A program made the translations under genes and the position numbers. This document shows positions 1 to 64,000 of a DNA stretch of 64,000 nt, in pieces (positions within the stretch are counted from its first letter, which is position 1; each line of letters starts with the position of its first letter). Below the pieces are notes generated by a model, which saw only the letters and a program-made list of their open reading frames with translations, was not told the DNA's origin and searched no databases. Source of the DNA: Deltaproteobacteria bacterium. GTDB taxonomy: Bacteria > Desulfobacterota > Desulfobulbia > Desulfobulbales > Desulfurivibrionaceae. The stretch covers positions 1-64,000 of the forward strand of contig JAJZRO010000011.1 in assembly GCA_021802645.1 (NCBI GenBank), read 5' to 3'.

Positions 1-346
1 GCGGCAAATCAAAGAGGGAGGTCTCGTTGTTGATGGAGTAAAGATAGCGGTCAATGATGCCGTTTCCCCCCATCCGTGAGACCGGAATCGTGGCGGTCAC
101 GCCGAGGTAGTCAAAGAATCTGCGCAGCACCTGTCCTTGATCGAGAGACCCCAGGTAGTGCACCCCCACTTCGCATTCGATTCCCTCCCTTGTATAACTG
201 CGCATCAAGCCGCCCGGACGGGAATTCTTTTCCAGCACGGTCACCCCGAAACCAAGTTTGGCCAGGATGATGGCGGTGCTGAGACCACCGACACCCGAAC
301 CGATAATCACGACGTTTTGGGGAAAGGACGCCCGTGTTTGCATCAT
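1..346 (-). CDS. CrtI/retinol saturase-like FAD-dependent oxidoreductase (partial, N-terminal part)
   Basis: Only the first 115 codons lie in the window; the gene runs off the left edge. A Rossmann dinucleotide motif GSGVGG (residues 16-21) is followed by the acidic end of strand two in VLEKN (37-41) and then RPGG. This is the opening of the phytoene desaturase/retinol saturase group of flavoproteins, which desaturate or isomerise polyenes or acyl chains. The start is taken at the first of two adjacent ATGs. The stop of the upstream acyltransferase lies 15 bases away, so this is the last visible gene of the minus-strand acyl operon. Such enzymes occur in carotenoid, aryl-polyene-like and candidate ladderane loci. 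The substrate cannot be told from this fragment. Confidence 0.8.
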   Translation of the reverse strand, partial: MMQTRASFPQNVVIIGSGVGGLSTAIILAKLGFGVTVLEKNSRPGGLMRSYTREGIECEVGVHYLGSLDQGQVLRRFFDYLGVTATIPVSRMGGNGIIDRYLYSINNETSLFDLP

Positions 347-361
347 GCCGCAGTCTCGCCG

Positions 362-1231
362 TCACTGGAGGAAGCGTTCAAAGTGATACCACTCGAAAGG
401 GTGCTGTCGGAGCGTTTCTTCCAGCAAGTCGGCATAGCGCTGGGCAGCCTGTTCAATTGCCCTGCCTCTGTCGCGGCGGGAAACGGGGTTCACGGCAATG
501 GGGTCGGACAACGTGAAGCGATAGCTGTTTTTCCCGGTGCGGAAGGCAAAAAACACAAAAAGCGGCGCCCCGGTGGCCAGGGCAAAGGCATAAGGGGCTT
601 CCGGCAGATAGGCGTCGTGACCGAGAAAGTGCACGCGCACCCTGCGTTGGTCGGTGCGCCAGAGGATATCGCCGGTCATGGAGATCACCCCCCCAGACTG
701 CAGGAAACGAACACCCTCCACCGCAACCCATGGCGAACTCTCCGCCTGATCGACGCCGATAACGGTAACACCGGCCTGCCGCAACTCCTCTTTTTGCATG
801 CGCTCGACGCCTTCTTTTTCCTTCACCCCCATGTAGAGCAAAAGCCGCAAGTCCTGGCGCTGCTGCCGGAGCAACCGCGCCGCCATTTCCCAGTTGCCGA
901 GGTGGGACATGAGCAAAATCCCCCCCTGCCTCCCGATGACGGCCTCCAGCTTCTCCCAGCCGTCCGTGGTGAATGGCGTTGTCGTTGCCCGGCGCGCCAG
1001 GAACCGATCGAAATGGATGGTGGTGAAGTTCTGGTATTGCCTGAAGGCGCATCGGAGATGAAAAAACCGACTCTGTCCGGGGTACAGTGCGGCATAAAAG
1101 CGGCGGCTTTCAGGCGCGCCCCCGGAAAAAAGAAAATAGCCCACCGCAATACTCCGGGAAACCACCGCGAAGAGCCAGGCCCCGCAACCCTCTGCCAGCC
1201 AGACGAGTATGTTGTGAAAAAAACCGCTCAT
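362..1231 (-). CDS. LpxL/HtrB-like lysophospholipid acyltransferase
   Basis: A 289-residue protein of the LpxL/HtrB acyltransferase family, which moves an acyl chain from a carrier to a hydroxyl or amine of a lipid at the inner membrane. The catalytic motif HLGNWE is at residues 110-115, and a hydrophobic amino-terminal segment (about 7-35) anchors it. Its ATG overlaps the stop of the glycosyltransferase gene as ATGA (1231-1228), so the two are translationally coupled. Aryl-polyene loci often carry a glycosyltransferase and an acyltransferase together, sometimes as one protein. Here the enzyme probably attaches the product of this cluster to a glycolipid anchor. That role is inferred from context; it could be an ordinary lipid A enzyme. 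Confidence 0.85.
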   Translation of the reverse strand: MSGFFHNILVWLAEGCGAWLFAVVSRSIAVGYFLFSGGAPESRRFYAALYPGQSRFFHLRCAFRQYQNFTTIHFDRFLARRATTTPFTTDGWEKLEAVIGRQGGILLMSHLGNWEMAARLLRQQRQDLRLLLYMGVKEKEGVERMQKEELRQAGVTVIGVDQAESSPWVAVEGVRFLQSGGVISMTGDILWRTDQRRVRVHFLGHDAYLPEAPYAFALATGAPLFVFFAFRTGKNSYRFTLSDPIAVNPVSRRDRGRAIEQAAQRYADLLEETLRQHPFEWYHFERFLQ

Positions 1232-1929
1232 GGCAGGAACCGGCTGAAAATCCGCTCGAGGATCAATCGGCTGAAGGTGGCGGAGTTGCGCCAGAAGTCA
1301 CGCCACGGCTGGAAGTGACTGACCCGTTCTCCCTTAGCTTGATAGACAACGCCGACCGGCACTTCGAGCACCGCGATCCCCTGCCTTCGCGCCCTGACCA
1401 GAACTTCCACCTCAAACTGGTATCTCCTGCTTTTCACCCCGAGACCCAAGGCCTCCGGCAGAGGATAAAGCCGGAAGCCCGACTGGGAATCCTCTATCGC
1501 TGGCCCGCCGGCCGCCCAGACCCAGAAATTGGAAAAACCCCGCCCGAAGCGGCTGGTCCAGGGGACATTCTCGCCCGTCATGCCCTCCCGCCTGCCCACG
1601 ACGATGGCTCGCCGGCCCGTGGCCGCAGCTGACAGCAGACCCTTGGCATCCTCTGGCCGGTGCTGGCCATCCCCGTCAATGGTGAGCGCCCAATCGTGGC
1701 CATTGCGGGAGGCCGCGGAAAAACCGGTGAGCAACGCCGCTCCCTTGCCCTGGTTGACCGCATGGCGGAGCACGGTAATCCCCTTGATCCCGTCGAGGAT
1801 ATCCGCCGTCTGGTCGGTCGAGCCGTCGTCAACCACAAAGAGGGGCAGACCAAGCTCCTGCGCCTTGTCGATCACCGCGCCAAGGCGTTGCGCATGGTTA
1901 TACACCGGAATAACGACGGCGGCGTTCAT
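1228..1929 (-). CDS. Family 2 glycosyltransferase
   Basis: A 233-residue GT-A fold glycosyltransferase of family GT2, dolichol-phosphate mannosyltransferase-like. The nucleotide-sugar motif DDGS is at residues 34-37 and the metal-binding DGDGQH at 85-90. A longer reading frame exists upstream, but ATG 1929 overlaps the stop of the DAK2-DegV gene as ATGA, and the protein then begins directly with the family's first strand (AAVVIPVYN). It has no membrane helices. It sits between the DAK2-DegV gene and the acyltransferase, all coupled. It probably builds the sugar part of the anchor used by the cluster product. Sugar donor and acceptor are unknown. Confidence 0.88.
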   Translation of the reverse strand: MNAAVVIPVYNHAQRLGAVIDKAQELGLPLFVVDDGSTDQTADILDGIKGITVLRHAVNQGKGAALLTGFSAASRNGHDWALTIDGDGQHRPEDAKGLLSAAATGRRAIVVGRREGMTGENVPWTSRFGRGFSNFWVWAAGGPAIEDSQSGFRLYPLPEALGLGVKSRRYQFEVEVLVRARRQGIAVLEVPVGVVYQAKGERVSHFQPWRDFWRNSATFSRLILERIFSRFLP

Positions 1930-3635
1930 CGCGTTTGCCCATCGCTCCATGCTATGGACCAGGCCCCCGGCCCCAGATGCACCCCGGACGTCAGGGAGAG
2001 GGGCACCAGCAGAATCTCCGCCGACGGCACCACCTCGCGCACCCGGGGCTCTACCGTTTCCCTTACCCATTCTTCATTGTCGGAATACTGGAGCATGATC
2101 GTGGACGCTGCCGCTTGGGGCAGCCGCGCCAAGGCAAAGGTGAGTTGCCCTTTGCGGCCGCGAACGACGCCGGCCTTGCGAAGCCCGTTCTCCACCGGGG
2201 CAATGACCGGTTGCATCCCCACCAGATCGGCCATTCCCCCCGCGACCCGCGACACCCTGCCCCCGGCCACCAGATACCGCAGCGCATCGACAAAGAGATA
2301 CTCCTCGCAGGAACGCCTGGTTTTCTCGACAAAGGAAAGAAGCTCCGCAACGCTGGCGGCCTGGGCGGCATGGCGGGCAGCCAGCAGGGCGATAAGGCCC
2401 AGGCGGCCGGATGCCGCGCCGGTATCAACGAGCGCGAGCGACTGGTTCGCGTCTTCTTTTTCTTGCCACCGCCGCGCCACCTCGTAATTTCCGGTAAAAG
2501 CGGAGCCGACGCAGAGGTAGACCGTATGATCGAACTGCTGACAGACGCTCTGATAGTGGCAATGCCGCTCAAAAATGGAGGCCTGGGCCGTACTCACCCT
2601 GACGCCCTGGCGCATGAGGGAATAAATCTCCGGCGGCGAGGAAAGGGTTTCGGGCCGACTCACGCCCTGGGTGACAACATAGCTGTCGAGCAGGGTGATG
2701 CCATGGCGCCGGGCGAGATCCCTCGTGAGGGAGCCGGCCGCGTCGGTCATGATGTGGACGGCCGGCCTTGGCCCTGATGCGAAAAAATCGCCGCCCTCCC
2801 CGTGAACGGCCTCCTCCTGCCACTCGACGATCTCCCCCAGGGAACTGAGGCGGGTGCGCAACCGTTGTCGATCAGCAGTATGGATATGGACCCGTAGCCC
2901 CGATTGCGCCGGGAGGGTGACAATGCTTTCGCCCAGTGCCGTCAAGACCTCGGCGACGCTGGCCTGGCTGCCTCCCTCGGTATGGTGGAGGAAGGCGTTC
3001 ACACAGAAACACGCCGCCGGTGGCGCCTGAAAATCCGGGCGCACCGTCAGCTTGTCGCTGAACACCGCCGGCAAGGGTGGTGGCGCCATGGCGGCCTGCC
3101 CGGTAAGCTGCCGGAAAAATCCCTCGAAAAAAACATACATGCCCAGGGCCCCGGCATCCACCACCCCTGCCTGGCGCAGATCAGCCAAGGTTTCCGCGGT
3201 GGCGAGGACCGCCCCTTGCAACTCCTTACAGAGCATGGGATAGAGTGCCGGCTGTTCGGTTTGACCGTCGAGCGTGGCGGCCAGCGCGTCAAAGACCGTC
3301 AGCATGGTCCCTGCCTGCGGTCTGGCAATGGCCTGCCATGCCTTTTCCTTGCCGCGCGCTGCCGTTGCCGCCAGCTCGCCACAATGCTCCGCCTGCAAAA
3401 ATTCCCGAAAGAACACGGCGGCGATATTGCCGGAATTGCCGATGGCGCAGCGGACCAGCAGCTCGCCGATCTCCCCTTTGCCGGTCTCTCCGTCGCGCAA
3501 GGGAGCCAGGCTGATACGCAGGTTGGCGCCGGTGTCGCCATCCGCCACCGGAAAGACGTTGATCCGGTCCAGCAGATCGGCCCACGCAGAGAGGCACTCG
3601 TACCCGGCGATAAAGGCGCTGCGCAGGCTGCTCAT
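1926..3635 (-). CDS. DAK2 domain-DegV domain fusion (FakA/FakB-like fatty-acid kinase fusion)
   Basis: A 569-residue two-part protein. Residues 1 to about 170 form a DAK2 (DhaL-type) ATP-binding domain with NVFPVADGDTGAN at 26-38, the signature of fatty-acid kinase FakA. After a middle region, residues from about 292 to the end form a DegV fold, the fatty-acid-binding fold of FakB, with VSTAQAS and GSAFTGNY corresponding to its ligand-binding loops. In Firmicutes FakA and FakB are separate and together phosphorylate free fatty acids. Joined here inside an acyl-biosynthesis operon, the protein may bind and phosphorylate the free acid made or recycled by the cluster. Start and stop are coupled by ATGA to both neighbours. 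Domain calls are firm; the substrate is inferred. Confidence 0.85.
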   Translation of the reverse strand: MSSLRSAFIAGYECLSAWADLLDRINVFPVADGDTGANLRISLAPLRDGETGKGEIGELLVRCAIGNSGNIAAVFFREFLQAEHCGELAATAARGKEKAWQAIARPQAGTMLTVFDALAATLDGQTEQPALYPMLCKELQGAVLATAETLADLRQAGVVDAGALGMYVFFEGFFRQLTGQAAMAPPPLPAVFSDKLTVRPDFQAPPAACFCVNAFLHHTEGGSQASVAEVLTALGESIVTLPAQSGLRVHIHTADRQRLRTRLSSLGEIVEWQEEAVHGEGGDFFASGPRPAVHIMTDAAGSLTRDLARRHGITLLDSYVVTQGVSRPETLSSPPEIYSLMRQGVRVSTAQASIFERHCHYQSVCQQFDHTVYLCVGSAFTGNYEVARRWQEKEDANQSLALVDTGAASGRLGLIALLAARHAAQAASVAELLSFVEKTRRSCEEYLFVDALRYLVAGGRVSRVAGGMADLVGMQPVIAPVENGLRKAGVVRGRKGQLTFALARLPQAAASTIMLQYSDNEEWVRETVEPRVREVVPSAEILLVPLSLTSGVHLGPGAWSIAWSDGQTR

Positions 3636-4978
3636 GCGTCAAAAAATTTCATGATGGCATCCCGGTCGTATTTGCCATTCTCTTTCACCGGAATCCGGTT
3701 GATTATTTTGATGGCCCGCGGCAGGGCGTACGCCTCAAGAGAAGCGGCCAGACGTTCCCTGATCTGTTCGATATCCACGTCCGTCCCCTGCACCAATGCC
3801 ACAATCCGCTCTCCCCGGCTGCCGGCTTCGGGCAGGGCCGTGACCACACACTCGCTGACGCCCGGTGCCTTCTTGAGGACGGCGTGGACTTCCTCAAGAT
3901 CGACTCGCTTCCCTCCCACCTTCGCCACCCCGTCGGTGCGTCCTTTCAGGGTAAAGCCGTTGCCTGTCCCGGCGGCCTCCACCCGGTCGCCGGTGGTGAA
4001 AAACCCATCGTCCGCCAGGGGTAACCCCGGCGACAGCCAGGGGGAGCGCACACAGAGACGGTGGTCCTTAATCCCCCAGGAAACCACGGGGAAGGGTGTG
4101 AAGGCGCTCTCGCCCCGGAATCTGTTGCGGCTGGCAACCCCGCCGGTTTCCGTGGAACCGTACACCTCAACGATTCCCACCCCGTTCACCTGGGAGAAGG
4201 CGCGATTGTCTTCCTCGTCCAGCATGCCGGCCGACGAGAAGGCGAGTCTCAGTCCCGCAGAGGCGAGTTTTTTCCCCCGGAGGGCGCGGTAATGCGGCGG
4301 GATGCTGGCAAGGATGGTCGCCTGGTGGGCCTGTACCGCCTCGGCGATCTCCCCCGGAAAGGAGGGGGTGTCGGCGACGACCGAGGCCGAGGAAACCAGG
4401 GGCAGGATCACGGAAAAGAGCAGGCCATAGATGTGGTATGGCGGCGCCGTGGCCACGATGCAGTCTTGTTCCGTTACCGCAAAAGAGCGGGCCAGCAACA
4501 ACCCCTCGCCGAACATGTTTTCCCAGCTCTTCTTCCAAAGCTGCGGCGCGTTGGTCGAACCGCCGGTAAAAATCTGCAGCAGTTCCGTTCCCGGTCGCGG
4601 AGCGCTGGCAGGCAACGCCGGCGAAGGGAGCGGTGGTGGCCGAATAATCGTGGTGCCGTCGGGAAGGTCTGTCGCGTCATCGGCGATGGCGGTGGTAAAA
4701 CCGGTGAGGCGCTGCATCCGGGCGATGGCCGGCAAGGAAAGGGCGTAAGGCAGGAGCAGAATCGGCCCCCCGGCGAGAGCGGCCAACAGGGCTGCCGCCA
4801 TGACCGCGCGGTTGGTCGTGGCCAGACAGACCCCCTCCCCTTCATAGCCCGCCAAAGCCTTGCGCAGTCCGGCCGCCATGGCATACACTTGGGCAAAGGT
4901 GGGGCCGGAGCGGATAAATTCTTTGTCAGGGACCCTTGGCCCAGCGAGGAGAGTTCTGATGTCTCCGTGCATGTCCAC
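3632..4978 (-). CDS. Acyl-adenylating enzyme (ANL superfamily acyl-CoA synthetase or acyl-ACP ligase)
   Basis: A 448-residue ANL-superfamily enzyme, shorter than typical acyl-CoA synthetases (about 500-550). The ATP-binding loop FTGGSTNAP is at 137-145, the adenylate motif YGSTETGG at 273-280, then TGDR and the hinge region KGRTDGVAKVGGKRV. The carboxy-terminal KENGKYDR holds the lysine used in adenylation. It would activate a carboxylic acid with ATP and pass it to CoA or to the operon's carrier protein. Aryl-polyene loci contain a similar enzyme that loads the starter acid. The GTG at 4978 shares a base with the TAG of the radical SAM gene; an ATG at 4972 is an alternative start. Confidence 0.88.
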   Translation of the reverse strand: MDMHGDIRTLLAGPRVPDKEFIRSGPTFAQVYAMAAGLRKALAGYEGEGVCLATTNRAVMAAALLAALAGGPILLLPYALSLPAIARMQRLTGFTTAIADDATDLPDGTTIIRPPPLPSPALPASAPRPGTELLQIFTGGSTNAPQLWKKSWENMFGEGLLLARSFAVTEQDCIVATAPPYHIYGLLFSVILPLVSSASVVADTPSFPGEIAEAVQAHQATILASIPPHYRALRGKKLASAGLRLAFSSAGMLDEEDNRAFSQVNGVGIVEVYGSTETGGVASRNRFRGESAFTPFPVVSWGIKDHRLCVRSPWLSPGLPLADDGFFTTGDRVEAAGTGNGFTLKGRTDGVAKVGGKRVDLEEVHAVLKKAPGVSECVVTALPEAGSRGERIVALVQGTDVDIEQIRERLAASLEAYALPRAIKIINRIPVKENGKYDRDAIMKFFDA

Positions 4979-6243
4979 TATTTGTTCACAACCCGGCCGA
5001 AAGAGTGTCCGGCCAATTGCCTGTCCCGCGGCGTGAAGGTGTTGTCGGCCACCTCTTTGCGCACCACCTGCTGGAACAGTTTCGCCATCTTTATCGGCTG
5101 CGATTCATCCTGATAAAAAGTCTGCCAGGCATACTCAAGCAGCTCCTGAAGCCGTTCCCTGCTCATCTGCTTGGGCTGAAACACGACCTTGTCCGCCGAA
5201 TAGTCGTTCCAGTCATGGGAGAGGATGCGATTCTGCCGACTCAAATCGGCATAGGCCCTGGTGTGCGGGAAGGGGGTGAGGACCGTGAATTCCGCCAGAT
5301 CCAGCTCGATCTCCAGCAAGAAGTCGATCAGCCGTTTGATGAAATCCTCGTCATGGCTGTCCAGCCCTAGCAGGATGGTGCCCTCCACCCCGATACCGTG
5401 GTCGTGGTACCGCTTGATCCGCTCCTTGATATAATCCGAGGTGTCGAACACCGCCTGATACACATACCAGGCCCCGGCCTGGGCCGCGAGGTCAAGCACC
5501 TCCGGTTTGTCCTCAATGGGGTGGGAGCACCATTTCTTTTTGAGCGGGATCATCTCCCGAAATAACTCCATTTCCCACTGGGCATCCTGGGCCAAGGAGT
5601 TGTCGACGATGAAGAGTCGGTTGTTCTCGATGCCCGCCATCTCGGCCACCGCCTTTTCAATGGGCCGCGGCCGGAAAACCCGCCCACCCAGATAGGAGAC
5701 GGCACAAGGGTAGCAATGAAAGCGGCAGCCGCGCGAGGCATGGACCAGGTCAACCATCTGCACGCCCTTGTAATTATAGAGCGTGCGGTTGAGGATATCC
5801 CGCCGCGCGGGCCCCACCAGGGCAATATCCGGTCGCTGATTGATAAAGTCGTAGCAGGGCTTCAGGCGGTGGTGGCGGAAATCGGCAAAGACCTCTTCCA
5901 TCCGCCCCTCGGCCTCGCCCAGGAAGACGCTGTCCGCGTGCTGCATGGTCTCTTCGGCGTGCAGCATGGTGGCGATGCCGCCAAAGATCACCTTGATGCC
6001 CTTTTTCCGGTACAGATCGGCGATCTCCCATCCCCGCTTCACCTGCACGGTCAACATCATGGAAATGCCGACGAAATCCACCGCCTCATCAAAGTCAATG
6101 GCCTCCAGATTTTCATCAACGAAGTCAATGTCGACGTAGTCGGGAAGGGCGGCGGCAAAAACCACCGGGCCATGGGGCGGCAGGTGAAACTCGGTCTGCC
6201 GGTCGAGCTTGGGCCATTTCGGGTAGATCAACTTGAATTTCAT
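4978..6243 (-). CDS. B12-binding domain radical SAM protein (first of two)
   Basis: A 421-residue class B radical SAM protein with an amino-terminal cobalamin-binding-type domain (about 1-150) and a radical SAM core. The cluster-binding cysteines C173, C177 and C180 form CX3CX2C in RGCRFHCYPC. Members use S-adenosylmethionine with cobalamin to methylate or rearrange unactivated carbons in lipids and natural products. The open frame extends further upstream, but ATG 6243 overlaps the lipoprotein stop as ATGA and starts the domain correctly. The neighbouring carrier-protein and ketosynthase genes suggest it acts on an acyl chain. The reaction is unknown. Confidence 0.9.
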   Translation of the reverse strand: MKFKLIYPKWPKLDRQTEFHLPPHGPVVFAAALPDYVDIDFVDENLEAIDFDEAVDFVGISMMLTVQVKRGWEIADLYRKKGIKVIFGGIATMLHAEETMQHADSVFLGEAEGRMEEVFADFRHHRLKPCYDFINQRPDIALVGPARRDILNRTLYNYKGVQMVDLVHASRGCRFHCYPCAVSYLGGRVFRPRPIEKAVAEMAGIENNRLFIVDNSLAQDAQWEMELFREMIPLKKKWCSHPIEDKPEVLDLAAQAGAWYVYQAVFDTSDYIKERIKRYHDHGIGVEGTILLGLDSHDEDFIKRLIDFLLEIELDLAEFTVLTPFPHTRAYADLSRQNRILSHDWNDYSADKVVFQPKQMSRERLQELLEYAWQTFYQDESQPIKMAKLFQQVVRKEVADNTFTPRDRQLAGHSFGRVVNK

Positions 6244-6929
6244 TGGGATGCTTGCCTTCCGAGGTTTTCTGCGCGGATCAGGGTCATCTTCAGGGTGTAG
6301 TTCGCCGGCCCGAACCCCTTGAGTTCCAGATATTCGGGGACGAGAAGGGCTCCCATCTTTCGGCACGACCGGCCCACAACGGACCGGGCCAGGCGCTGAT
6401 CGGCGCCATAGGTCCGAATCTGCCAGCACTCGCCCGTTGCCGGCAGGACGATGTCGGTTACCTCTCCGTCGGCTTCGGTATAGCGGCAAAGGGAGGCGCC
6501 GTCCGCCGAACGGCCGCACTGCCGGGTGGCCACTCCGGGCGCGAGAAAAATCGTCCGGACATCCGTCATCAACCCGGCGGCAAAGGCGGGTTTGTCAAAG
6601 GGGGGCACCGCCCGCCGCACGTCAACCCCCTGCCCTTGCCGGTACATCGCCTCAAAGAGGGTGAACCCTTCAACCGTCATCAGGGCACAGGCCATCTCAT
6701 CCCCGGTAAGGCTGGTAACACCCAGCACCTCGGAGCCGGCATGACCCTCTATGGAAAAATCAATGGCGTGGACAAACTGCCAGCGTCCCCGCGGAAAGAC
6801 CATTTCGTCCCCTGTCGCCTCGGCCCCATTCTGCAGCGTTGCCAGCGCCGGCATGGAAGGTTGCCTTTCTGCCGCACAACCGGCGAGGCACACCAAAAGG
6901 ACGGGAAGGAAAAGCCAGGGACTTTTCAT
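6240..6929 (-). CDS. Outer-membrane lipoprotein of the acyl cluster
   Basis: A 229-residue predicted lipoprotein. A hydrophobic signal segment ends in the lipobox LAGC, with the lipidated cysteine at residue 18. The next residues (AAERQ) lack the aspartate that retains lipoproteins in the inner membrane, so outer-membrane placement is expected. The mature part is rich in beta structure with several cysteines. It resembles in position, and perhaps in family (DUF3261-like), the small lipoproteins of aryl-polyene loci; I am not certain of the family. The adjacent LolA-like gene overlaps it by ATGA, which suggests a dedicated carrier and client, or a joint role in product export. Confidence 0.75.
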   Translation of the reverse strand: MKSPWLFLPVLLVCLAGCAAERQPSMPALATLQNGAEATGDEMVFPRGRWQFVHAIDFSIEGHAGSEVLGVTSLTGDEMACALMTVEGFTLFEAMYRQGQGVDVRRAVPPFDKPAFAAGLMTDVRTIFLAPGVATRQCGRSADGASLCRYTEADGEVTDIVLPATGECWQIRTYGADQRLARSVVGRSCRKMGALLVPEYLELKGFGPANYTLKMTLIRAENLGRQASQ

Positions 6930-7513
6930 CTCTTGGTAAACCGGGAAGGGGGGATATCCCGATTGAGCACCCGGTTGCTGAAGGTAAGCCTGGTGAAGGA
7001 CCCCGGCCCTTCAAAAATTGTCACCTCGTCCAGCAGGCCGGGCTGATCCGCAAGCTTGAGTTCGATGCTGCTGATCAAGGCGGCAAGACCGGCGTCCTTT
7101 GGGGTAAGCAGCACAAGGTGTTTCTTCGGGAAGGACACCGCAAACATGGCGTTATCGGTGAACCGGCCATCCAGCCAGTTGGATATCTCGGAGATGACGA
7201 CCTGCATGGAGGTAAGCGGCCCCCCTTGCTCTTCCTCGACCTTGCCTTCCCGTTCGACGAACTTTTCCACCTTGCCGCCATGCAGAAGCAGCACGGAATG
7301 CACAGGCGAGCGATACTCCCACCGCAGGGACTGGGGCGCCTGGAAGAGAAAAATCCCCTTGGAGATGATGGGATGGGCGAGAATATTGAGGTGCTTTTCC
7401 TGGACAAAGTCCGCCTGCACCGAGCGCAACCGAAGGCTGGCCGGAGCAGAGTCGCCGGCCATTGCCCGAACAGGCAGCAACAGGAAGAGGAGGAAGAGAA
7501 CAAGCCGCCGCAT
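6926..7513 (-). CDS. LolA-like periplasmic lipoprotein carrier
   Basis: A 195-residue protein with a cleavable signal peptide (MRRLVLFLLFLLLPVRAMA) and the LolA half-barrel pattern: VQADFVQEKHL near the mature start, GIFLFQAPQSLRWEY, then alternating strands to the end. LolA carries hydrophobic acyl groups through the periplasm to the outer membrane. Aryl-polyene loci carry a divergent LolA homologue thought to ferry the polyene lipid. ATG 7513 is chosen because it overlaps the FabG stop as TGATG; a GTG six bases upstream is possible. This is probably not the housekeeping lolA, because it lies inside a biosynthetic operon. Confidence 0.85.
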   Translation of the reverse strand: MRRLVLFLLFLLLPVRAMAGDSAPASLRLRSVQADFVQEKHLNILAHPIISKGIFLFQAPQSLRWEYRSPVHSVLLLHGGKVEKFVEREGKVEEEQGGPLTSMQVVISEISNWLDGRFTDNAMFAVSFPKKHLVLLTPKDAGLAALISSIELKLADQPGLLDEVTIFEGPGSFTRLTFSNRVLNRDIPPSRFTKR

Positions 7514-8250
7514 CAGCACATCCCGCCATTGACCGGGATGATCTGGCCGGTAACATAGGAGGCGGCGTCGGAGCAGAGAAAACCCACCACCGTGGCGACC
7601 TCCTCAGGCCTGCCGATCCGGGCCATGGGAATCATGGTTTTGATCTGCTCCTTGGGCGCCTGCTGGATCATCTCCGTCTCGATCAACCCCGGGGCCACCA
7701 CATTCACCCGTATTCCCATCCGGGCCACCTCGGCGGCAACGGCCCGGCTGGCCGCATTGAGTCCGGCCTTGGCCGCCGAGTAGTTGGCCTGGCCCCGGTT
7801 GGCCACCAGGGAACTGACGGAGGAGATGGAGACAATGGCCCCCTTGCGCCGCCGCGCCATCCACTCCAGCACCGGTCTGGTCAGGTTATAAAAGCCGTTG
7901 AGGGTGGTATCAATGACCGCTTGCCACTTTTCCCGTGGCATCAGCATGAAAAGGCTGTCGGCGACGATGCCGGCATTGTTGACCAGGATATCGACGCCTC
8001 CCAGCCGTTGCCCGATATCCTCCACCGCCTTTTCCGCCGCCTCGCCGTCCCGGACATCGAAGCCATAGATCTCGCCGCGGCCGCCTTCCTCGTTCACCAT
8101 GGCCAAGGTCTGCTCCGCGCCGGGCCGGTCGCTGCGGTAGTTGATGACGACATAACACCCACCCCGGGCCAGTTCGAGACAGATGGCCCGGCCGATTCCC
8201 TTGCTGCCCCCAGTGACAATGGCGATCCTGGTTTCGTTTTCTGTGGTCAT
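7513..8250 (-). CDS. 3-oxoacyl-ACP reductase (FabG-like SDR)
   Basis: A 245-residue short-chain dehydrogenase/reductase. The NADP(H)-binding motif TGGSKGIG is at 13-20, NNAG at 91-94, the catalytic serine region SISSVSS near 141-147, and YSAAK at 157-161. The length and the ending PVNGGMC are typical of FabG. It reduces the beta-keto group left by the ketosynthase after each extension. It follows the dehydratase gene with no real gap and overlaps the LolA-like gene as TGATG. Its place between a dehydratase and envelope-export genes marks it as the dedicated ketoreductase of this cluster rather than the primary fatty-acid FabG. Confidence 0.93.
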   Translation of the reverse strand: MTTENETRIAIVTGGSKGIGRAICLELARGGCYVVINYRSDRPGAEQTLAMVNEEGGRGEIYGFDVRDGEAAEKAVEDIGQRLGGVDILVNNAGIVADSLFMLMPREKWQAVIDTTLNGFYNLTRPVLEWMARRRKGAIVSISSVSSLVANRGQANYSAAKAGLNAASRAVAAEVARMGIRVNVVAPGLIETEMIQQAPKEQIKTMIPMARIGRPEEVATVVGFLCSDAASYVTGQIIPVNGGMC

Positions 8251-8252
8251 TG

Positions 8253-8690
8253 CTACGTTGCCTGAAAAAGTTGCAGGGTTACCTGGCCGATCAACCGGTC
8301 GGCCAGGTGCAGCTCGCAGAAGACTTCACGCAAATTTTCAAAACTATAGGTGTTTTCCGCCCGGGCCGAGACGACACCGCCGAACGGCAGTGAATCGATG
8401 AAAAAATCGGCTTTTTTTATGCCGACCAGCCAGCCCATCTGGTCGGAATGGATGCCAAGGGTCTTGACCCTGTCCCACCCGTTGCACACGCCGGCGGCCT
8501 GGGCGGCCAACTCCACCATAAGCAAGGGATGCACCCCGCGGCTGTCGGCCATGGGCCACGACTCCTTCACCAGAAAAAGGGCGTGCGCGTGGGTGCTGTC
8601 AACCTCAAGGACCTGCTCGACCAACAGCAACCCGGCGCGGTGGGGGAGGAGATCCTCCAATGTCAGGTCGGCGAGAGTGATCGCATTCAT
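8253..8690 (-). CDS. 3-hydroxyacyl-ACP dehydratase, hotdog fold (FabZ/ApeI-like)
   Basis: A 145-residue hotdog-fold protein. LPHR at residues 15-18 and HPLLMVELAAQAAG beginning at H54 match the FabZ/FabA active-site helix, with E60 in the catalytic acid position. It would dehydrate 3-hydroxyacyl-ACP to the enoyl form. No enoyl reductase is visible in the cluster, so double bonds may be kept and a polyene built. The frame is open further upstream, but ATG 8690 follows a purine-rich AAAAGG and gives a normal length. It is the first gene of the minus-strand operon. Confidence 0.85.
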   Translation of the reverse strand: MNAITLADLTLEDLLPHRAGLLLVEQVLEVDSTHAHALFLVKESWPMADSRGVHPLLMVELAAQAAGVCNGWDRVKTLGIHSDQMGWLVGIKKADFFIDSLPFGGVVSARAENTYSFENLREVFCELHLADRLIGQVTLQLFQAT

Positions 8691-8768
8691 ACCCAAAAAG
8701 CACCTTTTCTGTACAGTCTCCCGGAAGGCCACGATAACGCATTTTCTTGGGAACAACCACCTATTTGG

Positions 8769-8797
8769 ATGACAAATTTTTGCCGGCATTATATGAT
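8769..8797 (+). promoter_or_regulatory. Sigma70-type promoter for the ACP-ketosynthase operon
   Basis: ATGACA at 8769-8774, then 17 bases, then TATGAT at 8792-8797. Each box matches the consensus at five of six positions with ideal spacing. Transcription would start near 8804. Found by eye only. Confidence 0.6.
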
Positions 8798-8816
8798 GGG
8801 CGGCGCCAAAGGTGTA
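8788..8816 (-). promoter_or_regulatory. Possible promoter for the minus-strand acyl operon
   Basis: On the minus strand a perfect TATAAT (8793-8788) overlaps the plus-strand -10 box. The -35 at 17 bases' spacing, TACACC (8816-8811), is weak, so an activator may be needed. The leader to the dehydratase start would be about 90 bases. Confidence 0.35.
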
Positions 8817-8991
8817 CCGTCGCCGGTGGTTGTTTCGCAGTGCCTGGCGTTCGGCGTTGGCGCTGTTGTCGGCGCGTGCCGCTGGTGGGCTTTGGCCATC
8901 GAAACGAAGTCACACCTCCTACCACACATGATGCTGGTGCTGCCTCAACTCAGGGATTCTTCATAATAAAAGGCGATGGTGACGAGCTGTC

Positions 8992-9258
8992 ATGGATAAA
9001 CTTGTAGCAGAGCTGAAGGACAAACTCATCGATGTCCTCAACCTCCAAGGGGTGACGCCGGCGGATTTCGACGAAAACGCCCAACTGGTTGGCGGGCCGC
9101 TCGGCATTGACTCCATCGATGTGCTGGAAATGGTGGTGATGGTGGAGAAGGAGTACGGCATTGCCATCAACAACCAGGAAATCGGGGAAAAGGTCTTTTC
9201 GTCCCTCACCTCCCTTGCCGCCTATATCAAGTCACATTCGCCCGATTCATCCTCTTGA
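8992..9258 (+). CDS. Acyl carrier protein of the acyl cluster
   Basis: An 88-residue acyl carrier protein. The phosphopantetheine attachment site is Ser41 in LGIDSIDVLEMV, and the flanking helices match the ACP fold (MDKLVAELKDKLIDVL at the start). It carries the growing chain between ketosynthase, reductase and dehydratase. It is slightly longer than the primary fatty-acid ACP and has a GG pair before the site, unlike housekeeping AcpP. Its TGA overlaps the TTG start of the ketosynthase gene, so carrier and synthase should be made in proportion. It is the first gene of the plus-strand operon. Confidence 0.93.
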   Translation: MDKLVAELKDKLIDVLNLQGVTPADFDENAQLVGGPLGIDSIDVLEMVVMVEKEYGIAINNQEIGEKVFSSLTSLAAYIKSHSPDSSS

Positions 9259-11420
9259 CCGAAAAACGAATCTACATTGCCAGCATCGGTATTGTCAGCC
9301 CGCTCGCTAAGGGCCTCGCCGCAACCGAAGCCAGGTTGCGGGACAACCGCTCGGCAATCGGACCACTCGACCTCTTTCCGCTCCTGCAAGGTGCAATATT
9401 GCCGGTGGGGCAAGTCCACGAACACGAGTTGGACGAGTCATCACCCCTGCCGCGAACCCATCGCCTGGCCCGTCTCGCCGCCCTGCAGGCCATGGACTCC
9501 CGGAGCGAACGACCCGAGGCGGTCATCCTCGGCACCACCACCGGCGGCATCCTGACCACCGAACAGCTGCTCCGGGACAGCGACCGCCACAAGGAGCGGT
9601 ACCGGTATCACGGCATCGGCAGTGTCGCCACTTCGGTTGCCGAGGCGATCGATTGTTGCGGCCCGGCCCTTACTGTGTCCACCGCCTGTTCCTCCGGGGC
9701 GGTGGCCATCGCCCTGGCCATGGCCATGCTGCGGCATGGCAAGGCCAAAACGGTGCTGGCCGGCGGGGCGGACTCCCTCTGCCGCCTGACCTATTTTGGT
9801 TTCCACTCCCTGCAACTGGTTGACCGCAACGGCTGTCGACCCTTCGATGCGGATCGGCACGGCATGGCGGTGGCCGAAGGCGCGGCCATGCTGCTGCTGA
9901 CCACGGAGAAACCGGAAGCGCCGCTGGCGGAGCTGCTGGGGGCCGGGCTCTCCTGTGACGCCTATCATCCGGCCGCGCCCCATCCCGAGGGCCGGGGCGC
10001 ACGCATGGCCATGGAGGCGGCGCTGGCGGACGCAGGGCTGACAGCGGCAGAGATCGACTATATCAATCTGCACGGCACCGGCACCCCGGAAAACGATCTG
10101 GCCGAAGCCAAGGCCATCCAGGCGCTCTTTATCACACCGCCGCCGCTTTCTTCCATCAAGGGGGCAACGGGGCACAGCCTGGCTGCCTCGGGCGCCATTG
10201 AGGCCGCGGTGGCGACCATCGCGGTGGCTAAAAATTTTCTACCGGCCAATACCGGCTGTACGCAACCCGATCCGGCCCTTGACCTTCTTCCCTTGCTGCA
10301 GCCGACCACTCAGCGCGTCTCCGCCGTGCTCAGCAATTCCTTCGGCTTTGGCGGCAATAACGGCAGTTTGGTGATCGGCGCCCCGGATAGCTTTCCGACG
10401 CAAAAGCCCGCTCCCGCCCACCCGGCGCTTGCTATTCACGGCAGCGCCTGCCTTACCGGCGCGGGGGAGAAAACAGCGACCACCTCGTTGTTCGCCCAGG
10501 GCCTTGCGGTCACCGGCATGGTGGCGCCTGAGCATCTTGCGGAAAACCTGCCGGCGCGTTTCGTGCGTCGCCTGAAACGCCTGCCGCGCATGACGCTCTC
10601 CTTGGCCGTCGCTGCCCAGCAGGATTCGGGCTTTGCGGGAAAACCCGCCGCCATCTTTATGGGCACCGGCTGGGGCGCGCTTTCAGAAACCTATGATTTT
10701 CTCACCCGCCTTACCGAGTCGCAGGAACAATTCCCGAGCCCCACCGACTTTGTCGGCTCTGTCCACAACGGACCAGCGGGCCAGGCAGCGATCCTGCTCG
10801 GTGCAACCGGCGCCAATATCACGACCGGCGGCGGCGATTACTCCTTCGAACAGGCGCTGTTCGCCGCTGATCTGCTGCTGGGCGGGGGGGACGACGACCA
10901 CTGTCTGGTGCTCGGCGCCGACGAGGGGCATCAAACACTGTCGCCCCTGCTCGACCCCTCCATCGCCCCTGATACTCCGTTGGCCGACGGCGGCGGCGCC
11001 TTGTGTCTCAGCCGAAAGAGAGAAGGCGCGCACTGTCTGCTCACGCTCCCCTTTTACCAACGCAGCACCGCAACCGCAGACATTGACGCATTGATTGACG
11101 CCCTGGGTGGTGCCACGGCCCTGCAAGGCCGGTGCGCCCTCGTGCTGGCAGGAATCCCGGCGGTGGAACGCGAGGCCGGCGAGGCGCAACTGGAGCGATT
11201 CATCCGGCAAACCCACCTCGATATTCCGGTGATCTGCTACCGCGACTTGATCGGTGAGTTTGCCTCGGCCTCGGCCGTAGCCGCGGCCATCGCCGCCTCC
11301 CTGCTGGCCACGGGCGATAGCTCCACGCTTCTCGGCAAGGCGACGACTGGCGACCGGCACACCATTCTGGTGCTCGGCCTGGGCCACTACCTCTCCGTCA
11401 TGGAATTTTCCAGGCCATGA
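9255..11420 (+). CDS. Ketosynthase-chain length factor fusion (type II PKS-like)
   Basis: A 721-residue protein made of two thiolase-fold halves. Residues 1 to about 378 are an active beta-ketoacyl synthase: catalytic Cys145 in STACSSG, H273 in HGTGTPEND, K302 and H307 in IKGATGHS, then NSFGFGGNN. Residues from about 390 to 720 look like a second, degenerate synthase of the chain-length-factor type. They include GTGWGALSETYDFL and ATGANITTGGG, with no active-site cysteine at the expected place. Synthase and factor are usually separate heterodimer subunits. Here they are joined, so the pseudo-dimer would be intramolecular. The TTG start overlaps the ACP stop. It should set the length of the polyene or acyl product. 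Confidence 0.88.
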   Translation: MTEKRIYIASIGIVSPLAKGLAATEARLRDNRSAIGPLDLFPLLQGAILPVGQVHEHELDESSPLPRTHRLARLAALQAMDSRSERPEAVILGTTTGGILTTEQLLRDSDRHKERYRYHGIGSVATSVAEAIDCCGPALTVSTACSSGAVAIALAMAMLRHGKAKTVLAGGADSLCRLTYFGFHSLQLVDRNGCRPFDADRHGMAVAEGAAMLLLTTEKPEAPLAELLGAGLSCDAYHPAAPHPEGRGARMAMEAALADAGLTAAEIDYINLHGTGTPENDLAEAKAIQALFITPPPLSSIKGATGHSLAASGAIEAAVATIAVAKNFLPANTGCTQPDPALDLLPLLQPTTQRVSAVLSNSFGFGGNNGSLVIGAPDSFPTQKPAPAHPALAIHGSACLTGAGEKTATTSLFAQGLAVTGMVAPEHLAENLPARFVRRLKRLPRMTLSLAVAAQQDSGFAGKPAAIFMGTGWGALSETYDFLTRLTESQEQFPSPTDFVGSVHNGPAGQAAILLGATGANITTGGGDYSFEQALFAADLLLGGGDDDHCLVLGADEGHQTLSPLLDPSIAPDTPLADGGGALCLSRKREGAHCLLTLPFYQRSTATADIDALIDALGGATALQGRCALVLAGIPAVEREAGEAQLERFIRQTHLDIPVICYRDLIGEFASASAVAAAIAASLLATGDSSTLLGKATTGDRHTILVLGLGHYLSVMEFSRP

Positions 11421-12784
11421 GAATCCTCCTGATCTCACCCAATACCCTCGTCACCCCGTATCCCGTCTATCCCATCGGGCTTGACTATGTTGCCGGCTGT
11501 CTCGCCGCCGACCACCAGGTCCGGATTGCGGACCGCAATGCCCTTTCGCTCGCAGAGCTGGAAGAGCTCCTGCGGGATTTTGCCCCGGAGGTCATCGGGC
11601 TCTCCTGCCGCAATATCGACAACACCGAGGCCGGCGACCCCCTCTTCTTTATCGATGAATACCGCCGGCTGGTACTCTGGCTGCGGGAACGCACCCCCGC
11701 CGTGCTGGTGTGTGGCGGCAGCGGCTTCACCATCATGCCGGAGCGCATTTTTGCCGCGCTCCAGGTGGATTACGGCATTATCGGCGAAGGGGAACGCTTC
11801 GCCCTGCTGGTGGATGCCCTGCAACAGGGGAAAGATCCGGCGCACATACCGGGAGTGCTCTCCTCGCGCGGCACGGCCGAATTGCCCGCCCCCTGGACGG
11901 GAGAGCTGGCGCGGCAATTCGAGCCCGCTGCCGCCCATGTCGACTTCTACCTCCGCAACGGGGGCATGCTCAATCTCCAGACCAAGCGGGGTTGCTCCTT
12001 CCGTTGCATTTATTGTCCCTATCCCCACATCGAGGGGAAAAGACACCGCCTCACCCCGCCGGAGGAAGTGGCACGGACCGCCATGGAGTTGCAGGCGGCC
12101 GGGGCAAAATATCTTTTTCTTACCGATTCGGCCTTTAACTCGGATGTGGCCCACAGCATTGCCGTGGCCCGCGCTTTCAAGAAGGCCGGGCTTGCCATCC
12201 CCTGGGGGGGATTTTTTGCCCCGACCCAACTGCCGCCGGACTATTTTTCCCTCATGGCCGACGCCGGCCTCAAGCATGTGGAATTCGGCACCGAGTCCCT
12301 GTCGGCGACCATGCTCGCCAACTACCGGAAGCCTTTCAGCCCGGCTGAGGTGGTTGTTGCCCACCAGCAGGCCCGGAAGGCGAGAGTGCAGGTGGCCCAT
12401 TATTTACTGCTGGGTGGTCCCGGCGAGTCCCCCGCCACCGTCAGCGAAACCCTCGACCTCCTCGAACAGCTCGACCGAGCCGTCTTTTTCTTTTTCATCG
12501 GGGTCCGGATCTATCCTTTCACCGCCCTCTATGACCTCGCGCTTGACGAAAAAAAGATCGCCCCGGACACCGACCTGCTCCACCCCGTCTTCTACGAGGC
12601 CGATGCGATCGATCGCGCGGCCATCGAGGCCATGGTCACGGCCAGGGCGGGCAAACGGGGCAACTGGATCATCGGCTCCGGTCCGGCAGAAAATGCCGCC
12701 ATGGTCAGGAAGATGCATGAACGGGGGCGTTCCGGGCCGCTCTGGGAGTATCTTGCCGAACGCCCCAGCGCCCCTGGGAAATAA
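11417..12784 (+). CDS. B12-binding domain radical SAM protein (second of two)
   Basis: A 455-residue class B radical SAM protein. The amino-terminal cobalamin-type domain begins with ILLISPNTLVTPYPVYPIGL and includes VLVCGGSGFT near 97-105. The cluster-binding cysteines C193, C197 and C200 lie in KRGCSFRCIYC, and a GGPGES motif follows in the SAM-binding part. It is distinct from the minus-strand paralogue in sequence. ATGA overlap with the ketosynthase gene makes it part of the core synthase operon. It probably modifies the acyl chain, by methylation, cyclisation or C-C bond formation. Similar proteins occur in candidate ladderane-lipid loci, but no reaction can be assigned. Confidence 0.9.
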   Translation: MRILLISPNTLVTPYPVYPIGLDYVAGCLAADHQVRIADRNALSLAELEELLRDFAPEVIGLSCRNIDNTEAGDPLFFIDEYRRLVLWLRERTPAVLVCGGSGFTIMPERIFAALQVDYGIIGEGERFALLVDALQQGKDPAHIPGVLSSRGTAELPAPWTGELARQFEPAAAHVDFYLRNGGMLNLQTKRGCSFRCIYCPYPHIEGKRHRLTPPEEVARTAMELQAAGAKYLFLTDSAFNSDVAHSIAVARAFKKAGLAIPWGGFFAPTQLPPDYFSLMADAGLKHVEFGTESLSATMLANYRKPFSPAEVVVAHQQARKARVQVAHYLLLGGPGESPATVSETLDLLEQLDRAVFFFFIGVRIYPFTALYDLALDEKKIAPDTDLLHPVFYEADAIDRAAIEAMVTARAGKRGNWIIGSGPAENAAMVRKMHERGRSGPLWEYLAERPSAPGK

Positions 12785-12816
12785 AACCGCCGGGCCAACC
12801 CCTTTTTCCGGCGGTT
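12785..12816. terminator. Hairpin between convergent genes, probable bidirectional terminator
   Basis: A nine-base inverted repeat, AACCGCCGG at 12785-12793 and CCGGCGGTT at 12808-12816, with a T-rich loop. It lies exactly between the stop codons of the radical SAM gene and truA, and part of the right arm is the truA stop. The T tracts are short on both sides, so strength is uncertain. Confidence 0.5.
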
Positions 12817-13708
12817 ATTCCGTGCCCTCTGCCTCGCTGGTTTCCGCCAGAAACGCCTGGAGTTCCTCCTCCCCATAGAAGGCCTGTTCGAAGAAGAGTC
12901 CGGAGGGCGGGGCGGTATGACGGGCCGGCAGGTCGGATGGGCCGCTGAGCAGCTGCCGCACGTCGTTTTCCGTGAGGTTACCGCGACCCACCTCCACCAG
13001 GATCCCCACCATCCGCCGTACCATCTTCCACAGGAAGTGGGAGCCCACCACCCGCACGAGGATGAAGTCGCCCTCCTCGGCAAGTTCCACCGCATGGACC
13101 AGCACCTTGGTCGATTTCTTGAGTTCCTGCTTCTCGGCAAAGGCGGCAAAATCGTGCATGCCGACCATCAACTGCGCCGCCCGCTGCATGGCGCCCACAT
13201 TGAGCCGGTCCCGCACCCACCAGATGTATTTCTTCTCAAAGGCGGACTTGCGCTTCGAGATGCGGTAGAGATAGCTGCGTCCCACGCAGCTGTGGCGGGC
13301 ATGGAAGTCCGGGGCGGCACGTTCCACCGACAGGATGACGATGTCCTTGGGCAGGGCGTCGTTGAGGCCATGGGTGATGGCCAGTGGGGCCAGCTCGGTG
13401 GCCACGGCGAGATGGGCCACGTAGTGCAGGGCATGGACCCCGCTGTCGGTGCGGCCGCAGCCCTGGATCTCCACCGGCTGGTCGGGAAAAAGGGTGGTGG
13501 CGGCCTTGAGGAGCGCGCCCTGGATGGACTTGGCATCCGCCTGAATCTGCCAGCCGCTGTACTGGGTGCCGTCGTATTCCAGGGTGAGCTTGAAGCGGCG
13601 GGCGGCCGGAGGGCGAGCGGGCTTTGCCGTGGCCGCAGGCTTTACAGGGGTGGTCGGCCGCGGTCGGCGGATGGTTGCCGGGGAGGCGGCGGGTTTCTTC
13701 TTGGTCAT
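12815..13708 (-). CDS. truA: tRNA pseudouridine synthase A
   Basis: A 297-residue TruA, which makes pseudouridine at positions 38-40 of the anticodon stem of many tRNAs. The catalytic aspartate is D88 in GCGRTDSGVHA, and the family landmarks FHARHSCVGRSYLYRI and HDFAAFA are present. The core begins near residue 38 (RRFKLTLEYDGTQYSGWQ). It is preceded by a low-complexity Lys/Pro/Ala-rich tail of about 37 residues that ordinary TruA lacks. ATG 13708 overlaps the stop of the glycosidase gene as ATGA, so the tail is probably translated. Coupling of a tRNA enzyme to a secreted glycosidase is odd and may be accidental. Confidence 0.95.
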   Translation of the reverse strand: MTKKKPAASPATIRRPRPTTPVKPAATAKPARPPAARRFKLTLEYDGTQYSGWQIQADAKSIQGALLKAATTLFPDQPVEIQGCGRTDSGVHALHYVAHLAVATELAPLAITHGLNDALPKDIVILSVERAAPDFHARHSCVGRSYLYRISKRKSAFEKKYIWWVRDRLNVGAMQRAAQLMVGMHDFAAFAEKQELKKSTKVLVHAVELAEEGDFILVRVVGSHFLWKMVRRMVGILVEVGRGNLTENDVRQLLSGPSDLPARHTAPPSGLFFEQAFYGEEELQAFLAETSEAEGTE

Positions 13709-16128
13709 GGCCGTTCCTTGCGGGAAAGGGTGGCAGGGATGAAGAAAAGGCGGTAGTCGTCCGGCCCCAGTTCTATCCGGTCGAGCGGGCTGTCCGGCAC
13801 TTTGCTGGTGCCGAGCAGGTCGCGGGCCTGGGCGTTCGGGGCCAGGAGCGGCGAGGTGACCGTGACGGTGGCGGGCTGGTCGTATTCGTTCAGCAAGGCG
13901 AGATAGGCCCCGCCTTCGCAGAGTCGCAGGTCGGCGAGCACATAGTCGGCCCCCGGGCCGGTGAGGCGGATGACCGGAGGGATGCCGAACCACTCCTGAT
14001 AGATGGCCCGCAGCCAGGCGGTGCGCACCTCCCAGGGCCTGGTCGTCAGGGGAACCTCCGGCGTAGTCTGCTGGCGGGGCGGGATGATGTCGCCCAGACC
14101 AAAGAGGTTGATGGCGCTTTTCGCCGTGGCATGTTCCTTGGTGATGAGGGCGGGCAGGTCATGACCGGCCGCCGCGCTGCTCATGGTCGCCTGGATGCTC
14201 CCGCCGGCCGTGGGCGCGATCCCAGCAACGATCTTCCAGCTGGCAAAAGGGGCGAGGCCGGCAGCAGGAATGGCGACGGTGGTCCCCGGCGGCGCCGCGG
14301 GGACGAGGTCAACGAAGCCCGCCTCCCAGTCGCCCCGGGGGGTGGCGCCCGCCTCGAAGGCATTGACCGCATGGGTGACGTCCACGCCGAAAAGGTCGGC
14401 CATGGTCGCGGCCCAGCCTGGATTCGGTACATGGTGACCATCGAATTGGCCAGGCAGGTCGCCATCGGCGTGGAGGCTGATGCCGCGGGCGAGAAAGACG
14501 GGTTTGAGGGCGGCGAGGTGGCTAGGTTGCAGTTGGAAGGTGCGGGGCAGCAGCAGGGCCTTGACCCCGGCTGGGGCGCCATCGTGGATCAGGGCGTCGA
14601 AGGCCTGGCTGGTGACGAGGCGCGGCCGATAGCCCAGGCGGCGCAGGGCACCCCACAGACCGGCAATCTCCTCGTTGGCACGGTTGTAGCCAAGATCGCT
14701 CTCCGCCGGCCAGAGGATCAGGATGTCGGGGTCTGGCTGCCGGGTGCCGGACAGCAGTTCCGCCACCGGCAACTCCTCCATCTGGTGGAACATGGTGGTG
14801 ACTGCCTCGTAGACGCCGGGCTTGGGTCGGCGCTGCTGGTCCACCACCCCGAAACCCGCCTCGCGGCAATAGTAGCCGTCCAAAAAGCCGTCGCGATCGT
14901 TCCAGTGAAAGATATGGACGCCGATGGCGCCGGAAAGGAGCGACTCCCACGCCGAGCCGACCAGGGCCTTGGCCTGGCGCGGGCCGGCCCCGGGAAAGTT
15001 GTTTTCCGTGCTGCTGTGGCCAGTCTCGGTGACCAGCACCGGGATGCCCAGGGTATCGCGAAACTTGGCGATGCCAAAATCCACCGAGCGCAACTCGTGG
15101 CCGTTCAGGGCCCAGGCGTAGTTGTTGATGGCCATGAAGTCGAGCGGCGCGCCGGCCGCTCTGCAGCGCGTCACGATGACCCCGGCATCCTCGGCGGTGA
15201 AGTTGGAATCGAGGCCATTGAAGATGCCGCCCACCATGGAGTAGGTGATGAGCTGGTGCGGCGCCGCCGCCTTGGCCGCCTTGGCGCCGGCGGCAATGAA
15301 GTCGGCGATCGCCTCCTGGCGCCAGCGGATGAGGTCGGGGTAGCCGGAGCGGCGGATGGCCGCATGGTCGTTGCGATCCGGCGGATACACCCGCGCCATG
15401 GGCACTGCGTCAAAAGCCGGGTAGTCGGTGCCCCAGGCACCGTTCAACCTCTCGATCCGCTGGTAGCTCCGGCGGAGATAGCCCCGGTAGGCGGGCAGGC
15501 TCCAGCCGGAATCGTAGCCGACAAAGCTCTTCTGCTCGCCGCCCTCCCAAAGATCGTAGAAGGCGAACTCGTTGCCGAGAATCCAGGCGGCGATGGCCGG
15601 ACTCCGCCGGAAGTGGCGGCAGACCGCACCGATGAAACGGCTATAGGCGGCCTTGGCCAGCGGGTGATTGTAGTTGAGGATGGTGGCGGCGGAACCGCTT
15701 GCCGTGCGGGCAATGATCTCGGGATGGTCTTCGGCCAACCAGGAGGGGGGGTACTGGTAGCCGATGAGGACGAAGAGCTTGAGCCCCAGCGCCTCGGCCC
15801 GCTGGACCAGATGGTCGGCCTTGCGGAAATCGAAATGCCCTTCCGCGGTTTCGATCCCCTCCCAGACCAGCTCCACCCGCAGGGAATTGGCGCCAGCGGC
15901 CTGCATGGCCGCAAGATCGCGGTCGACCTCGTCCAGGCTCTGGTCGGCATAGACCGCCGGATTCCATACCTGGTAGGCAAAGCCATGGGGCACGAAGTAG
16001 CGGCCCGCCTCGCTCTCCCAGAAGTAGCCGTTGCGGATGACGAGGCGTGCCTGGGCCGAGCCGCTGGCGGCAAAGCAGAGCAGCAGGGCGAAAAAAAAAG
16101 CGCATCGGCAAAGGCGTCTGGGCGGCAT
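13705..16128 (-). CDS. Secreted clan GH-A glycoside hydrolase (GH42-like)
   Basis: An 807-residue exported glycosidase. The signal peptide has an FFFALLLCFA core and ends near residue 26. The catalytic barrel has the clan GH-A acid/base in WILGNEFAF (N186, E187) and a likely nucleophile E368 in VLVTETGHSS. A second region (about 450-650) resembles the flavodoxin-like trimerisation domain of beta-galactosidases, with a beta domain at the end. It probably cleaves beta-linked oligosaccharides in the periplasm or outside. It is divergent from a GH17-GT2 glucan synthase, so it may trim or recycle that polymer. The exact family is uncertain. Confidence 0.75.
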   Translation of the reverse strand: MPPRRLCRCAFFFALLLCFAASGSAQARLVIRNGYFWESEAGRYFVPHGFAYQVWNPAVYADQSLDEVDRDLAAMQAAGANSLRVELVWEGIETAEGHFDFRKADHLVQRAEALGLKLFVLIGYQYPPSWLAEDHPEIIARTASGSAATILNYNHPLAKAAYSRFIGAVCRHFRRSPAIAAWILGNEFAFYDLWEGGEQKSFVGYDSGWSLPAYRGYLRRSYQRIERLNGAWGTDYPAFDAVPMARVYPPDRNDHAAIRRSGYPDLIRWRQEAIADFIAAGAKAAKAAAPHQLITYSMVGGIFNGLDSNFTAEDAGVIVTRCRAAGAPLDFMAINNYAWALNGHELRSVDFGIAKFRDTLGIPVLVTETGHSSTENNFPGAGPRQAKALVGSAWESLLSGAIGVHIFHWNDRDGFLDGYYCREAGFGVVDQQRRPKPGVYEAVTTMFHQMEELPVAELLSGTRQPDPDILILWPAESDLGYNRANEEIAGLWGALRRLGYRPRLVTSQAFDALIHDGAPAGVKALLLPRTFQLQPSHLAALKPVFLARGISLHADGDLPGQFDGHHVPNPGWAATMADLFGVDVTHAVNAFEAGATPRGDWEAGFVDLVPAAPPGTTVAIPAAGLAPFASWKIVAGIAPTAGGSIQATMSSAAAGHDLPALITKEHATAKSAINLFGLGDIIPPRQQTTPEVPLTTRPWEVRTAWLRAIYQEWFGIPPVIRLTGPGADYVLADLRLCEGGAYLALLNEYDQPATVTVTSPLLAPNAQARDLLGTSKVPDSPLDRIELGPDDYRLFFIPATLSRKERP

Positions 16129-16336
16129 GGGGAGATGCTAGCGGGGAAGGCGGGGGCTGTCAATGGCAACAAAAGATTGACGCCGTCTTTCTTCCGAGGT
16201 ACTGAGGGCGGTCATGAAAAGGGGCGACCATTCTTTTTCGTAGGTCTTTCAGAGCCTGATTCGGTACAATATCCGTGTCGCGCAGTGGGGTTACCTGCCC
16301 CTCCGACACCACCGGGCCGGGAGGCCGGCGTTCGCC

Positions 16337-18958
16337 ATGAGCAGGGCAAACATTCTCATCGTCATCGCCATCGCGGTCATCTCCTTCAGCACGTGGTCAT
16401 ACTTCAACCGGCCGGAGCAGGAACCGCCGTGGCCCAAACGCATCCAGGGCTTCTCCTTCTCGCCCTTCCGCGTGGGCCAGAGCGCGGTGGATCACGTGCT
16501 GCCCTCGGTGGCGGAGATCGAGGAGGATCTCAAGCTGGTCAGCACCAAGACCCACGCCATCCGCACCTATACGGTGGAGGGCAGCTTGGGCGAGATCCCG
16601 GCCCTGGCCAAGAAGTATGGCCTCAAGGTGACCCTCGGCTGCTGGGTCGACAACAACTACGCCAAGAACGACGAGGAGATCGCGCGGCTCATCGCCATCG
16701 CCAAGGCGAACAAGGGCACGGTCATCCGGATCATCGTCGGCAACGAGGCCCTGCTGCGCGAGGATCTCTCCTCCGACGAACTCTCCGCCTATATCGCCCA
16801 GGTGCGGGACGCGGTGAAGATCCCGGTCAGCACCGCCGAGCCGTGGCACGTGTGGTTCAAGCACCCCGAGATGGTGCGGCACGTCGATTTCATCGCCACC
16901 CACATGCTGCCGTACTGGGAAGGGGTGCACGTCAACCGGGCGGTGGACTACGTGGTCGACCACGTGAACCTGCTCAAGGCCTCCTTCCCCGGCAAGGAGA
17001 TCCTCATCGCCGAGGTGGGCTGGCCGAGCAACGGCCGCACCCGCCATTTCGCCCAGGCCTCCCAGGCCAACGAGGCCATCTTCCTGCGCCGCTTCCTGGC
17101 GCGGGCCGAGAAGGAGCACTATTCCTACTACCTGATGGAGGCCTTCGATCAGCCGTGGAAGAAGGTCACCGAGGGGTCGGTGGGTGCCTACTGGGGGGTG
17201 TATGACGTCTACCGGCAGCCCAAGTTCCCCTTCTTCTCGCCCATCGTTCGCGTGCCGGAATGGCGCTTGCTGGCCGGGATCTCGGTGGCGATCGCCATCA
17301 TCACCTTTGCCTTTCTCTTGGTGGACAGTCGGACCCTGCGCACCCGCGGCCGCAGCTTCCTCGCCACCATCGCCTTCATGGCCGCCACCGCCGCGGTCTG
17401 GATCGTCTACAGTTATACCCGCCAGTATCTGACCTTTGCCACCGTCACTATCGGCCTCTTGATGGTGGCCGGCATGATCGGCGTGGTGGTGGTGCTGCTG
17501 GCCGAGGCCCACGAATGGGCGGAGGCCAGCTGGGCCAGGGAATGGCGGCGGCCCTTTGTCTCCCGCCGCGTACCGGCTGAGCGGCTGCCCATGGTTTCCA
17601 TCCACGTGCCGGCCTACAACGAGCCGCCCGAGATGATGATCGAAACCCTGGACGCCCTGGCGCGGCTCGACTACCCGAATTACGAAGTGCTGGTGATCGA
17701 CAACAACACCAAGGACCCGGCGGTCTGGCAGCCGGTGGAGGCGCACTGCGCCAAGCTGGGGCCCCGCTTCCGCTTCTTCCATGTCGATCCGCTTGCCGGC
17801 TTCAAGGCCGGGGCGCTCAACTTCGCCCTCAAACGCACCGCGCCCGAGGCGCAAGTGGTGGCGGTGATCGACAGCGATTACGTGGTCTCGCCGGACTGGC
17901 TGCGGGACATGGCCCCGCAGTTCGACGAGCCCCACATCGCCATTGTGCAGGCGCCCCAGGATTACCGCGACGACCGGGAAAACCTCTTCAAGGCCATGTG
18001 CTACGCCGAGTACCAGGGCTTTTTCTACATCGGCATGGTAACCAGAAACGAGCGCAACGCCATCATCCAGCACGGCACCATGACCATGGTGCGCCGGGCG
18101 GTGCTCGACGAGGTGGGCGGCTGGGCGGAGTGGTGCATCACCGAAGACGCCGAGCTGGGGCTGCGTATCTTCGAGCGCGGCTACGAGGCGACCTATATCC
18201 CGCAGACCTACGGTCGCGGCCTGATGCCCGACACCTTCCTCGATTTCAAGAAGCAGCGCTTCCGCTGGGCCTACGGCGCGGTGCAGATCCTCCGCCGTCA
18301 TGCCCACGCCCTGTTCCACAAGGAGCAAACCGGCCTGACCAAAGGCCAGCGCTATCATTTCATTGCCGGCTGGCTGCCGTGGCTCTCCGACAGCATCAAC
18401 CTGTTCTTCACCATCGGCGCCCTGATCTGGTCGCTGCTCATGGTGCTCTATCCGCTCAAGTTCGACCCGCCGCTGGTGATCCTCTCGATCATGCCGCTCT
18501 CGCTCTTTGTCTTCAAGGTGGGCAAGATGATCTACCTCTACCGCACCCGGATCGGCGCCTCGATCGCCCAGACGCTCGCCTCGGCCCTCGCCGGTCTCTC
18601 CCTGGCGCATACCATTGCCCAGGCGATCTGCCTCGGGTTCGTCACCAGTGACCGGCCCTTCTTCCGGACCCCGAAGCTGGCCCAGCGTCATGCCCTGCTC
18701 CAGGCCCTGCATTCGGCCCGGGAGGAGGCCCTGATCATGACGGCTTTGTGGCTGGCGGCCCTCTGCGTGGCCGAGCGGCAGGGGGCGGACACCGCCGACC
18801 TCGTGGTCTGGATCGTGGTGGTGCTGGTGCAGTCGATCCCCTATGTGGCAGCGGTGTTCATGTCGGTGGCGAGCGGCTTTGCCGCCTCGCGGAGCACGAT
18901 GATCAGCAATATGACGGCGAGTCCGCCACTGCCCCCCGAGCCGGAGGCGGAAGGCTGA
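16337..18958 (+). CDS. GH17-GT2 membrane fusion, probable beta-glucan synthase/remodelling enzyme
   Basis: An 873-residue membrane protein with two catalytic parts. After an amino-terminal anchor (about 5-22), residues 35 to about 300 are a GH17 domain with acid/base E137 in IIVGNEALL and nucleophile E226 in LIAEVGWPS. Several membrane helices follow, then a processive GT2 domain: VPAYNE around 425, VIDSD at 510-514, ED at 603-604 and QRFRW at 640-644, then more helices. GH17-GT2 proteins such as NdvB-type enzymes make and branch or cyclise beta-1,3(1,6)-glucans. The GH17 part should face the periplasm and the GT2 part the cytoplasm. The glycosidase divergent from it fits a glucan role. Confidence 0.88.
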   Translation: MSRANILIVIAIAVISFSTWSYFNRPEQEPPWPKRIQGFSFSPFRVGQSAVDHVLPSVAEIEEDLKLVSTKTHAIRTYTVEGSLGEIPALAKKYGLKVTLGCWVDNNYAKNDEEIARLIAIAKANKGTVIRIIVGNEALLREDLSSDELSAYIAQVRDAVKIPVSTAEPWHVWFKHPEMVRHVDFIATHMLPYWEGVHVNRAVDYVVDHVNLLKASFPGKEILIAEVGWPSNGRTRHFAQASQANEAIFLRRFLARAEKEHYSYYLMEAFDQPWKKVTEGSVGAYWGVYDVYRQPKFPFFSPIVRVPEWRLLAGISVAIAIITFAFLLVDSRTLRTRGRSFLATIAFMAATAAVWIVYSYTRQYLTFATVTIGLLMVAGMIGVVVVLLAEAHEWAEASWAREWRRPFVSRRVPAERLPMVSIHVPAYNEPPEMMIETLDALARLDYPNYEVLVIDNNTKDPAVWQPVEAHCAKLGPRFRFFHVDPLAGFKAGALNFALKRTAPEAQVVAVIDSDYVVSPDWLRDMAPQFDEPHIAIVQAPQDYRDDRENLFKAMCYAEYQGFFYIGMVTRNERNAIIQHGTMTMVRRAVLDEVGGWAEWCITEDAELGLRIFERGYEATYIPQTYGRGLMPDTFLDFKKQRFRWAYGAVQILRRHAHALFHKEQTGLTKGQRYHFIAGWLPWLSDSINLFFTIGALIWSLLMVLYPLKFDPPLVILSIMPLSLFVFKVGKMIYLYRTRIGASIAQTLASALAGLSLAHTIAQAICLGFVTSDRPFFRTPKLAQRHALLQALHSAREEALIMTALWLAALCVAERQGADTADLVVWIVVVLVQSIPYVAAVFMSVASGFAASRSTMISNMTASPPLPPEPEAEG

Positions 18959-19015
18959 GGGTTTCCCTTCCGCTTCCGGGCCGCCCTTCTTGGCGCCTCG
19001 GGGCCTCGGGGCTGC

Positions 19016-20095
19016 CTATCGGTCTATCCCACCGGTTTTTACGTACTTGTCGTAGTTGGTGACGTAGATATCGGCCAGGGTCAGGAAGGCGCTGACGACG
19101 AGCGGTCCGTAGACAATGCCCAACATGCCGAAGGTGTTGAGACCGCCCATGATGGCGAGCAGCACCAGGAGCGAGTGGATCTGCACCTGGTCGCCCATCA
19201 TTTTGCTCTTCAGGATGTGCTCGACGCCAATCGTGATCAGCACGAAGAGGATAAAGACCAAGATGGCGCCCATGATATCCCCGCGCAAAAGCAAGAGCCC
19301 AGAGGCGGGAACCAGAACCAGGCCAATGCCGACAATGGGCAGAAAAGCGAGCACGGCGGTGATGACCCCCCAAACCACCGGCGGCCCAAGCTGGAACACG
19401 GCAAAGATGATGCCGCAGAGAAGCCCCTCCACCAGGCTATAGACGCTGTTGCTGATGAAAACGGCATTGGTGGTTTCGTCGAATTTCTTGAGCAGCCGTT
19501 TGTCCTGATCATCGGGCAGCGGCGAGAGACGGAGCAGGAAGTTGATCAGCCGCTCCTGCTCGATGAGCAGAAAGAAGATCGTGATGATCATCAGCAGGAA
19601 ATCGAGGAGGAAGTGGAGGATGTTGGCCGCCCAAGTGGTGGCCAACTCGTAGAGATACTGGCCCAGGCGGCGGGTGAGGTTGTCCACCGCCGAGGTGATC
19701 GTTTCCGGCGTGACGGTGAGGCCCATGTCCTGGAGGAAGGTCTGAATCTTGTCGTAAAGCATTCCGTTCTGGAGGCTTTGCAGCTTCATGCCGATCTTGG
19801 CGCTCTTGCCCAGTTCGTAAATATGGAGGGCTTCCTGGGAAAGCGCCGCCACGAAAATGACCACCGGCAAGAAGACGATGAGCACGATGACCAGGCAGGT
19901 AAGGGCAGAAGCCGCCTGGGCCGGCAGCTTGCGGTTGATCGCTTCATACAGCGGGTGGAACATGCTGGTCAGGAGATAGGAAAAGACGAGGATCGAAAGA
20001 AACGGCCAGAGCAGGCGCGCCAGCACCAGGATGACGACAAGAAAGAGCAGCAGGAAGTAGCGCAGGACCATGGTCGACGGCGGTGTTTCTTGCAT
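19016..20095 (-). CDS. AI-2E family permease (PerM-like)
   Basis: A 359-residue polytopic membrane protein of the AI-2E transporter family. Hydrophobic helices cover about 12-45, 62-85, 150-180 and 205-345. The late motif GVEHILKSKMMGDQVQIHSLLVLLAIMGG is, in its parts, characteristic of the family. Members export varied small molecules or act as sodium/proton exchangers, and only a few transport autoinducer 2. ATG 20095 has GGTGAT in front; a TTG six bases upstream is possible. It converges on the GH17-GT2 gene with a short gap and no clear terminator. Substrate unknown. Confidence 0.9.
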   Translation of the reverse strand: MQETPPSTMVLRYFLLLFLVVILVLARLLWPFLSILVFSYLLTSMFHPLYEAINRKLPAQAASALTCLVIVLIVFLPVVIFVAALSQEALHIYELGKSAKIGMKLQSLQNGMLYDKIQTFLQDMGLTVTPETITSAVDNLTRRLGQYLYELATTWAANILHFLLDFLLMIITIFFLLIEQERLINFLLRLSPLPDDQDKRLLKKFDETTNAVFISNSVYSLVEGLLCGIIFAVFQLGPPVVWGVITAVLAFLPIVGIGLVLVPASGLLLLRGDIMGAILVFILFVLITIGVEHILKSKMMGDQVQIHSLLVLLAIMGGLNTFGMLGIVYGPLVVSAFLTLADIYVTNYDKYVKTGGIDR

Positions 20096-20178
20096 GGACA
20101 ATCACCGAAAAGGAGTAGGATATGCGAATCGCTTTGGCGTCACTATACCAGATTGGCCGGGGCGCCAAAATAAGTTGT

Positions 20179-20206
20179 TTGAAGGGCGGTAACAATCCGC
20201 TATAGT
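20179..20206 (+). promoter_or_regulatory. Sigma70-type promoter for ilvE
   Basis: TTGAAG at 20179-20184 and TATAGT at 20201-20206, separated by 16 bases. This would start transcription near 20213, about 85 bases before the ilvE ATG. Confidence 0.55.
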
Positions 20207-20296
20207 GTGTCTTTTTGGGGCGGGCATTCTGCGCCCGGTTTTTGGTCCGATGCGGGAGGTCGCGACATCGGCGAGGCAACAGACAGGAACGGCACC

Positions 20297-21367
20297 ATGG
20301 AAATCACCATTCACGAACTTGCGGCAACGGAACGTAAACCCCGGCCCGACGGCAAGGCCCTCGGCTTTGGCCAGTCATTCACCGACCACATGTTCGTCAT
20401 GCCCTATGACGCGGCGCAGGGCGGCTGGCACAATCCGGAGGTGCGGCCGTATGCGAATTTTTCCCTCGACCCGGCGGCCATGGTCTTCCATTATGGCCAG
20501 GCGATCTTCGAGGGACTCAAGGCCTATCGCGGCGAGAACGGCGCGGTGCATCTCTTTCGGCCGGCAGCCAATATCGAGCGGATGAACACCTCAGCCACCC
20601 GGCTTTGCATGCCGACTCTGCCGACGGAGGTGGCCCTGGCCGGACTCAGGACCCTGGTGCGGATCGATGCGGACTGGGTGCCCTCGGCCTCGGGCGCGAC
20701 GCTCTATATCCGACCGACCATGGTTGCCACCGAGCCGGCCCTTGGGGTGCGGCCGGCCAAGCAATATCTTTTCTTCATCATCATGAGCCCGGTGGGTGCC
20801 TATTACCCCGAAGGGTTCAATCCGGTGAAGATCTATGTGACCGACCAGTATGTGCGGGCGGTGCCCGGTGGTGTCGGCGCGGCCAAAACCGCCGGCAACT
20901 ACGCGGCGAGCATCCGAGCCGCGGAAGAGGCCAAGAAGCGGGGCTTCACCCAGGTGCTGTGGCTTGACGCGGTGGAGCGGCGCTACATCGAGGAAGTCGG
21001 CACCATGAACATCTTCTTTGTCATCGGCGACGAGGTCATTACCCCGCCGCTTGCCGGCAGCATCCTGCCCGGCATCACCCGGGATTCGGCGTTGCGCCTG
21101 ATGCGGGCTTGGGGCTACCCGGTGGTGGAGCGCCCCATTTCCATCGACGAGGTGCTGGAGGCCGGCAGCCGGGGCACGCTCAAGGAGGCCTTTGGCACCG
21201 GCACCGCCGCGGTGATCTCGCCGGTCGGCTCCCTGCACTATCAGGGGCAGGATTGCGCCATCAACGGCGGCAAGACCGGGGTACTTTCCCAGCGGCTTTT
21301 CGACGAGTTGCAGGCCATCCAGTATGGCCGCGCCCAGGACCCTTACGGCTGGGTCGAGACCCTGTAG
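20297..21367 (+). CDS. ilvE: Branched-chain amino acid aminotransferase
   Basis: A 356-residue fold-type IV PLP aminotransferase of the longer BCAT type. It catalyses the last step of valine, leucine and isoleucine synthesis using glutamate. The PLP lysine is K197 in GVGAAKTAGNYAAS. Other landmarks are YGQAIFEGLKAYRG, LYIRPTMVATEP and EEVGTMNIFFV. The open frame extends 90 bases upstream, but ATG 20297 gives the standard start and follows AGGAAC. It has its own promoter and stands alone between a divergent permease and groESL. Confidence 0.96.
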   Translation: MEITIHELAATERKPRPDGKALGFGQSFTDHMFVMPYDAAQGGWHNPEVRPYANFSLDPAAMVFHYGQAIFEGLKAYRGENGAVHLFRPAANIERMNTSATRLCMPTLPTEVALAGLRTLVRIDADWVPSASGATLYIRPTMVATEPALGVRPAKQYLFFIIMSPVGAYYPEGFNPVKIYVTDQYVRAVPGGVGAAKTAGNYAASIRAAEEAKKRGFTQVLWLDAVERRYIEEVGTMNIFFVIGDEVITPPLAGSILPGITRDSALRLMRAWGYPVVERPISIDEVLEAGSRGTLKEAFGTGTAAVISPVGSLHYQGQDCAINGGKTGVLSQRLFDELQAIQYGRAQDPYGWVETL

Positions 21368-21437
21368 TGGGCCGGCGTTTTTTGTTTTCACGCAAAACTA
21401 GGCGATTTTGTGTAATAAAAAATTGAGACGGCCCGCC

Positions 21438-21465
21438 TTGATTTTTTAAAATGCGGACCTATTAT
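21438..21465 (+). promoter_or_regulatory. Promoter for groESL
   Basis: TTGATT at 21438-21443 and TATTAT at 21460-21465 with 16 bases between. The preceding C makes CTTGATT, which also partly fits a heat-shock sigma32 -35 box (CTTGAAA), but the -10 is not the CCCCAT type. No CIRCE inverted repeat (TTAGCACTC/GAGTGCTAA) is present. Confidence 0.5.
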
Positions 21466-21467
21466 TT

Positions 21468-21524
21468 GGCCCAGTTCGGCTCTGGCGCCGAAAGCGCCGA
21501 CCAACCGGGCCGTGGGGAAGCCCC
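21468..21524 (+). other. Structured groESL leader
   Basis: Nested inverted repeats in the predicted 5' leader. GGCCC (21468-21472) pairs with GGGCC (21507-21511) around an inner GGCGC (21484-21488) with GCGCC (21494-21498) and a CGAAA loop. A second hairpin follows, GGGG (21514-21517) with CCCC (21521-21524). Together they could form a folded RNA between the promoter and groES. Function is not known. Confidence 0.4.
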
Positions 21525-21616
21525 CTGTAAACCGTCCGCCGGGCAAGGCATTGCGGTTGCCGTTGCCGGCGATTCCTTAAAATCACTACTAATGCAGAGA
21601 GAGATGGAGGTGTTCA

Positions 21617-21907
21617 ATGAAAATTCGTCCGTTGAATGATCGCATCCTGGTCCAGCGACTGGAGGGTGAGGAAAAAACCAAGGGTGGCATCATCATCCCC
21701 GACACCGCCAAAGAGAAGCCGGCCGAGGGCAAGATCATCGCCGTGGGCAACGGCCGCCTGAACGACAAGGGTGACCGGGTACCGGTGGAGGTAAAGGTGG
21801 GCGACCGCGTCCTCTTCTCCAAGTACGGCGGCACCGAGGTGAAGATCGAGGGTACCGAGTACCTCATCATGCGCGAGGACGACATCCTCGGCGTGGTGGA
21901 GAAGTAA
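21617..21907 (+). CDS. groES: Co-chaperonin GroES
   Basis: A 96-residue GroES, the heptameric lid of the GroEL folding chamber in the cytoplasm. It starts [14 protein letters not shown], and its mobile loop [15 protein letters not shown] sits at about 20-34. A strong ribosome site (GGAGGTG) lies ahead of the ATG. groEL follows 54 bases later in the standard operon. Confidence 0.98.
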
Positions 21908-23608
<1,701 letters not shown>

Positions 23609-23642
23609 ACCGCACTCACCGCGCATCCGTTGCGATAACCAG

Positions 23643-23680
23643 GGGCCTCTGCCAGCACGGTGGAGGCCCTTTTGTTTTTT
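23643..23680 (+). terminator. Rho-independent terminator of groESL
   Basis: GGGCCTC (23643-23649) pairs with GAGGCCC (23663-23669) and is followed by TTTTGTTTTTT. Confidence 0.88.
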
Positions 23681-23740
23681 GAACGGATCGGGAAGGCGTT
23701 GGACGCTGAAGGATGAGCGCTGATAGCTATTGATTAGGGG

Positions 23741-23771
23741 TTGACAAGCGGCGTAAAATTTACCATATAGT
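23741..23771 (+). promoter_or_regulatory. Promoter of the tRNA-Met gene
   Basis: A perfect -35 TTGACA at 23741-23746. The -10 is either CATATA (23764-23769, 17 bases away) or TATAGT (23766-23771, 19 bases). The tRNA begins about ten bases after the expected start site. Confidence 0.7.
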
Positions 23772-23786
23772 ACCGTCTCGCAGCAT

Positions 23787-23863
23787 GGCGATGTAGCTCA
23801 GCTGGTCAGAGCATGCGGCTCATATCCGCAGTGTCCGGGGTTCAAGTCCCTGCATCGCCACCA
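23787..23863 (+). tRNA. tRNA-Met (CAT anticodon)
   Basis: A 77-base tRNA including an encoded CCA end. The acceptor stem pairs GGCGATG with CATCGCC. The D arm is GCTC/GAGC, the anticodon stem TGCGG/CCGCA with loop CTCATAT (anticodon CAT), and the T arm contains GTTCAAG. A CAT anticodon could be elongator Met, initiator Met or lysidine-modified Ile. The fully paired first acceptor position argues against the initiator, and the overall sequence is closest to elongator Met. Confidence 0.93.
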
Positions 23864-23896
23864 GTTCATAATCCGGCAACCGCCGGTCGTTTTTAA

Positions 23897-23936
23897 TAAA
23901 AAAAGCCCGCCTCCTGCATCAGGAAGCGGGCTTTTG
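23897..23936. terminator. Bidirectional terminator between tRNA-Met and the helicase gene
   Basis: AAAAGCCCGC (23901-23910) pairs with GCGGGCTTTT (23926-23935), with a second inner stem TCCTG/CAGGA and a CAT loop. A tracts and T tracts flank it, so it works for both the plus-strand tRNA and the minus-strand helicase. Confidence 0.87.
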
Positions 23937-23977
23937 GCGTTTAGTGTTCCGGTTGGTCCGGGACAGGGGGCTTACGG

Positions 23978-25177
23978 TTATCGCCTGGCCGCCCCCATCC
24001 GCGGTTGACGCGGACGCTGGCGTTGCGGGGCAGGCGCAGCCGGCAGCGAATCCGCGACCGATTGGTCGATGGCCACGTTCTCGCGGCGCATGGGTTTGCC
24101 CAGGGTTTTTTCGATCCGGCTGATCATCGGCTTGTCCTCCTGACCGGCCAGGGTGAAGGCGGTACCGTTCTTGGCGGCGCGGCCGGTCCGCCCGGTGCGA
24201 TGGATATACGCCTCGACGCTGTCCGGCACGTCGTAGTTGATGACGTGCGAAATGGAAGAGACATCGATGCCGCGGGCCGCGATGTCGGTGGCCACCATAA
24301 TTTTGAAGCGCCCCTCCCGAAAGCCGTTCATCGCGGTCTGTCGTTGCGACTGGGAGAGGTTGCCCTGGAGCGAGGTGGCGCTATAGCCCGCCTTGCTGAG
24401 TTGGGTGGCCAGGTGGCGCGCCTTGTGCTTGGTGCGGGTGAAAATGAGGGCCGCGGTCATCTTGTTCGCCTGCATGATTGCCTTCAGCGCGGCGGCCTTG
24501 TGCGGCTGCTCCACCGGAAAGAGCACGTGGGCGATGGTGGCGGTCGGCACACTGTTGGCAACCTGCACGGTAGTTGGCTCGCACAGCACCTCTTCGGCCA
24601 GGCGCCGCAACTCCTGGGGCATGGTGGCGGAAAAGAGCATGGTCTGCCGTTCCTTGGGCAACTGGCGCAGGATCTGGCGGATGGTCGGCAGAAAGCCCAT
24701 GTCGAACATGTGGTCTGCCTCGTCGAGCACCAGATGAGTGATTCCCGCCAGGCTCACTGCCTTTTCCCGGAGATGATCGAGTAGACGGCCAGGGCAGGCG
24801 ACGACGATATCGACGCCGCTGCGGAAGGCCCGCACCTGCCCGAATTTGCCGACGCCGCCATAGACGCTGACGCTGCGGAGTCCCGTGTTTTTGCCGAGTT
24901 TGCCGATATCGGCGTGGATCTGCTCGGCCAGTTCACGGGTGGGGGCGATGATCAGCGCCCGCGGCTTGTTGCCGCGCTGGCCGGCCAGCAGGTGATGCAG
25001 AAGGGGCAGCAGGAAGGCCGCCGTCTTGCCGGTGCCGGTCTGGGCCAGGCCCAGCAGGTCACGACCGGTCAAGGCCACGGGAATTGCCTGCTCCTGAATG
25101 GGCGAGGGTGTCTGGTAGCCACACGCCGCGATATTCACGGTAAGTTGTGGGGTCAGGTTGAATTCGTTGAATTGCAT
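23978..25177 (-). CDS. DEAD-box RNA helicase (RhlE-like)
   Basis: A 399-residue ATP-dependent RNA helicase. The Q motif lies near 20-30 (YQTPSPIQEQAI), motif I is AQTGTGKT at 45-52, Ia is APTRELAEQ, and II is DEAD at 152-155. Motif III is SAT and motif VI is HRTGRTGRA. A short basic Pro/Arg/Gln tail ends the protein, as in RhlE. It unwinds RNA duplexes in ribosome assembly or mRNA decay. The ATG follows AAGGAGA. The RRM gene upstream on the same strand is a likely functional partner, as both are commonly cold-induced. Confidence 0.95.
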   Translation of the reverse strand: MQFNEFNLTPQLTVNIAACGYQTPSPIQEQAIPVALTGRDLLGLAQTGTGKTAAFLLPLLHHLLAGQRGNKPRALIIAPTRELAEQIHADIGKLGKNTGLRSVSVYGGVGKFGQVRAFRSGVDIVVACPGRLLDHLREKAVSLAGITHLVLDEADHMFDMGFLPTIRQILRQLPKERQTMLFSATMPQELRRLAEEVLCEPTTVQVANSVPTATIAHVLFPVEQPHKAAALKAIMQANKMTAALIFTRTKHKARHLATQLSKAGYSATSLQGNLSQSQRQTAMNGFREGRFKIMVATDIAARGIDVSSISHVINYDVPDSVEAYIHRTGRTGRAAKNGTAFTLAGQEDKPMISRIEKTLGKPMRRENVAIDQSVADSLPAAPAPQRQRPRQPRMGAARR

Positions 25178-25427
25178 GGTGTTGCTTCTCCTTAAATCTC
25201 TCGGCGGGCGCAGTTTGACGCCCGCCAGTTGCCGCGCCGTTCGTTGACGGTCAACGGATGGTGTTTTGGGGTTGGGACCACGAAACGGTCTTTACCGCAG
25301 CGGATTCGAAGGTTGTGTCTGGGGTTATTCAGGGCATAGCGGGGCTGCGGTAGGACAGGGCAGGCCGCCGGCAAACATACTCCGCGAAAGGAGTCATTTG
25401 CCGGGGCGGGTACGTGTCGTTCGGTGG

Positions 25428-25694
25428 CTACCAGCGGCGGGGCTTGGACTTGGTCTGCGGGCGGGCCTCATTGACCACCAAAGCCCGGTTGCCAACGGTC
25501 TTGCCGTTCAGTTCTTCCATGGCCTTGTGGCCTTCGGGCCGGGAGGACATCTCCACGAAGCCGAAGCCCTTGGACTGCCCGCTGTACTGGTCGCTGAGAA
25601 TTTTGACGCTCATGACCGTGCCGCAGGCGCCGAACAGCTCTTTGAGTTCCGTTTCGGTAGTGCTGTAGGCTAGGTTGCCGACATAGAGTTTCAT
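25428..25694 (-). CDS. RRM-domain RNA-binding protein
   Basis: An 88-residue single RNA-recognition-motif protein. RNP2 is LYVGNL at 3-8 and RNP1 is KGFGFVEM at about 42-49; a basic, Pro-rich tail ends it (KSKPRRW). Such small RRM proteins in bacteria resemble plant glycine-rich RNA-binding proteins and often rise in cold. The ATG follows AAGGAGAAAG. It lies upstream of the DEAD-box helicase on the same strand, about 250 bases away. Confidence 0.95.
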   Translation of the reverse strand: MKLYVGNLAYSTTETELKELFGACGTVMSVKILSDQYSGQSKGFGFVEMSSRPEGHKAMEELNGKTVGNRALVVNEARPQTKSKPRRW

Positions 25695-25905
25695 GCTGCT
25701 TTCTCCTTGGGTAAAGGTAAGTGGTCAGCAGAAACTTCAACGGTGGTTCAGATCTAGAGGGCGGGTTCAGCGCGCGGGAGAAATGAAGGGGCGTTAAGGA
25801 ATATGCTCAACACTCGGTGGGATAGTAGCCCCTAACATAAACCATGCCTGCTGGTTTGGCAAGGGCTATTTTGAAGAGACTGCGGCAGGCGGCCTGCGGT
25901 GCGGG

Positions 25906-26280
25906 TCAGATGTCGTCGTCATCTTCGTCCCCGAACTCCTCTTCTTCGCCCGGCTCGTCGTCGCCCTCCTCGCCTTCGTCGCTGACATCCTCGCCGGCTT
26001 CTTCGCCTTCGTCACCCTCTTCCAGTTCCTCCTCGGGTCCGGAACGGAGGGCTTCCTCGTCTTCCTCCAGGGACGACGTCGCCTTGCGGATTTTCGTCGG
26101 CGGCAGGATGATGGCCGTGATCTTTTCTACCTCCTGCCGGATCAGGGGGTCGGCAAGGCAGGTCTGACAGTCGGCAATATGGTTTTCCAAAAACAGCACC
26201 ATGCGGGCCGGGGCCATGGCCTCGTCCAGCACTTGGGCGTACCAGTTTTTCACAAGCCTTTGTAAGCGCTCGCACTCCAT
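25906..26280 (-). CDS. Small zinc-finger-like protein with a long acidic tail
   Basis: A 124-residue protein in two parts. Residues 1-70 contain H34, C38 and C41 in HIADCQTC, the HX3CX2C pattern of anti-sigma-factor zinc fingers. From about residue 68 the chain is almost wholly Glu/Asp/Gly/Ser and ends in DEDDDDI. It has no membrane helix and no sigma gene beside it, so a classical membrane anti-sigma role is not supported. The ATG follows AAGGAG. It might be a soluble zinc-binding regulator or a basic-protein chaperone. Function unknown. Confidence 0.7.
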   Translation of the reverse strand: MECERLQRLVKNWYAQVLDEAMAPARMVLFLENHIADCQTCLADPLIRQEVEKITAIILPPTKIRKATSSLEEDEEALRSGPEEELEEGDEGEEAGEDVSDEGEEGDDEPGEEEEFGDEDDDDI

Positions 26281-26436
26281 GGGGATATGACTCCTTGGTG
26301 TTTCGGTTATTGCATGCGCGTGGTCGGGAAACCCGACTGGTTGTACCCTATTTTGGGACGGCTGCCCAGCCTTTCAAAAAAATATTCCGGAAATCGTTGC
26401 CGCCAGCCTGTTAAAAAATTAAGGTAGGGGGCAAAC

Positions 26437-26534
26437 GGAAGTGGAAAGGGCACTGGTGGCCCTCCCGGACTTCAAATCCGGTGCACCGGGTGAAGAGCCT
26501 GGTGGGTGGGTTCGATTCCCATGCACTTCCGCCA
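26437..26534 (+). tRNA. selC: Selenocysteine tRNA (TCA anticodon)
   Basis: A 98-base tRNA with the features of tRNA-Sec. It has a long eight-base acceptor stem (GGAAGTGG/GCACTTCC region), an anticodon arm GGACTTCAAATCC with anticodon TCA, a large variable arm and a GCCA 3' end. It reads UGA as selenocysteine with SelB and a SECIS hairpin. Its presence means the organism makes selenoproteins. The formate dehydrogenase at the right end is a likely client, but its catalytic residue lies outside the window. Confidence 0.95.
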
Positions 26535-26548
26535 TCCCCTTTTGGGCA

Positions 26549-27427
<879 letters not shown>

Positions 27428-27458
27428 AGCGGTGCCCCTTGGTTGATAATGTAGCGCA

Positions 27459-27486
27459 AGAATATAAGAAGAAAGGGGGGTGTCAA
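27459..27486 (-). promoter_or_regulatory. Promoter of glyQ
   Basis: On the minus strand TTGACA (27486-27481), 16 bases, then TATTCT (27464-27459). The overlapping TATATT is only 14 bases away. The leader would be about 25 bases. Confidence 0.65.
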
Positions 27487-27526
27487 GGGGTTTTTGCGGA
27501 GCGACCGCAGGGGTTGATGTTTTCCG

Positions 27527-27544
27527 TTTTCGCTAAAGCGAAAA
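27527..27544. repeat. Inverted repeat TTTTCGCT/AGCGAAAA
   Basis: Eight-base arms (27527-27534 and 27537-27544) with a two-base centre, upstream of the glyQ promoter. It could be a protein-binding palindrome. The loop is too short for a good terminator in either direction. Confidence 0.5.
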
Positions 27545-27659
27545 AGCCGAGAGATGGCCATCCAATGCGCGTGTAAAAAAAATTGTATTTTTCTGAGATG
27601 AAGTTCAGTTTTTTGTAGACAGACCGATGAGAGTGCGGTATCAGAATATAACTTCCTGT

Positions 27660-27685
27660 ATTTGCTTATAAATATTTAAGCAAAT
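27660..27685. promoter_or_regulatory. Operator-like palindrome upstream of the outer-membrane protein gene
   Basis: ATTTGCTTA (27660-27668) and TAAGCAAAT (27677-27685) with an eight-base AT centre. It lies about 120 bases before the porin start, in a very AT-rich stretch. The symmetry suggests a dimeric regulator site. Confidence 0.5.
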
Positions 27686-27803
27686 GCTTAACTGTGGTCC
27701 AGGGGATGGGCCACCAGGAAGAAATGGCACGAAACCCGTGTCGTGGAGCGGGGTTGCGGAAGGTGGCCCCAATGAAACACTTCAAGCATAAGGAGAAAGA
27801 GGG

Positions 27804-29393
27804 ATGCTGAAAAAAATTTCCGTACTGGCGTTCGCCGGCTTGCTTGCCCTGCCGGCGGTCGCATCCGCCGGTGCCGGCGGCGCTGCTTCCAACCTCGACG
27901 CCCAGATCGCCGACCTGACGAGGCAGCTTGAGGCGCTGAAGGCTCAGATGGGCCAGATGAAGAAGGATCAGGACGCGAACAATGCGAAGGTTGCCTCCTT
28001 CGATGAGCGCGCCGAGAATTGGGACCTGGCCTCCCGTATTCAGCTCTCCGGCGACTTCCGTTCGCGGGTTGATTACTACCGGGCCAACACCGAGGCATAT
28101 ATGCCGTTTTTCGTGCCTGCGGGCACGCCGGGTTCCACCGCTGTAGCGGCTCTGACCCCGTTTGGTTATGCCAGCAACACTGGCGGTTATCAAGCGCCGG
28201 CGGCTGTCTACGACAACAAGTCGATGTTCACCAATCGCTTCCGGCTGGATATGCGGGCCAAGGCCTTGGAGAACGTGGAATTCAAAGGCCGCTTGGCCAT
28301 GTATAAAGCATGGGGCATGCAATCTACCCCGGGCACCGACGGCTTGGGCTCACCTCTTGGCGGGATGCCGCTCTTTGACGGCAACACCACCCGGACCCCC
28401 AACGACAGCGCCCTCTATGTGGATCGCGCCTTTGTCAACTGGAACAATATCGGCGGCTCGCCGATCTGGTTCTCCATCGGCCGCCGGCCCACCACCGATG
28501 GTCCGCCCAACCAGTTGCGCATGGGCATGGATGAGCGCATGGCCACCCCCACCGCCTATATGGACTGGCCATTTGACGGCATCTCCGTGGGCTATGCCTA
28601 CCAGAGCCTCTTTGGCATGACCGATGCCCCGGGCCGCGTACGCATCTGCTACGGTCGTGGTTTTGAGGCCGGCCTGCAGCAGAAAGACACCGGCATCAAC
28701 GACACCGATTTTATCGGGGTGAGCTGGGATATCTACAAGAAGGGCAGCCGCTTCTTCTACCTCCAGTCCTTCGTGGCCATGGATGTCTTCAACTTCCCGG
28801 CATTCAGCGACGCCAACACCAATGCCTTTTATTCGGCGGCGTTGGGCGGCAGAAAGAATGTCGGCAATGTCTACCACACCTCTGGCGTCTATGAGGACAA
28901 GTTCCAGAACCTGAACTACTTCATCTCCGGTGCCTGGAGCCGCGCCGAACCGAACGACGCAACGGGCATGTTTAATGATCCCATGTCACCCACCCTCAAT
29001 ACGCATACTGAAGATGGCTATGCCGTGCATCTGGGTGCGCGCTATGACTTCGCCAACACCCCGTTCAAACTTGGCGCTGAGTACAACCATGGTTCCAAGT
29101 ACTGGATCGCCATGACCCCGGGTCATGACGACCTCTACGAGTCCAAGCTGGCCACCCGCGGTAATGTTTACGAGGTCTATGGCATCTACGACATTCCGGG
29201 CGGCGAGAAGATCTCCAAGTTCGGTAAGGCCTTCATCCGCCTGGGCTACCAGCATTACGACTATGACTACACCGGTTCCGGCGACTGGAACATGATGCCG
29301 GTGGATATTGATCAGACTTCAACCGCTCTGCTGATGTCTGCACCGATTAAGAAGGCCGACCAGGTCTACATGACCTTCGAGGCTGCGTTCTAA
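27804..29393 (+). CDS. DUF3373-type outer-membrane beta-barrel protein
   Basis: A 529-residue predicted porin. A signal peptide ends near residue 22 (LALPAVASA). A short coiled coil follows (about 30-60, LDAQIADLTRQLEALKAQMG), then NWDLASRIQLSGDFRSRVDYY and many amphipathic strands, ending in the outer-membrane signature Phe (VYMTFEAAF). The pattern matches the DUF3373 family, common in sulfate- and metal-reducing Desulfobacterota. The coiled coil may tether it to peptidoglycan or trimerise it. It stands alone with its own terminator and is probably abundant. The substrate is unknown. Confidence 0.85.
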   Translation: MLKKISVLAFAGLLALPAVASAGAGGAASNLDAQIADLTRQLEALKAQMGQMKKDQDANNAKVASFDERAENWDLASRIQLSGDFRSRVDYYRANTEAYMPFFVPAGTPGSTAVAALTPFGYASNTGGYQAPAAVYDNKSMFTNRFRLDMRAKALENVEFKGRLAMYKAWGMQSTPGTDGLGSPLGGMPLFDGNTTRTPNDSALYVDRAFVNWNNIGGSPIWFSIGRRPTTDGPPNQLRMGMDERMATPTAYMDWPFDGISVGYAYQSLFGMTDAPGRVRICYGRGFEAGLQQKDTGINDTDFIGVSWDIYKKGSRFFYLQSFVAMDVFNFPAFSDANTNAFYSAALGGRKNVGNVYHTSGVYEDKFQNLNYFISGAWSRAEPNDATGMFNDPMSPTLNTHTEDGYAVHLGARYDFANTPFKLGAEYNHGSKYWIAMTPGHDDLYESKLATRGNVYEVYGIYDIPGGEKISKFGKAFIRLGYQHYDYDYTGSGDWNMMPVDIDQTSTALLMSAPIKKADQVYMTFEAAF

Positions 29394-29426
29394 GGAACAA
29401 AGCAGTTCGTTTTTCTTGCAGTTGCA

Positions 29427-29460
29427 AGAGGGAAGGGCCAACGCCCTTCCCTCTTTTTTT
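29427..29460 (+). terminator. Rho-independent terminator of the outer-membrane protein gene
   Basis: AGAGGGAAGGGC (28-39 of this hundred) pairs with GCCCTTCCCTCT starting at 29443, with a four-base CAAC loop and a run of seven or more Ts. Confidence 0.93.
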
Positions 29461-29621
29461 GTCCTCGCAACAGGCCGAGGATTCAGATGGTCATGCCGCG
29501 CAGGATGCATGAGGCGTTGCCTCGCAAGCCAAGGCAGAAGATGCAGGGAGTGAGGAGGGGAAGCGGTCGAACTCTTTCCGGAAAGGGCTCTTGCCGCGGG
29601 GCAAGGGTGGTGCAGGGGCGG

Positions 29622-29846
29622 TCAGTTCAGAAGGTCTTTTTTCATCCGTTCAAACTCCTCCTGGCTGATTTCTCCCCTGGCGTAGCGCTTCTTGAGGATA
29701 TCCAGGGCGGATTCCTGGCCCTGGCCGTCACGCCGTCGCCCGAAGAGCAGCAAGAGTACTACGACTACGAGGAGTATCAGGTAGAAAGGCATCATGAGCG
29801 GGAACATTCCCCAACCACCGCCCCACCAGTAATGTCCAGGCATCAT
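29622..29846 (-). CDS. SHOCT-domain small membrane protein
   Basis: A 74-residue protein. A Gly/Trp-rich start (HYWWGGGWGMF) is followed by one membrane helix (about 16-36). The SHOCT motif ALDILKKRYARGEISQEEFERMKKDL completes the protein. SHOCT segments are short oligomerisation modules at protein ends. Such single-helix SHOCT proteins are common in anaerobes, often near metal-transport genes. No function is known. Confidence 0.88.
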   Translation of the reverse strand: MMPGHYWWGGGWGMFPLMMPFYLILLVVVVLLLLFGRRRDGQGQESALDILKKRYARGEISQEEFERMKKDLLN

Positions 29847-29868
29847 GGGTTCTCTTCTTGTTTCTTCG

Positions 29869-30057
29869 TTATCGCTTTTCTTCGGTCGAATCTTCTGATG
29901 GTGGGTCAGGCCAGGGCTTTGGCCTTTGCATTTTTTCAGTTATATTCTCGCGGTTGATGGATCTGTCACAGCCGCCGTAGTCTCGTCTGACGAGAGAGTC
30001 ATAATGCGATTCTTCCGATTTTTTGTTTACGTTTTGATCGTTGTTTTTTTTGCTCAT
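29869..30057 (-). CDS. Small hydrophilic hypothetical protein in the AT-rich patch
   Basis: A 62-residue charged protein (starts MSKKNNDQNVNKKSEESHYD, ends PSEDSTEEKR) with no recognisable domain or membrane segment. A clear ribosome site (AAGGAG) precedes the ATG, which supports a real gene. It lies 12 bases after the SLATT-like gene on the same strand. The base and codon use is far more AT-rich than the rest of the window. The two genes probably form an acquired pair. Function unknown. Confidence 0.6.
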   Translation of the reverse strand: MSKKNNDQNVNKKSEESHYDSLVRRDYGGCDRSINRENITEKMQRPKPWPDPPSEDSTEEKR

Positions 30058-30069
30058 ATGATCTCCTTG

Positions 30070-30540
30070 CTATAAGCCTCGTGACTTTAGAACGTTTTCG
30101 CTGCACACAAGAAGCAATTTTTGATCGTTGGGTAGATTGGTTTCTTTTTGGCTGAGGTTGTTTTCCTCATTTTTTATACGCTTTAGTTCTTTTTTGATTT
30201 TATTTTCATCTTTTATGCCATTTTTTACATCTATCCAAAGCAACTCATAATCATTTTTTATTCGAGTCCATTTCTCTGTCAAATACCCCATGCTTTCAAT
30301 CATTTTGGACCAGTTTAAAATAGGAAGGGCTATGGCGACCAGAGCAGAAATAGATGAAAGAATTTTCCAAATTAACTCATATTGGCTCCAGAAACCCCAA
30401 CTCGCTACAGTCCCTGAGGCCATAGCTGCCAAAAAAATTTTTGTCCACTGTTCTCGGGTGTAATACCTATTGCTGAGGCTTTGCCAATATCTTTGGTTCA
30501 TCTCAGCATCTAGCATAGATTCCCAGATTATTTTTCTCAT
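30070..30540 (-). CDS. SLATT-like two-helix membrane protein
   Basis: A 156-residue protein with two membrane helices (about 33-51 and 56-76) and a long charged, coiled cytoplasmic tail (IKDENKIKKELKRIKNEENN). The helix hairpin followed by a helical tail resembles SLATT-domain proteins, predicted membrane effectors of nucleotide-sensing defence systems. The similarity is by layout only. AGGAAAG precedes the ATG. Codon use is AT-rich, unlike gapA immediately upstream, so transfer is likely. No nucleotide cyclase or sensor gene is nearby. Confidence 0.6.
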   Translation of the reverse strand: MRKIIWESMLDAEMNQRYWQSLSNRYYTREQWTKIFLAAMASGTVASWGFWSQYELIWKILSSISALVAIALPILNWSKMIESMGYLTEKWTRIKNDYELLWIDVKNGIKDENKIKKELKRIKNEENNLSQKETNLPNDQKLLLVCSENVLKSRGL

Positions 30541-30568
30541 ATTTCTTTCCTGAACTTCTTATTACAAC

Positions 30569-31573
30569 TTACAGCGCCTTCTGGCTGTCCATGAGCATGA
30601 TGAGGTCGAGCACCCGGTTGGAGTAGCCCCATTCGTTGTCGTACCAGGAGAGAATTTTGACCGACGAGCCGATTACCTTGGTGGACTGGGCATCCACCAC
30701 CGAGGAGTGCGGGTTGCCCTGGTAGTCGATGGAAACCAGCGGCTCCTCGGAGTAGCCGAGGAAGCGGTTGGCCGCCTCCTTGAGCGCGCCATTCACCTCG
30801 GGCACCGAGGTCTCCTTTTCCACCTCCATCACCACATCCACCAGCGAGACATTGGGGGTCGGCACCCGCACTGCCAGGCCGTCGAACTTGCCCTTCAGGG
30901 CCGGCAGCACCAGGGCGACCGCCGCGGCGGCGCCGGTCTTGGTGGGGATCATGGAAAGGGCCGCGGCCCGGGCGCGCCTGAGATCGTTGTGCGGGAAATC
31001 GAGGATGCGCTGGTCGTTGGTGTAGGAATGCACCGTGGTCATGAGGCCGGTCTTGATACCGAAGCGGTCGAGGATCACCTTGGCCACCGGCGCCAGGCAA
31101 TTGGTGGTGCAGGAGGCATTGGAGACGATGTGATCCTCCAGCGGGTCGTAGTCGTCCTCGTTGACCCCCATGACGATGGTCTTGACCTTGCCCTTGGCCG
31201 GGGCGGAGATCACCACCTTCTTGGCCCCGGCGTCCAGGTGGGCCTGGGCCTTCTCGTCGGTGGTGAAGAGGCCGGTGGATTCGATGACGTAGTCCACCCC
31301 CAGATCGCCCCAAGGGATGTCCGCCGGGTTGCGGTGGCTGGTGATCTTCACCTTCTGGCCCTCCACGGTGAGGTCGGCCTCGCCGGCGGTCACCTCCTTG
31401 CCGTAGGGTCCCATCACCGAGTCGTACTTGAGCAGGTGGGCCAGGGTGGCCGGGTTGGTGAGGTCGTTGATGGCGACGATCTCCAGCTCCTTGAAGGTGG
31501 CGTCCTTGTCGATGGCACGGAAGATATTGCGGCCGATGCGGCCAAAGCCGTTGATTCCGATGCGGATGGTCAT
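30569..31573 (-). CDS. gapA: Glyceraldehyde-3-phosphate dehydrogenase, type I
   Basis: A 334-residue GAPDH of glycolysis and gluconeogenesis. NAD-binding GINGFGRIGRN is at 6-16, the catalytic cysteine is C155 in SNASCTTNC, and WYDNEWGYSNRV is near the end. An aspartate in INDL (about 38) favours NAD. The ATG follows GAGGAGG. It is the last gene of a minus-strand series with glgA, which suits coordinated carbon storage and glycolysis. Confidence 0.98.
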   Translation of the reverse strand: MTIRIGINGFGRIGRNIFRAIDKDATFKELEIVAINDLTNPATLAHLLKYDSVMGPYGKEVTAGEADLTVEGQKVKITSHRNPADIPWGDLGVDYVIESTGLFTTDEKAQAHLDAGAKKVVISAPAKGKVKTIVMGVNEDDYDPLEDHIVSNASCTTNCLAPVAKVILDRFGIKTGLMTTVHSYTNDQRILDFPHNDLRRARAAALSMIPTKTGAAAAVALVLPALKGKFDGLAVRVPTPNVSLVDVVMEVEKETSVPEVNGALKEAANRFLGYSEEPLVSIDYQGNPHSSVVDAQSTKVIGSSVKILSWYDNEWGYSNRVLDLIMLMDSQKAL

Positions 31574-31613
31574 GGCGATCCTCCTCGTGGTAGCGGGGTT
31601 TCCCCCGGCAGTT

Positions 31614-32438
31614 TCAGGCGGTCAGGGCGGATGCGGCGTGGCGGCGGTGGCGGAGCATTCCTTCCAGTTGATGGATGTGGCGGTGCGCCTCTTCGCAGGC
31701 GGGGTTCACGGTCAGGGCCTGACGGTAGGCGGCCTGCGCCTCCTGATGCCAGTCACCGGCGCGATAGCTGCGGGCGGCGAGGCAGTAGGCCTGGTCGGCA
31801 CCTTCCGGGAACATATCCGTGAGCAGGCGGATGAGCGGTTCGGACCAAAGCTGCTCCACCAGGCCCGGGTTTTCGATGAGATAGCGAACCAGCAGGGCGT
31901 TTTCCCGCTGGTCGATGAGCAGGGTACGCATGAGCAGGCTGGCCCGCTGGAACATGAAGCTGAGGCTCTCCATCTGGTGGCCGATCTCGTCACGGGTGCG
32001 GGCCATGAAGCGCTGGCATTCGTCGCCGCAAAACTTCACGGAATGGGCATCGCTCCGTTTTCGCATCGCCTCGGCCAGGGGGCCGTAATACTGGAGCATG
32101 TAGGTGTTTTCTTTGAGCTTCATCGCCTCATGGAAGATGGAGCCGATGACCCAGTCCAACAGGCTGCCGCTCAGGTCTTCTTTCGGGTCGCTGTCGCGCC
32201 AGAGCTCGTGGCAGCGGTCCTTCAAGAGCCAGAGGTGGCCGCGGTGCGATTCGCTGCCGACCAGGGCGTCGAGGTCGGCAAAGGCGACCCGGCCGGAGGT
32301 GGCGTAGGCCTCGTGGATGGCGAGGAAGCAGCCGAGGGTGGCGCCAAACCCCTTGAACATGTTCTTGACGAACAGGTGGCGGCGTTCCTCAAACCAGCGG
32401 TTGCGACTGGGCGAGCCAGCGGGGGCCGGATTCGTCAT
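31614..32438 (-). CDS. TPR-containing protein of unknown function, coupled to glgA
   Basis: A 274-residue, mostly helical, soluble protein. The last 80 residues contain a tetratricopeptide-like repeat (AYCLAARSYRAGDWHQEAQAAYRQALTVNP). The middle has a Cys/His cluster in KFCGDECQRFMARTRDEIGH that may bind metal. Its ATG overlaps the glgA stop as ATGA, so it is made with glycogen synthase and may regulate or scaffold it. I do not recognise the amino-terminal family. Confidence 0.75.
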   Translation of the reverse strand: MTNPAPAGSPSRNRWFEERRHLFVKNMFKGFGATLGCFLAIHEAYATSGRVAFADLDALVGSESHRGHLWLLKDRCHELWRDSDPKEDLSGSLLDWVIGSIFHEAMKLKENTYMLQYYGPLAEAMRKRSDAHSVKFCGDECQRFMARTRDEIGHQMESLSFMFQRASLLMRTLLIDQRENALLVRYLIENPGLVEQLWSEPLIRLLTDMFPEGADQAYCLAARSYRAGDWHQEAQAAYRQALTVNPACEEAHRHIHQLEGMLRHRRHAASALTA

Positions 32439-34042
32439 GGCGCGGGCAGGGTGTTGCGGGCCTTGTCGTAGAGGGCGAGGTACTGGTGCAGTACCGCGTC
32501 CCAGGTGTAGTGCTCATAAATATGCTGGACCGCGGCCTGCTGCATGTCAAGAATCTTTTCCGGCCTGGTCCGAAATACCCGGAGCGCCTTCTGCATGGTG
32601 CCCATCAGGGCAGCGGACTTGTGTTCCTGGTAGGCAAAGCCGGTCACCCCGTCCTTGACCTTGACCAACCCACCTACGTGGTGGACCACCGGCAGGTTGC
32701 CGAAGAGTTGGGCGATGTAGTCGGTCAGCCCGCAGGGCTCGTACTGGGAGGGGACCAGGAAGAAGTCGCCGGCTGCGTAGATGAGGTTGGCGGCTTTGGC
32801 CTCGTAGCCCTGGAGCACGCAGACCCGGCCCTGGTGGGCCTCCTGGCCCGCCAGGGCGGCGAGCGCCCCTTCGAGGTCGCGGCTGCCGGTGCCGAGGATC
32901 ACCACCTGGAAGTTCTGGTCGAGCGGCAGCAGGGTTTCGAGCGCGCCTAAGAGCTTGTCCATCCCCTTCTGGGTGGTGAGGCGGCCGATGCAGGTAAAGA
33001 GCGGCTGGTCGAGGTCGTCGGTCAGCGTACCGATCTGGCGGAGGGAGGCAAAGTCGTGCTGCCTGAGCCTTTTCACCAACTCCGCCCGGCACTTCCGTTT
33101 GCCGGCCAGGTCGCGTTTGCGCGGGGAAAAGGCGGCGGGTAGCCCCAGGGGTTTGGGATTCTCTGGGTTGAAGTCCGCCGGATTGATGCCGTTGGTGATG
33201 CCGGAAAGCTCCACCCCGCGCGCCAGCAGCCGGTGGCCGAGCATGCCGGTCAGCGCGTCGGCGTCGGTCTCCCGCAGCTCGCGGGCGTAGTTCTCGCTCA
33301 CCGCGTTGAGCGGCGCATAGGCGGAGGCCGCCAGCAACGGGTCGAAGCTCGCGTCGAGGACGTTGTCGTCGATTACCCGGCGGGGCAGCCCGGTGATGGC
33401 CTCGGCAAAGGGCAGGTCCCCCACCTCCTGGTGGTAGCCGATGCCGGCGTTGTGCACGGTGACCACCGCCGGGGTGGCGGCAAAGAAGTGGCGGTAGCCT
33501 TCGACCTCCCGGAGCATGGCGGCCAGGGCGGCGGCGTGGCCGTCGTGGCAGTGGATCACCTCCGGCTTTTCGCCCAGCCGCAGCATCAGGGCGAGAGCCG
33601 CCTTCTGCAGCAGGATGTTCATGGCGAAGTAGTCGTAGTGGCCGGAGCCCTGGGCGTGGAAGGGGTTTTGCGCCTCGTCCTCGGCGGTGTAGGTGTAGAC
33701 GCTCTTCTTTTCGAGATAGCGCTGGGCATCGAGCAGGTAGATGGTCAGCTCGCCGCCGTCGGTGGTGGTCTTGCCAAAGATCCGCACCAGTTCGCGCCGC
33801 TCCTCGGCGGCGTAGTTCATCTCCACCTCGAAGGCGAGGCCCAGCGAGGCGAAGCCCGCGGCCTGCGGGTCCATGAAGCCGTAGAGGGGCAACACCACGC
33901 TGACCCGGTGGCCGGCCCGGACCAAGGCTTCCGAGAGCTGGCGCACCACGTCCTTGACCCCGCCGGCCCCGGCGAGGCCATCGTATTCACGGGCGATCAT
34001 CCAGATAGTGCGGCTGGCGGTGGTATCCTTTTTCTTCGCCAT
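32435..34042 (-). CDS. glgA: Glycogen/starch synthase, GT5
   Basis: A 535-residue GT5 enzyme that extends alpha-1,4-glucan from ADP- or UDP-glucose. The carboxy-terminal motif PSQYEPCGLTDYIAQLFG and PVVHHVGGL are typical, as are CIGRLTTQKGMD and ITNGIN. The amino-terminal nucleotide-binding loop reads GLAGAGGVKDVV instead of the usual KTGGLADV, so it belongs to a divergent GT5 branch. The ATG follows GAGGATCC. No glgB, glgC or glgP is in the window. Confidence 0.9.
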   Translation of the reverse strand: MAKKKDTTASRTIWMIAREYDGLAGAGGVKDVVRQLSEALVRAGHRVSVVLPLYGFMDPQAAGFASLGLAFEVEMNYAAEERRELVRIFGKTTTDGGELTIYLLDAQRYLEKKSVYTYTAEDEAQNPFHAQGSGHYDYFAMNILLQKAALALMLRLGEKPEVIHCHDGHAAALAAMLREVEGYRHFFAATPAVVTVHNAGIGYHQEVGDLPFAEAITGLPRRVIDDNVLDASFDPLLAASAYAPLNAVSENYARELRETDADALTGMLGHRLLARGVELSGITNGINPADFNPENPKPLGLPAAFSPRKRDLAGKRKCRAELVKRLRQHDFASLRQIGTLTDDLDQPLFTCIGRLTTQKGMDKLLGALETLLPLDQNFQVVILGTGSRDLEGALAALAGQEAHQGRVCVLQGYEAKAANLIYAAGDFFLVPSQYEPCGLTDYIAQLFGNLPVVHHVGGLVKVKDGVTGFAYQEHKSAALMGTMQKALRVFRTRPEKILDMQQAAVQHIYEHYTWDAVLHQYLALYDKARNTLPAP

Positions 34043-34065
34043 GGGATCCTCGTCAGTCCGCTGGG

Positions 34066-35121
34066 TCAGGCGATGGTCTTCTGCCGGAGCAGATGGTCAA
34101 TGAGGGTCAGCGCCACCATGGCCTCGCAGACCGGGAGGATGCGCGGGATCGCCGAGATGTCGTGGCGGCCGCCGATCCTGATGCTGGTCGGCTGGTTGTC
34201 CAGGTTCACGGTCTGCTGCTCCTTGGCAATGGAGGGGATCGGTTTCACCGCCACCCTGGCGACGATGGCGTCGCCGTTGGAGATGCCCGCGAGGATGCCG
34301 CCCGCGTTGTTGGAGACAAAACCCTCTGGGGTAAGCGGGTCGTTGTTCTCCGAGCCGAGCATGGCGGCAGCCCCAAAGCCGGCGCCGATCTCCACCCCCT
34401 TCACGGCGCCGATGGACATCAACGCGCCGGCCAGCTCGGCATCCAATTTGTCGAAGACCGGCTCGCCTAAGCCGGCCGGGCAGCCGGTGGCGAGAATCTC
34501 GACGATGCCGCCCAGGGTGTCGCCCTGCTGGCGGACCTCTTCGATGCGGCTGACCATCCGAGCAGCGGCCGCGGCATCCGGGCAACCAAGGAGGTTGTTG
34601 GTGATCTCGTGCAAATCGCGCCGACTGGCGCTGATGCCACCCAGGGCCACGGTATAGGCGATGACGCTGATGCCGTGGTGGGCCAGGAGCTTCTTGGCAA
34701 TCGCGCCGGCCGCCACCCGCGCTGCGGTTTCCCGGGCCGAGGCGCGGCCGCCGCCGCGGTGGTCGCGGATGCCATACTTTTTGAGGTAGGAGATATCGCC
34801 ATGGCCGGGGCGGAAGATCTCCCTCAGGTTGTCGTAGGACTTGCTGTGCGCATCCTTGTTCATGATGGCGAGGCAGATGGGGGTGCCGGTGGTGCGGCCC
34901 TCGAAGAGGCCGGAGAGGATCTCGACCCGGTCCGGCTCCTTGCGGGGGCTGGCGGTAGGTCCCCCGGTGCCGGGCCGGCGGCGGTCCAGTTCCGCCTGGA
35001 TATCCTCCGGCGAGAGGGAGAAGCCAGGGGGGCAGCCGTCCACCACGGCGCCGATGCCGGTGCCGTGCGACTCGCCCCAGGTGGTGACCTGAAAGACCTT
35101 GCCAAAGGTATTGCCTGCCAT
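34066..35121 (-). CDS. aroC: Chorismate synthase
   Basis: A 351-residue chorismate synthase, which converts EPSP to chorismate using reduced FMN at the end of the shikimate pathway. Signatures are GESHG near 15-19, [37 protein letters not shown] (in parts) and GISNGDAI. The open frame extends upstream, but ATG 35121 begins [19 protein letters not shown] exactly as in the family. It lies 14 bases after aroK, with which it forms a pathway pair. Confidence 0.98.
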
Positions 35122-35135
35122 AAATGGTGTCCTGT

Positions 35136-35681
35136 TCAGTCTGCGGTTGATTGGCGGTAGGCGGCGACAAGCTGCTCCACCACCGTCTCCACCGGGGTGG
35201 CGGTGGTATCGACGACGCAATTGGCGCTGGCCCGATAGAGCGGTTCGCGCTCGGCCAGGACCGGCGCGATCTCCGCTTCCACCGCCTGACCGGTGAGCGA
35301 GGGGCGCTGGCTCATGGTCAGCGGGTCGCTTGCCAGGCGGGCGGCGATGGTGGCGAGGTCGGCGGTGAGCCAGACCACCAGATGGTTTGCCTTGAGCTGC
35401 GGCCACAGGGCCTGGTGCAGCACCGCCCCGCCGCCGGTGGCGATCACCAAGGCCTCCTCACGGTCGGCCAACTCGGCCAGCAGCGCCTGCTCTTGGCGAC
35501 GAAACGCCTCCCACCCTCCGGCCGCCACCAGGGCGCTGATCGGCTGACCAGCCCGCTGCTCGATCTCCTGGTCCATGTCGAGGAAGGGCAGTTCCAGCCG
35601 CGCGGCCAGGGCGCGGCCGATGCTGCTCTTGCCGGTGGCCCGGTAGCCGATCAGGAAAATTTTACGCGCTGTCGTCATCAT
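35136..35681 (-). CDS. aroK: Shikimate kinase
   Basis: A 181-residue P-loop kinase that phosphorylates shikimate. The Walker A motif is GYRATGKSS at about 12-20, the shikimate-binding DMDQEIE follows near 35-41, and ATGGGAV at about 81-87. RPSL begins the lid. There are two adjacent ATGs at the start. It is directly followed by aroC. Confidence 0.96.
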
Positions 35682-35804
35682 ATCAGAAAATGTAGGTGAC
35701 CCCGCGGAGAAGTGTCAAGCGATCCCGCCCGAACGGCGCCCCAGCGGGAAACCGCCTAAAGCTACCATATAACCATCGAAAATCACAAGAAATGGAATAG
35801 ATTT

Positions 35805-36611
35805 TTACGCTGGCGGCCCGCTGGCCAGGGTGAGATCGCCGGAGAGGACCTCATGGACCAGACCGTGGTCGTCGCGGATGTGCAGCCGGCCCTCGGTGTC
35901 CGGCCCCAGGGAGATGCCGGTCACCACCGCCTGCTGCGGGGTGAGCCAGGCAAGGCGCTGACCCACAAGGCCGTCATGCTGCCGCCATTCGGCGAGAATG
36001 CCGGTGAACTCGCCGGCCTCCATCCGCGCGATAACCGCATCCACCTCGCGGATCAAGGCGGTCAGCAGCGGACCCCGCGGGAACTTCCGGCCGCCGGCCG
36101 CCGCCAGGGAGGTGGCCTTGTCCTGGAGCGCAGCGGGCAAGGCCGCCAGCGGGGTGTTGACATTGAGGCCGAGGCCGAGCACCACCAGGGGCGGCCCCTC
36201 GGCCAGCAGGCTGCCGGTCTCGGTAAGGATGCCGCCGCACTTCTTGCCGTACAGCAGCAGGTCGTTGGGCCACTTGAGCCGCACCGGCGCGGCGGTGATC
36301 GCGATCACCGCCCGGCAGAGCGCCACCCCGGCAGCCAGGGTGATCTTGGGCAGGTCGGCCAAGGCCAACCGCGGCCGCAGGAGGAGGGAGACATAGAGGC
36401 CGCAGCCTGGGGGCGAGAGCCACTGGCGGGCAAGCCTCCCCCGGCCGGCGGACTGGCTCTCGGCCACCACCAGGGTGCCGGCCGGAGCGCCTTCTGTTGC
36501 CAAGGCCATGGCCACGGTATTGGTGGAACCGGTTGCCTCTAGAAAATGCACAGGATGACCGGCAAGCTGGCCTGTTTCCCGCATCGCCTGCCAGAGCGGG
36601 TCGTGCGTCAT
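35805..36611 (-). CDS. birA: Biotin--[acetyl-CoA-carboxylase] ligase (class I BirA)
   Basis: A 268-residue biotin protein ligase that attaches biotin to the carrier subunit of carboxylases. The biotinyl-adenylate loop GRGRLARQW, the opening EATGSTNT and LKWPNDLLL are clear. There is no amino-terminal DNA-binding domain, so it is a class I enzyme without repressor function. ATG 36611 overlaps the surE stop as ATGA; a longer start 15 bases upstream is less likely. Confidence 0.94.
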   Translation of the reverse strand: MTHDPLWQAMRETGQLAGHPVHFLEATGSTNTVAMALATEGAPAGTLVVAESQSAGRGRLARQWLSPPGCGLYVSLLLRPRLALADLPKITLAAGVALCRAVIAITAAPVRLKWPNDLLLYGKKCGGILTETGSLLAEGPPLVVLGLGLNVNTPLAALPAALQDKATSLAAAGGRKFPRGPLLTALIREVDAVIARMEAGEFTGILAEWRQHDGLVGQRLAWLTPQQAVVTGISLGPDTEGRLHIRDDHGLVHEVLSGDLTLASGPPA

Positions 36612-37375
36612 GACGTGAGCGGCCACTCGGACCGGAGGCGGGCCAGGGCCTCGTGGTTGGTGAGGTCGATGTGGAGCGGGGTCACCGAGATGGCGCCGGC
36701 CAGCACCGCCTGGGCATCGGTATCCGGCCCCTCGTCCAAGTAAGGGGTGCCGCCGCCGATCCAGTAATGCCGATTACCCCATGGGTCGAAGGTCTCCTTG
36801 ATGGCGTCATCGTACAACCGCCGGCCCTGGCGGGTAAAACGGCCGCCCCGCAGTTCCGCCACCGGCAGGTCCGGCACGTTGACATTGAAGAGGGTGTCCT
36901 TAGGGAGCCCCTTGGTGAGGATGGTGGTGGCGAGCTGGGCGGCGAAGCGGGCGGCCGCCTCGAAGCGGACGGTGCCGTTCGGCGCCACCAGGGAGATCGC
37001 GAACGACGGCACCCCCAGCAGGGTGCCCTCCTTGGCCGCCGCCACGGTGCCGGAGTAGTTGATGTCGTCGCCGAGGTTGGGGCCGGGGTTGATGCCGGAG
37101 ACCACCAGGTCGGGCTTCTGGGGCAGCACCTTCTTGATGCCGATGGTGACGCAGTCCGTGGGCGTGCCGTCGATGGCATAGGCCTCCGGACTGAGCTGCC
37201 GCACCCGCAGCGGCCGCTTCATGGTGAGCGAATGGCTGGAGGCGCTGGCATCCTGCTCGGGCGCGATCATCACCGCCTGGCCGATGGCCTGCATGGCGGC
37301 AAAGAGCGCGACGATCCCTGGCGCCTGCACGCCGTCGTCGTTGGTGACCAGGATGAGGGGTTTGTGGTCGAGCAT
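36608..37375 (-). CDS. surE: 5'/3'-nucleotidase SurE
   Basis: A 255-residue SurE, a metal-dependent nucleoside monophosphate phosphatase linked to stationary-phase survival. The metal site is VTNDDG (residues 10-15), with SHS near 46-48 and SGINPGPNLGDDINYSGTV in the middle. It begins the coupled surE-birA pair and is divergent from the tautomerase-ligA operon. Confidence 0.97.
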   Translation of the reverse strand: MLDHKPLILVTNDDGVQAPGIVALFAAMQAIGQAVMIAPEQDASASSHSLTMKRPLRVRQLSPEAYAIDGTPTDCVTIGIKKVLPQKPDLVVSGINPGPNLGDDINYSGTVAAAKEGTLLGVPSFAISLVAPNGTVRFEAAARFAAQLATTILTKGLPKDTLFNVNVPDLPVAELRGGRFTRQGRRLYDDAIKETFDPWGNRHYWIGGGTPYLDEGPDTDAQAVLAGAISVTPLHIDLTNHEALARLRSEWPLTS

Positions 37376-37461
37376 AGCCCCACTCTATTCCAAATCCGGC
37401 AAAAGCGGGAGGGGTTTCCGCCCCTGGCCGCCCTTCTTTTTTGGCGGCCTTTGCGCTATAG

Positions 37462-39720
<2,259 letters not shown>

Positions 39721-39737
39721 CCAGGGAGGAAGGCCGC

Positions 39738-40016
39738 ATGGCAACGCAACGGGTGCGGGTGCAGATCGAGGGATTGGTGCAGGGTGTCTATTTCCGCGCC
39801 CACACCGAGGAGGAGGCCGTCCGGCTTGGGCTTTCCGGCTGGGTCCGTAATCGGCCCGACGGCGGGGTGGAAGCGGTGTTTGAGGGAGAAGCGGCGGCGG
39901 TGGAGCGGATGCTCGCCTGGTGCCATCGCGGCTCGCCCCGTGCCCTGGTGCGCCGGGTCACGGTGCAGGCCGAAACACCGCAAGGGGGGGCCACCGGCTT
40001 TTCGATCCGTTATTGA
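39738..40016 (+). CDS. Acylphosphatase
   Basis: A 92-residue acylphosphatase, which hydrolyses the carboxyl-phosphate bond of acylphosphates. The catalytic residues are R20 in VQGVYFR and N38 in GWVRN. The ATG follows GGGAGGAAGG, 17 bases after ligA, so it is the third gene of that operon. A larger overlapping frame is rejected in favour of this exact family length. Confidence 0.95.
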   Translation: MATQRVRVQIEGLVQGVYFRAHTEEEAVRLGLSGWVRNRPDGGVEAVFEGEAAAVERMLAWCHRGSPRALVRRVTVQAETPQGGATGFSIRY

Positions 40017-40083
40017 CAGCACGCGCCTGGTCGCGTAAAGTACCTGCCGCTCTTTTAACCAGGATGCACGAGGAATCGGGTAG

Positions 40084-40350
40084 ATGGAACTGAGGCGAGA
40101 AAACGAGCGGCGGCAAGCCCCCCGGAAGAATGTCATGCGGATCAAGTGCCCGCGTTGCGGCAATGATAGCGATTTCCTCGAGGTGGCCGACGGGGTGGTC
40201 CTCACCACCCGGTATGTCCAGAACGAGGATGGCAGCTTTTCCCAGGAAGGGGACGAGTCCCAGATCCTGGGGGAGATCAAGTTCTACTGCGGCGAGTGCA
40301 ACGCCGACCTCACCGAGTTTCACCAGCGTTTTCTGGAGATGCTCTTCTAG
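40084..40350 (+). CDS. Small zinc-ribbon protein
   Basis: An 88-residue protein with two CXXC pairs, C22-C25 (KCPRCGND) and C69-C72 (FYCGECNAD), which form a probable zinc ribbon. The amino terminus is highly basic and polar (MELRRENERRQAPRKN), which hints at nucleic-acid contact. The ATG follows GAGGAATCGGG. It is the last gene before a strong terminator. It looks like a conserved small protein of Desulfobacterota. Function unknown. Confidence 0.75.
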   Translation: MELRRENERRQAPRKNVMRIKCPRCGNDSDFLEVADGVVLTTRYVQNEDGSFSQEGDESQILGEIKFYCGECNADLTEFHQRFLEMLF

Positions 40351-40386
40351 TGCTCCCCACGCGACATCCGACCTGCGACAAGGCAT

Positions 40387-40424
40387 AAAAAAAAGGAAGA
40401 AGGGCGAACCCTTCTTCCTTTTTT
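40387..40424. terminator. Bidirectional Rho-independent terminator
   Basis: AGGAAGAAGGG (40394-40404) pairs with CCCTTCTTCCT (40409-40419) over a CGAA loop, with A and T runs on either side. It separates the convergent zinc-ribbon gene and dsrC. Confidence 0.93.
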
Positions 40425-40459
40425 ATTTCATGGACTAAGCCAGATGGTGCGGGAGACGA

Positions 40460-40780
40460 TCACACGCAACCGGTCGGCTTCGGCAGGCCCGCCATCTTGC
40501 AGGCGCCCTTGCCCGGGCCGGACGGGAACAGCTCATAGATGCGCTTCAGCGGGAAGCCGGTGGTCTTGGAAAGGATACGAACCATCGGAGCGATACCGTT
40601 CTTCTTGTAGTACTCCTGCAGTGCGTCGATGACCTTGCGATGCTCGTCGGTCAAGGTGTCGATACCCTCGACGCCCTTTACGTAGTCAACCCACTCCTCG
40701 CTCCACTCTTCCATGCCACGGGTCAGGAAGCCGTCCTCGTCAACGTTGAAGACCTTCCCCTTGTGCTCCAGAGTCGCCAT
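40460..40780 (-). CDS. dsrC: DsrC, dissimilatory sulfite reductase-linked sulfur carrier
   Basis: A 106-residue DsrC. Both redox cysteines of the swinging carboxy-terminal arm are present: C94 (KGACKMAG) and the penultimate C105 (PTGCV), 11 residues apart. This separates true DsrC from TusE, which has only the last one. DsrC carries sulfur as a trisulfide between DsrAB and the DsrMKJOP membrane complex. dsrAB is not in the window, and dsrC standing alone is common in sulfate reducers. The ATG follows GGAGGAAG, and a palindrome lies upstream. Confidence 0.96.
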   Translation of the reverse strand: MATLEHKGKVFNVDEDGFLTRGMEEWSEEWVDYVKGVEGIDTLTDEHRKVIDALQEYYKKNGIAPMVRILSKTTGFPLKRIYELFPSGPGKGACKMAGLPKPTGCV

Positions 40781-41047
40781 GTTACTTCCTCCATTGAATA
40801 AAAGGTTAATCTATATGGAAACAGACACTTAATCACCTAATTAAGATGCCACTACTTACTATGTCCTCTCCCCTTTGTCAAGCCGCCCGCCGCCTTTTTT
40901 TGGCGGCGAAAGTAACTCGCTGGATTCATGATGCTTTTGGCCATGGCCTGGCTGAATCGGCGTTCAGAAAAATGCATTTTTGTCGTGAGGGATAAACCAA
41001 AAAAGCGTCAGGCTACCCGGTGCTCCGGTCTCTGGCGGGGCACGAAT
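40781..41047. promoter_or_regulatory. dsrC upstream region
   Basis: 267 bases between dsrC and the end of nrdG, both on the minus strand. The dsrC-proximal 90 bases are AT-rich and hold a CTTAAT/ATTAAG inverted repeat (40828-40833 and 40840-40845). A minus-strand TTGACA lies at 40881-40876, but no good -10 follows at normal spacing. The rest shows nothing recognisable. Confidence 0.45.
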
Positions 41048-41725
41048 TCACGCCACCAGCGCCTGGAGGCGGGCAAAGACATCCGGGGCAAAGCCCTTTT
41101 CCTTGGCAAACTCGCCATCGAGCGGCGACTGGGGGTTGAAATTCTGGAGCTTGAGGGGGGAGCCGGCCAGGGTGTCGCGCCAGGCGCGGATATCCGCCTC
41201 GGTGTGCAGCCGCGGCAGCACGGTCATGCGGAATTGGTGCGGCAGGCCGCTCGACTTGATGCACTCGATGCTCTGGCGGATGGCGGCGAGATCGACACCG
41301 ACCCCGGTGCAGGTGTCGTATTTGGCCTGATCGAGCGGCGCCTTGACGTCCATGGCGACCATGGCGACGAGTCCCTCGGCCAGGAGCTGTTCAAGCACCG
41401 CGGGCCGGGTGCCGTTGGTGTCGAGCTTGACCGGCACCCCCGCGGCCTTGAAGGTGCGTAACAGTTCGGCCAGATCCGGGGCCAGGGTCGGCTCGCCGCC
41501 GGTAACGCAGACCCCGCCCAGCCATGGCCGCATCTCGCCCAGTCGCTTCAGAACGTGGTCGAGCGGGATGGTCGCGAAGGACTGCGGCGCCAACACCAAG
41601 GGATGATTGTGGCAGAAGGGGCAGCGGAAGTTGCAGCCGCCCAAAAAAACCACCGAGCAGAGGCACCCTGGCCAATCGATAAAGGAGGTCTCGAGAAATC
41701 CCTTGATCGCAGGCATGGCGCTCAT
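41048..41725 (-). CDS. nrdG: Anaerobic ribonucleotide reductase activating protein (radical SAM)
   Basis: A 225-residue radical SAM activase. The CX3CX2C motif is C31, C35 and C38 in GGCNFRCPFC, with GGEPTL following. NrdG makes the glycyl radical in NrdD. It belongs to the longer NrdG type found with class III reductases of anaerobes. The close minus-strand order nrdD, thioredoxin-like gene, nrdG supports the assignment over a generic pyruvate formate-lyase activase. Confidence 0.92.
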   Translation of the reverse strand: MSAMPAIKGFLETSFIDWPGCLCSVVFLGGCNFRCPFCHNHPLVLAPQSFATIPLDHVLKRLGEMRPWLGGVCVTGGEPTLAPDLAELLRTFKAAGVPVKLDTNGTRPAVLEQLLAEGLVAMVAMDVKAPLDQAKYDTCTGVGVDLAAIRQSIECIKSSGLPHQFRMTVLPRLHTEADIRAWRDTLAGSPLKLQNFNPQSPLDGEFAKEKGFAPDVFARLQALVA

Positions 41726-41815
41726 AAACGTAGGGGGCGGGGAGTGAGGGGCAGGAGGAGGGCTGATCCGATACCGTGACTACCCCTCATGAAGACTCCC
41801 CGCCGCGAAGAAGGA

Positions 41816-42127
41816 CTACAGCGCGCAACTGCCCGATTCGCAGGCAGCCCGGGTGGCGGACGCCTGCATGGTCACGCCGCGTTCCTGCGCCCGCTCCGTG
41901 AGATGGCGCTCGATGCGGCTGAACTCATCCACCGAGGAGGAATCGTCCAACACCAGGAGCGGCAACCGTTTGCGGGCCGTTTCCACCAGGCGGTGCCAGG
42001 CCAGATGGGCCAGGGCGCCGGCGTCGTGGTTGTTGAGCACCTCGATCTTGACGTCCATGGCCTGAAGGTCGAACTGTTTCTTGATCTGCTCGCAGAGTAC
42101 GCAATCATCTTTGGTAAAGAGTGTCAT
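41816..42127 (-). CDS. Glutaredoxin/thioredoxin-like protein in the nrd operon
   Basis: A 103-residue thioredoxin-fold protein. The redox pair C9-C12 (DDCVLCEQ) opens the first helix as in glutaredoxins, and a second pair lies near the end (ACESGSC). It sits between nrdD and nrdG, so it may pass electrons to the class III reductase, although many of these use formate. It may instead repair oxidised cysteines. The pairing is seen in the sequence; the role is inferred. Confidence 0.8.
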   Translation of the reverse strand: MTLFTKDDCVLCEQIKKQFDLQAMDVKIEVLNNHDAGALAHLAWHRLVETARKRLPLLVLDDSSSVDEFSRIERHLTERAQERGVTMQASATRAACESGSCAL

Positions 42128-42216
42128 AGCTGTCCCCTTTTCTCGTGAATCCCCTCACCTGCCGGTGCGCGCGCGAGGCAACGAACCGGCAGGTGTGCGT
42201 CGTGTGACTGGAAGCC

Positions 42217-44346
42217 TTATGCCTGGGCGAACTGCCGCTCGTTGCGGTAACGCTCCTTCAACTCGCCCAGCTTCCCCTTGTTCCAGCTCGAAATCTTGGT
42301 GAAATAGCCGGTGATGCGGGTGATGCCGTCCACCTTCTCGGAACCGCAGTGCGGACACTGCTCGCTCAACCCCCGGCTGGTCTTGCCGCACTCCAGGCAG
42401 GAGGTGAATTCCGGCGAGAAGGCGATCTGGTCGTTCTGGGTGTGGCGGAAGACGTTGATGATGAAGTTGGCGATCGCCTCCTTGTCCGGCTGCGCCTCGC
42501 CCAACCAGACGTGGGTGATGGCGCCCGCCTCGATCAGCGGATGGAAGAGCCCCTCGCGGTCCACCCGGGTGATGGGGTTCATGGTGGCGCCCACATGGTA
42601 GAGGGTGGAGTTGGTGTAGTAGACCTCGTTTTTGGCGAGGCTGCCCTGCACCATCTTGGTGGCCTGCTCCGGGTAGTGGGCGAGATCGAGCTTGGCAAAG
42701 CGGTAGGCGGTGGATTCGGCCGGCGTCTGCTCCAGCACGAACTTCATGCCCATGGACTCCGCCATCTTGTTGCAGACGATGTTCATGTGGGCAATGACCT
42801 TGAGGCCGAACTTCATCGCCTCGTCGGAGTCGTGCAGCTCCTGGCCGAGGTGGATCTTGACCAGCTCGTTCAGTCCCACCATGCCGATGAGGTAGGAACA
42901 GCGGTGGAGCCGCAGATAGGTCTGGCCGTCGAGGTCCATGGCCAAGAGCGACAGCGGGCCGTTCTGCCCCATGGAGAGCAGCTTCTCGATGAACTTCTTC
43001 TTCTGCTCGTGGGCCTTGGCCGCCAGTTGCATCTTCTCGGTGAGCAGGGTGAAGAGCTTGGTATCGTCGCCCTTGGCCTGGTAGCCGAGGCGCGGCAGGT
43101 TGACGGTGACGTTCTGCAGGGCCGAGTAGCGCATGCGCCACGGCTCCTTGGCATCCTCCAGGTCGCTGGCCTCCAGCTTGAAGGAGAGGCGGCAACACTC
43201 GGAGATCTTGGCGGTCTCGCCGCGGTCGAAGATGAAGTAGGTGTTGCCCTTGACCGAGGCGACCTCGCAGATGTGGTTGAGGAAGTCCATGTGGCCGTCG
43301 GTCTTGAAGAACTTCTCGGTGATGTGCACCAGCGGCTTCGGGAAGAAGAAAGGCCGGCCGGCGGCATCGCCCTCCTTGTACACCTCGAAGAGGGCCCAGG
43401 CAAAGCGCTGCGCCTGTTTTTCATACTCGCCGTAGGTCTTGCCGGTGTAAACCCCGCCCGGACCAATGGCCGGCACGGTCTCGAAGTGCTTGGGCACCTC
43501 CCAGTAGATGTTGATATCGGAGAAGATCGCCTGACCGCCACGGGCCACCGCCTGCTGGGAGAACTCGTAGATGAGCATCTGGGCCAGCTGCTTCACCCCG
43601 CGGTCGTCCAGCTCCTCGAGATACGGGGCAAAGAAGAGGTTGATGGCGTCCCAGCCGATCGCGCCGGCAAAGTGGCTCTGCAGCGCCGCCGCAAATTTCA
43701 CCATGTGGGCGAGCAGCACCTCGGCGTGCTTGGCCGGCTTGGCCATGGAGAGGGCGTGCGGCAGGTTCAGGCCGAACTTCTTGATGTACTCCAGCGACTG
43801 GCCCGAGCAGTACGGCCGATCGATGAAGCCCAGGTCGTGGAGGTGGAGGTCGCCCAACAGATGGGCGTCGGCCACATCCGGGGTGAAGACATGGAGCAGG
43901 GCGTACTCCTTCTTGATCCCCTCGGCCAGGGTGAGGTTGGTCGCCTCCGGGCCGTGGGGCACGTTGGCGTTCTCCTTGTTGTGCTGGACCAGCAGCTGGT
44001 CCACGTCGTAGAGCGGCACACCGAGACGGGTGTGCATACGCCGCGCCTCCTCAAGCCCCATCTCCAGGAGCTTGGCGTTGACCATCTCGCGGATGAGCGG
44101 GCCGGTCACGGTCTTGACCGTGCCGGTCTGGATGATTTTTTCGACCTCCTTGCTGATCTTCTCGGCGGTGTCCCGGTCGAGGAAGGTCTCGCGCAGGAGG
44201 GCATCGACGATGCGCTGGCGATCCCAGCCCATCATATCCTCCTGCGACGTCCGAACGAACAGCGCCATATCGGTGGAATCCGCCTTGGCCACCTCTTTGG
44301 TGGTCATCTCCCGCGCCTCGGCTTTCAATGGCATGACGACTCCCAT
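42217..44346 (-). CDS. nrdD: Anaerobic ribonucleoside-triphosphate reductase (class III)
   Basis: A 709-residue NrdD, which makes deoxynucleotides without oxygen through a glycyl radical. The radical glycine is about G680 in RITGYFTK. A carboxy-terminal zinc site is formed by SCLECGK and QCPHCGS. An amino-terminal ATP-cone (about 15-105) would give allosteric control. ATG 44346 follows AAGGAG at proper distance. Its promoter is overlaid by two NrdR boxes. Confidence 0.97.
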   Translation of the reverse strand: MGVVMPLKAEAREMTTKEVAKADSTDMALFVRTSQEDMMGWDRQRIVDALLRETFLDRDTAEKISKEVEKIIQTGTVKTVTGPLIREMVNAKLLEMGLEEARRMHTRLGVPLYDVDQLLVQHNKENANVPHGPEATNLTLAEGIKKEYALLHVFTPDVADAHLLGDLHLHDLGFIDRPYCSGQSLEYIKKFGLNLPHALSMAKPAKHAEVLLAHMVKFAAALQSHFAGAIGWDAINLFFAPYLEELDDRGVKQLAQMLIYEFSQQAVARGGQAIFSDINIYWEVPKHFETVPAIGPGGVYTGKTYGEYEKQAQRFAWALFEVYKEGDAAGRPFFFPKPLVHITEKFFKTDGHMDFLNHICEVASVKGNTYFIFDRGETAKISECCRLSFKLEASDLEDAKEPWRMRYSALQNVTVNLPRLGYQAKGDDTKLFTLLTEKMQLAAKAHEQKKKFIEKLLSMGQNGPLSLLAMDLDGQTYLRLHRCSYLIGMVGLNELVKIHLGQELHDSDEAMKFGLKVIAHMNIVCNKMAESMGMKFVLEQTPAESTAYRFAKLDLAHYPEQATKMVQGSLAKNEVYYTNSTLYHVGATMNPITRVDREGLFHPLIEAGAITHVWLGEAQPDKEAIANFIINVFRHTQNDQIAFSPEFTSCLECGKTSRGLSEQCPHCGSEKVDGITRITGYFTKISSWNKGKLGELKERYRNERQFAQA

Positions 44347-44418
44347 CCTCTGTTTCTCCTTATTCTCTCTCGTGTTAAAGAATTTAATGAACTGCCGAAC
44401 CCCTATTTCTCGGCAACA

Positions 44419-44434
44419 ACACGACAGGTTGTGT
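44419..44434. promoter_or_regulatory. NrdR box 1
   Basis: ACACGACAGGTTGTGT, a 16-base ACAC-N8-GTGT palindrome, the form bound by the zinc-finger/ATP-cone repressor NrdR. It covers the expected transcription start of nrdD. Its centre is 32 bases from that of box 2, three helical turns, as in known NrdR-regulated promoters. Confidence 0.75.
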
Positions 44435-44444
44435 TGTGAAGCCC

Positions 44445-44475
44445 ATTATTGCACAAGATGTGGTGTACCGGTCAA
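44445..44475 (-). promoter_or_regulatory. Promoter of nrdD
   Basis: On the minus strand TTGACC (44475-44470), 19 bases, then AATAAT (44450-44445). The spacer is long, but both boxes match at five of six positions. NrdR box 2 fills the spacer and box 1 lies just downstream of the -10. Confidence 0.55.
44451..44466. promoter_or_regulatory. NrdR box 2
   Basis: GCACAAGATGTGGTGT, a 16-base (G/A)CAC-N8-GTGT palindrome between the -35 and -10 boxes of nrdD. It is separated from box 1 by exactly 16 bases. Confidence 0.72.
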
Positions 44476-44551
44476 GCGAAAAAAAGCGGGAAATGAAAAA
44501 AATGGTTTCGGGCGGCAAAACAGGGAAATAGCGCGACAGACATGGGAATCC

Positions 44552-44568
44552 GCCCCATGGCATGGGGC
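44552..44568. repeat. Palindrome downstream of nadB
   Basis: GCCCCATG (44552-44559) and CATGGGGC (44561-44568) around a single G. It lies between the nadB stop and the nrdD control region. It may be a hairpin at the 3' end of the nadB message, but no T run follows. Confidence 0.5.
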
Positions 44569-44590
44569 AAATTCACCCCCAAAAGGTCCC

Positions 44591-46201
44591 CTATCGCCTG
44601 GCGATGATGGTGTCCTTTTTCCAGTGCCGGTCGTCGGGGCGGGGGTAGTCGAGGATGTAATGGAGGCCGCGCGACTCCTTGCGGATCAGGGCGCAGCGGA
44701 CGATCAACTCGGAGACCTGGGCGATGTTCCGCAGCTCCACCAAGTCCGGGGTGAGGAGGTAGTCGCGGTAGTGCTGGTCCACCTCGGCGAGCATGGCGCC
44801 GAGGCGCTCCTTGACGAGCCCCAGCCTTTTTTCCTTGCGGACGATGCCCACGTAGTTCCACATCAGGCGGCGGATCTGATCCCAGTTGTGGGTGATGAGG
44901 ATGCCCTCGTCGATGCGCTGGGCCTTACCGGCCCGCCACGCCGCGATAGGATGGTAGTGCTGGCTCGTAAGCCGCGGCCACTCCTCGGCGCACTGGTGCG
45001 CCGCCTGGTCGGCAAAGACCACCGCCTCCAGCAGCGAATTGCTGGCCAGCCGGTTGCCGCCGTGCAGCCCGGTGCAGGCGGTCTCACCCAGGGCGTAGAG
45101 GTTTTCGAGGCTGGTGCGGCCCATGATGTCGGTGAGCACCCCACCGCACATGTAGTGGGCCGCCGGCACCACCGGAATCGGTTCCCTGGTGATGTCGATG
45201 CCGAGACCGAGGCAGGTGGTGTAAATGGTCGGGAAACGGTTTTTGAGGAATTCCGCCGGCTGGTGCGAGATGTCGAGATAGACGCAGTCGTCGCCGCTCG
45301 CCTTCATCTCCAGGTCGATGGCCCGGGCGACCTTGTCGCGGGTGGCGAGATCGCCCAGCGGATCGTACTTCTGCATGAAGGGATTGCCGCGCTCGTCGAT
45401 GAGCCGCCCACCTTCCCCGCGCACCGCCTCGGAGATGAGGAAATTCTTGGTCCTCGGGTGAAAGAGGCAGGTGGGGTGGAACTGGACGAACTCCAGGTTG
45501 CCGACCCGGGCGCCGGCCCGCCAGGCCATGGCGATGCCGTCGCCGGTGGCGATGTCGGGGTTGGTGGTGTAGAGGTAGACCTTGCCGGCGCCGCCGGTGC
45601 AGAGTACGGTGACCCGGGCGAGCCAGGTCTCGATGGCGTTGCCCTGCCGGTTCAGGACATAGGCGCCGAGGCAGCGGTCGAGAAAGGGGTGGGTCGGCCG
45701 CACCCCGGCCTTGGAGCCGATCAAGAGATCCACGGCCACGTGGTTTTCCAGCACCGTGATCCGCGGATTTTCCGCCACCCGCCGCAGAAGACCCTCCTCA
45801 ATCTGTTTGCCGGTGAGGTCCATGGCGTGGGCAATGCGCCGGGCGGAGTGCCCTCCTTCCCGGCCCAGATCGAGGTGGTCGGCGTGGTTGCGGTCGTGCT
45901 GGAACTCGATGCCGAGGGCCATGAGTTCGCGCACCCGGGCCGGGCCGTTCTCCACCACCATCCGCACCACATCCTCGTGGCAGAGACCGGCGCCAGAGGT
46001 GAGGGTGTCCTGGATATGGGCCTCGAAGGTATCCTCCGCCGAGAGCACCGCGGCAATGCCGCCCTGGGCGAGGTTGGTGGCGGTATCCACCCGCGCCTTT
46101 TTGGTGATGAGGGTCACCGTGCCCAGCCGGGCCGCCTTGAGGGCAAAGGAGAGGCCGGCGATGCCGCTGCCGATGACGAGAAAATCGGTGGTCTGTTCCA
46201 T
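44591..46201 (-). CDS. nadB: L-aspartate oxidase
   Basis: A 536-residue FAD enzyme that oxidises aspartate to iminoaspartate, the first step of NAD synthesis; in anaerobes fumarate can be the acceptor. The FAD motif GSGIAGLSFA is near 10-19. TNLAQGGIAAV, HPTCLF, EAVRGEGGRL and HYMCGGVLTD are family signatures shared with fumarate reductase flavoproteins. Lack of the succinate-type histidine-flavin region and the early stop favour NadB. ATG 46201 starts the fold directly; a 15-residue longer frame exists. Confidence 0.94.
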   Translation of the reverse strand: MEQTTDFLVIGSGIAGLSFALKAARLGTVTLITKKARVDTATNLAQGGIAAVLSAEDTFEAHIQDTLTSGAGLCHEDVVRMVVENGPARVRELMALGIEFQHDRNHADHLDLGREGGHSARRIAHAMDLTGKQIEEGLLRRVAENPRITVLENHVAVDLLIGSKAGVRPTHPFLDRCLGAYVLNRQGNAIETWLARVTVLCTGGAGKVYLYTTNPDIATGDGIAMAWRAGARVGNLEFVQFHPTCLFHPRTKNFLISEAVRGEGGRLIDERGNPFMQKYDPLGDLATRDKVARAIDLEMKASGDDCVYLDISHQPAEFLKNRFPTIYTTCLGLGIDITREPIPVVPAAHYMCGGVLTDIMGRTSLENLYALGETACTGLHGGNRLASNSLLEAVVFADQAAHQCAEEWPRLTSQHYHPIAAWRAGKAQRIDEGILITHNWDQIRRLMWNYVGIVRKEKRLGLVKERLGAMLAEVDQHYRDYLLTPDLVELRNIAQVSELIVRCALIRKESRGLHYILDYPRPDDRHWKKDTIIARR

Positions 46202-46304
46202 GGTGGTATCACATCGGCCGGCGGGAAGGAGGAAGGCGGTTCCCAAGCGGCCTGGTTTCTGGTATGTATGGGGGCGTACTCGATTGATGGTCGCCCGTTT
46301 CCCT

Positions 46305-46440
46305 CGTTATCGTTCTCTTTCGGAAACGAAATTTTTCGTTCGAGTGCACGGCGCAAGGACGACGAAAAGGCGGAGCGTACACCTGCGTACGTGACCATTT
46401 TTCGGCAACCGCGCAACGCAGCCTTTTCGGACGAAAGGGC
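46305..46440. repeat. Complex intergenic inverted-repeat element
   Basis: About 135 bases between divergent nadB and the HAD gene, carrying three inverted repeats in series. They are AACGAAA/TTTCGTT (46325-46340), CGTAC/GTACG with a six-base centre (46376-46391), and CCTTTTCG/CGAAAGG (46412-46428). The remaining bases between nadB and the HAD gene hold no gene. I suspect a dispersed intergenic repeat, but no second copy lies in this window. Confidence 0.45.
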
Positions 46441-46496
46441 CGTTTCCTTCTGCCTCTTCTTTAGTCCGCCCGGCCCTGCTTGGCAAGGATTCTTCC

Positions 46497-47117
46497 ATGA
46501 GCGATCTCAAACTGGTGATCTTCGACTGCGACGGCGTCATGTTCGACTCCCGGGAGGCGAACCGCGTCTACTATAACCAGCTCCTCGCCCACTTCGGCCA
46601 TCCACCCATGGACGCCGGGGAGCTCGACTATGTCCACGTCCATCACGTGATGGCCTCGGTGGGCCATATCTTCCGCCACTATCCCGACGAGATCGCGGCG
46701 GCCCATGCCTTTCGCCAGGAACTCGACTACACCCCCTTCCTCCAGTACATGCTCATGGAGCCGGACCTCCGTGAATTTCTCGCCTTTCTGCGGCCAGGCC
46801 GCAAGACTGCGATCAGCACCAACCGCACCACCACCATGCCGGCCATCCTCGAACTTTTTGCGCTGGCGCCTCTCTTCGACAAAGTGGTCACCGCCCTGGA
46901 CGTTTCCCGGCCCAAACCCGACCCCGAGGCGCTCCACCAGATTCTGGGGCATTTCGACCTCGAGGCGGACGAGGCGATCTACATCGGCGATTCGGTGGTG
47001 GACGAGGAACACGCCAGGGCGGCGGGCATGCGCCTCATCGCCTTCAAGAATCCGGCCCTGGCGGCGGATTATCATGTAGAATGTTTCATGGAGATTGCCA
47101 AGCTCCCCATCTTCTAA
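46497..47117 (+). CDS. HAD-family phosphatase (Gph-like)
   Basis: A 206-residue haloacid dehalogenase-type hydrolase. Motif I is FDCDGVMFDS (about 9-18) with the nucleophile aspartate, motif II STNR, motif III KPDPE, and motif IV YIGDSVVDEEHA. The cap helices match phosphoglycolate phosphatase relatives. The ATG follows AAGGA. It is followed 12 bases later by an uncharacterised gene. The substrate is uncertain. Confidence 0.88.
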   Translation: MSDLKLVIFDCDGVMFDSREANRVYYNQLLAHFGHPPMDAGELDYVHVHHVMASVGHIFRHYPDEIAAAHAFRQELDYTPFLQYMLMEPDLREFLAFLRPGRKTAISTNRTTTMPAILELFALAPLFDKVVTALDVSRPKPDPEALHQILGHFDLEADEAIYIGDSVVDEEHARAAGMRLIAFKNPALAADYHVECFMEIAKLPIF

Positions 47118-47129
47118 GAGGAGGGCGCG

Positions 47130-47636
47130 ATGAAACTGGAGATCACCCACGAGGTGCTGGTGGTGGGGCCGGATTTTCCCAAGAGCCGCGACTATGCCTT
47201 GCGCTTTTTTGCCAAGACCCCGCTGGTGCGCTACGATACGGTCACAGTTGATGAGGCAGCCTCCTGCCCGGCCACCCACCCCGATTTCTGGCCGCGGGTG
47301 GAGGCGGGGGTGCGCCAGAACCAGGAGGTGCTGCGCGACCTCATCGCTGAGTTAAAGGAGAGCGGGCTGCGCGGGCTCGATGACCTGCTCACCCTGTCCA
47401 AGGGCTACCAGAGCAAGCTTGTCCACACGGTGGCCCATCTGGTGGACGGTTTCTTCGGCATCGACACGGTCTTTTACAACCTGGCCGAGGATTCCCACGG
47501 CCTCTCGTCGCAGTTTCGCCCGGAGATTCTCGGCAACCCCGACGACTACTGGTTGCTGCGCATCCACGCCGAACTCCGGGTCAAGGAACGAGAATCGCTG
47601 GTCGCCTCGCTGCGTCGCTTCGAAACCGGAAAATAA
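47130..47636 (+). CDS. Conserved hypothetical protein
   Basis: A 168-residue soluble protein with no recognised domain, signal peptide or membrane helix. It is rich in acidic residues and aromatic patches (HLVDGFFGIDTVFYNLAEDSHG, in parts). A ribosome site GAGGAGGG precedes the ATG, and it follows the HAD gene closely, so the two are co-transcribed. The neighbouring minus-strand nickel genes may be unrelated. Function unknown. Confidence 0.75.
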   Translation: MKLEITHEVLVVGPDFPKSRDYALRFFAKTPLVRYDTVTVDEAASCPATHPDFWPRVEAGVRQNQEVLRDLIAELKESGLRGLDDLLTLSKGYQSKLVHTVAHLVDGFFGIDTVFYNLAEDSHGLSSQFRPEILGNPDDYWLLRIHAELRVKERESLVASLRRFETGK

Positions 47637-47638
47637 CG

Positions 47639-47908
47639 CTATTCGTGATGCTGGCCGTGCTCGTGGCCGTGGTGATGGTGGTGGCCGCCCGTGGCCGGGC
47701 CGCCCAACTTGACCAGCGCCTCGGAAAGCAGGGCATCGGCCTCGTGCATGATGCCGATCGCCTTGTCGATGAGCCCGGCCTCGGTAATGAGCCCTTCCTG
47801 CCGGGCCGCGTCCGCCCACTTCTTGAATTCGTGGGCATGGCCGTGGTTGTGCTCCAGCCAGTGCGGAATCAGCACCTGCAACTTCTCCTTGGTCGTCTTC
47901 TCGTCCAT
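47639..47908 (-). CDS. Histidine-rich metal-binding protein paired with CooT
   Basis: An 89-residue helical protein ending in a histidine tail (GGHHHHHGHEHGQHHE), which should bind nickel or a similar metal. More histidines occur near the start (EHNHGHAHEF). It begins one base after the CooT-like gene stop, so both are made together. This suggests a nickel storage or delivery pair for carbon monoxide dehydrogenase or hydrogenase, neither of which is in the window. Confidence 0.8.
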   Translation of the reverse strand: MDEKTTKEKLQVLIPHWLEHNHGHAHEFKKWADAARQEGLITEAGLIDKAIGIMHEADALLSEALVKLGGPATGGHHHHHGHEHGQHHE

Positions 47909-47909
47909 G

Positions 47910-48110
47910 TCAGTGGTCCTTGCAGGCTGCGAGCGTCACCGTGCCGCTCATGAAGTCGATGCGGGTCACCATGGCGTGGGGCACCACTTTGGGCGTCTCA
48001 AAGAGGGCGCTGACACTGACCCCTTCTTCCGTCACCTCCAGCAGCGAGGCATTGTCGAGGATCGTTTCCTGCTCGCCCGCTTTTTCTAGCACTACCCGCA
48101 TCTGGCACAT
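47910..48110 (-). CDS. CooT-family nickel-binding protein
   Basis: A 66-residue protein of the CooT family. Members bind nickel through the second-residue cysteine, seen here as MCQMRVVLEK, and fold as a small beta barrel. CooT helps nickel insertion into carbon monoxide dehydrogenase. The ATG follows GGGAGGAA. The gene is directly followed by a histidine-rich protein. This fits a Wood-Ljungdahl-capable organism and the RACo-like gene at 59006-60997. Confidence 0.88.
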   Translation of the reverse strand: MCQMRVVLEKAGEQETILDNASLLEVTEEGVSVSALFETPKVVPHAMVTRIDFMSGTVTLAACKDH

Positions 48111-48235
48111 ACCATTCCTCCCTGGCGTGGACTCTCGTTGCCCTGCGGCCCACCCTTGTGGTAGAGATACAAAAAAGCGGCGCGGCGCGCAATGGATTCC
48201 TGGGCCGCGCCGACGTCACCGAAAAGGGGGAAACC

Positions 48236-48637
48236 ATGCTCGTCGATCTTGCCCAGATCCGTCATCTGCTCACCACCAGCCGCACCATTGCGGTGGTGGG
48301 CCTCTCCCCCAAGGAGTCGCGGCCCAGCAATCAGGTGGCCCGCTACCTCATCAGCGCGGGTTTCCGGGTCTTCCCGGTCAACCCTGGCCAGGAGACGATT
48401 CTCGGCCTGCCCTGTTACCCGGACCTTGCCGCCATCCCCGAGTCGGTGGAGATCGTCGACATCTTCCGCAAACCAGAGGAGGTGGGGCCGGTGGTGGACG
48501 AGGCGATCAAGATCGGCGCCAAGGCGGTGTGGATGCAGGAGGGGATCGTCAACGAGGCCGCGGCCGCCAAGGCCAGAGCCGCCGGTCTGGTCGTGGTCAT
48601 GGACCGCTGCATCAAGATCGACCACCAGCACCTGTAG
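48236..48637 (+). CDS. CoA-binding Rossmann protein (YccU-like)
   Basis: A 133-residue single-domain CoA-binding protein. The motif VVGLSPKESRPSNQVARYL (near 24-42) and the later VDIFRKPEEV and WMQEGI match the succinyl-CoA synthetase-like CoA-binding fold. The longer frame is rejected because ATG 48236 follows AAGGGGG and matches the family start. Its role is unknown; it may sense CoA or acyl-CoA. It stands between divergent cooT and hisS. Confidence 0.9.
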   Translation: MLVDLAQIRHLLTTSRTIAVVGLSPKESRPSNQVARYLISAGFRVFPVNPGQETILGLPCYPDLAAIPESVEIVDIFRKPEEVGPVVDEAIKIGAKAVWMQEGIVNEAAAAKARAAGLVVVMDRCIKIDHQHL

Positions 48638-48766
48638 GCCATGCCGTCCGCCGTTGCCTTCCATCCCCTGTTGCCTTGACTTTTCGCGGCAAACGGGATA
48701 AAAAACCATCCTTTTGATTCCGCGCCATTTTGCGGCGCTGACCGACGTTCATTAAGGATTATTATC

Positions 48767-50044
48767 ATGCAGGCCCTGAAAGGCTTCAAGGATATCCTGC
48801 CCGACGAAAGCCCCACCTGGCAGTGGGTGGAGGCCACGGCCCGCTCGGTGTTCCACCGTTTCGGCTTCGGCGAGATCAAGGTGCCGATCCTGGAGAAGAC
48901 CGAGCTCTTTGCCCGCTCCATCGGCGAGGCCACCGACATCGTCGAAAAGGAGATGTACACCTTCATCGACCGCAACGGCGAGCAGATCACCATGCGGCCG
49001 GAGGGCACCGCTTCGGTCTTGCGCGCCTTTATCGAGCACAACCTCCAGGCGCGCCAGCCGCTGACCAAGCTCTACACCATCGGCCCGATGTTCCGCCACG
49101 AGCGGCCGCAGAAGGGGCGGCTCCGCCAGTTCCACCAGATGAGCGTCGAGGCCATCGGCTCCGACCACCCGCGCCTCGATGCCGAGATCATCGCCATGGC
49201 CTGGCAGCTCTTGGCCGAACTCGGCCTCTCCGCCTCGCTCCAGATCAACTCCCTGGGTTGCCCGGCCTGCCGGCCTGCCTACCGCCAGGCCCTGCTCGAC
49301 TTCCTCGCCGCCCGCCAGGACAAGGTGTGCGACGACTGCAAGCGGAGAAGCGCCACCAACCCCCTGCGGGTGCTCGACTGCAAGAGTGCCCATTGCCAGG
49401 AACAGTATCAGGGCGCGCCCATGATCCTCGACCATCTCTGCGCTGGCTGTGCGGAACACTTTGCCGCGGTGAAAAGCAGCCTCGACCAGCTCGGCATCCC
49501 TTACGGGGTGAACGGCTTCATGGTGCGGGGACTTGACTACTACACCCGCACCACCTTCGAGTTGCTTACCAATGCCCTCGGCGCCCAGAGCGCGGTCGGG
49601 GCCGGCGGCCGTTACGACGGCCTCATCGAGCAACTCGGCGGTCCCAAGCTGCCCGGCATCGGCTTTGCCATGGGCATGGAGCGCCTCACCCTGCTGCTGG
49701 AGCAGCAGAATGGCGGCGCGACCCCGAGCCAGGGAATCGACTGCTTCGTCGCCGCCCTCGGCGACGCGGCCCTCGAGCGCGCCTTTTCGCTCCTTCATGC
49801 CCTGCGGGGTAAAGGAGTGAAAGCAGCCATGGACCTCGAGGGCAAAAGCCTGAAGAGCCAGATGAAGCAGGCCGACCGCCTGCAGGCCCGCTACACCCTC
49901 ATCCTCGGCGAGGAGGAACTGGCCAAGGGCGAGGCAATGCTGCGCGACATGGCCACCAAAGCGCAAGAAAACATCTCCATGAGCGCGGACAACGCGGCCA
50001 TGGCCACCACGATATTGACGAAAATCCATCCAGAGCAGAAATAA
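48767..50044 (+). CDS. hisS: Histidyl-tRNA synthetase
   Basis: A 425-residue class II synthetase that charges tRNA-His. It shows KGFKDILP at the start, the motif-2 region [17 protein letters not shown], the histidine-binding [11 protein letters not shown], and GGRYDGL before motif 3 ([11 protein letters not shown]). A carboxy-terminal anticodon domain follows. An AAGGATT site precedes the ATG. It is followed 11 bases later by aspS, a common pairing. Confidence 0.98.
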
Positions 50045-50055
50045 AGGAGCCCCAT

Positions 50056-51840
<1,785 letters not shown>

Positions 51841-51920
51841 GAAAGGCAAAAGGGAGAAATCAAAAGGCAAAAAGGGCGGACTGTTTTTACTTTTGACTTT
51901 TGCCCCTTGCCTTTTGCCTT
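51841..51920. repeat. AT-rich hairpin repeat, copy A
   Basis: About 80 bases filling the gap between convergent aspS and the HEAT-repeat gene. The left arm is built of GGCAAAAG and ATCAAAAG units and the right arm of their complements (CTTTTGAC, CTTTTGCC). The centre starts AAAAAGGGCGGACTG. It can fold into one long hairpin and may end transcription from both sides. Copies B, C and D are related. Confidence 0.8.
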
Positions 51921-51925
51921 CGCCG

Positions 51926-52318
51926 TCAGGCGCCTAGGTAGTCGCCCACGATCTCCCGGATCTGCGGCTCGGAATCGTTGCGAAGCGTTGCCAGCAGAGC
52001 CAGTGATTCCGGGGTGTTGATGAGGCCGAGGATGTTGGCCGCCTCGCCGCGAATCCAGGGGATGGGCTCGGTGAGGAGCGCCTTAAGGGAGGGAATGGCC
52101 AGGATCACCTCATTGGGCCGTTCTTCCCGCATCGTCTCGAAGAGCACCGCCACCCCCACCCGCACCATGAAACGCTCGTCGCGCAGCAAGCCCCCCGTCA
52201 GGCGGTAGAGACTCGGGTCCTGACGCACCATGGCCATGATGTTTTCCACGTGGCCCATTTCGAGGAAGTCGGCCATCACCTGCCGCAGTTCCTGATCCGC
52301 TGCTGTTTCCTTTTCCAT
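51926..52318 (-). CDS. HEAT-repeat-like small protein
   Basis: A 130-residue all-helical protein. The repeats ALLTEPIPWIRGEAANILGLI and ALLATLRNDSEPQIREIVGDYL (each broken here by a short spacer) match HEAT/PBS-lyase-type repeats. Such small proteins mediate protein-protein contacts. The ATG follows GGAGGGCG. It stands alone, convergent with aspS. The partner is unknown. Confidence 0.82.
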   Translation of the reverse strand: MEKETAADQELRQVMADFLEMGHVENIMAMVRQDPSLYRLTGGLLRDERFMVRVGVAVLFETMREERPNEVILAIPSLKALLTEPIPWIRGEAANILGLINTPESLALLATLRNDSEPQIREIVGDYLGA

Positions 52319-52665
52319 ACGCGCCCTCCACGCTTGGCCCCCTGTCTCATACCGATTTTACGCCGTCGCTGTCAACCCTCTTATGGTCATGCCTTTTCCG
52401 TTGCCGCGACCCCACCGGTTGGGATCATAGCGTCATAGTCATCACACCCCAATCTCGTTTCATGGTCCATGGTGGCTGCACCACAGTGTAGCACCCGCGC
52501 AATGAATGGTTAAGTGCTTCGTTTTATTCTTAACCACTTGTTTTTTTTGTTACTTTATCTTGACATTGGCGTTCCTATATTGCGAGATTGTCACAAGGGG
52601 AGCAGCCGACACGGATCGTGGCGGCGTTTTAGGTGGTTTTCACCAACAGAGAGAGGAGAACACGC
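52319..52665. promoter_or_regulatory. Upstream region of the cytochrome operon
   Basis: 347 bases between the divergent HEAT gene and the decaheme cytochrome. The right half is AT-rich and holds an inverted repeat TGGTTAAG (52507-52514)/CTTAACCA (52529-52536) and a nearby AAGTG/CACTT. A TTGACA (52560) and TATATT (52576) are only ten bases apart, so not a normal promoter pair. No gene is seen. Confidence 0.45.
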
Positions 52666-53577
52666 ATGCAACACACCATCTTGCGACGTCTGCGGACGTA
52701 CGCCCGGAAAACGGCCATGGGATTGGGAGCGGCCGGGGCGATTGCGGTGCTGGCCGGGGCGACACCGGCAACCTCCGCCACTGGGGGGGCGCCCTGCGCC
52801 GACTGCCACGACAAAGCAGTTGCCGCCTTCGAATCCTCCTTCCACGCCAAAATCTGGCAGGGCGCCAACGGCTGCCCATCCTGCCACGGAACAACTGATC
52901 AGCACCTGAACGATCCCTCCAAGAAAACCATCATCTCCTTCAGCAAAGACGGCGGCCGCACTGCCGAGGAACTCTCCAAGCAGTGCCTCGAGTGTCATCA
53001 AAAAACATCCGCTCAGCTGGCCATGTGGGACATGGGCGCGCACAAGAAGAATGATGTCGCCTGCGTTTCCTGCCACAAAATCCATCAACCCCGTCCGGCC
53101 GTCAACCAGCCGACCGTCTGCTTCACCTGCCACCGGGATGTGCGTTCCGATGCCAACAAGATGTCGCACCACCCGATCATCGAGGGCAAGGTCAAGTGTT
53201 CTGACTGCCACAATCCCCACGGCACCCTGTCGAAGCACATGATCAATGCCGAAAGCGTCAACCAGCTCTGCTACAAATGCCATGCCGACAAGCGTGGCCC
53301 CTGGATATGGGAACACCCCCCGGTGGAGGAAAACTGCGCCATCTGCCACACCCCCCATGGCAGTCGGCATGAAACGCTGCTGGTGGATAAGGTGGTTAAC
53401 CTTTGCGAGGATTGTCATGACATTGAAGGCGCTGGAACCCATGAAAGTGCGGTCAACACTGCAGCCAACATGTTCAGTGCCGCAAGCAGTTCAAAGCGCG
53501 TTTCTGCCCGTGGTTGTATCGAGTGCCATCATGCGATCCATGGCTCCTCCAACTTCAAACGATCCTTCACTCGATAA
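52666..53577 (+). CDS. Decaheme c-type cytochrome (MtrA/DmsE-like)
   Basis: A 303-residue exported cytochrome with ten CXXCH heme sites: CADCH, CPSCH, CLECH, CVSCH, CFTCH, CSDCH, CYKCH, CAICH, CEDCH and CIECH. A signal segment (GLGAAGAIAVLAGATPATSA) precedes them. Ten hemes and this length match the MtrA/DmsE family, which threads through an MtrB barrel to carry electrons across the outer membrane. The MtrB-type gene follows 12 bases later. The ATG follows GAGAGGAG. Electron source and final acceptor are not shown by the sequence. Confidence 0.95.
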   Translation: MQHTILRRLRTYARKTAMGLGAAGAIAVLAGATPATSATGGAPCADCHDKAVAAFESSFHAKIWQGANGCPSCHGTTDQHLNDPSKKTIISFSKDGGRTAEELSKQCLECHQKTSAQLAMWDMGAHKKNDVACVSCHKIHQPRPAVNQPTVCFTCHRDVRSDANKMSHHPIIEGKVKCSDCHNPHGTLSKHMINAESVNQLCYKCHADKRGPWIWEHPPVEENCAICHTPHGSRHETLLVDKVVNLCEDCHDIEGAGTHESAVNTAANMFSAASSSKRVSARGCIECHHAIHGSSNFKRSFTR

Positions 53578-53589
53578 AGGAGGCAGGCA

Positions 53590-55647
53590 ATGAAAAAGAA
53601 AGTCTATTCTGCGATGATCTTGCTGTCGCTTGCCTCGCCGGCCCTGGCGGCTGCGACCGAGGACCAGACTGAAGCACATGGCACGATCGAGATCGGCGGA
53701 CAAGCAGTCCACACAAATGGCGACAAGGCCCGTTTTCAGGAATTCCGCGACGTGGATGACAGTATCTTCGGCGCGATGCAGCTCGAGGTCCAGAAAGGGG
53801 CATATCACTTCCAGTTTGATGCGGATAAAGTCGGACAAGATGATCAATCCTATTATCTCCAGGGGGGAGAGTACGGTAATTTCAAGTATAAATTCAACTA
53901 TTCCGACTTCACCCATAATTACGGCTTTGATGCCGTCTCTCCGGCAACAGGGATTGGGACAACCCGCCTCGTTTTCCCGCTTCCTGCCACCGCGGCGGCA
54001 ACGCCGGTGTCGCAATGGAGCCGTTTCGACTATTCGGTGGATCACAAGAGCTATGGCGGCGAGTTCGAACTGTCGCTCCATTCCCCCTTCTATGTCAAGG
54101 CCGGGGTTGAACGACGCGAAGACAGCGGTTCCCGGCCATATAGCGCCTACTTGCGAGATGTTGCGACTGCCAATAGGGGCCCTGCCGAGATACCGGAACC
54201 CATTTCCACCACCACCGACACCCTGAACCTGAAGGCCGGCTATCTGGGAAAAAATATTTCCGCCTCGCTTGCGGGCATGATCAGTTCGTTCAGCAATGAC
54301 AATAAGTTCCTGTATTACGATGACTTGGCTGGCGCGGCGGCCGTAAGCACCACGGTCGATAGGACTGAGGCCTTTGCCCCGGACAACGACTATAAAAAAG
54401 TGGCGGCTGACCTCGCCTGGCGCGATCTTCCGCTGAAATCCGTGTTGGCCATCGACGGGAGCTATGCCCATTTGACCAACAGTTATTCAACGGCCGACCT
54501 CAACCTCAATGGCACCACCTGGGCCGGCGCGTCGGGGTTTACTTCGTTGAACCGGACGACCTTTGATGGCGACATTGATTACACATCTGCCTCTGTCGCC
54601 CTGGCCTCCAACCCCATAGACAAATTGGACACCAAGATCTATTACCGCTACCTCGACCGGGACAACAAATCCAGCATCATCTCCTATGACTCCGGCAATA
54701 CCGACAACACGGATCGCCTCATGAGTTATGAGAAGAACGATACGGGAATCGATGCCGGCTACCGTCTGCCCCAGAAAACGCGGCTGGAGGCAGGGTACGA
54801 ATATCTGAAATTAAACCGTTCGACACCCGAGGGAGACGGAATTCCCGCGAACTCGACCACAGATAATTCTGTGTATGTGGGGGTTAAGAACAGCGCGCTC
54901 GATTGGTTGACGGCCAAAGTGCGCTATAAACACCTGAAGCGCGATTCCGATACCATAAATACCGCTGAAACCCCCTTTTACTACCAGGATCAATCCCGCA
55001 ATGAGTGGATGGTGGGCTTTGATCTCGCTCCGGTGGACACCCTCGATCTCGGTCTGGATTATACCTATAAGCGCATCGATTATGATGCCTCCGTTGACAG
55101 TCGCCAAGACGACAAGCGGCATAGTGTCTATCTCGATGCGACCTGGCGCCCCAGCAAGAGGGCGACCCTATCAGGCTTTGTTGGCTACGAAACCGTCAAG
55201 ACCGATACCAACCGGGTTGCCAACAGTACGACCACGAACAGCGCGACGCTGACAACCTCGCCCTATTCCCAACAGAATGACGATGACTTTTGGAGTTACG
55301 GTCTTGCCGCCAGGGTTGCGGCCACGGAAAAATTAACCCTTGATTTCTCGTGGCAGCATCAAAGATCTGACGGACAGGTTGATTTCAGTAACCCCAATTT
55401 CCTGGCCAATACCGCGTCGGACGACTACACCAAAAAGACCTTGGAGGCCAAGGCCACCTATGCCTTTGATCCCAAGTTTAAAATGACTCTGGGATACCTG
55501 TACGAGAGGTTTACCTACGAAGACGTCAATTACACCGGTTTTCAATACCAGCCGGTTGCCGCAAACCAGACATTCTACAGCGGGCTGTATGCAGCCCAGA
55601 ACTACGATGCCAATGTCGTTTACGTGATGGCGGCCTACGGATTCTAA
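53590..55647 (+). CDS. MtrB/PioB-type outer-membrane beta-barrel protein
   Basis: A 685-residue predicted barrel. A signal peptide (MKKKVYSAMILLSLASPALA) is followed by a region with repeating amphipathic strands such as YLQGGEYGNFKYKFNYSDF and DTLNLKAGYLGKN. It ends in the outer-membrane signature AAYGF. Size, strand pattern and the adjacent decaheme gene identify it as the sheath protein of a porin-cytochrome conduit. It lacks the CXXC found at the start of some MtrB proteins. No extracellular cytochrome gene follows. Confidence 0.9.
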   Translation: MKKKVYSAMILLSLASPALAAATEDQTEAHGTIEIGGQAVHTNGDKARFQEFRDVDDSIFGAMQLEVQKGAYHFQFDADKVGQDDQSYYLQGGEYGNFKYKFNYSDFTHNYGFDAVSPATGIGTTRLVFPLPATAAATPVSQWSRFDYSVDHKSYGGEFELSLHSPFYVKAGVERREDSGSRPYSAYLRDVATANRGPAEIPEPISTTTDTLNLKAGYLGKNISASLAGMISSFSNDNKFLYYDDLAGAAAVSTTVDRTEAFAPDNDYKKVAADLAWRDLPLKSVLAIDGSYAHLTNSYSTADLNLNGTTWAGASGFTSLNRTTFDGDIDYTSASVALASNPIDKLDTKIYYRYLDRDNKSSIISYDSGNTDNTDRLMSYEKNDTGIDAGYRLPQKTRLEAGYEYLKLNRSTPEGDGIPANSTTDNSVYVGVKNSALDWLTAKVRYKHLKRDSDTINTAETPFYYQDQSRNEWMVGFDLAPVDTLDLGLDYTYKRIDYDASVDSRQDDKRHSVYLDATWRPSKRATLSGFVGYETVKTDTNRVANSTTTNSATLTTSPYSQQNDDDFWSYGLAARVAATEKLTLDFSWQHQRSDGQVDFSNPNFLANTASDDYTKKTLEAKATYAFDPKFKMTLGYLYERFTYEDVNYTGFQYQPVAANQTFYSGLYAAQNYDANVVYVMAAYGF

Positions 55648-55680
55648 CGGAACCCAACCGGGAAATTTGAATGCAAGGAA

Positions 55681-55715
55681 GGGGGTGCCCGCTCGGGCAT
55701 CCCCTTTCATTTTCT
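55681..55715 (+). terminator. Rho-independent terminator of the cytochrome-porin operon
   Basis: GGGGGTGCCCG (55681-55691) pairs with CGGGCATCCCC (55694-55704) with one G-U pair, followed by TTTCATTTT. Confidence 0.8.
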
Positions 55716-55749
55716 TGCTATTTTTTCCCATCCTGCTACGTTATGCCCC

Positions 55750-56301
55750 ATGACTGCCCGGCACTTTGACCCGCTCAACGACCGGCTGAGCCGCGATATA
55801 CGCAACGAACTCTCCAGGGCCTTTGCCGTGGCAGCGGCGGAAAAAACCCTGGCCCCGGCGGCACTGGCGGCAGAACGGTTTCGGACCATGGATCTTGCGC
55901 CGGTGTACGAGGCGTACATTGCCGACCGACTGACCCGCTACCAGCAGGCACTTCAGGCCTTTGCCGCCGACCGCGTGCAAGATGCCTTCTCGCGCGCCTT
56001 GGTGCTCTGGGACCTCGGCCTCTTTTTCGAGGTGCATGAAATCATCGAGCATGCCTGGCACCATGCCCGGGGGGCGGAAAGAGAGATTCTCCAGGCGATG
56101 ATCCGGGCGGCCGGCATGTACATCAAGCTCGCCATGGGCCAGCCGGAGGCGGCAAGAAAAATGGCGGCCAAGGCGGTGACGGCCCTGGAACACCATCGCT
56201 CGCGGGTGCCCACCAACCTGCCGCTCGACCGCCTGCTCGCCGCCCTCAAAACCTTTGATGCGCAGCCACCCAAACTGTATCAACCCCAAGGGAGCCTCTG
56301 A
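55750..56301 (+). CDS. DUF309-family protein
   Basis: A 183-residue all-helical protein. The segment LWDLGLFFEVHEIIEHAW with the following LQAMIRAAGMYIKLAMGQ matches the DUF309 signature (FFEAHE...W...). The conserved Glu and His may form a metal site. It is the first of several closely spaced plus-strand genes. Function unknown. Confidence 0.85.
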   Translation: MTARHFDPLNDRLSRDIRNELSRAFAVAAAEKTLAPAALAAERFRTMDLAPVYEAYIADRLTRYQQALQAFAADRVQDAFSRALVLWDLGLFFEVHEIIEHAWHHARGAEREILQAMIRAAGMYIKLAMGQPEAARKMAAKAVTALEHHRSRVPTNLPLDRLLAALKTFDAQPPKLYQPQGSL

Positions 56302-56303
56302 CC

Positions 56304-56807
56304 ATGCCGCCGCCGTTACTTGACCCCTTCACCCCGCTCTTTTGGCTGCGTGTCGGCGTCGCCTTTCTCTGCGGCGGCATCATCGGCCTCGACCGCCAGT
56401 TGCGCGGCAAACCCGCCGGCATCCGCACCAGTATCCTCATTTGCCTCGGCACCGAGGTCTTTGTCAGCCTGGGCCATCTGCTCTCCTTCGACCACGGCAC
56501 CGACCCCAGCCGGGTGATAGGCCAGGTGGTCACCGGTATCGGCTTCCTCGGCGCCGGCGTCATTATGGCCCGGGAGGGGCTGGTGCACGGCGTCACCTCG
56601 GCCGCGGTGATCTGGGTGCTGGCCGCCATCGGTTCGGCCATCGGCCTCGGCTATGAACGAGGCGCCATCGCCCTCTCCATCATGGCCGTTGTCGTACTGA
56701 CCGGCATGGAGCTGCTCGAAAGCCGGGTTCTGCACCTGCGCGAAGAGACGCACATAGAGCTGCCGTTTCGACGGCGCCACGACGATCATCCTCTCGACCA
56801 CCCCTAA
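56304..56807 (+). CDS. MgtC/SapB-family membrane protein
   Basis: A 167-residue protein with four or five membrane helices. GIIGLDRQLRGKPAGIRTSIL and GIGFLGAGVIM are the MgtC family landmarks. Family members affect magnesium homeostasis or F1F0-ATPase activity. The short length and missing carboxy-terminal ACT domain mark it as the SapB-like subgroup. It follows the DUF309 gene by two bases, so the two are co-translated. Confidence 0.9.
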   Translation: MPPPLLDPFTPLFWLRVGVAFLCGGIIGLDRQLRGKPAGIRTSILICLGTEVFVSLGHLLSFDHGTDPSRVIGQVVTGIGFLGAGVIMAREGLVHGVTSAAVIWVLAAIGSAIGLGYERGAIALSIMAVVVLTGMELLESRVLHLREETHIELPFRRRHDDHPLDHP

Positions 56808-56829
56808 TCCCAACCCGAACCAGGAAGCC

Positions 56830-57849
56830 ATGTCCGACGCCAATCTGCCGCCCTTTGTCCGCCTGCTGCTCGACCCTCAAAGCTATCCCCACCCGGCCGC
56901 CGAGGTGAAGCTGGTCCAGACCCATATCTCCTACGTCTTCCTGGCCGGCGACTTTGTCTACAAGTTCAAGAAGCCGGTGAATTTCGGCTTTCTCGACTTC
57001 ACCACCCTGGAAAAACGCAAGCACTTCTGCGAACAGGAGCTGCTGCTCAACCGCCGCCTCTGCCCGGACCTCTATCTCGGCACCGTGGCGGTGAACGAAC
57101 AGCACGGCACCCTGGCCTTAAACGGCACCGGGGAGCCGGTGGAATACGGCGTCAAGATGGCGCGGATGCCGGAAGAGGGGATGATGGCCAACTTCATCGC
57201 CAGCGGCAGGCTCGATCGGGCGATGATCGACCGCATCGTCGCCATTCTGGTGCCGTTTTACCAGCAGGCGGACGGCGGGGAGGATATCCGCCAGTTCGGC
57301 ACTGCCCAGGCGGTGAGTGTCAACGTGCTGGAGAACTTCGAGCAGACCCAAGGGTTCATCGGCTGCCCGTCGCTGAACCAGCAGCAGTTCGACACCATCA
57401 GCACCTATGCCAAGGGGGTGCTCGCCCAGGAGGCGCGTTTTGATGCGCGCATCGCCGCCGGCCGCATCCGCGACTGCCACGGCGACCTCTACTCCGCCAA
57501 CATCTGTTTCGATGGCGACAAGGTCCACATCTTCGACTGCATCGAATTCAACCAGCGCTTCCGCTACTGCGATGTGGCGAGCGACGTGGCCTTCCTGGCC
57601 ATGGACCTCGATTACCACGGTCTCGCCGACCTCTCCCGCTTCTTCATCGACTCCTTTGTGACCAAGTCGGGCGATACCGGACTTGCCGGCATGCTCAACT
57701 TCTACAAGTGCTATCGGGCCTATGTGCGGGGCAAGATCAACCTCTTCACCGCCCATGCGCCGGAGGTGGACAGCGCCACCAAGGCGAAGTGCTTCGAGAT
57801 GGCGGGGAAATACTTTACCCTGGCGGAGCGTTATGCCACGGCCGGCTGA
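56830..57849 (+). CDS. Aminoglycoside phosphotransferase-fold kinase
   Basis: A 339-residue APH-fold protein. The catalytic loop is CHGDLYSANIC with H217 to L220, and the metal-binding motif FDCIEF follows. The amino-terminal lobe contains KFKKPVNFGFLDF. In many bacteria this domain is the first half of a single protein whose second half is a P-loop kinase. Here the P-loop gene starts 17 bases before the end of this one, in another frame. The substrate is unknown; antibiotic resistance should not be assumed. Confidence 0.85.
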   Translation: MSDANLPPFVRLLLDPQSYPHPAAEVKLVQTHISYVFLAGDFVYKFKKPVNFGFLDFTTLEKRKHFCEQELLLNRRLCPDLYLGTVAVNEQHGTLALNGTGEPVEYGVKMARMPEEGMMANFIASGRLDRAMIDRIVAILVPFYQQADGGEDIRQFGTAQAVSVNVLENFEQTQGFIGCPSLNQQQFDTISTYAKGVLAQEARFDARIAAGRIRDCHGDLYSANICFDGDKVHIFDCIEFNQRFRYCDVASDVAFLAMDLDYHGLADLSRFFIDSFVTKSGDTGLAGMLNFYKCYRAYVRGKINLFTAHAPEVDSATKAKCFEMAGKYFTLAERYATAG

Positions 57850-58420
57850 GATCTATGTCTTCTTCGGCCTGATCGCCACCGGCAAATCGACCCTCGCCCA
57901 GGCGTGGGCCGAACGCCACGGACTCACCTACGCCAACTCCGATGTGGTGCGCAAGGAACTGGCCGGCCTTGCAACCACAACGAGCCAGAAAGAGGGGGTG
58001 GACCAGGGCATCTACACCAAGGAATTCAGCCGCCGCACCTACGACGCCCTGCTCAGTCGCGCCGAGGCGGCAATCGGGCAGGGGAGGGGGGTGATCCTCG
58101 ACGCCTCCTACCAGAGCCGGGAAGAGCGCGGCAAGGTGGTGGCTCTGGCAAACCGCCTCAAGACCCCGGTCCGTTTCGTGCTCTGCGACTGCGATGACGA
58201 GGTAAAAAAGGCCCGACTCGCCCTCCGCGCCCAGGACCCCAACGCCGTCTCCGACGGTCGCTGGGAGATCTATCTCCAGCAGAAAGCGCGCTTCGAACCA
58301 CCGACGGAACTGGGGTCGGGCCAACTGGTGACCCTCGACACCGACCTGTCGATCACGGCAGCCCTTGACAAACTCGACGCCCTGCTGCAAAGAGAAGAGA
58401 AGAAAGAAGACAAAAGGTAA
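57833..58420 (+). CDS. P-loop kinase (AAA/zeta-toxin-like), partner of the APH-fold gene
   Basis: A 195-residue P-loop protein with Walker A GLIATGKST at 12-20 and a later GVILDASYQ segment carrying a Walker-B-like acid. It matches the carboxy-terminal half of bifunctional APH/ATP-binding proteins. ATG 57833 lies inside the end of the APH gene. The last residues (EEKKEDKR) and the stop codon come from the start of hairpin repeat copy B, so the original end may have been replaced. Confidence 0.85.
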   Translation: MPRPAEIYVFFGLIATGKSTLAQAWAERHGLTYANSDVVRKELAGLATTTSQKEGVDQGIYTKEFSRRTYDALLSRAEAAIGQGRGVILDASYQSREERGKVVALANRLKTPVRFVLCDCDDEVKKARLALRAQDPNAVSDGRWEIYLQQKARFEPPTELGSGQLVTLDTDLSITAALDKLDALLQREEKKEDKR

Positions 58421-58481
58421 AAGTCAAAAAGAACGGTATGTTCCCTTCCTCTTTGCCTTTTGACTTGTAACTTTTGCCTTT
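58408..58481. repeat. AT-rich hairpin repeat, copy B
   Basis: About 75 bases. The left arm contains GACAAAAGG and AAAAGTCAAAAAG, the centre AAAAAGAACGGTATG then TTCCCTTCCTCTTTG, and the right arm CTTTTGACTTG and CTTTTGCC. Its first part overlaps the end of the P-loop kinase gene and supplies the TAA stop (58418-58420). The core is nearly identical to the reverse complement of copy C. Confidence 0.82.
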
Positions 58482-58496
58482 CCAAAGGACACGCCC

Positions 58497-58928
58497 ATGA
58501 ACACCCGCATCTATGTGCTGCGCTTCCCCAAAGAGGTCATTGACCAGCCGATCATCTGCAACCTGGTCAAGAAGTTCGACATCGAGTTCAACATCCTCAA
58601 GGCCACCATCCTCATGCAGCAGGAGGGGGTGATGGTCCTGGAATTCAGCGGCCACAAGGCCAACGTCAAGAAGGGGATCAAATACCTGGAGGAGATGGGG
58701 GTCAAGGTGCGGAGTCTGGCGGGCAACATCCGCCGCGACGACGAGAAGTGCTACCAGTGCGGCGCCTGCACCGGCATCTGCCCTACCGGCGCCCTGCACA
58801 TCGTGCGGCCGGAGATGGCGGTGGCCTTCGATCCCGACAAATGCACGGCCTGCGGCCTCTGCGTGGCGGTCTGTCCGGCCCGGGCCATGGAAGTCTCGCT
58901 CAACGGCGATATCGATCTCGCCGCGTAG
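58497..58928 (+). CDS. NIL-domain 2x[4Fe-4S] ferredoxin
   Basis: A 143-residue cytoplasmic electron carrier. Residues 1-75 form a NIL domain, a small ligand-binding fold also found in methionine transporters. Two [4Fe-4S] motifs follow: C85, C88, C91, C95 and C116, C119, C122, C126. Such proteins occur near methionine or sulfur metabolism genes in anaerobes. Hairpin repeats B and C flank the gene in opposite orientation. It is convergent with the RACo-like gene. Confidence 0.93.
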   Translation: MNTRIYVLRFPKEVIDQPIICNLVKKFDIEFNILKATILMQQEGVMVLEFSGHKANVKKGIKYLEEMGVKVRSLAGNIRRDDEKCYQCGACTGICPTGALHIVRPEMAVAFDPDKCTACGLCVAVCPARAMEVSLNGDIDLAA

Positions 58929-58937
58929 GCCGGCGAG

Positions 58938-59027
58938 AAGGCAAAAGTAAGCAAGGCAAAGGGCAAAGAGGAAGGAAAAATACCGTTCTTTTTGCCTTTT
59001 GACTTTTACCCTTTGCCTTTTGCCTTC
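58938..59027. repeat. AT-rich hairpin repeat, copy C
   Basis: About 90 bases between convergent genes. The left arm has GGCAAAAGTAAGCAAGGC and the right arm CTTTTGACTTTTACCC and CTTTTGCC. Read on the minus strand, the core AAAAAGAACGGTAT then CCTTCCTCTTTGCC matches copy B. The right arm provides the last codons (KAKGKG) and TAA stop (59008-59006) of the RACo-like gene. Confidence 0.82.
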
Positions 59028-60997
59028 TCTCCCCTCTCCAACCGCGCCTTCACCTTGGGGAAGAGCTCCAGTTCCGTATGGGGCAAAAAGTGCGAGGCGA
59101 CGAACTGATCCTGAAAATGGGTCACCTCGGAGAGCTCGAAGCTCGTCATCCGGCGCACCACCTCCACCACGTCCTGGCGGATGTGGTTGCTCATCTCGCT
59201 CATCCAGGCCCCCAGCAAGGAGCCATTGCCCACGTAAAGCACGCGGTCGGTATCGACCTCCGGCAGCAACCCCACCGTCATAGCAGCATCGAGGTCGATG
59301 TAGCTGCCAAAGGCACCGGCGAGGATGATCTGCTCCAGGTCGTCCATGGCCAGCCCCACCTCCTCCACCAGGGTCTTGACCCCCGCATAGATCGCGGCCT
59401 TGGCCCGGATGAAGTTCTCGATATCCACCTCGTTGAGCACCACGTCGTGGCCGCTGCCTGACTCTGGCGCCCAGACCAGCACGAACTCATAACCGCTGCG
59501 GCCCTGGCGGAGGCGCGGGGTAGCGAGCCCGCGGTTGAACTTGCCGCTCTGGTCGATCACCCCCTGTTCCAGGAAGGTGGCCACCATCACCAGGAGGCCG
59601 GAGCCGCAGATGCCCACCGGCGGCTTGTTGCCCACGGTAAGGTTCATCGGCTCCAAGGTTGCCGGATCGAGGCTGAAATCCTCGATGGCGCCCTCGGCCG
59701 CCCGCATGCCGTGGGTGATGCCACCGCCCTCGAAGGCTGGGCCGGCCGAGCAGGCGGCGCAGACCAGCCACTCCTTGTTGCCGATGACGATCTCGGCATT
59801 GGTGCCGATATCGATGTAGAGGGTGACAAGGTCGGTGCGATACATGCCGGAGCCCATCACCCCGGCCACGATGTCGCCACCCACGTAGCTGGAGATGGAA
59901 GGGTAGACCAAAGCCACGGCGTGGCGGGGCAGATCGAGGCGCAGGTCCATGGCGCGGATGGGCGGCAAAAAGGTGGTGACCGGCACATAGGGTGCGCGCC
60001 GGATGTGGCGCGGGTCGAGGTGCAGCAAGAGATGGGTCATGGTGGTGTTGCCGGCCAGGGTGATGGAACCGATCTCCTCGCGCCGGATCTGCCCCCGCTC
60101 CGGCTCCTCCGGCACCTTGGCCTTGGCGAGCAGGGTGTCGATGAGGCCGTTGATGGTGCCGGTCACCAGCTCCTGCATGAGGTCGAGCCCCTTGGGCTTT
60201 TCCGCCTGAATGATGCGGGAGATGACATCCTCGCCGTAGCTGATCTGGCCGTTGTACTCGCCGGCCCGGGCCAGGACCTTGCCGGTGTGGAGATCGATGA
60301 GAATCCCGTAAACCGTGGTGGTGCCGATGTCGAAGGCGAGGCCGAAGTTGCGCTGCGTCCAGTTGCCGGGCTGGACATCCATCAGGTATTTCTTGCCACT
60401 GCGCACCGGGTTGGCGATGGTGACCGTGACCCGGAAGTCGTCCACCCGCAGGACCTCCGGCACCTTGCGCAGCACCGGCAGCGAAATGACCACTCCGCGC
60501 TCGTCGTACTGATTGCTCAACCCCTGGAGGATACGGCCGGCATCGGCCATGTTGTCGTGCGCTGCGGGCCGGGGCAGCTCCAGGAAGTATTTCTCCACCG
60601 GCGGCTGAAAGATCCCCTCCTCGCGCAACTCCTCGATGTTGTAGACGTGCATCCGCGCCCGGTGGCGCTGCGGCACCTCGGTGGAGAGACCGCCCTTGCC
60701 CATGCTGGAGGTGGCTGGAATCCGCACGGTGACCACGCCCTCCACCTGGGCGGTGCAGGCCTGGCGCCAGCCGGCGCGGAAATCCGCCTCGCTCAATTTT
60801 TCGCTCTTGCCGCCCGTCACCGCGCCCTGCTCGATGAGCACCCGGCACTTGCCGCATACCCCGCTGCCGCCGCAGGAGGCGTTGATGTGGACTCCGGCCT
60901 GGCGCGCCGCCTTGATGATGGTTTCGCCAGCCTTCACCTCCACGGTGCGGCCGCTGGGCAGAAAGGTCACGCGGGCAGTTATCGTTTCGTCTGCCAT
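59006..60997 (-). CDS. RACo-like corrinoid protein reductive activator (2Fe-2S + ASKHA, DUF4445)
   Basis: A 663-residue protein with an amino-terminal [2Fe-2S] domain (C42, C48, C51 and C81, in CGGSGVCGKC and RQAC). A linker and an actin-like ATPase domain follow (FGLAFDIGTTTVYG near 215-230, LAGNTTMTHLLL, YIDIGTNAEIV). This matches RACo, which uses ATP to reduce cob(II)alamin in corrinoid proteins of the Wood-Ljungdahl or methyltransferase systems. It is coupled by TGATG to the flavoprotein gene. The last residues come from hairpin repeat copy C. The corrinoid target is not in the window. Confidence 0.9.
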   Translation of the reverse strand: MADETITARVTFLPSGRTVEVKAGETIIKAARQAGVHINASCGGSGVCGKCRVLIEQGAVTGGKSEKLSEADFRAGWRQACTAQVEGVVTVRIPATSSMGKGGLSTEVPQRHRARMHVYNIEELREEGIFQPPVEKYFLELPRPAAHDNMADAGRILQGLSNQYDERGVVISLPVLRKVPEVLRVDDFRVTVTIANPVRSGKKYLMDVQPGNWTQRNFGLAFDIGTTTVYGILIDLHTGKVLARAGEYNGQISYGEDVISRIIQAEKPKGLDLMQELVTGTINGLIDTLLAKAKVPEEPERGQIRREEIGSITLAGNTTMTHLLLHLDPRHIRRAPYVPVTTFLPPIRAMDLRLDLPRHAVALVYPSISSYVGGDIVAGVMGSGMYRTDLVTLYIDIGTNAEIVIGNKEWLVCAACSAGPAFEGGGITHGMRAAEGAIEDFSLDPATLEPMNLTVGNKPPVGICGSGLLVMVATFLEQGVIDQSGKFNRGLATPRLRQGRSGYEFVLVWAPESGSGHDVVLNEVDIENFIRAKAAIYAGVKTLVEEVGLAMDDLEQIILAGAFGSYIDLDAAMTVGLLPEVDTDRVLYVGNGSLLGAWMSEMSNHIRQDVVEVVRRMTSFELSEVTHFQDQFVASHFLPHTELELFPKVKARLERGEKAKGKG

Positions 60998-61845
60998 CAG
61001 GCCAACTCCATCACGTGCAGGGTATTGAGTTCCGCCTTGGTAAAGACCGGGCCGTCCACGCAGACCAGCTTGTTGTCCAGGTGGCAGTGGCGGCAGAGGC
61101 CCACCCCGCACTTCATGTGACGCTCCAGGGTGGTGATGATGTCCTGGTCGGCAAAACCCTTGGCGCTCAGGGCGGCCAGGGTGAACTTGATCATGAGCGG
61201 CGGCCCACAGACCAAGGCCTTGCTGGCGGCGGGGTCGAGCGCCACTTGGTCGAGCAGCTTGGGCACCACCCCGACCGCGCCGCTCCAGCCGGGCTCCGGG
61301 GTGTCCACCGTGAGCAGGCATTGGACCCCGGCCTCCTGTTCCCAGCACGCCAGATCGGCCCGGAAGGCGATGTCGGAAGGGGTGCGGCTGCCGTAGAGGA
61401 TGGTGATGGCGCCGAAGCGACCCCGGTCCGCAAGACAGGATTGGATCACCGCCCGCAGGGGGGCGAGGCCGATGCCGCCACCCACAAAGAGCAGATTTTT
61501 GCCGCAAAGATCGGACATGGGGAAAAAACGGCCATAAGGGCCCCGTAGGGCGATGATCGCCCCTTCGGCAAGCAAGTGCATTGCCGAGGTCAATTTTCCC
61601 GCCCTACGCACGCTTAAATGAATTTCCCCCGGGGTCGCCTGCTGGGCCGAGGAAATCGAGATGGGGGCCTCGCCGCAGTGGGGCACCGAGACCATGAGGA
61701 ACTGGCCGGGCTGGTAGCGGAAGGAGGCATTGACCGCCGGATCGGTGAAGGCGAGGACAAAGGTCTTGATCTGGGAGTTCTCCCCGATGACCCGAAGAAT
61801 CCGCGCCGGTTGCGGCAGGTAGGGGTCGGACTGGGTGTGGGGCAT
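60997..61845 (-). CDS. FAD/NAD-binding, 2Fe-2S diaphorase subunit (HydG/AsrB-like)
   Basis: A 282-residue ferredoxin-reductase-type flavoprotein. An FAD-binding barrel (YQPGQFLMVSVPHCGEAPIS) is followed by a nucleotide-binding domain with VGGGIGLAPLR and CGPPLM. A carboxy-terminal [2Fe-2S] site is formed by CGVGLCRHCHLDNKLVC. It resembles sulfhydrogenase gamma and sulfite reductase subunit B. It should pass electrons between NAD(P)H and the neighbouring iron-sulfur subunit, and so to the formate dehydrogenase. ATG 61845 is preferred to a longer start with no family match. Confidence 0.9.
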   Translation of the reverse strand: MPHTQSDPYLPQPARILRVIGENSQIKTFVLAFTDPAVNASFRYQPGQFLMVSVPHCGEAPISISSAQQATPGEIHLSVRRAGKLTSAMHLLAEGAIIALRGPYGRFFPMSDLCGKNLLFVGGGIGLAPLRAVIQSCLADRGRFGAITILYGSRTPSDIAFRADLACWEQEAGVQCLLTVDTPEPGWSGAVGVVPKLLDQVALDPAASKALVCGPPLMIKFTLAALSAKGFADQDIITTLERHMKCGVGLCRHCHLDNKLVCVDGPVFTKAELNTLHVMELA

Positions 61846-61915
61846 GGTATCGTTATATCCTCCGCCGGTTACGGTTCTTCGCCTCTCATGTGGGCCATTT
61901 CGCGCCACACGAAGT

Positions 61916-61994
61916 CAAATGGCAAGGGGCAAAAGTCAAAAAGAAAGGAGTGTTCCTTCCGCACTCTTTGCCTTTTCCCTTTTGCCCTTTGACC
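61916..61994. repeat. AT-rich hairpin repeat, copy D
   Basis: About 78 bases between the iron-sulfur and flavoprotein genes of the operon. The left arm is GGCAAGGGGCAAAAGTC, the core AAAAAGAAAGGAGTG then TTCCTTCCGCACTCTTTG, and the right arm CCTTTTCCCTTTTGCCC. It is in the same orientation as copy B. It could weaken read-through inside the operon. Confidence 0.78.
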
Positions 61995-61998
61995 TTCT

Positions 61999-63036
61999 TC
62001 ACTCTTCACTTGCCAGTTCGACGAAGCGGGCAATGTCGGTGCCGCCGAAGCAGATGTCGAGGCAGCGGCCGCAGCCTACGCAGCTCGGCCGGCCGTGTTT
62101 TTCCACGTCGTACTTGAGCTTGTGCAGGAAGCGGTGCTTGATCGCCGCCTTCTTCGGCTCCACCGGGTTGTGGCCGCCGGCCATGCGGGTAAAGCCGGCA
62201 AAGGTGCAGGCATCCCAGCAGCGCAGGCGTTCGCCGGAGGTGGCGGAACGCGGCTGGTCCACGATGGTGAAACAGGTGCAGGTGGGGCAGACGTAGGCGC
62301 AGCCGGCGCAATCCTGGCAGCGCAACGAGAGCTGCTGCCAGACTGCCTCGTCCACCATCCCTTCGGCCAGCCGCCGGATGGCGAGGTCCACATGGACCTG
62401 GCGCTGGAATCCGCCCCGTGCCTCAAGATAGAGCTGATACTGTTTCTTGATCTCCGCCTCCTCGGCCGCGCTGAAGAACTGCGGCCAGCGGCTGACGATC
62501 GTCTCGCCCTGCGCCCGGCCGGCCGTCACCAGGAAGCGGTCGCCGAGGTCGGTCAGTTGCAGGTCGGCGCCGAGCTCGCTGAAGGGGCCGTTCTTGGTAG
62601 CATCGCAGAAGCAATTGGGGAAGGGCGCGTTGCAGTTGAGCCCCACCAGCACCGTATTGTGGCGCCGGCCCAGGTAATGCGGCTCCCTGGTTCGCTGGCT
62701 GAAGATGACATCCATATAGAGGATGGCGGCCAGATCGCAGGAGCGCACCCCAAAGTAGAGGGTTGGCGGGGGCGCCGCATACCTCGGGTGCAGGGCGTAG
62801 CCGGCCTGGTCCGCCTCGTAGGCGGCGATGACCTCCTGCTGCGGAAAGAGGAAGGGCTTGAGCGATTCCTGCGGCTGGTGGTCGAGGTCCAGGGCCATGG
62901 TCTCCACGCTCGCCACCTCGGCAAAGAGGGTGTCACCATGGCGGTTTTGCATCGGCGCCACCAGGCGGTATGCCTTGCCGAGCTTGCGGAGCAGCGGGAT
63001 CAGGTGGTCTTTTTTGAGGATATGGCTGCTGCTCAT
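61999..63036 (-). CDS. 4Fe-4S dicluster electron-transfer subunit (HydB/AsrA-like)
   Basis: A 345-residue iron-sulfur protein. Near the end lie two cluster motifs, CQDCAGCAYVCP and CVGCGRCLDICF. The amino-terminal part has the LYFGVRSCDLAAI segment seen in sulfhydrogenase beta and anaerobic sulfite reductase A subunits. It would link the formate dehydrogenase to the flavin subunit. ATG 63036 overlaps the formate dehydrogenase stop as ATGA. The longer frame into that gene is rejected. Confidence 0.9.
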   Translation of the reverse strand: MSSSHILKKDHLIPLLRKLGKAYRLVAPMQNRHGDTLFAEVASVETMALDLDHQPQESLKPFLFPQQEVIAAYEADQAGYALHPRYAAPPPTLYFGVRSCDLAAILYMDVIFSQRTREPHYLGRRHNTVLVGLNCNAPFPNCFCDATKNGPFSELGADLQLTDLGDRFLVTAGRAQGETIVSRWPQFFSAAEEAEIKKQYQLYLEARGGFQRQVHVDLAIRRLAEGMVDEAVWQQLSLRCQDCAGCAYVCPTCTCFTIVDQPRSATSGERLRCWDACTFAGFTRMAGGHNPVEPKKAAIKHRFLHKLKYDVEKHGRPSCVGCGRCLDICFGGTDIARFVELASEE

Positions 63037-64000
63037 GGGCTGACCTTTTCGACGCGCACCGCGCAGATCTTGTATTCCGGGCACTTGGCCTTGGGGTCCG
63101 CTGCCGCGGTGGTGAGCCGGTTGATGGGGGCCTCGTGGAAGTGGAAGGTGGTGTAGACGCTGCCTGCTGTCACCTCTTCGGTGAGGCTTGCGGCCAGCTC
63201 AATGCTGCCCCGCCGGGAGGTGAGCCGCACCATCTCTCCCTGACGGATGGCAAGGCCTTTCGCATCGGCCGGGTTGAGCTGGAGCAAGGCGCGGTCCGCC
63301 TCCCGCGTGAGCGTAGGGCATTGCCGGCTCATGGTGCCGGTGTGGTACTGGTGGTAAACCCGGCCGGTGTTGAGCAGCAAGGGGAAGTCGTCGTCCGGCA
63401 GCTCGCTGGCCGGGATGGGCTGCGCCGGCACGAAATGGCCCTTGCCGCGGGTGAAGTAGTATTTGTGCAGGAAGGGAGTGCCGGGGTGTTCCCGGCCCCA
63501 GCAGGGCCATTGCAGACCCCAGCCCGTTTCCAGCCGGTCGTGGAAGATGCCGCTGTAGATCGGGGTGAGCAGCGCGATCTCCTCCATCACCTCGGCCTGG
63601 CTCTCGTAGGGCATGGGGTAGCCGAGCCGGGCAGCCAGCGCCATGATGGTGTCGCTGTCCGGCCAGGTCTCGCCAAGGGGCGGGATGACTTGGCGGATAA
63701 GCTGCACCCGACGCTCGGAATTGGTGACGGTGCCGGTTTTTTCGGCAAAGGAGGCAGCCGGAAAGACCACGTGGGCCAGCTGCGCGGTCTCGGTGAGGAA
63801 GAGATCGCTCACCGCGAGAAAATCGAGGCCCCTGAGGGTGGCCTCCACCTTGGTCGCATCCGGGTCGCTCAGCATCGGATTCTCGCCCATGATGTACATG
63901 CCGCGGATGGCTCCCTGGCCGCCACTGTGGGTCATGTCGAGCAGGGTCAGCCCCGGCTGCTCCGGCAGCGTCACCCCCCACGCCTGTTCGAACTTCCGGC
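63033..64000 (-). CDS. Formate dehydrogenase-type molybdopterin oxidoreductase (partial, C-terminal part)
   Basis: The last 322 codons of a molybdopterin enzyme; the start lies beyond the right edge, and translation stays open to position 64000 (RKFEQAWG precedes the first internal GTG). Segments GMYIMGENPMLSDPD, HVVFPAASFAEKTGTVTNSERRVQ (in parts) and LLNTGRVYHQYHTGTMSR match cytoplasmic formate dehydrogenase alpha subunits. The catalytic Sec or Cys is outside the window. The neighbours suggest an NAD(P)-linked formate dehydrogenase or CO2 reductase. Confidence 0.92.
   Translation of the reverse strand, partial: RKFEQAWGVTLPEQPGLTLLDMTHSGGQGAIRGMYIMGENPMLSDPDATKVEATLRGLDFLAVSDLFLTETAQLAHVVFPAASFAEKTGTVTNSERRVQLIRQVIPPLGETWPDSDTIMALAARLGYPMPYESQAEVMEEIALLTPIYSGIFHDRLETGWGLQWPCWGREHPGTPFLHKYYFTRGKGHFVPAQPIPASELPDDDFPLLLNTGRVYHQYHTGTMSRQCPTLTREADRALLQLNPADAKGLAIRQGEMVRLTSRRGSIELAASLTEEVTAGSVYTTFHFHEAPINRLTTAAADPKAKCPEYKICAVRVEKVSP

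Follow-up and report, generated by a model that had tools for sequence, protein, structure and literature searches.

Heptad-repeat hairpins behind stop codons in a Desulfurivibrionaceae genome: candidate two-way RNA 3' ends

What are the four AT-rich hairpins that stand within 10 kb of one another in this contig, and what keeps them at the ends of genes? They were reported in an initial annotation of a 64,000-nt stretch of DNA (the window), where they were designated A–D and read as bidirectional terminators, as RNA-stabilising ends or as a mobile element of the MITE or REP type. The explanation preferred here, to which about an even chance is given, is that A–D would be arrays of a 7-nt unit (heptad) grown by slippage, homogenised within each genome and retained at gene ends as RNA 3' hairpins working in both directions. 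Inspection of the sequence confirmed the four repeats and their positions; the elements and the neighbouring genes (gene calls throughout are those of a home-made ORF scorer) are the following:

Element A: 51842..51920, no strand assigned; between the convergent aspS (+) and HEAT-repeat (-) genes.
Element B: about 58407..58481, + strand; between tandem genes, AAA_33 ATPase and then NIL/ferredoxin gene.
Element C: 58938..59026, - strand; between the convergent NIL/ferredoxin (+) and RACo-like (-) genes.
Element D: about 61914..61996, + strand; between two tandem minus-strand genes.
aspS, aspartyl-tRNA synthetase: 50056..51840, + strand; PF00152, 6.5e-127; upstream of A, anchor for the comparison across species.
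HEAT-repeat gene converging on A: 51926..52318, - strand; PF13646.
NIL/4Fe-4S gene between B and C: 58497..58928, + strand; PF09383.
RACo-like gene (ASKHA, corrinoid-activating): 59006..60997, - strand; PF14574, 1.1e-101; 3' end inside C.

Each element consists of two inverted arrays of a 7-nt unit flanking a short core. The arm units are mainly GGCAAAA and GTCAAAA (variants GGTAAAA, GTTACAA and GGGCAAA), and the arms are imperfect tandem arrays of period 7 (TRF rows 51842-51872, 51890-51920, 58452-58481, 58990-59026 and 61966-61996). Element A begins about 2 nt past the aspS stop and is composed of the purine arm AAAGGCAAAAGGGAGAAATCAAAAGGCAAAAAG, the core GGGCGGACTG and the pyrimidine arm TTTTTACTTTTGACTTTTGCCCCTTGCCTTTTGCCTT. 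The common core noted earlier was recovered as AAAAAG-nny-GG..TTCC after oriented alignment (A+, B+, C as reverse complement, D+); the cores of B and C, 0.5 kb apart, are near-identical and of opposite orientation. D, A and B are the three longest inverted repeats in the whole window (inverted-repeat search), and GNCAAAAG was counted 19 times in the window, 12 of them within A–D, vs 9.3 ± 3.1 expected (19 reached in 0 of 100 shuffles). Positions 1-51.8 kb are free of such a hairpin, as had been stated; isolated single units were the only traces there (inverted-repeat search, TRF, unit count). Folding into a long imperfect hairpin, claimed at first for all four, is clear for C and D (z vs shuffles on the + strand: C -6.6; D -5.4) and weak for A and B as RNA (two strands: A -1.7/-2.3; B -1.0/-2.5). 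No Rfam family matched A–D; tRNA and tRNA-Sec were the only hits in the window at gathering score, the selenocysteine tRNA being at 26437-26530 (RF01852, 72.7 bits).

All four elements are located at stop codons, in agreement with the placement at gene ends given by the initial annotation, and in two of them, B and C, the TAA and the last residues of the flanking gene are part of the repeat. A GGTAAAA unit of B provides the stop codon of the upstream AAA_33 gene (C-terminal tail ...EDKR*, absent from the AAA_33 homologues in relatives); in C the GGGTAAAA unit does so for the RACo gene (tail ...EKAKGKG*); in D the outermost (AGTGAAG)2, read on the minus strand (61996-62010), codes for the terminal part of the upstream gene, its stop codon included. 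The interval between A and B also contains a multihaem cytochrome c gene followed by a gene for an MtrB/PioB outer-membrane barrel (52633-55647), a pair that looks like an extracellular electron transfer conduit.

A lack of further copies in the genome had been named beforehand as part of what would count against the initial reading. Six more were found in the window genome (38 contigs, 2.55 Mb), on contigs C11, C13, C14, C34, C36 and C37, by a pattern search allowing one mismatch, which may miss more degenerate copies. The total is 10 elements: 8 two-armed and 2 one-armed, those of contigs C11 and C34 having the purine arm only. Four of the 10 fall within 10.2 kb (P = 5.5e-5, simulation with uniform placement), so the clustering of A–D is non-random. 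All 10 adjoin a stop codon; A, C, C14 and C37 are between convergent genes, B, D, C13, C34 and C11 between tandem genes, and no clear divergent case was observed among the 10 (C36 is uncertain, since its downstream gene was not resolved; the arrangement at C11 was taken from the sequence, because the gene caller chose an antisense ORF).

The six extra copies, the cluster of four in 10 kb with a common core in B and C, a patchy distribution, and a sister genome that has no GGCAAAA element at sites B and C (coding sequence about 79-93% identical) are all in keeping with a REP- or MITE-like mobile element copied in trans by a transposase (RAYT or other). The copies themselves speak against it, and such an origin is considered improbable: neither defined ends nor constant length nor target duplication was seen in them; no duplicated flanks of the kind expected of a MITE are apparent, and the copies agree in only part of their core (about 15-25 nt); the unit order differs in every copy and the length varies, unlike the constant palindrome of REP/BIME; the units of one site change between species; and 0 mobility genes were found among the ten flanking genes tested. 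The MITE/REP-like reading of the initial annotation thus found no support in its usual sense. One genome-wide mobile family with fixed ends was ruled out by comparing copies.

The change of units is best followed at site A, the interval that separates the aspS stop from the converging HEAT gene, for which the genomes (drafts) of 20 species were compared. Species of the family were found to have hairpins of one design and of different heptad units at this site:

GGCAAAA: window genome; degenerate in the sister genome G001.
AAAGGNN: G020, G022, G025, G004 and G015.
AGTGAAA/AATGAAG: G013.
AGCTNNN: G007, G009 and G017.
CAAGGCG: G016.

In most of the heptad-bearing species the self-match at lag 7 tops lags 4-10 (first 100 nt past the aspS stop), and the site A hairpin has z ≤ -2.5 in 15 of the 20. 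No clear heptad hairpin was detected at site A in two of the 20 species compared, G003 and G012. Three others, G005, G008 and G014 (L118, L105 and L104), have non-heptad palindromes at the site, long and directly after the aspS stop (z -12 in G008), perhaps REP/MITE-like elements of another genus. Counted genome-wide, AAAGGNN arrays gave 29-65 matches in G004/G022/G015/G020/G025 and 0 in the window genome, and AGCTNNN arrays gave 28 matches in G011 and 0 in the window genome; reversed-pattern controls for both were about 0. By these counts several of the units are genome-wide, genome-specific "dialects"; the AGTGAAA unit is thinly scattered across the genus and is not restricted to one genome. 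The units given are a sample of the spectrum, obtained with a small number of patterns. That different units occupy the same orthologous site suggests that shape and orientation matter more than sequence.

Sites B and C of the sister G001 carry quite different heptads (CTTTGCGTCTTTGCG; GAGGCGTCAGGCGTGAGG), the NIL gene flanking these sites being 93% identical between the window genome and G001. Contig C64 of G001 and contig C134 of G026 are 99.3% identical over 3.3 kb (5 mismatches), and their site C arrays differ by exactly 14 nt, that is, by two heptads; in this one case, between near-identical strains, the array has grown in 7-nt steps. The two contigs (L112 and L093, respectively) are near-identical in spite of the assignment of their genomes to different genera; some contigs of G026 (7% contamination) probably derive from the window genome's genus.

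A change by whole units at site C is also what would be left by neutral heptad slippage (polymerase slippage, template switching), with arrays surviving only where they disturb nothing, just behind stop codons, and the hairpin as a by-product; in most bacterial genomes seven is the commonest unit length of long SSRs, heptamers being the class found most often (Mrazek 2007, cited after PMC4679880). This alternative is held to be possible but less probable than retention of the hairpin. It leaves unaccounted for the like hairpin architecture at one site among species of unrelated units, and the compound arms of three loci from the same order as the window genome (L055, L056 and L062): in these the inner unit is GGCAAAA and the outer unit AGGAGTC, AGGCATA or AGGAGTG, and the switch from one unit to the other occurs in mirror order on both sides.

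The order of the arms also bears on this alternative, since neutral slippage should yield both orders. Of the pairs of period-7 tracts within 90 nt, 25 were purine-first and none pyrimidine-first, and one had both tracts on the same strand; these loci had been retrieved through a single arm or through synteny and thus were unselected for order (binomial p 6e-8 for 25:0, an approximate value, since some sets overlap by orthology and contribute a few of the 25). The opposite order gave one match (46:1) in 46 cross-phylum genomes, each with at least one purine-first copy, a contrast inflated by that selection, of which the 25:0 count is independent; in 395 genomes of the phylum the pattern search returned 0 matches to the opposite order. 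Since the reverse complement of a purine-first element is again purine-first, transcripts of either strand run through stop codon, A/G-rich arm, loop and U-rich arm in this order, and the element can act both ways. The AGCTNNN dialect has neither a purine/pyrimidine order nor a U-rich arm; a U-tract terminator therefore cannot be what all dialects have in common.

Distribution across phyla was scanned with the two-arm pattern, one genome per species, and at least 117 stretches were obtained. Two-arm matches listed came from Bacteroidota, Cyanobacteria, Acidobacteria, Clostridia, Planctomycetes, Omnitrophota, Deinococcales and others; loci of Nostoc and Oscillatoria also have a hairpin of the GTCAAAA/GGCAAAA unit. 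The strict pattern was found in 2 of 395 genomes of the phylum and is too narrow for mapping the class there. In eight loci (L183, L127, L143, L174, L201, L205, L219 and L220) the match lies inside a much longer, near-identical repeat (accaaaaggtcgcactacttggtCAAAAGGCAAAAAGC...), which is a true dispersed repeat family of several Bacteroidota MAGs, distinct from the heptad arrays.

Position relative to genes was determined for the matches listed, leaving aside 9 of 122 elements called inside a gene and 25 of 122 at a locus edge. Placeable copies among the matches listed: 26/88 convergent, 59/88 tandem, 3/88 divergent; control gaps of the same loci: 32/202 convergent, 117/202 tandem, 53/202 divergent. 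Among these matches divergent gaps are thus depleted (Fisher 1.3e-6) and convergent gaps enriched (p 0.01). From stop codon to element edge the median distance is 8 nt (113 gene ends; matches listed), and in short convergent gaps the element occupies a median of 87% of the gap (n = 18; matches listed); the length of convergent gaps differs little with the presence of an element (105 nt with, 80 nt without). Depletion from divergent gaps is predicted by tolerance alone and in this respect agrees with neutral slippage as well; position and arm order taken together probably point to the RNA 3' end.

The purine-first order could also reflect purine-loading of transcripts (Szybalski's rule) or a protein site at the DNA level, that is, a composition pressure or the binding of a nucleoid protein. 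The order does match the sense strand of both genes in convergent pairs, and A-tracts recur every 7 nt. Between tandem genes, however, the rule would call for purines on either side, and the majority of the placeable copies listed are found there; the AGCTNNN dialect is composition-neutral; and a period of 7 is not the helical period. Either variant is regarded as unlikely.

The reading as terminators or RNA-stabilising ends, offered in the initial annotation, stood in part: position and purine-first order fit it, whereas classical terminator scores are not above those of convergent gaps. The best terminator score d of A–D ranged from -8 to -41 where a candidate hairpin was returned at all; a classical Rho-independent terminator (GC-rich stem and U-tract, d>0) was rejected, all four being below 0. 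A simple terminator scan of 50-64 kb matched only D among A–D, and total sites were no more than in shuffles. Across phyla, among the matches listed, d>0 was obtained for 16 of 109 elements vs 3 of 109 shuffles, a rate not raised above that of ordinary convergent gaps (5 of 36). The real order scored better than the mirrored one (d>0 in 16 vs 4 of 109; median -23 vs -55; matches listed), as would result from the purine-first order. The score not exceeding convergent controls is in line with neutral slippage, and so are arms free of co-variation within an element: pair-by-pair co-variation was looked for and rejected, the complementarity of arms within one element not exceeding that between elements (p 0.68). 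Hence no base-by-base selection of the helix is visible, and pairing follows from the shared unit. Textbook bidirectional terminators occur within the AAAGG heptad arms of L258 and as the core of L207. A textbook intrinsic terminator lies behind the MtrB gene of the window (55677-55708; 14-bp stem, T-rich tail); the window genome thus also uses classical terminators.

Retention of a two-way RNA hairpin would combine these observations as follows. Heptad units would grow and be replaced by slippage and by copying between the sites of one genome, and in this way each genome would arrive at its own dialect; the feature retained would be the RNA hairpin at the 3' end of the transcript. There it could serve as a weak, distributed terminator, its 3' arm presenting a U4-U5 tract at 7-nt intervals, and, alternatively or in addition, as a 3' block to exonucleases. 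The function proposed from the sequence data is therefore that of a putative weak bidirectional terminator and/or exonuclease block or stabiliser. A wider proposal, put forward tentatively and with less confidence, is that of a widespread bacterial class of 3'-end elements in which selection keeps position, purine-first order and hairpin and lets the sequence go, the unit being homogenised per genome and swapped between species; if it is true, heptads would have to be copied in trans from one site to another, whether by gene conversion, by template switching or by an enzyme.

Since heptad repeats were described in cyanobacteria around 1990, what they do has been an open question. Arm order, stop abutment and unit replacement turn a "junk repeat" into a testable claim of RNA 3'-end function and concerted unit evolution; if it is right, the orthologous sites are natural experiments in which a 3'-end hairpin has been rebuilt repeatedly from different units, and the arrays are fast-evolving markers with 7-nt steps for strain typing.

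REP/BIME of enterobacteria are extragenic palindromes near gene 3' ends for which protection of mRNA 3' ends has been proposed; REPs have a fixed sequence and fixed ends and an associated RAYT enzyme. The A–D class resembles them as palindromes near gene 3' ends and differs in its variable heptad array and genome-specific units. Bidirectional intrinsic terminators have an A-rich 5' side, a hairpin and a U-rich 3' side on both strands, an arrangement that the A–D class shares; most of its stems, in contrast, are long, AT-rich and below the classical threshold.

By published description A–D belong to the STRR (short tandemly repeated repetitive) class known in cyanobacteria: 7-bp tandem units, intergenic, at many sites per genome and hairpin-forming. 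The account given in PMC2670836 has STRR of 7-bp units in intergenic regions of filamentous cyanobacteria; among the sites with a hairpin are those near hupS-hupL and hoxW, and the roles suggested there, with function unproven, are in transcript stability, in translational coupling or in termination. The A–D class is like STRR in its heptanucleotide tandem units, intergenic position and hairpin capability, and unlike STRR in its occurrence outside cyanobacteria, purine-first order, position flush with stops and unit replacement at orthologous sites. No description of the purine-first rule, stop-codon abutment or unit swapping at orthologous sites was found in the open-access papers that were searched; new here are the purine-first order, the stop abutment with divergent depletion, the site A dialects and the two-unit difference between strains. 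TAACTGA heptamers are distributed patchily in Beggiatoaceae, cyanobacteria and Bacteroidetes (MacGregor 2015, PMC4679880); they are similar to the A–D class as patchy, cross-phylum intergenic heptamers changing length in 7-nt steps, but they are repeated in direct orientation and, in the main genome, mostly precede start codons immediately, whereas the A–D class consists of inverted pairs behind stops.
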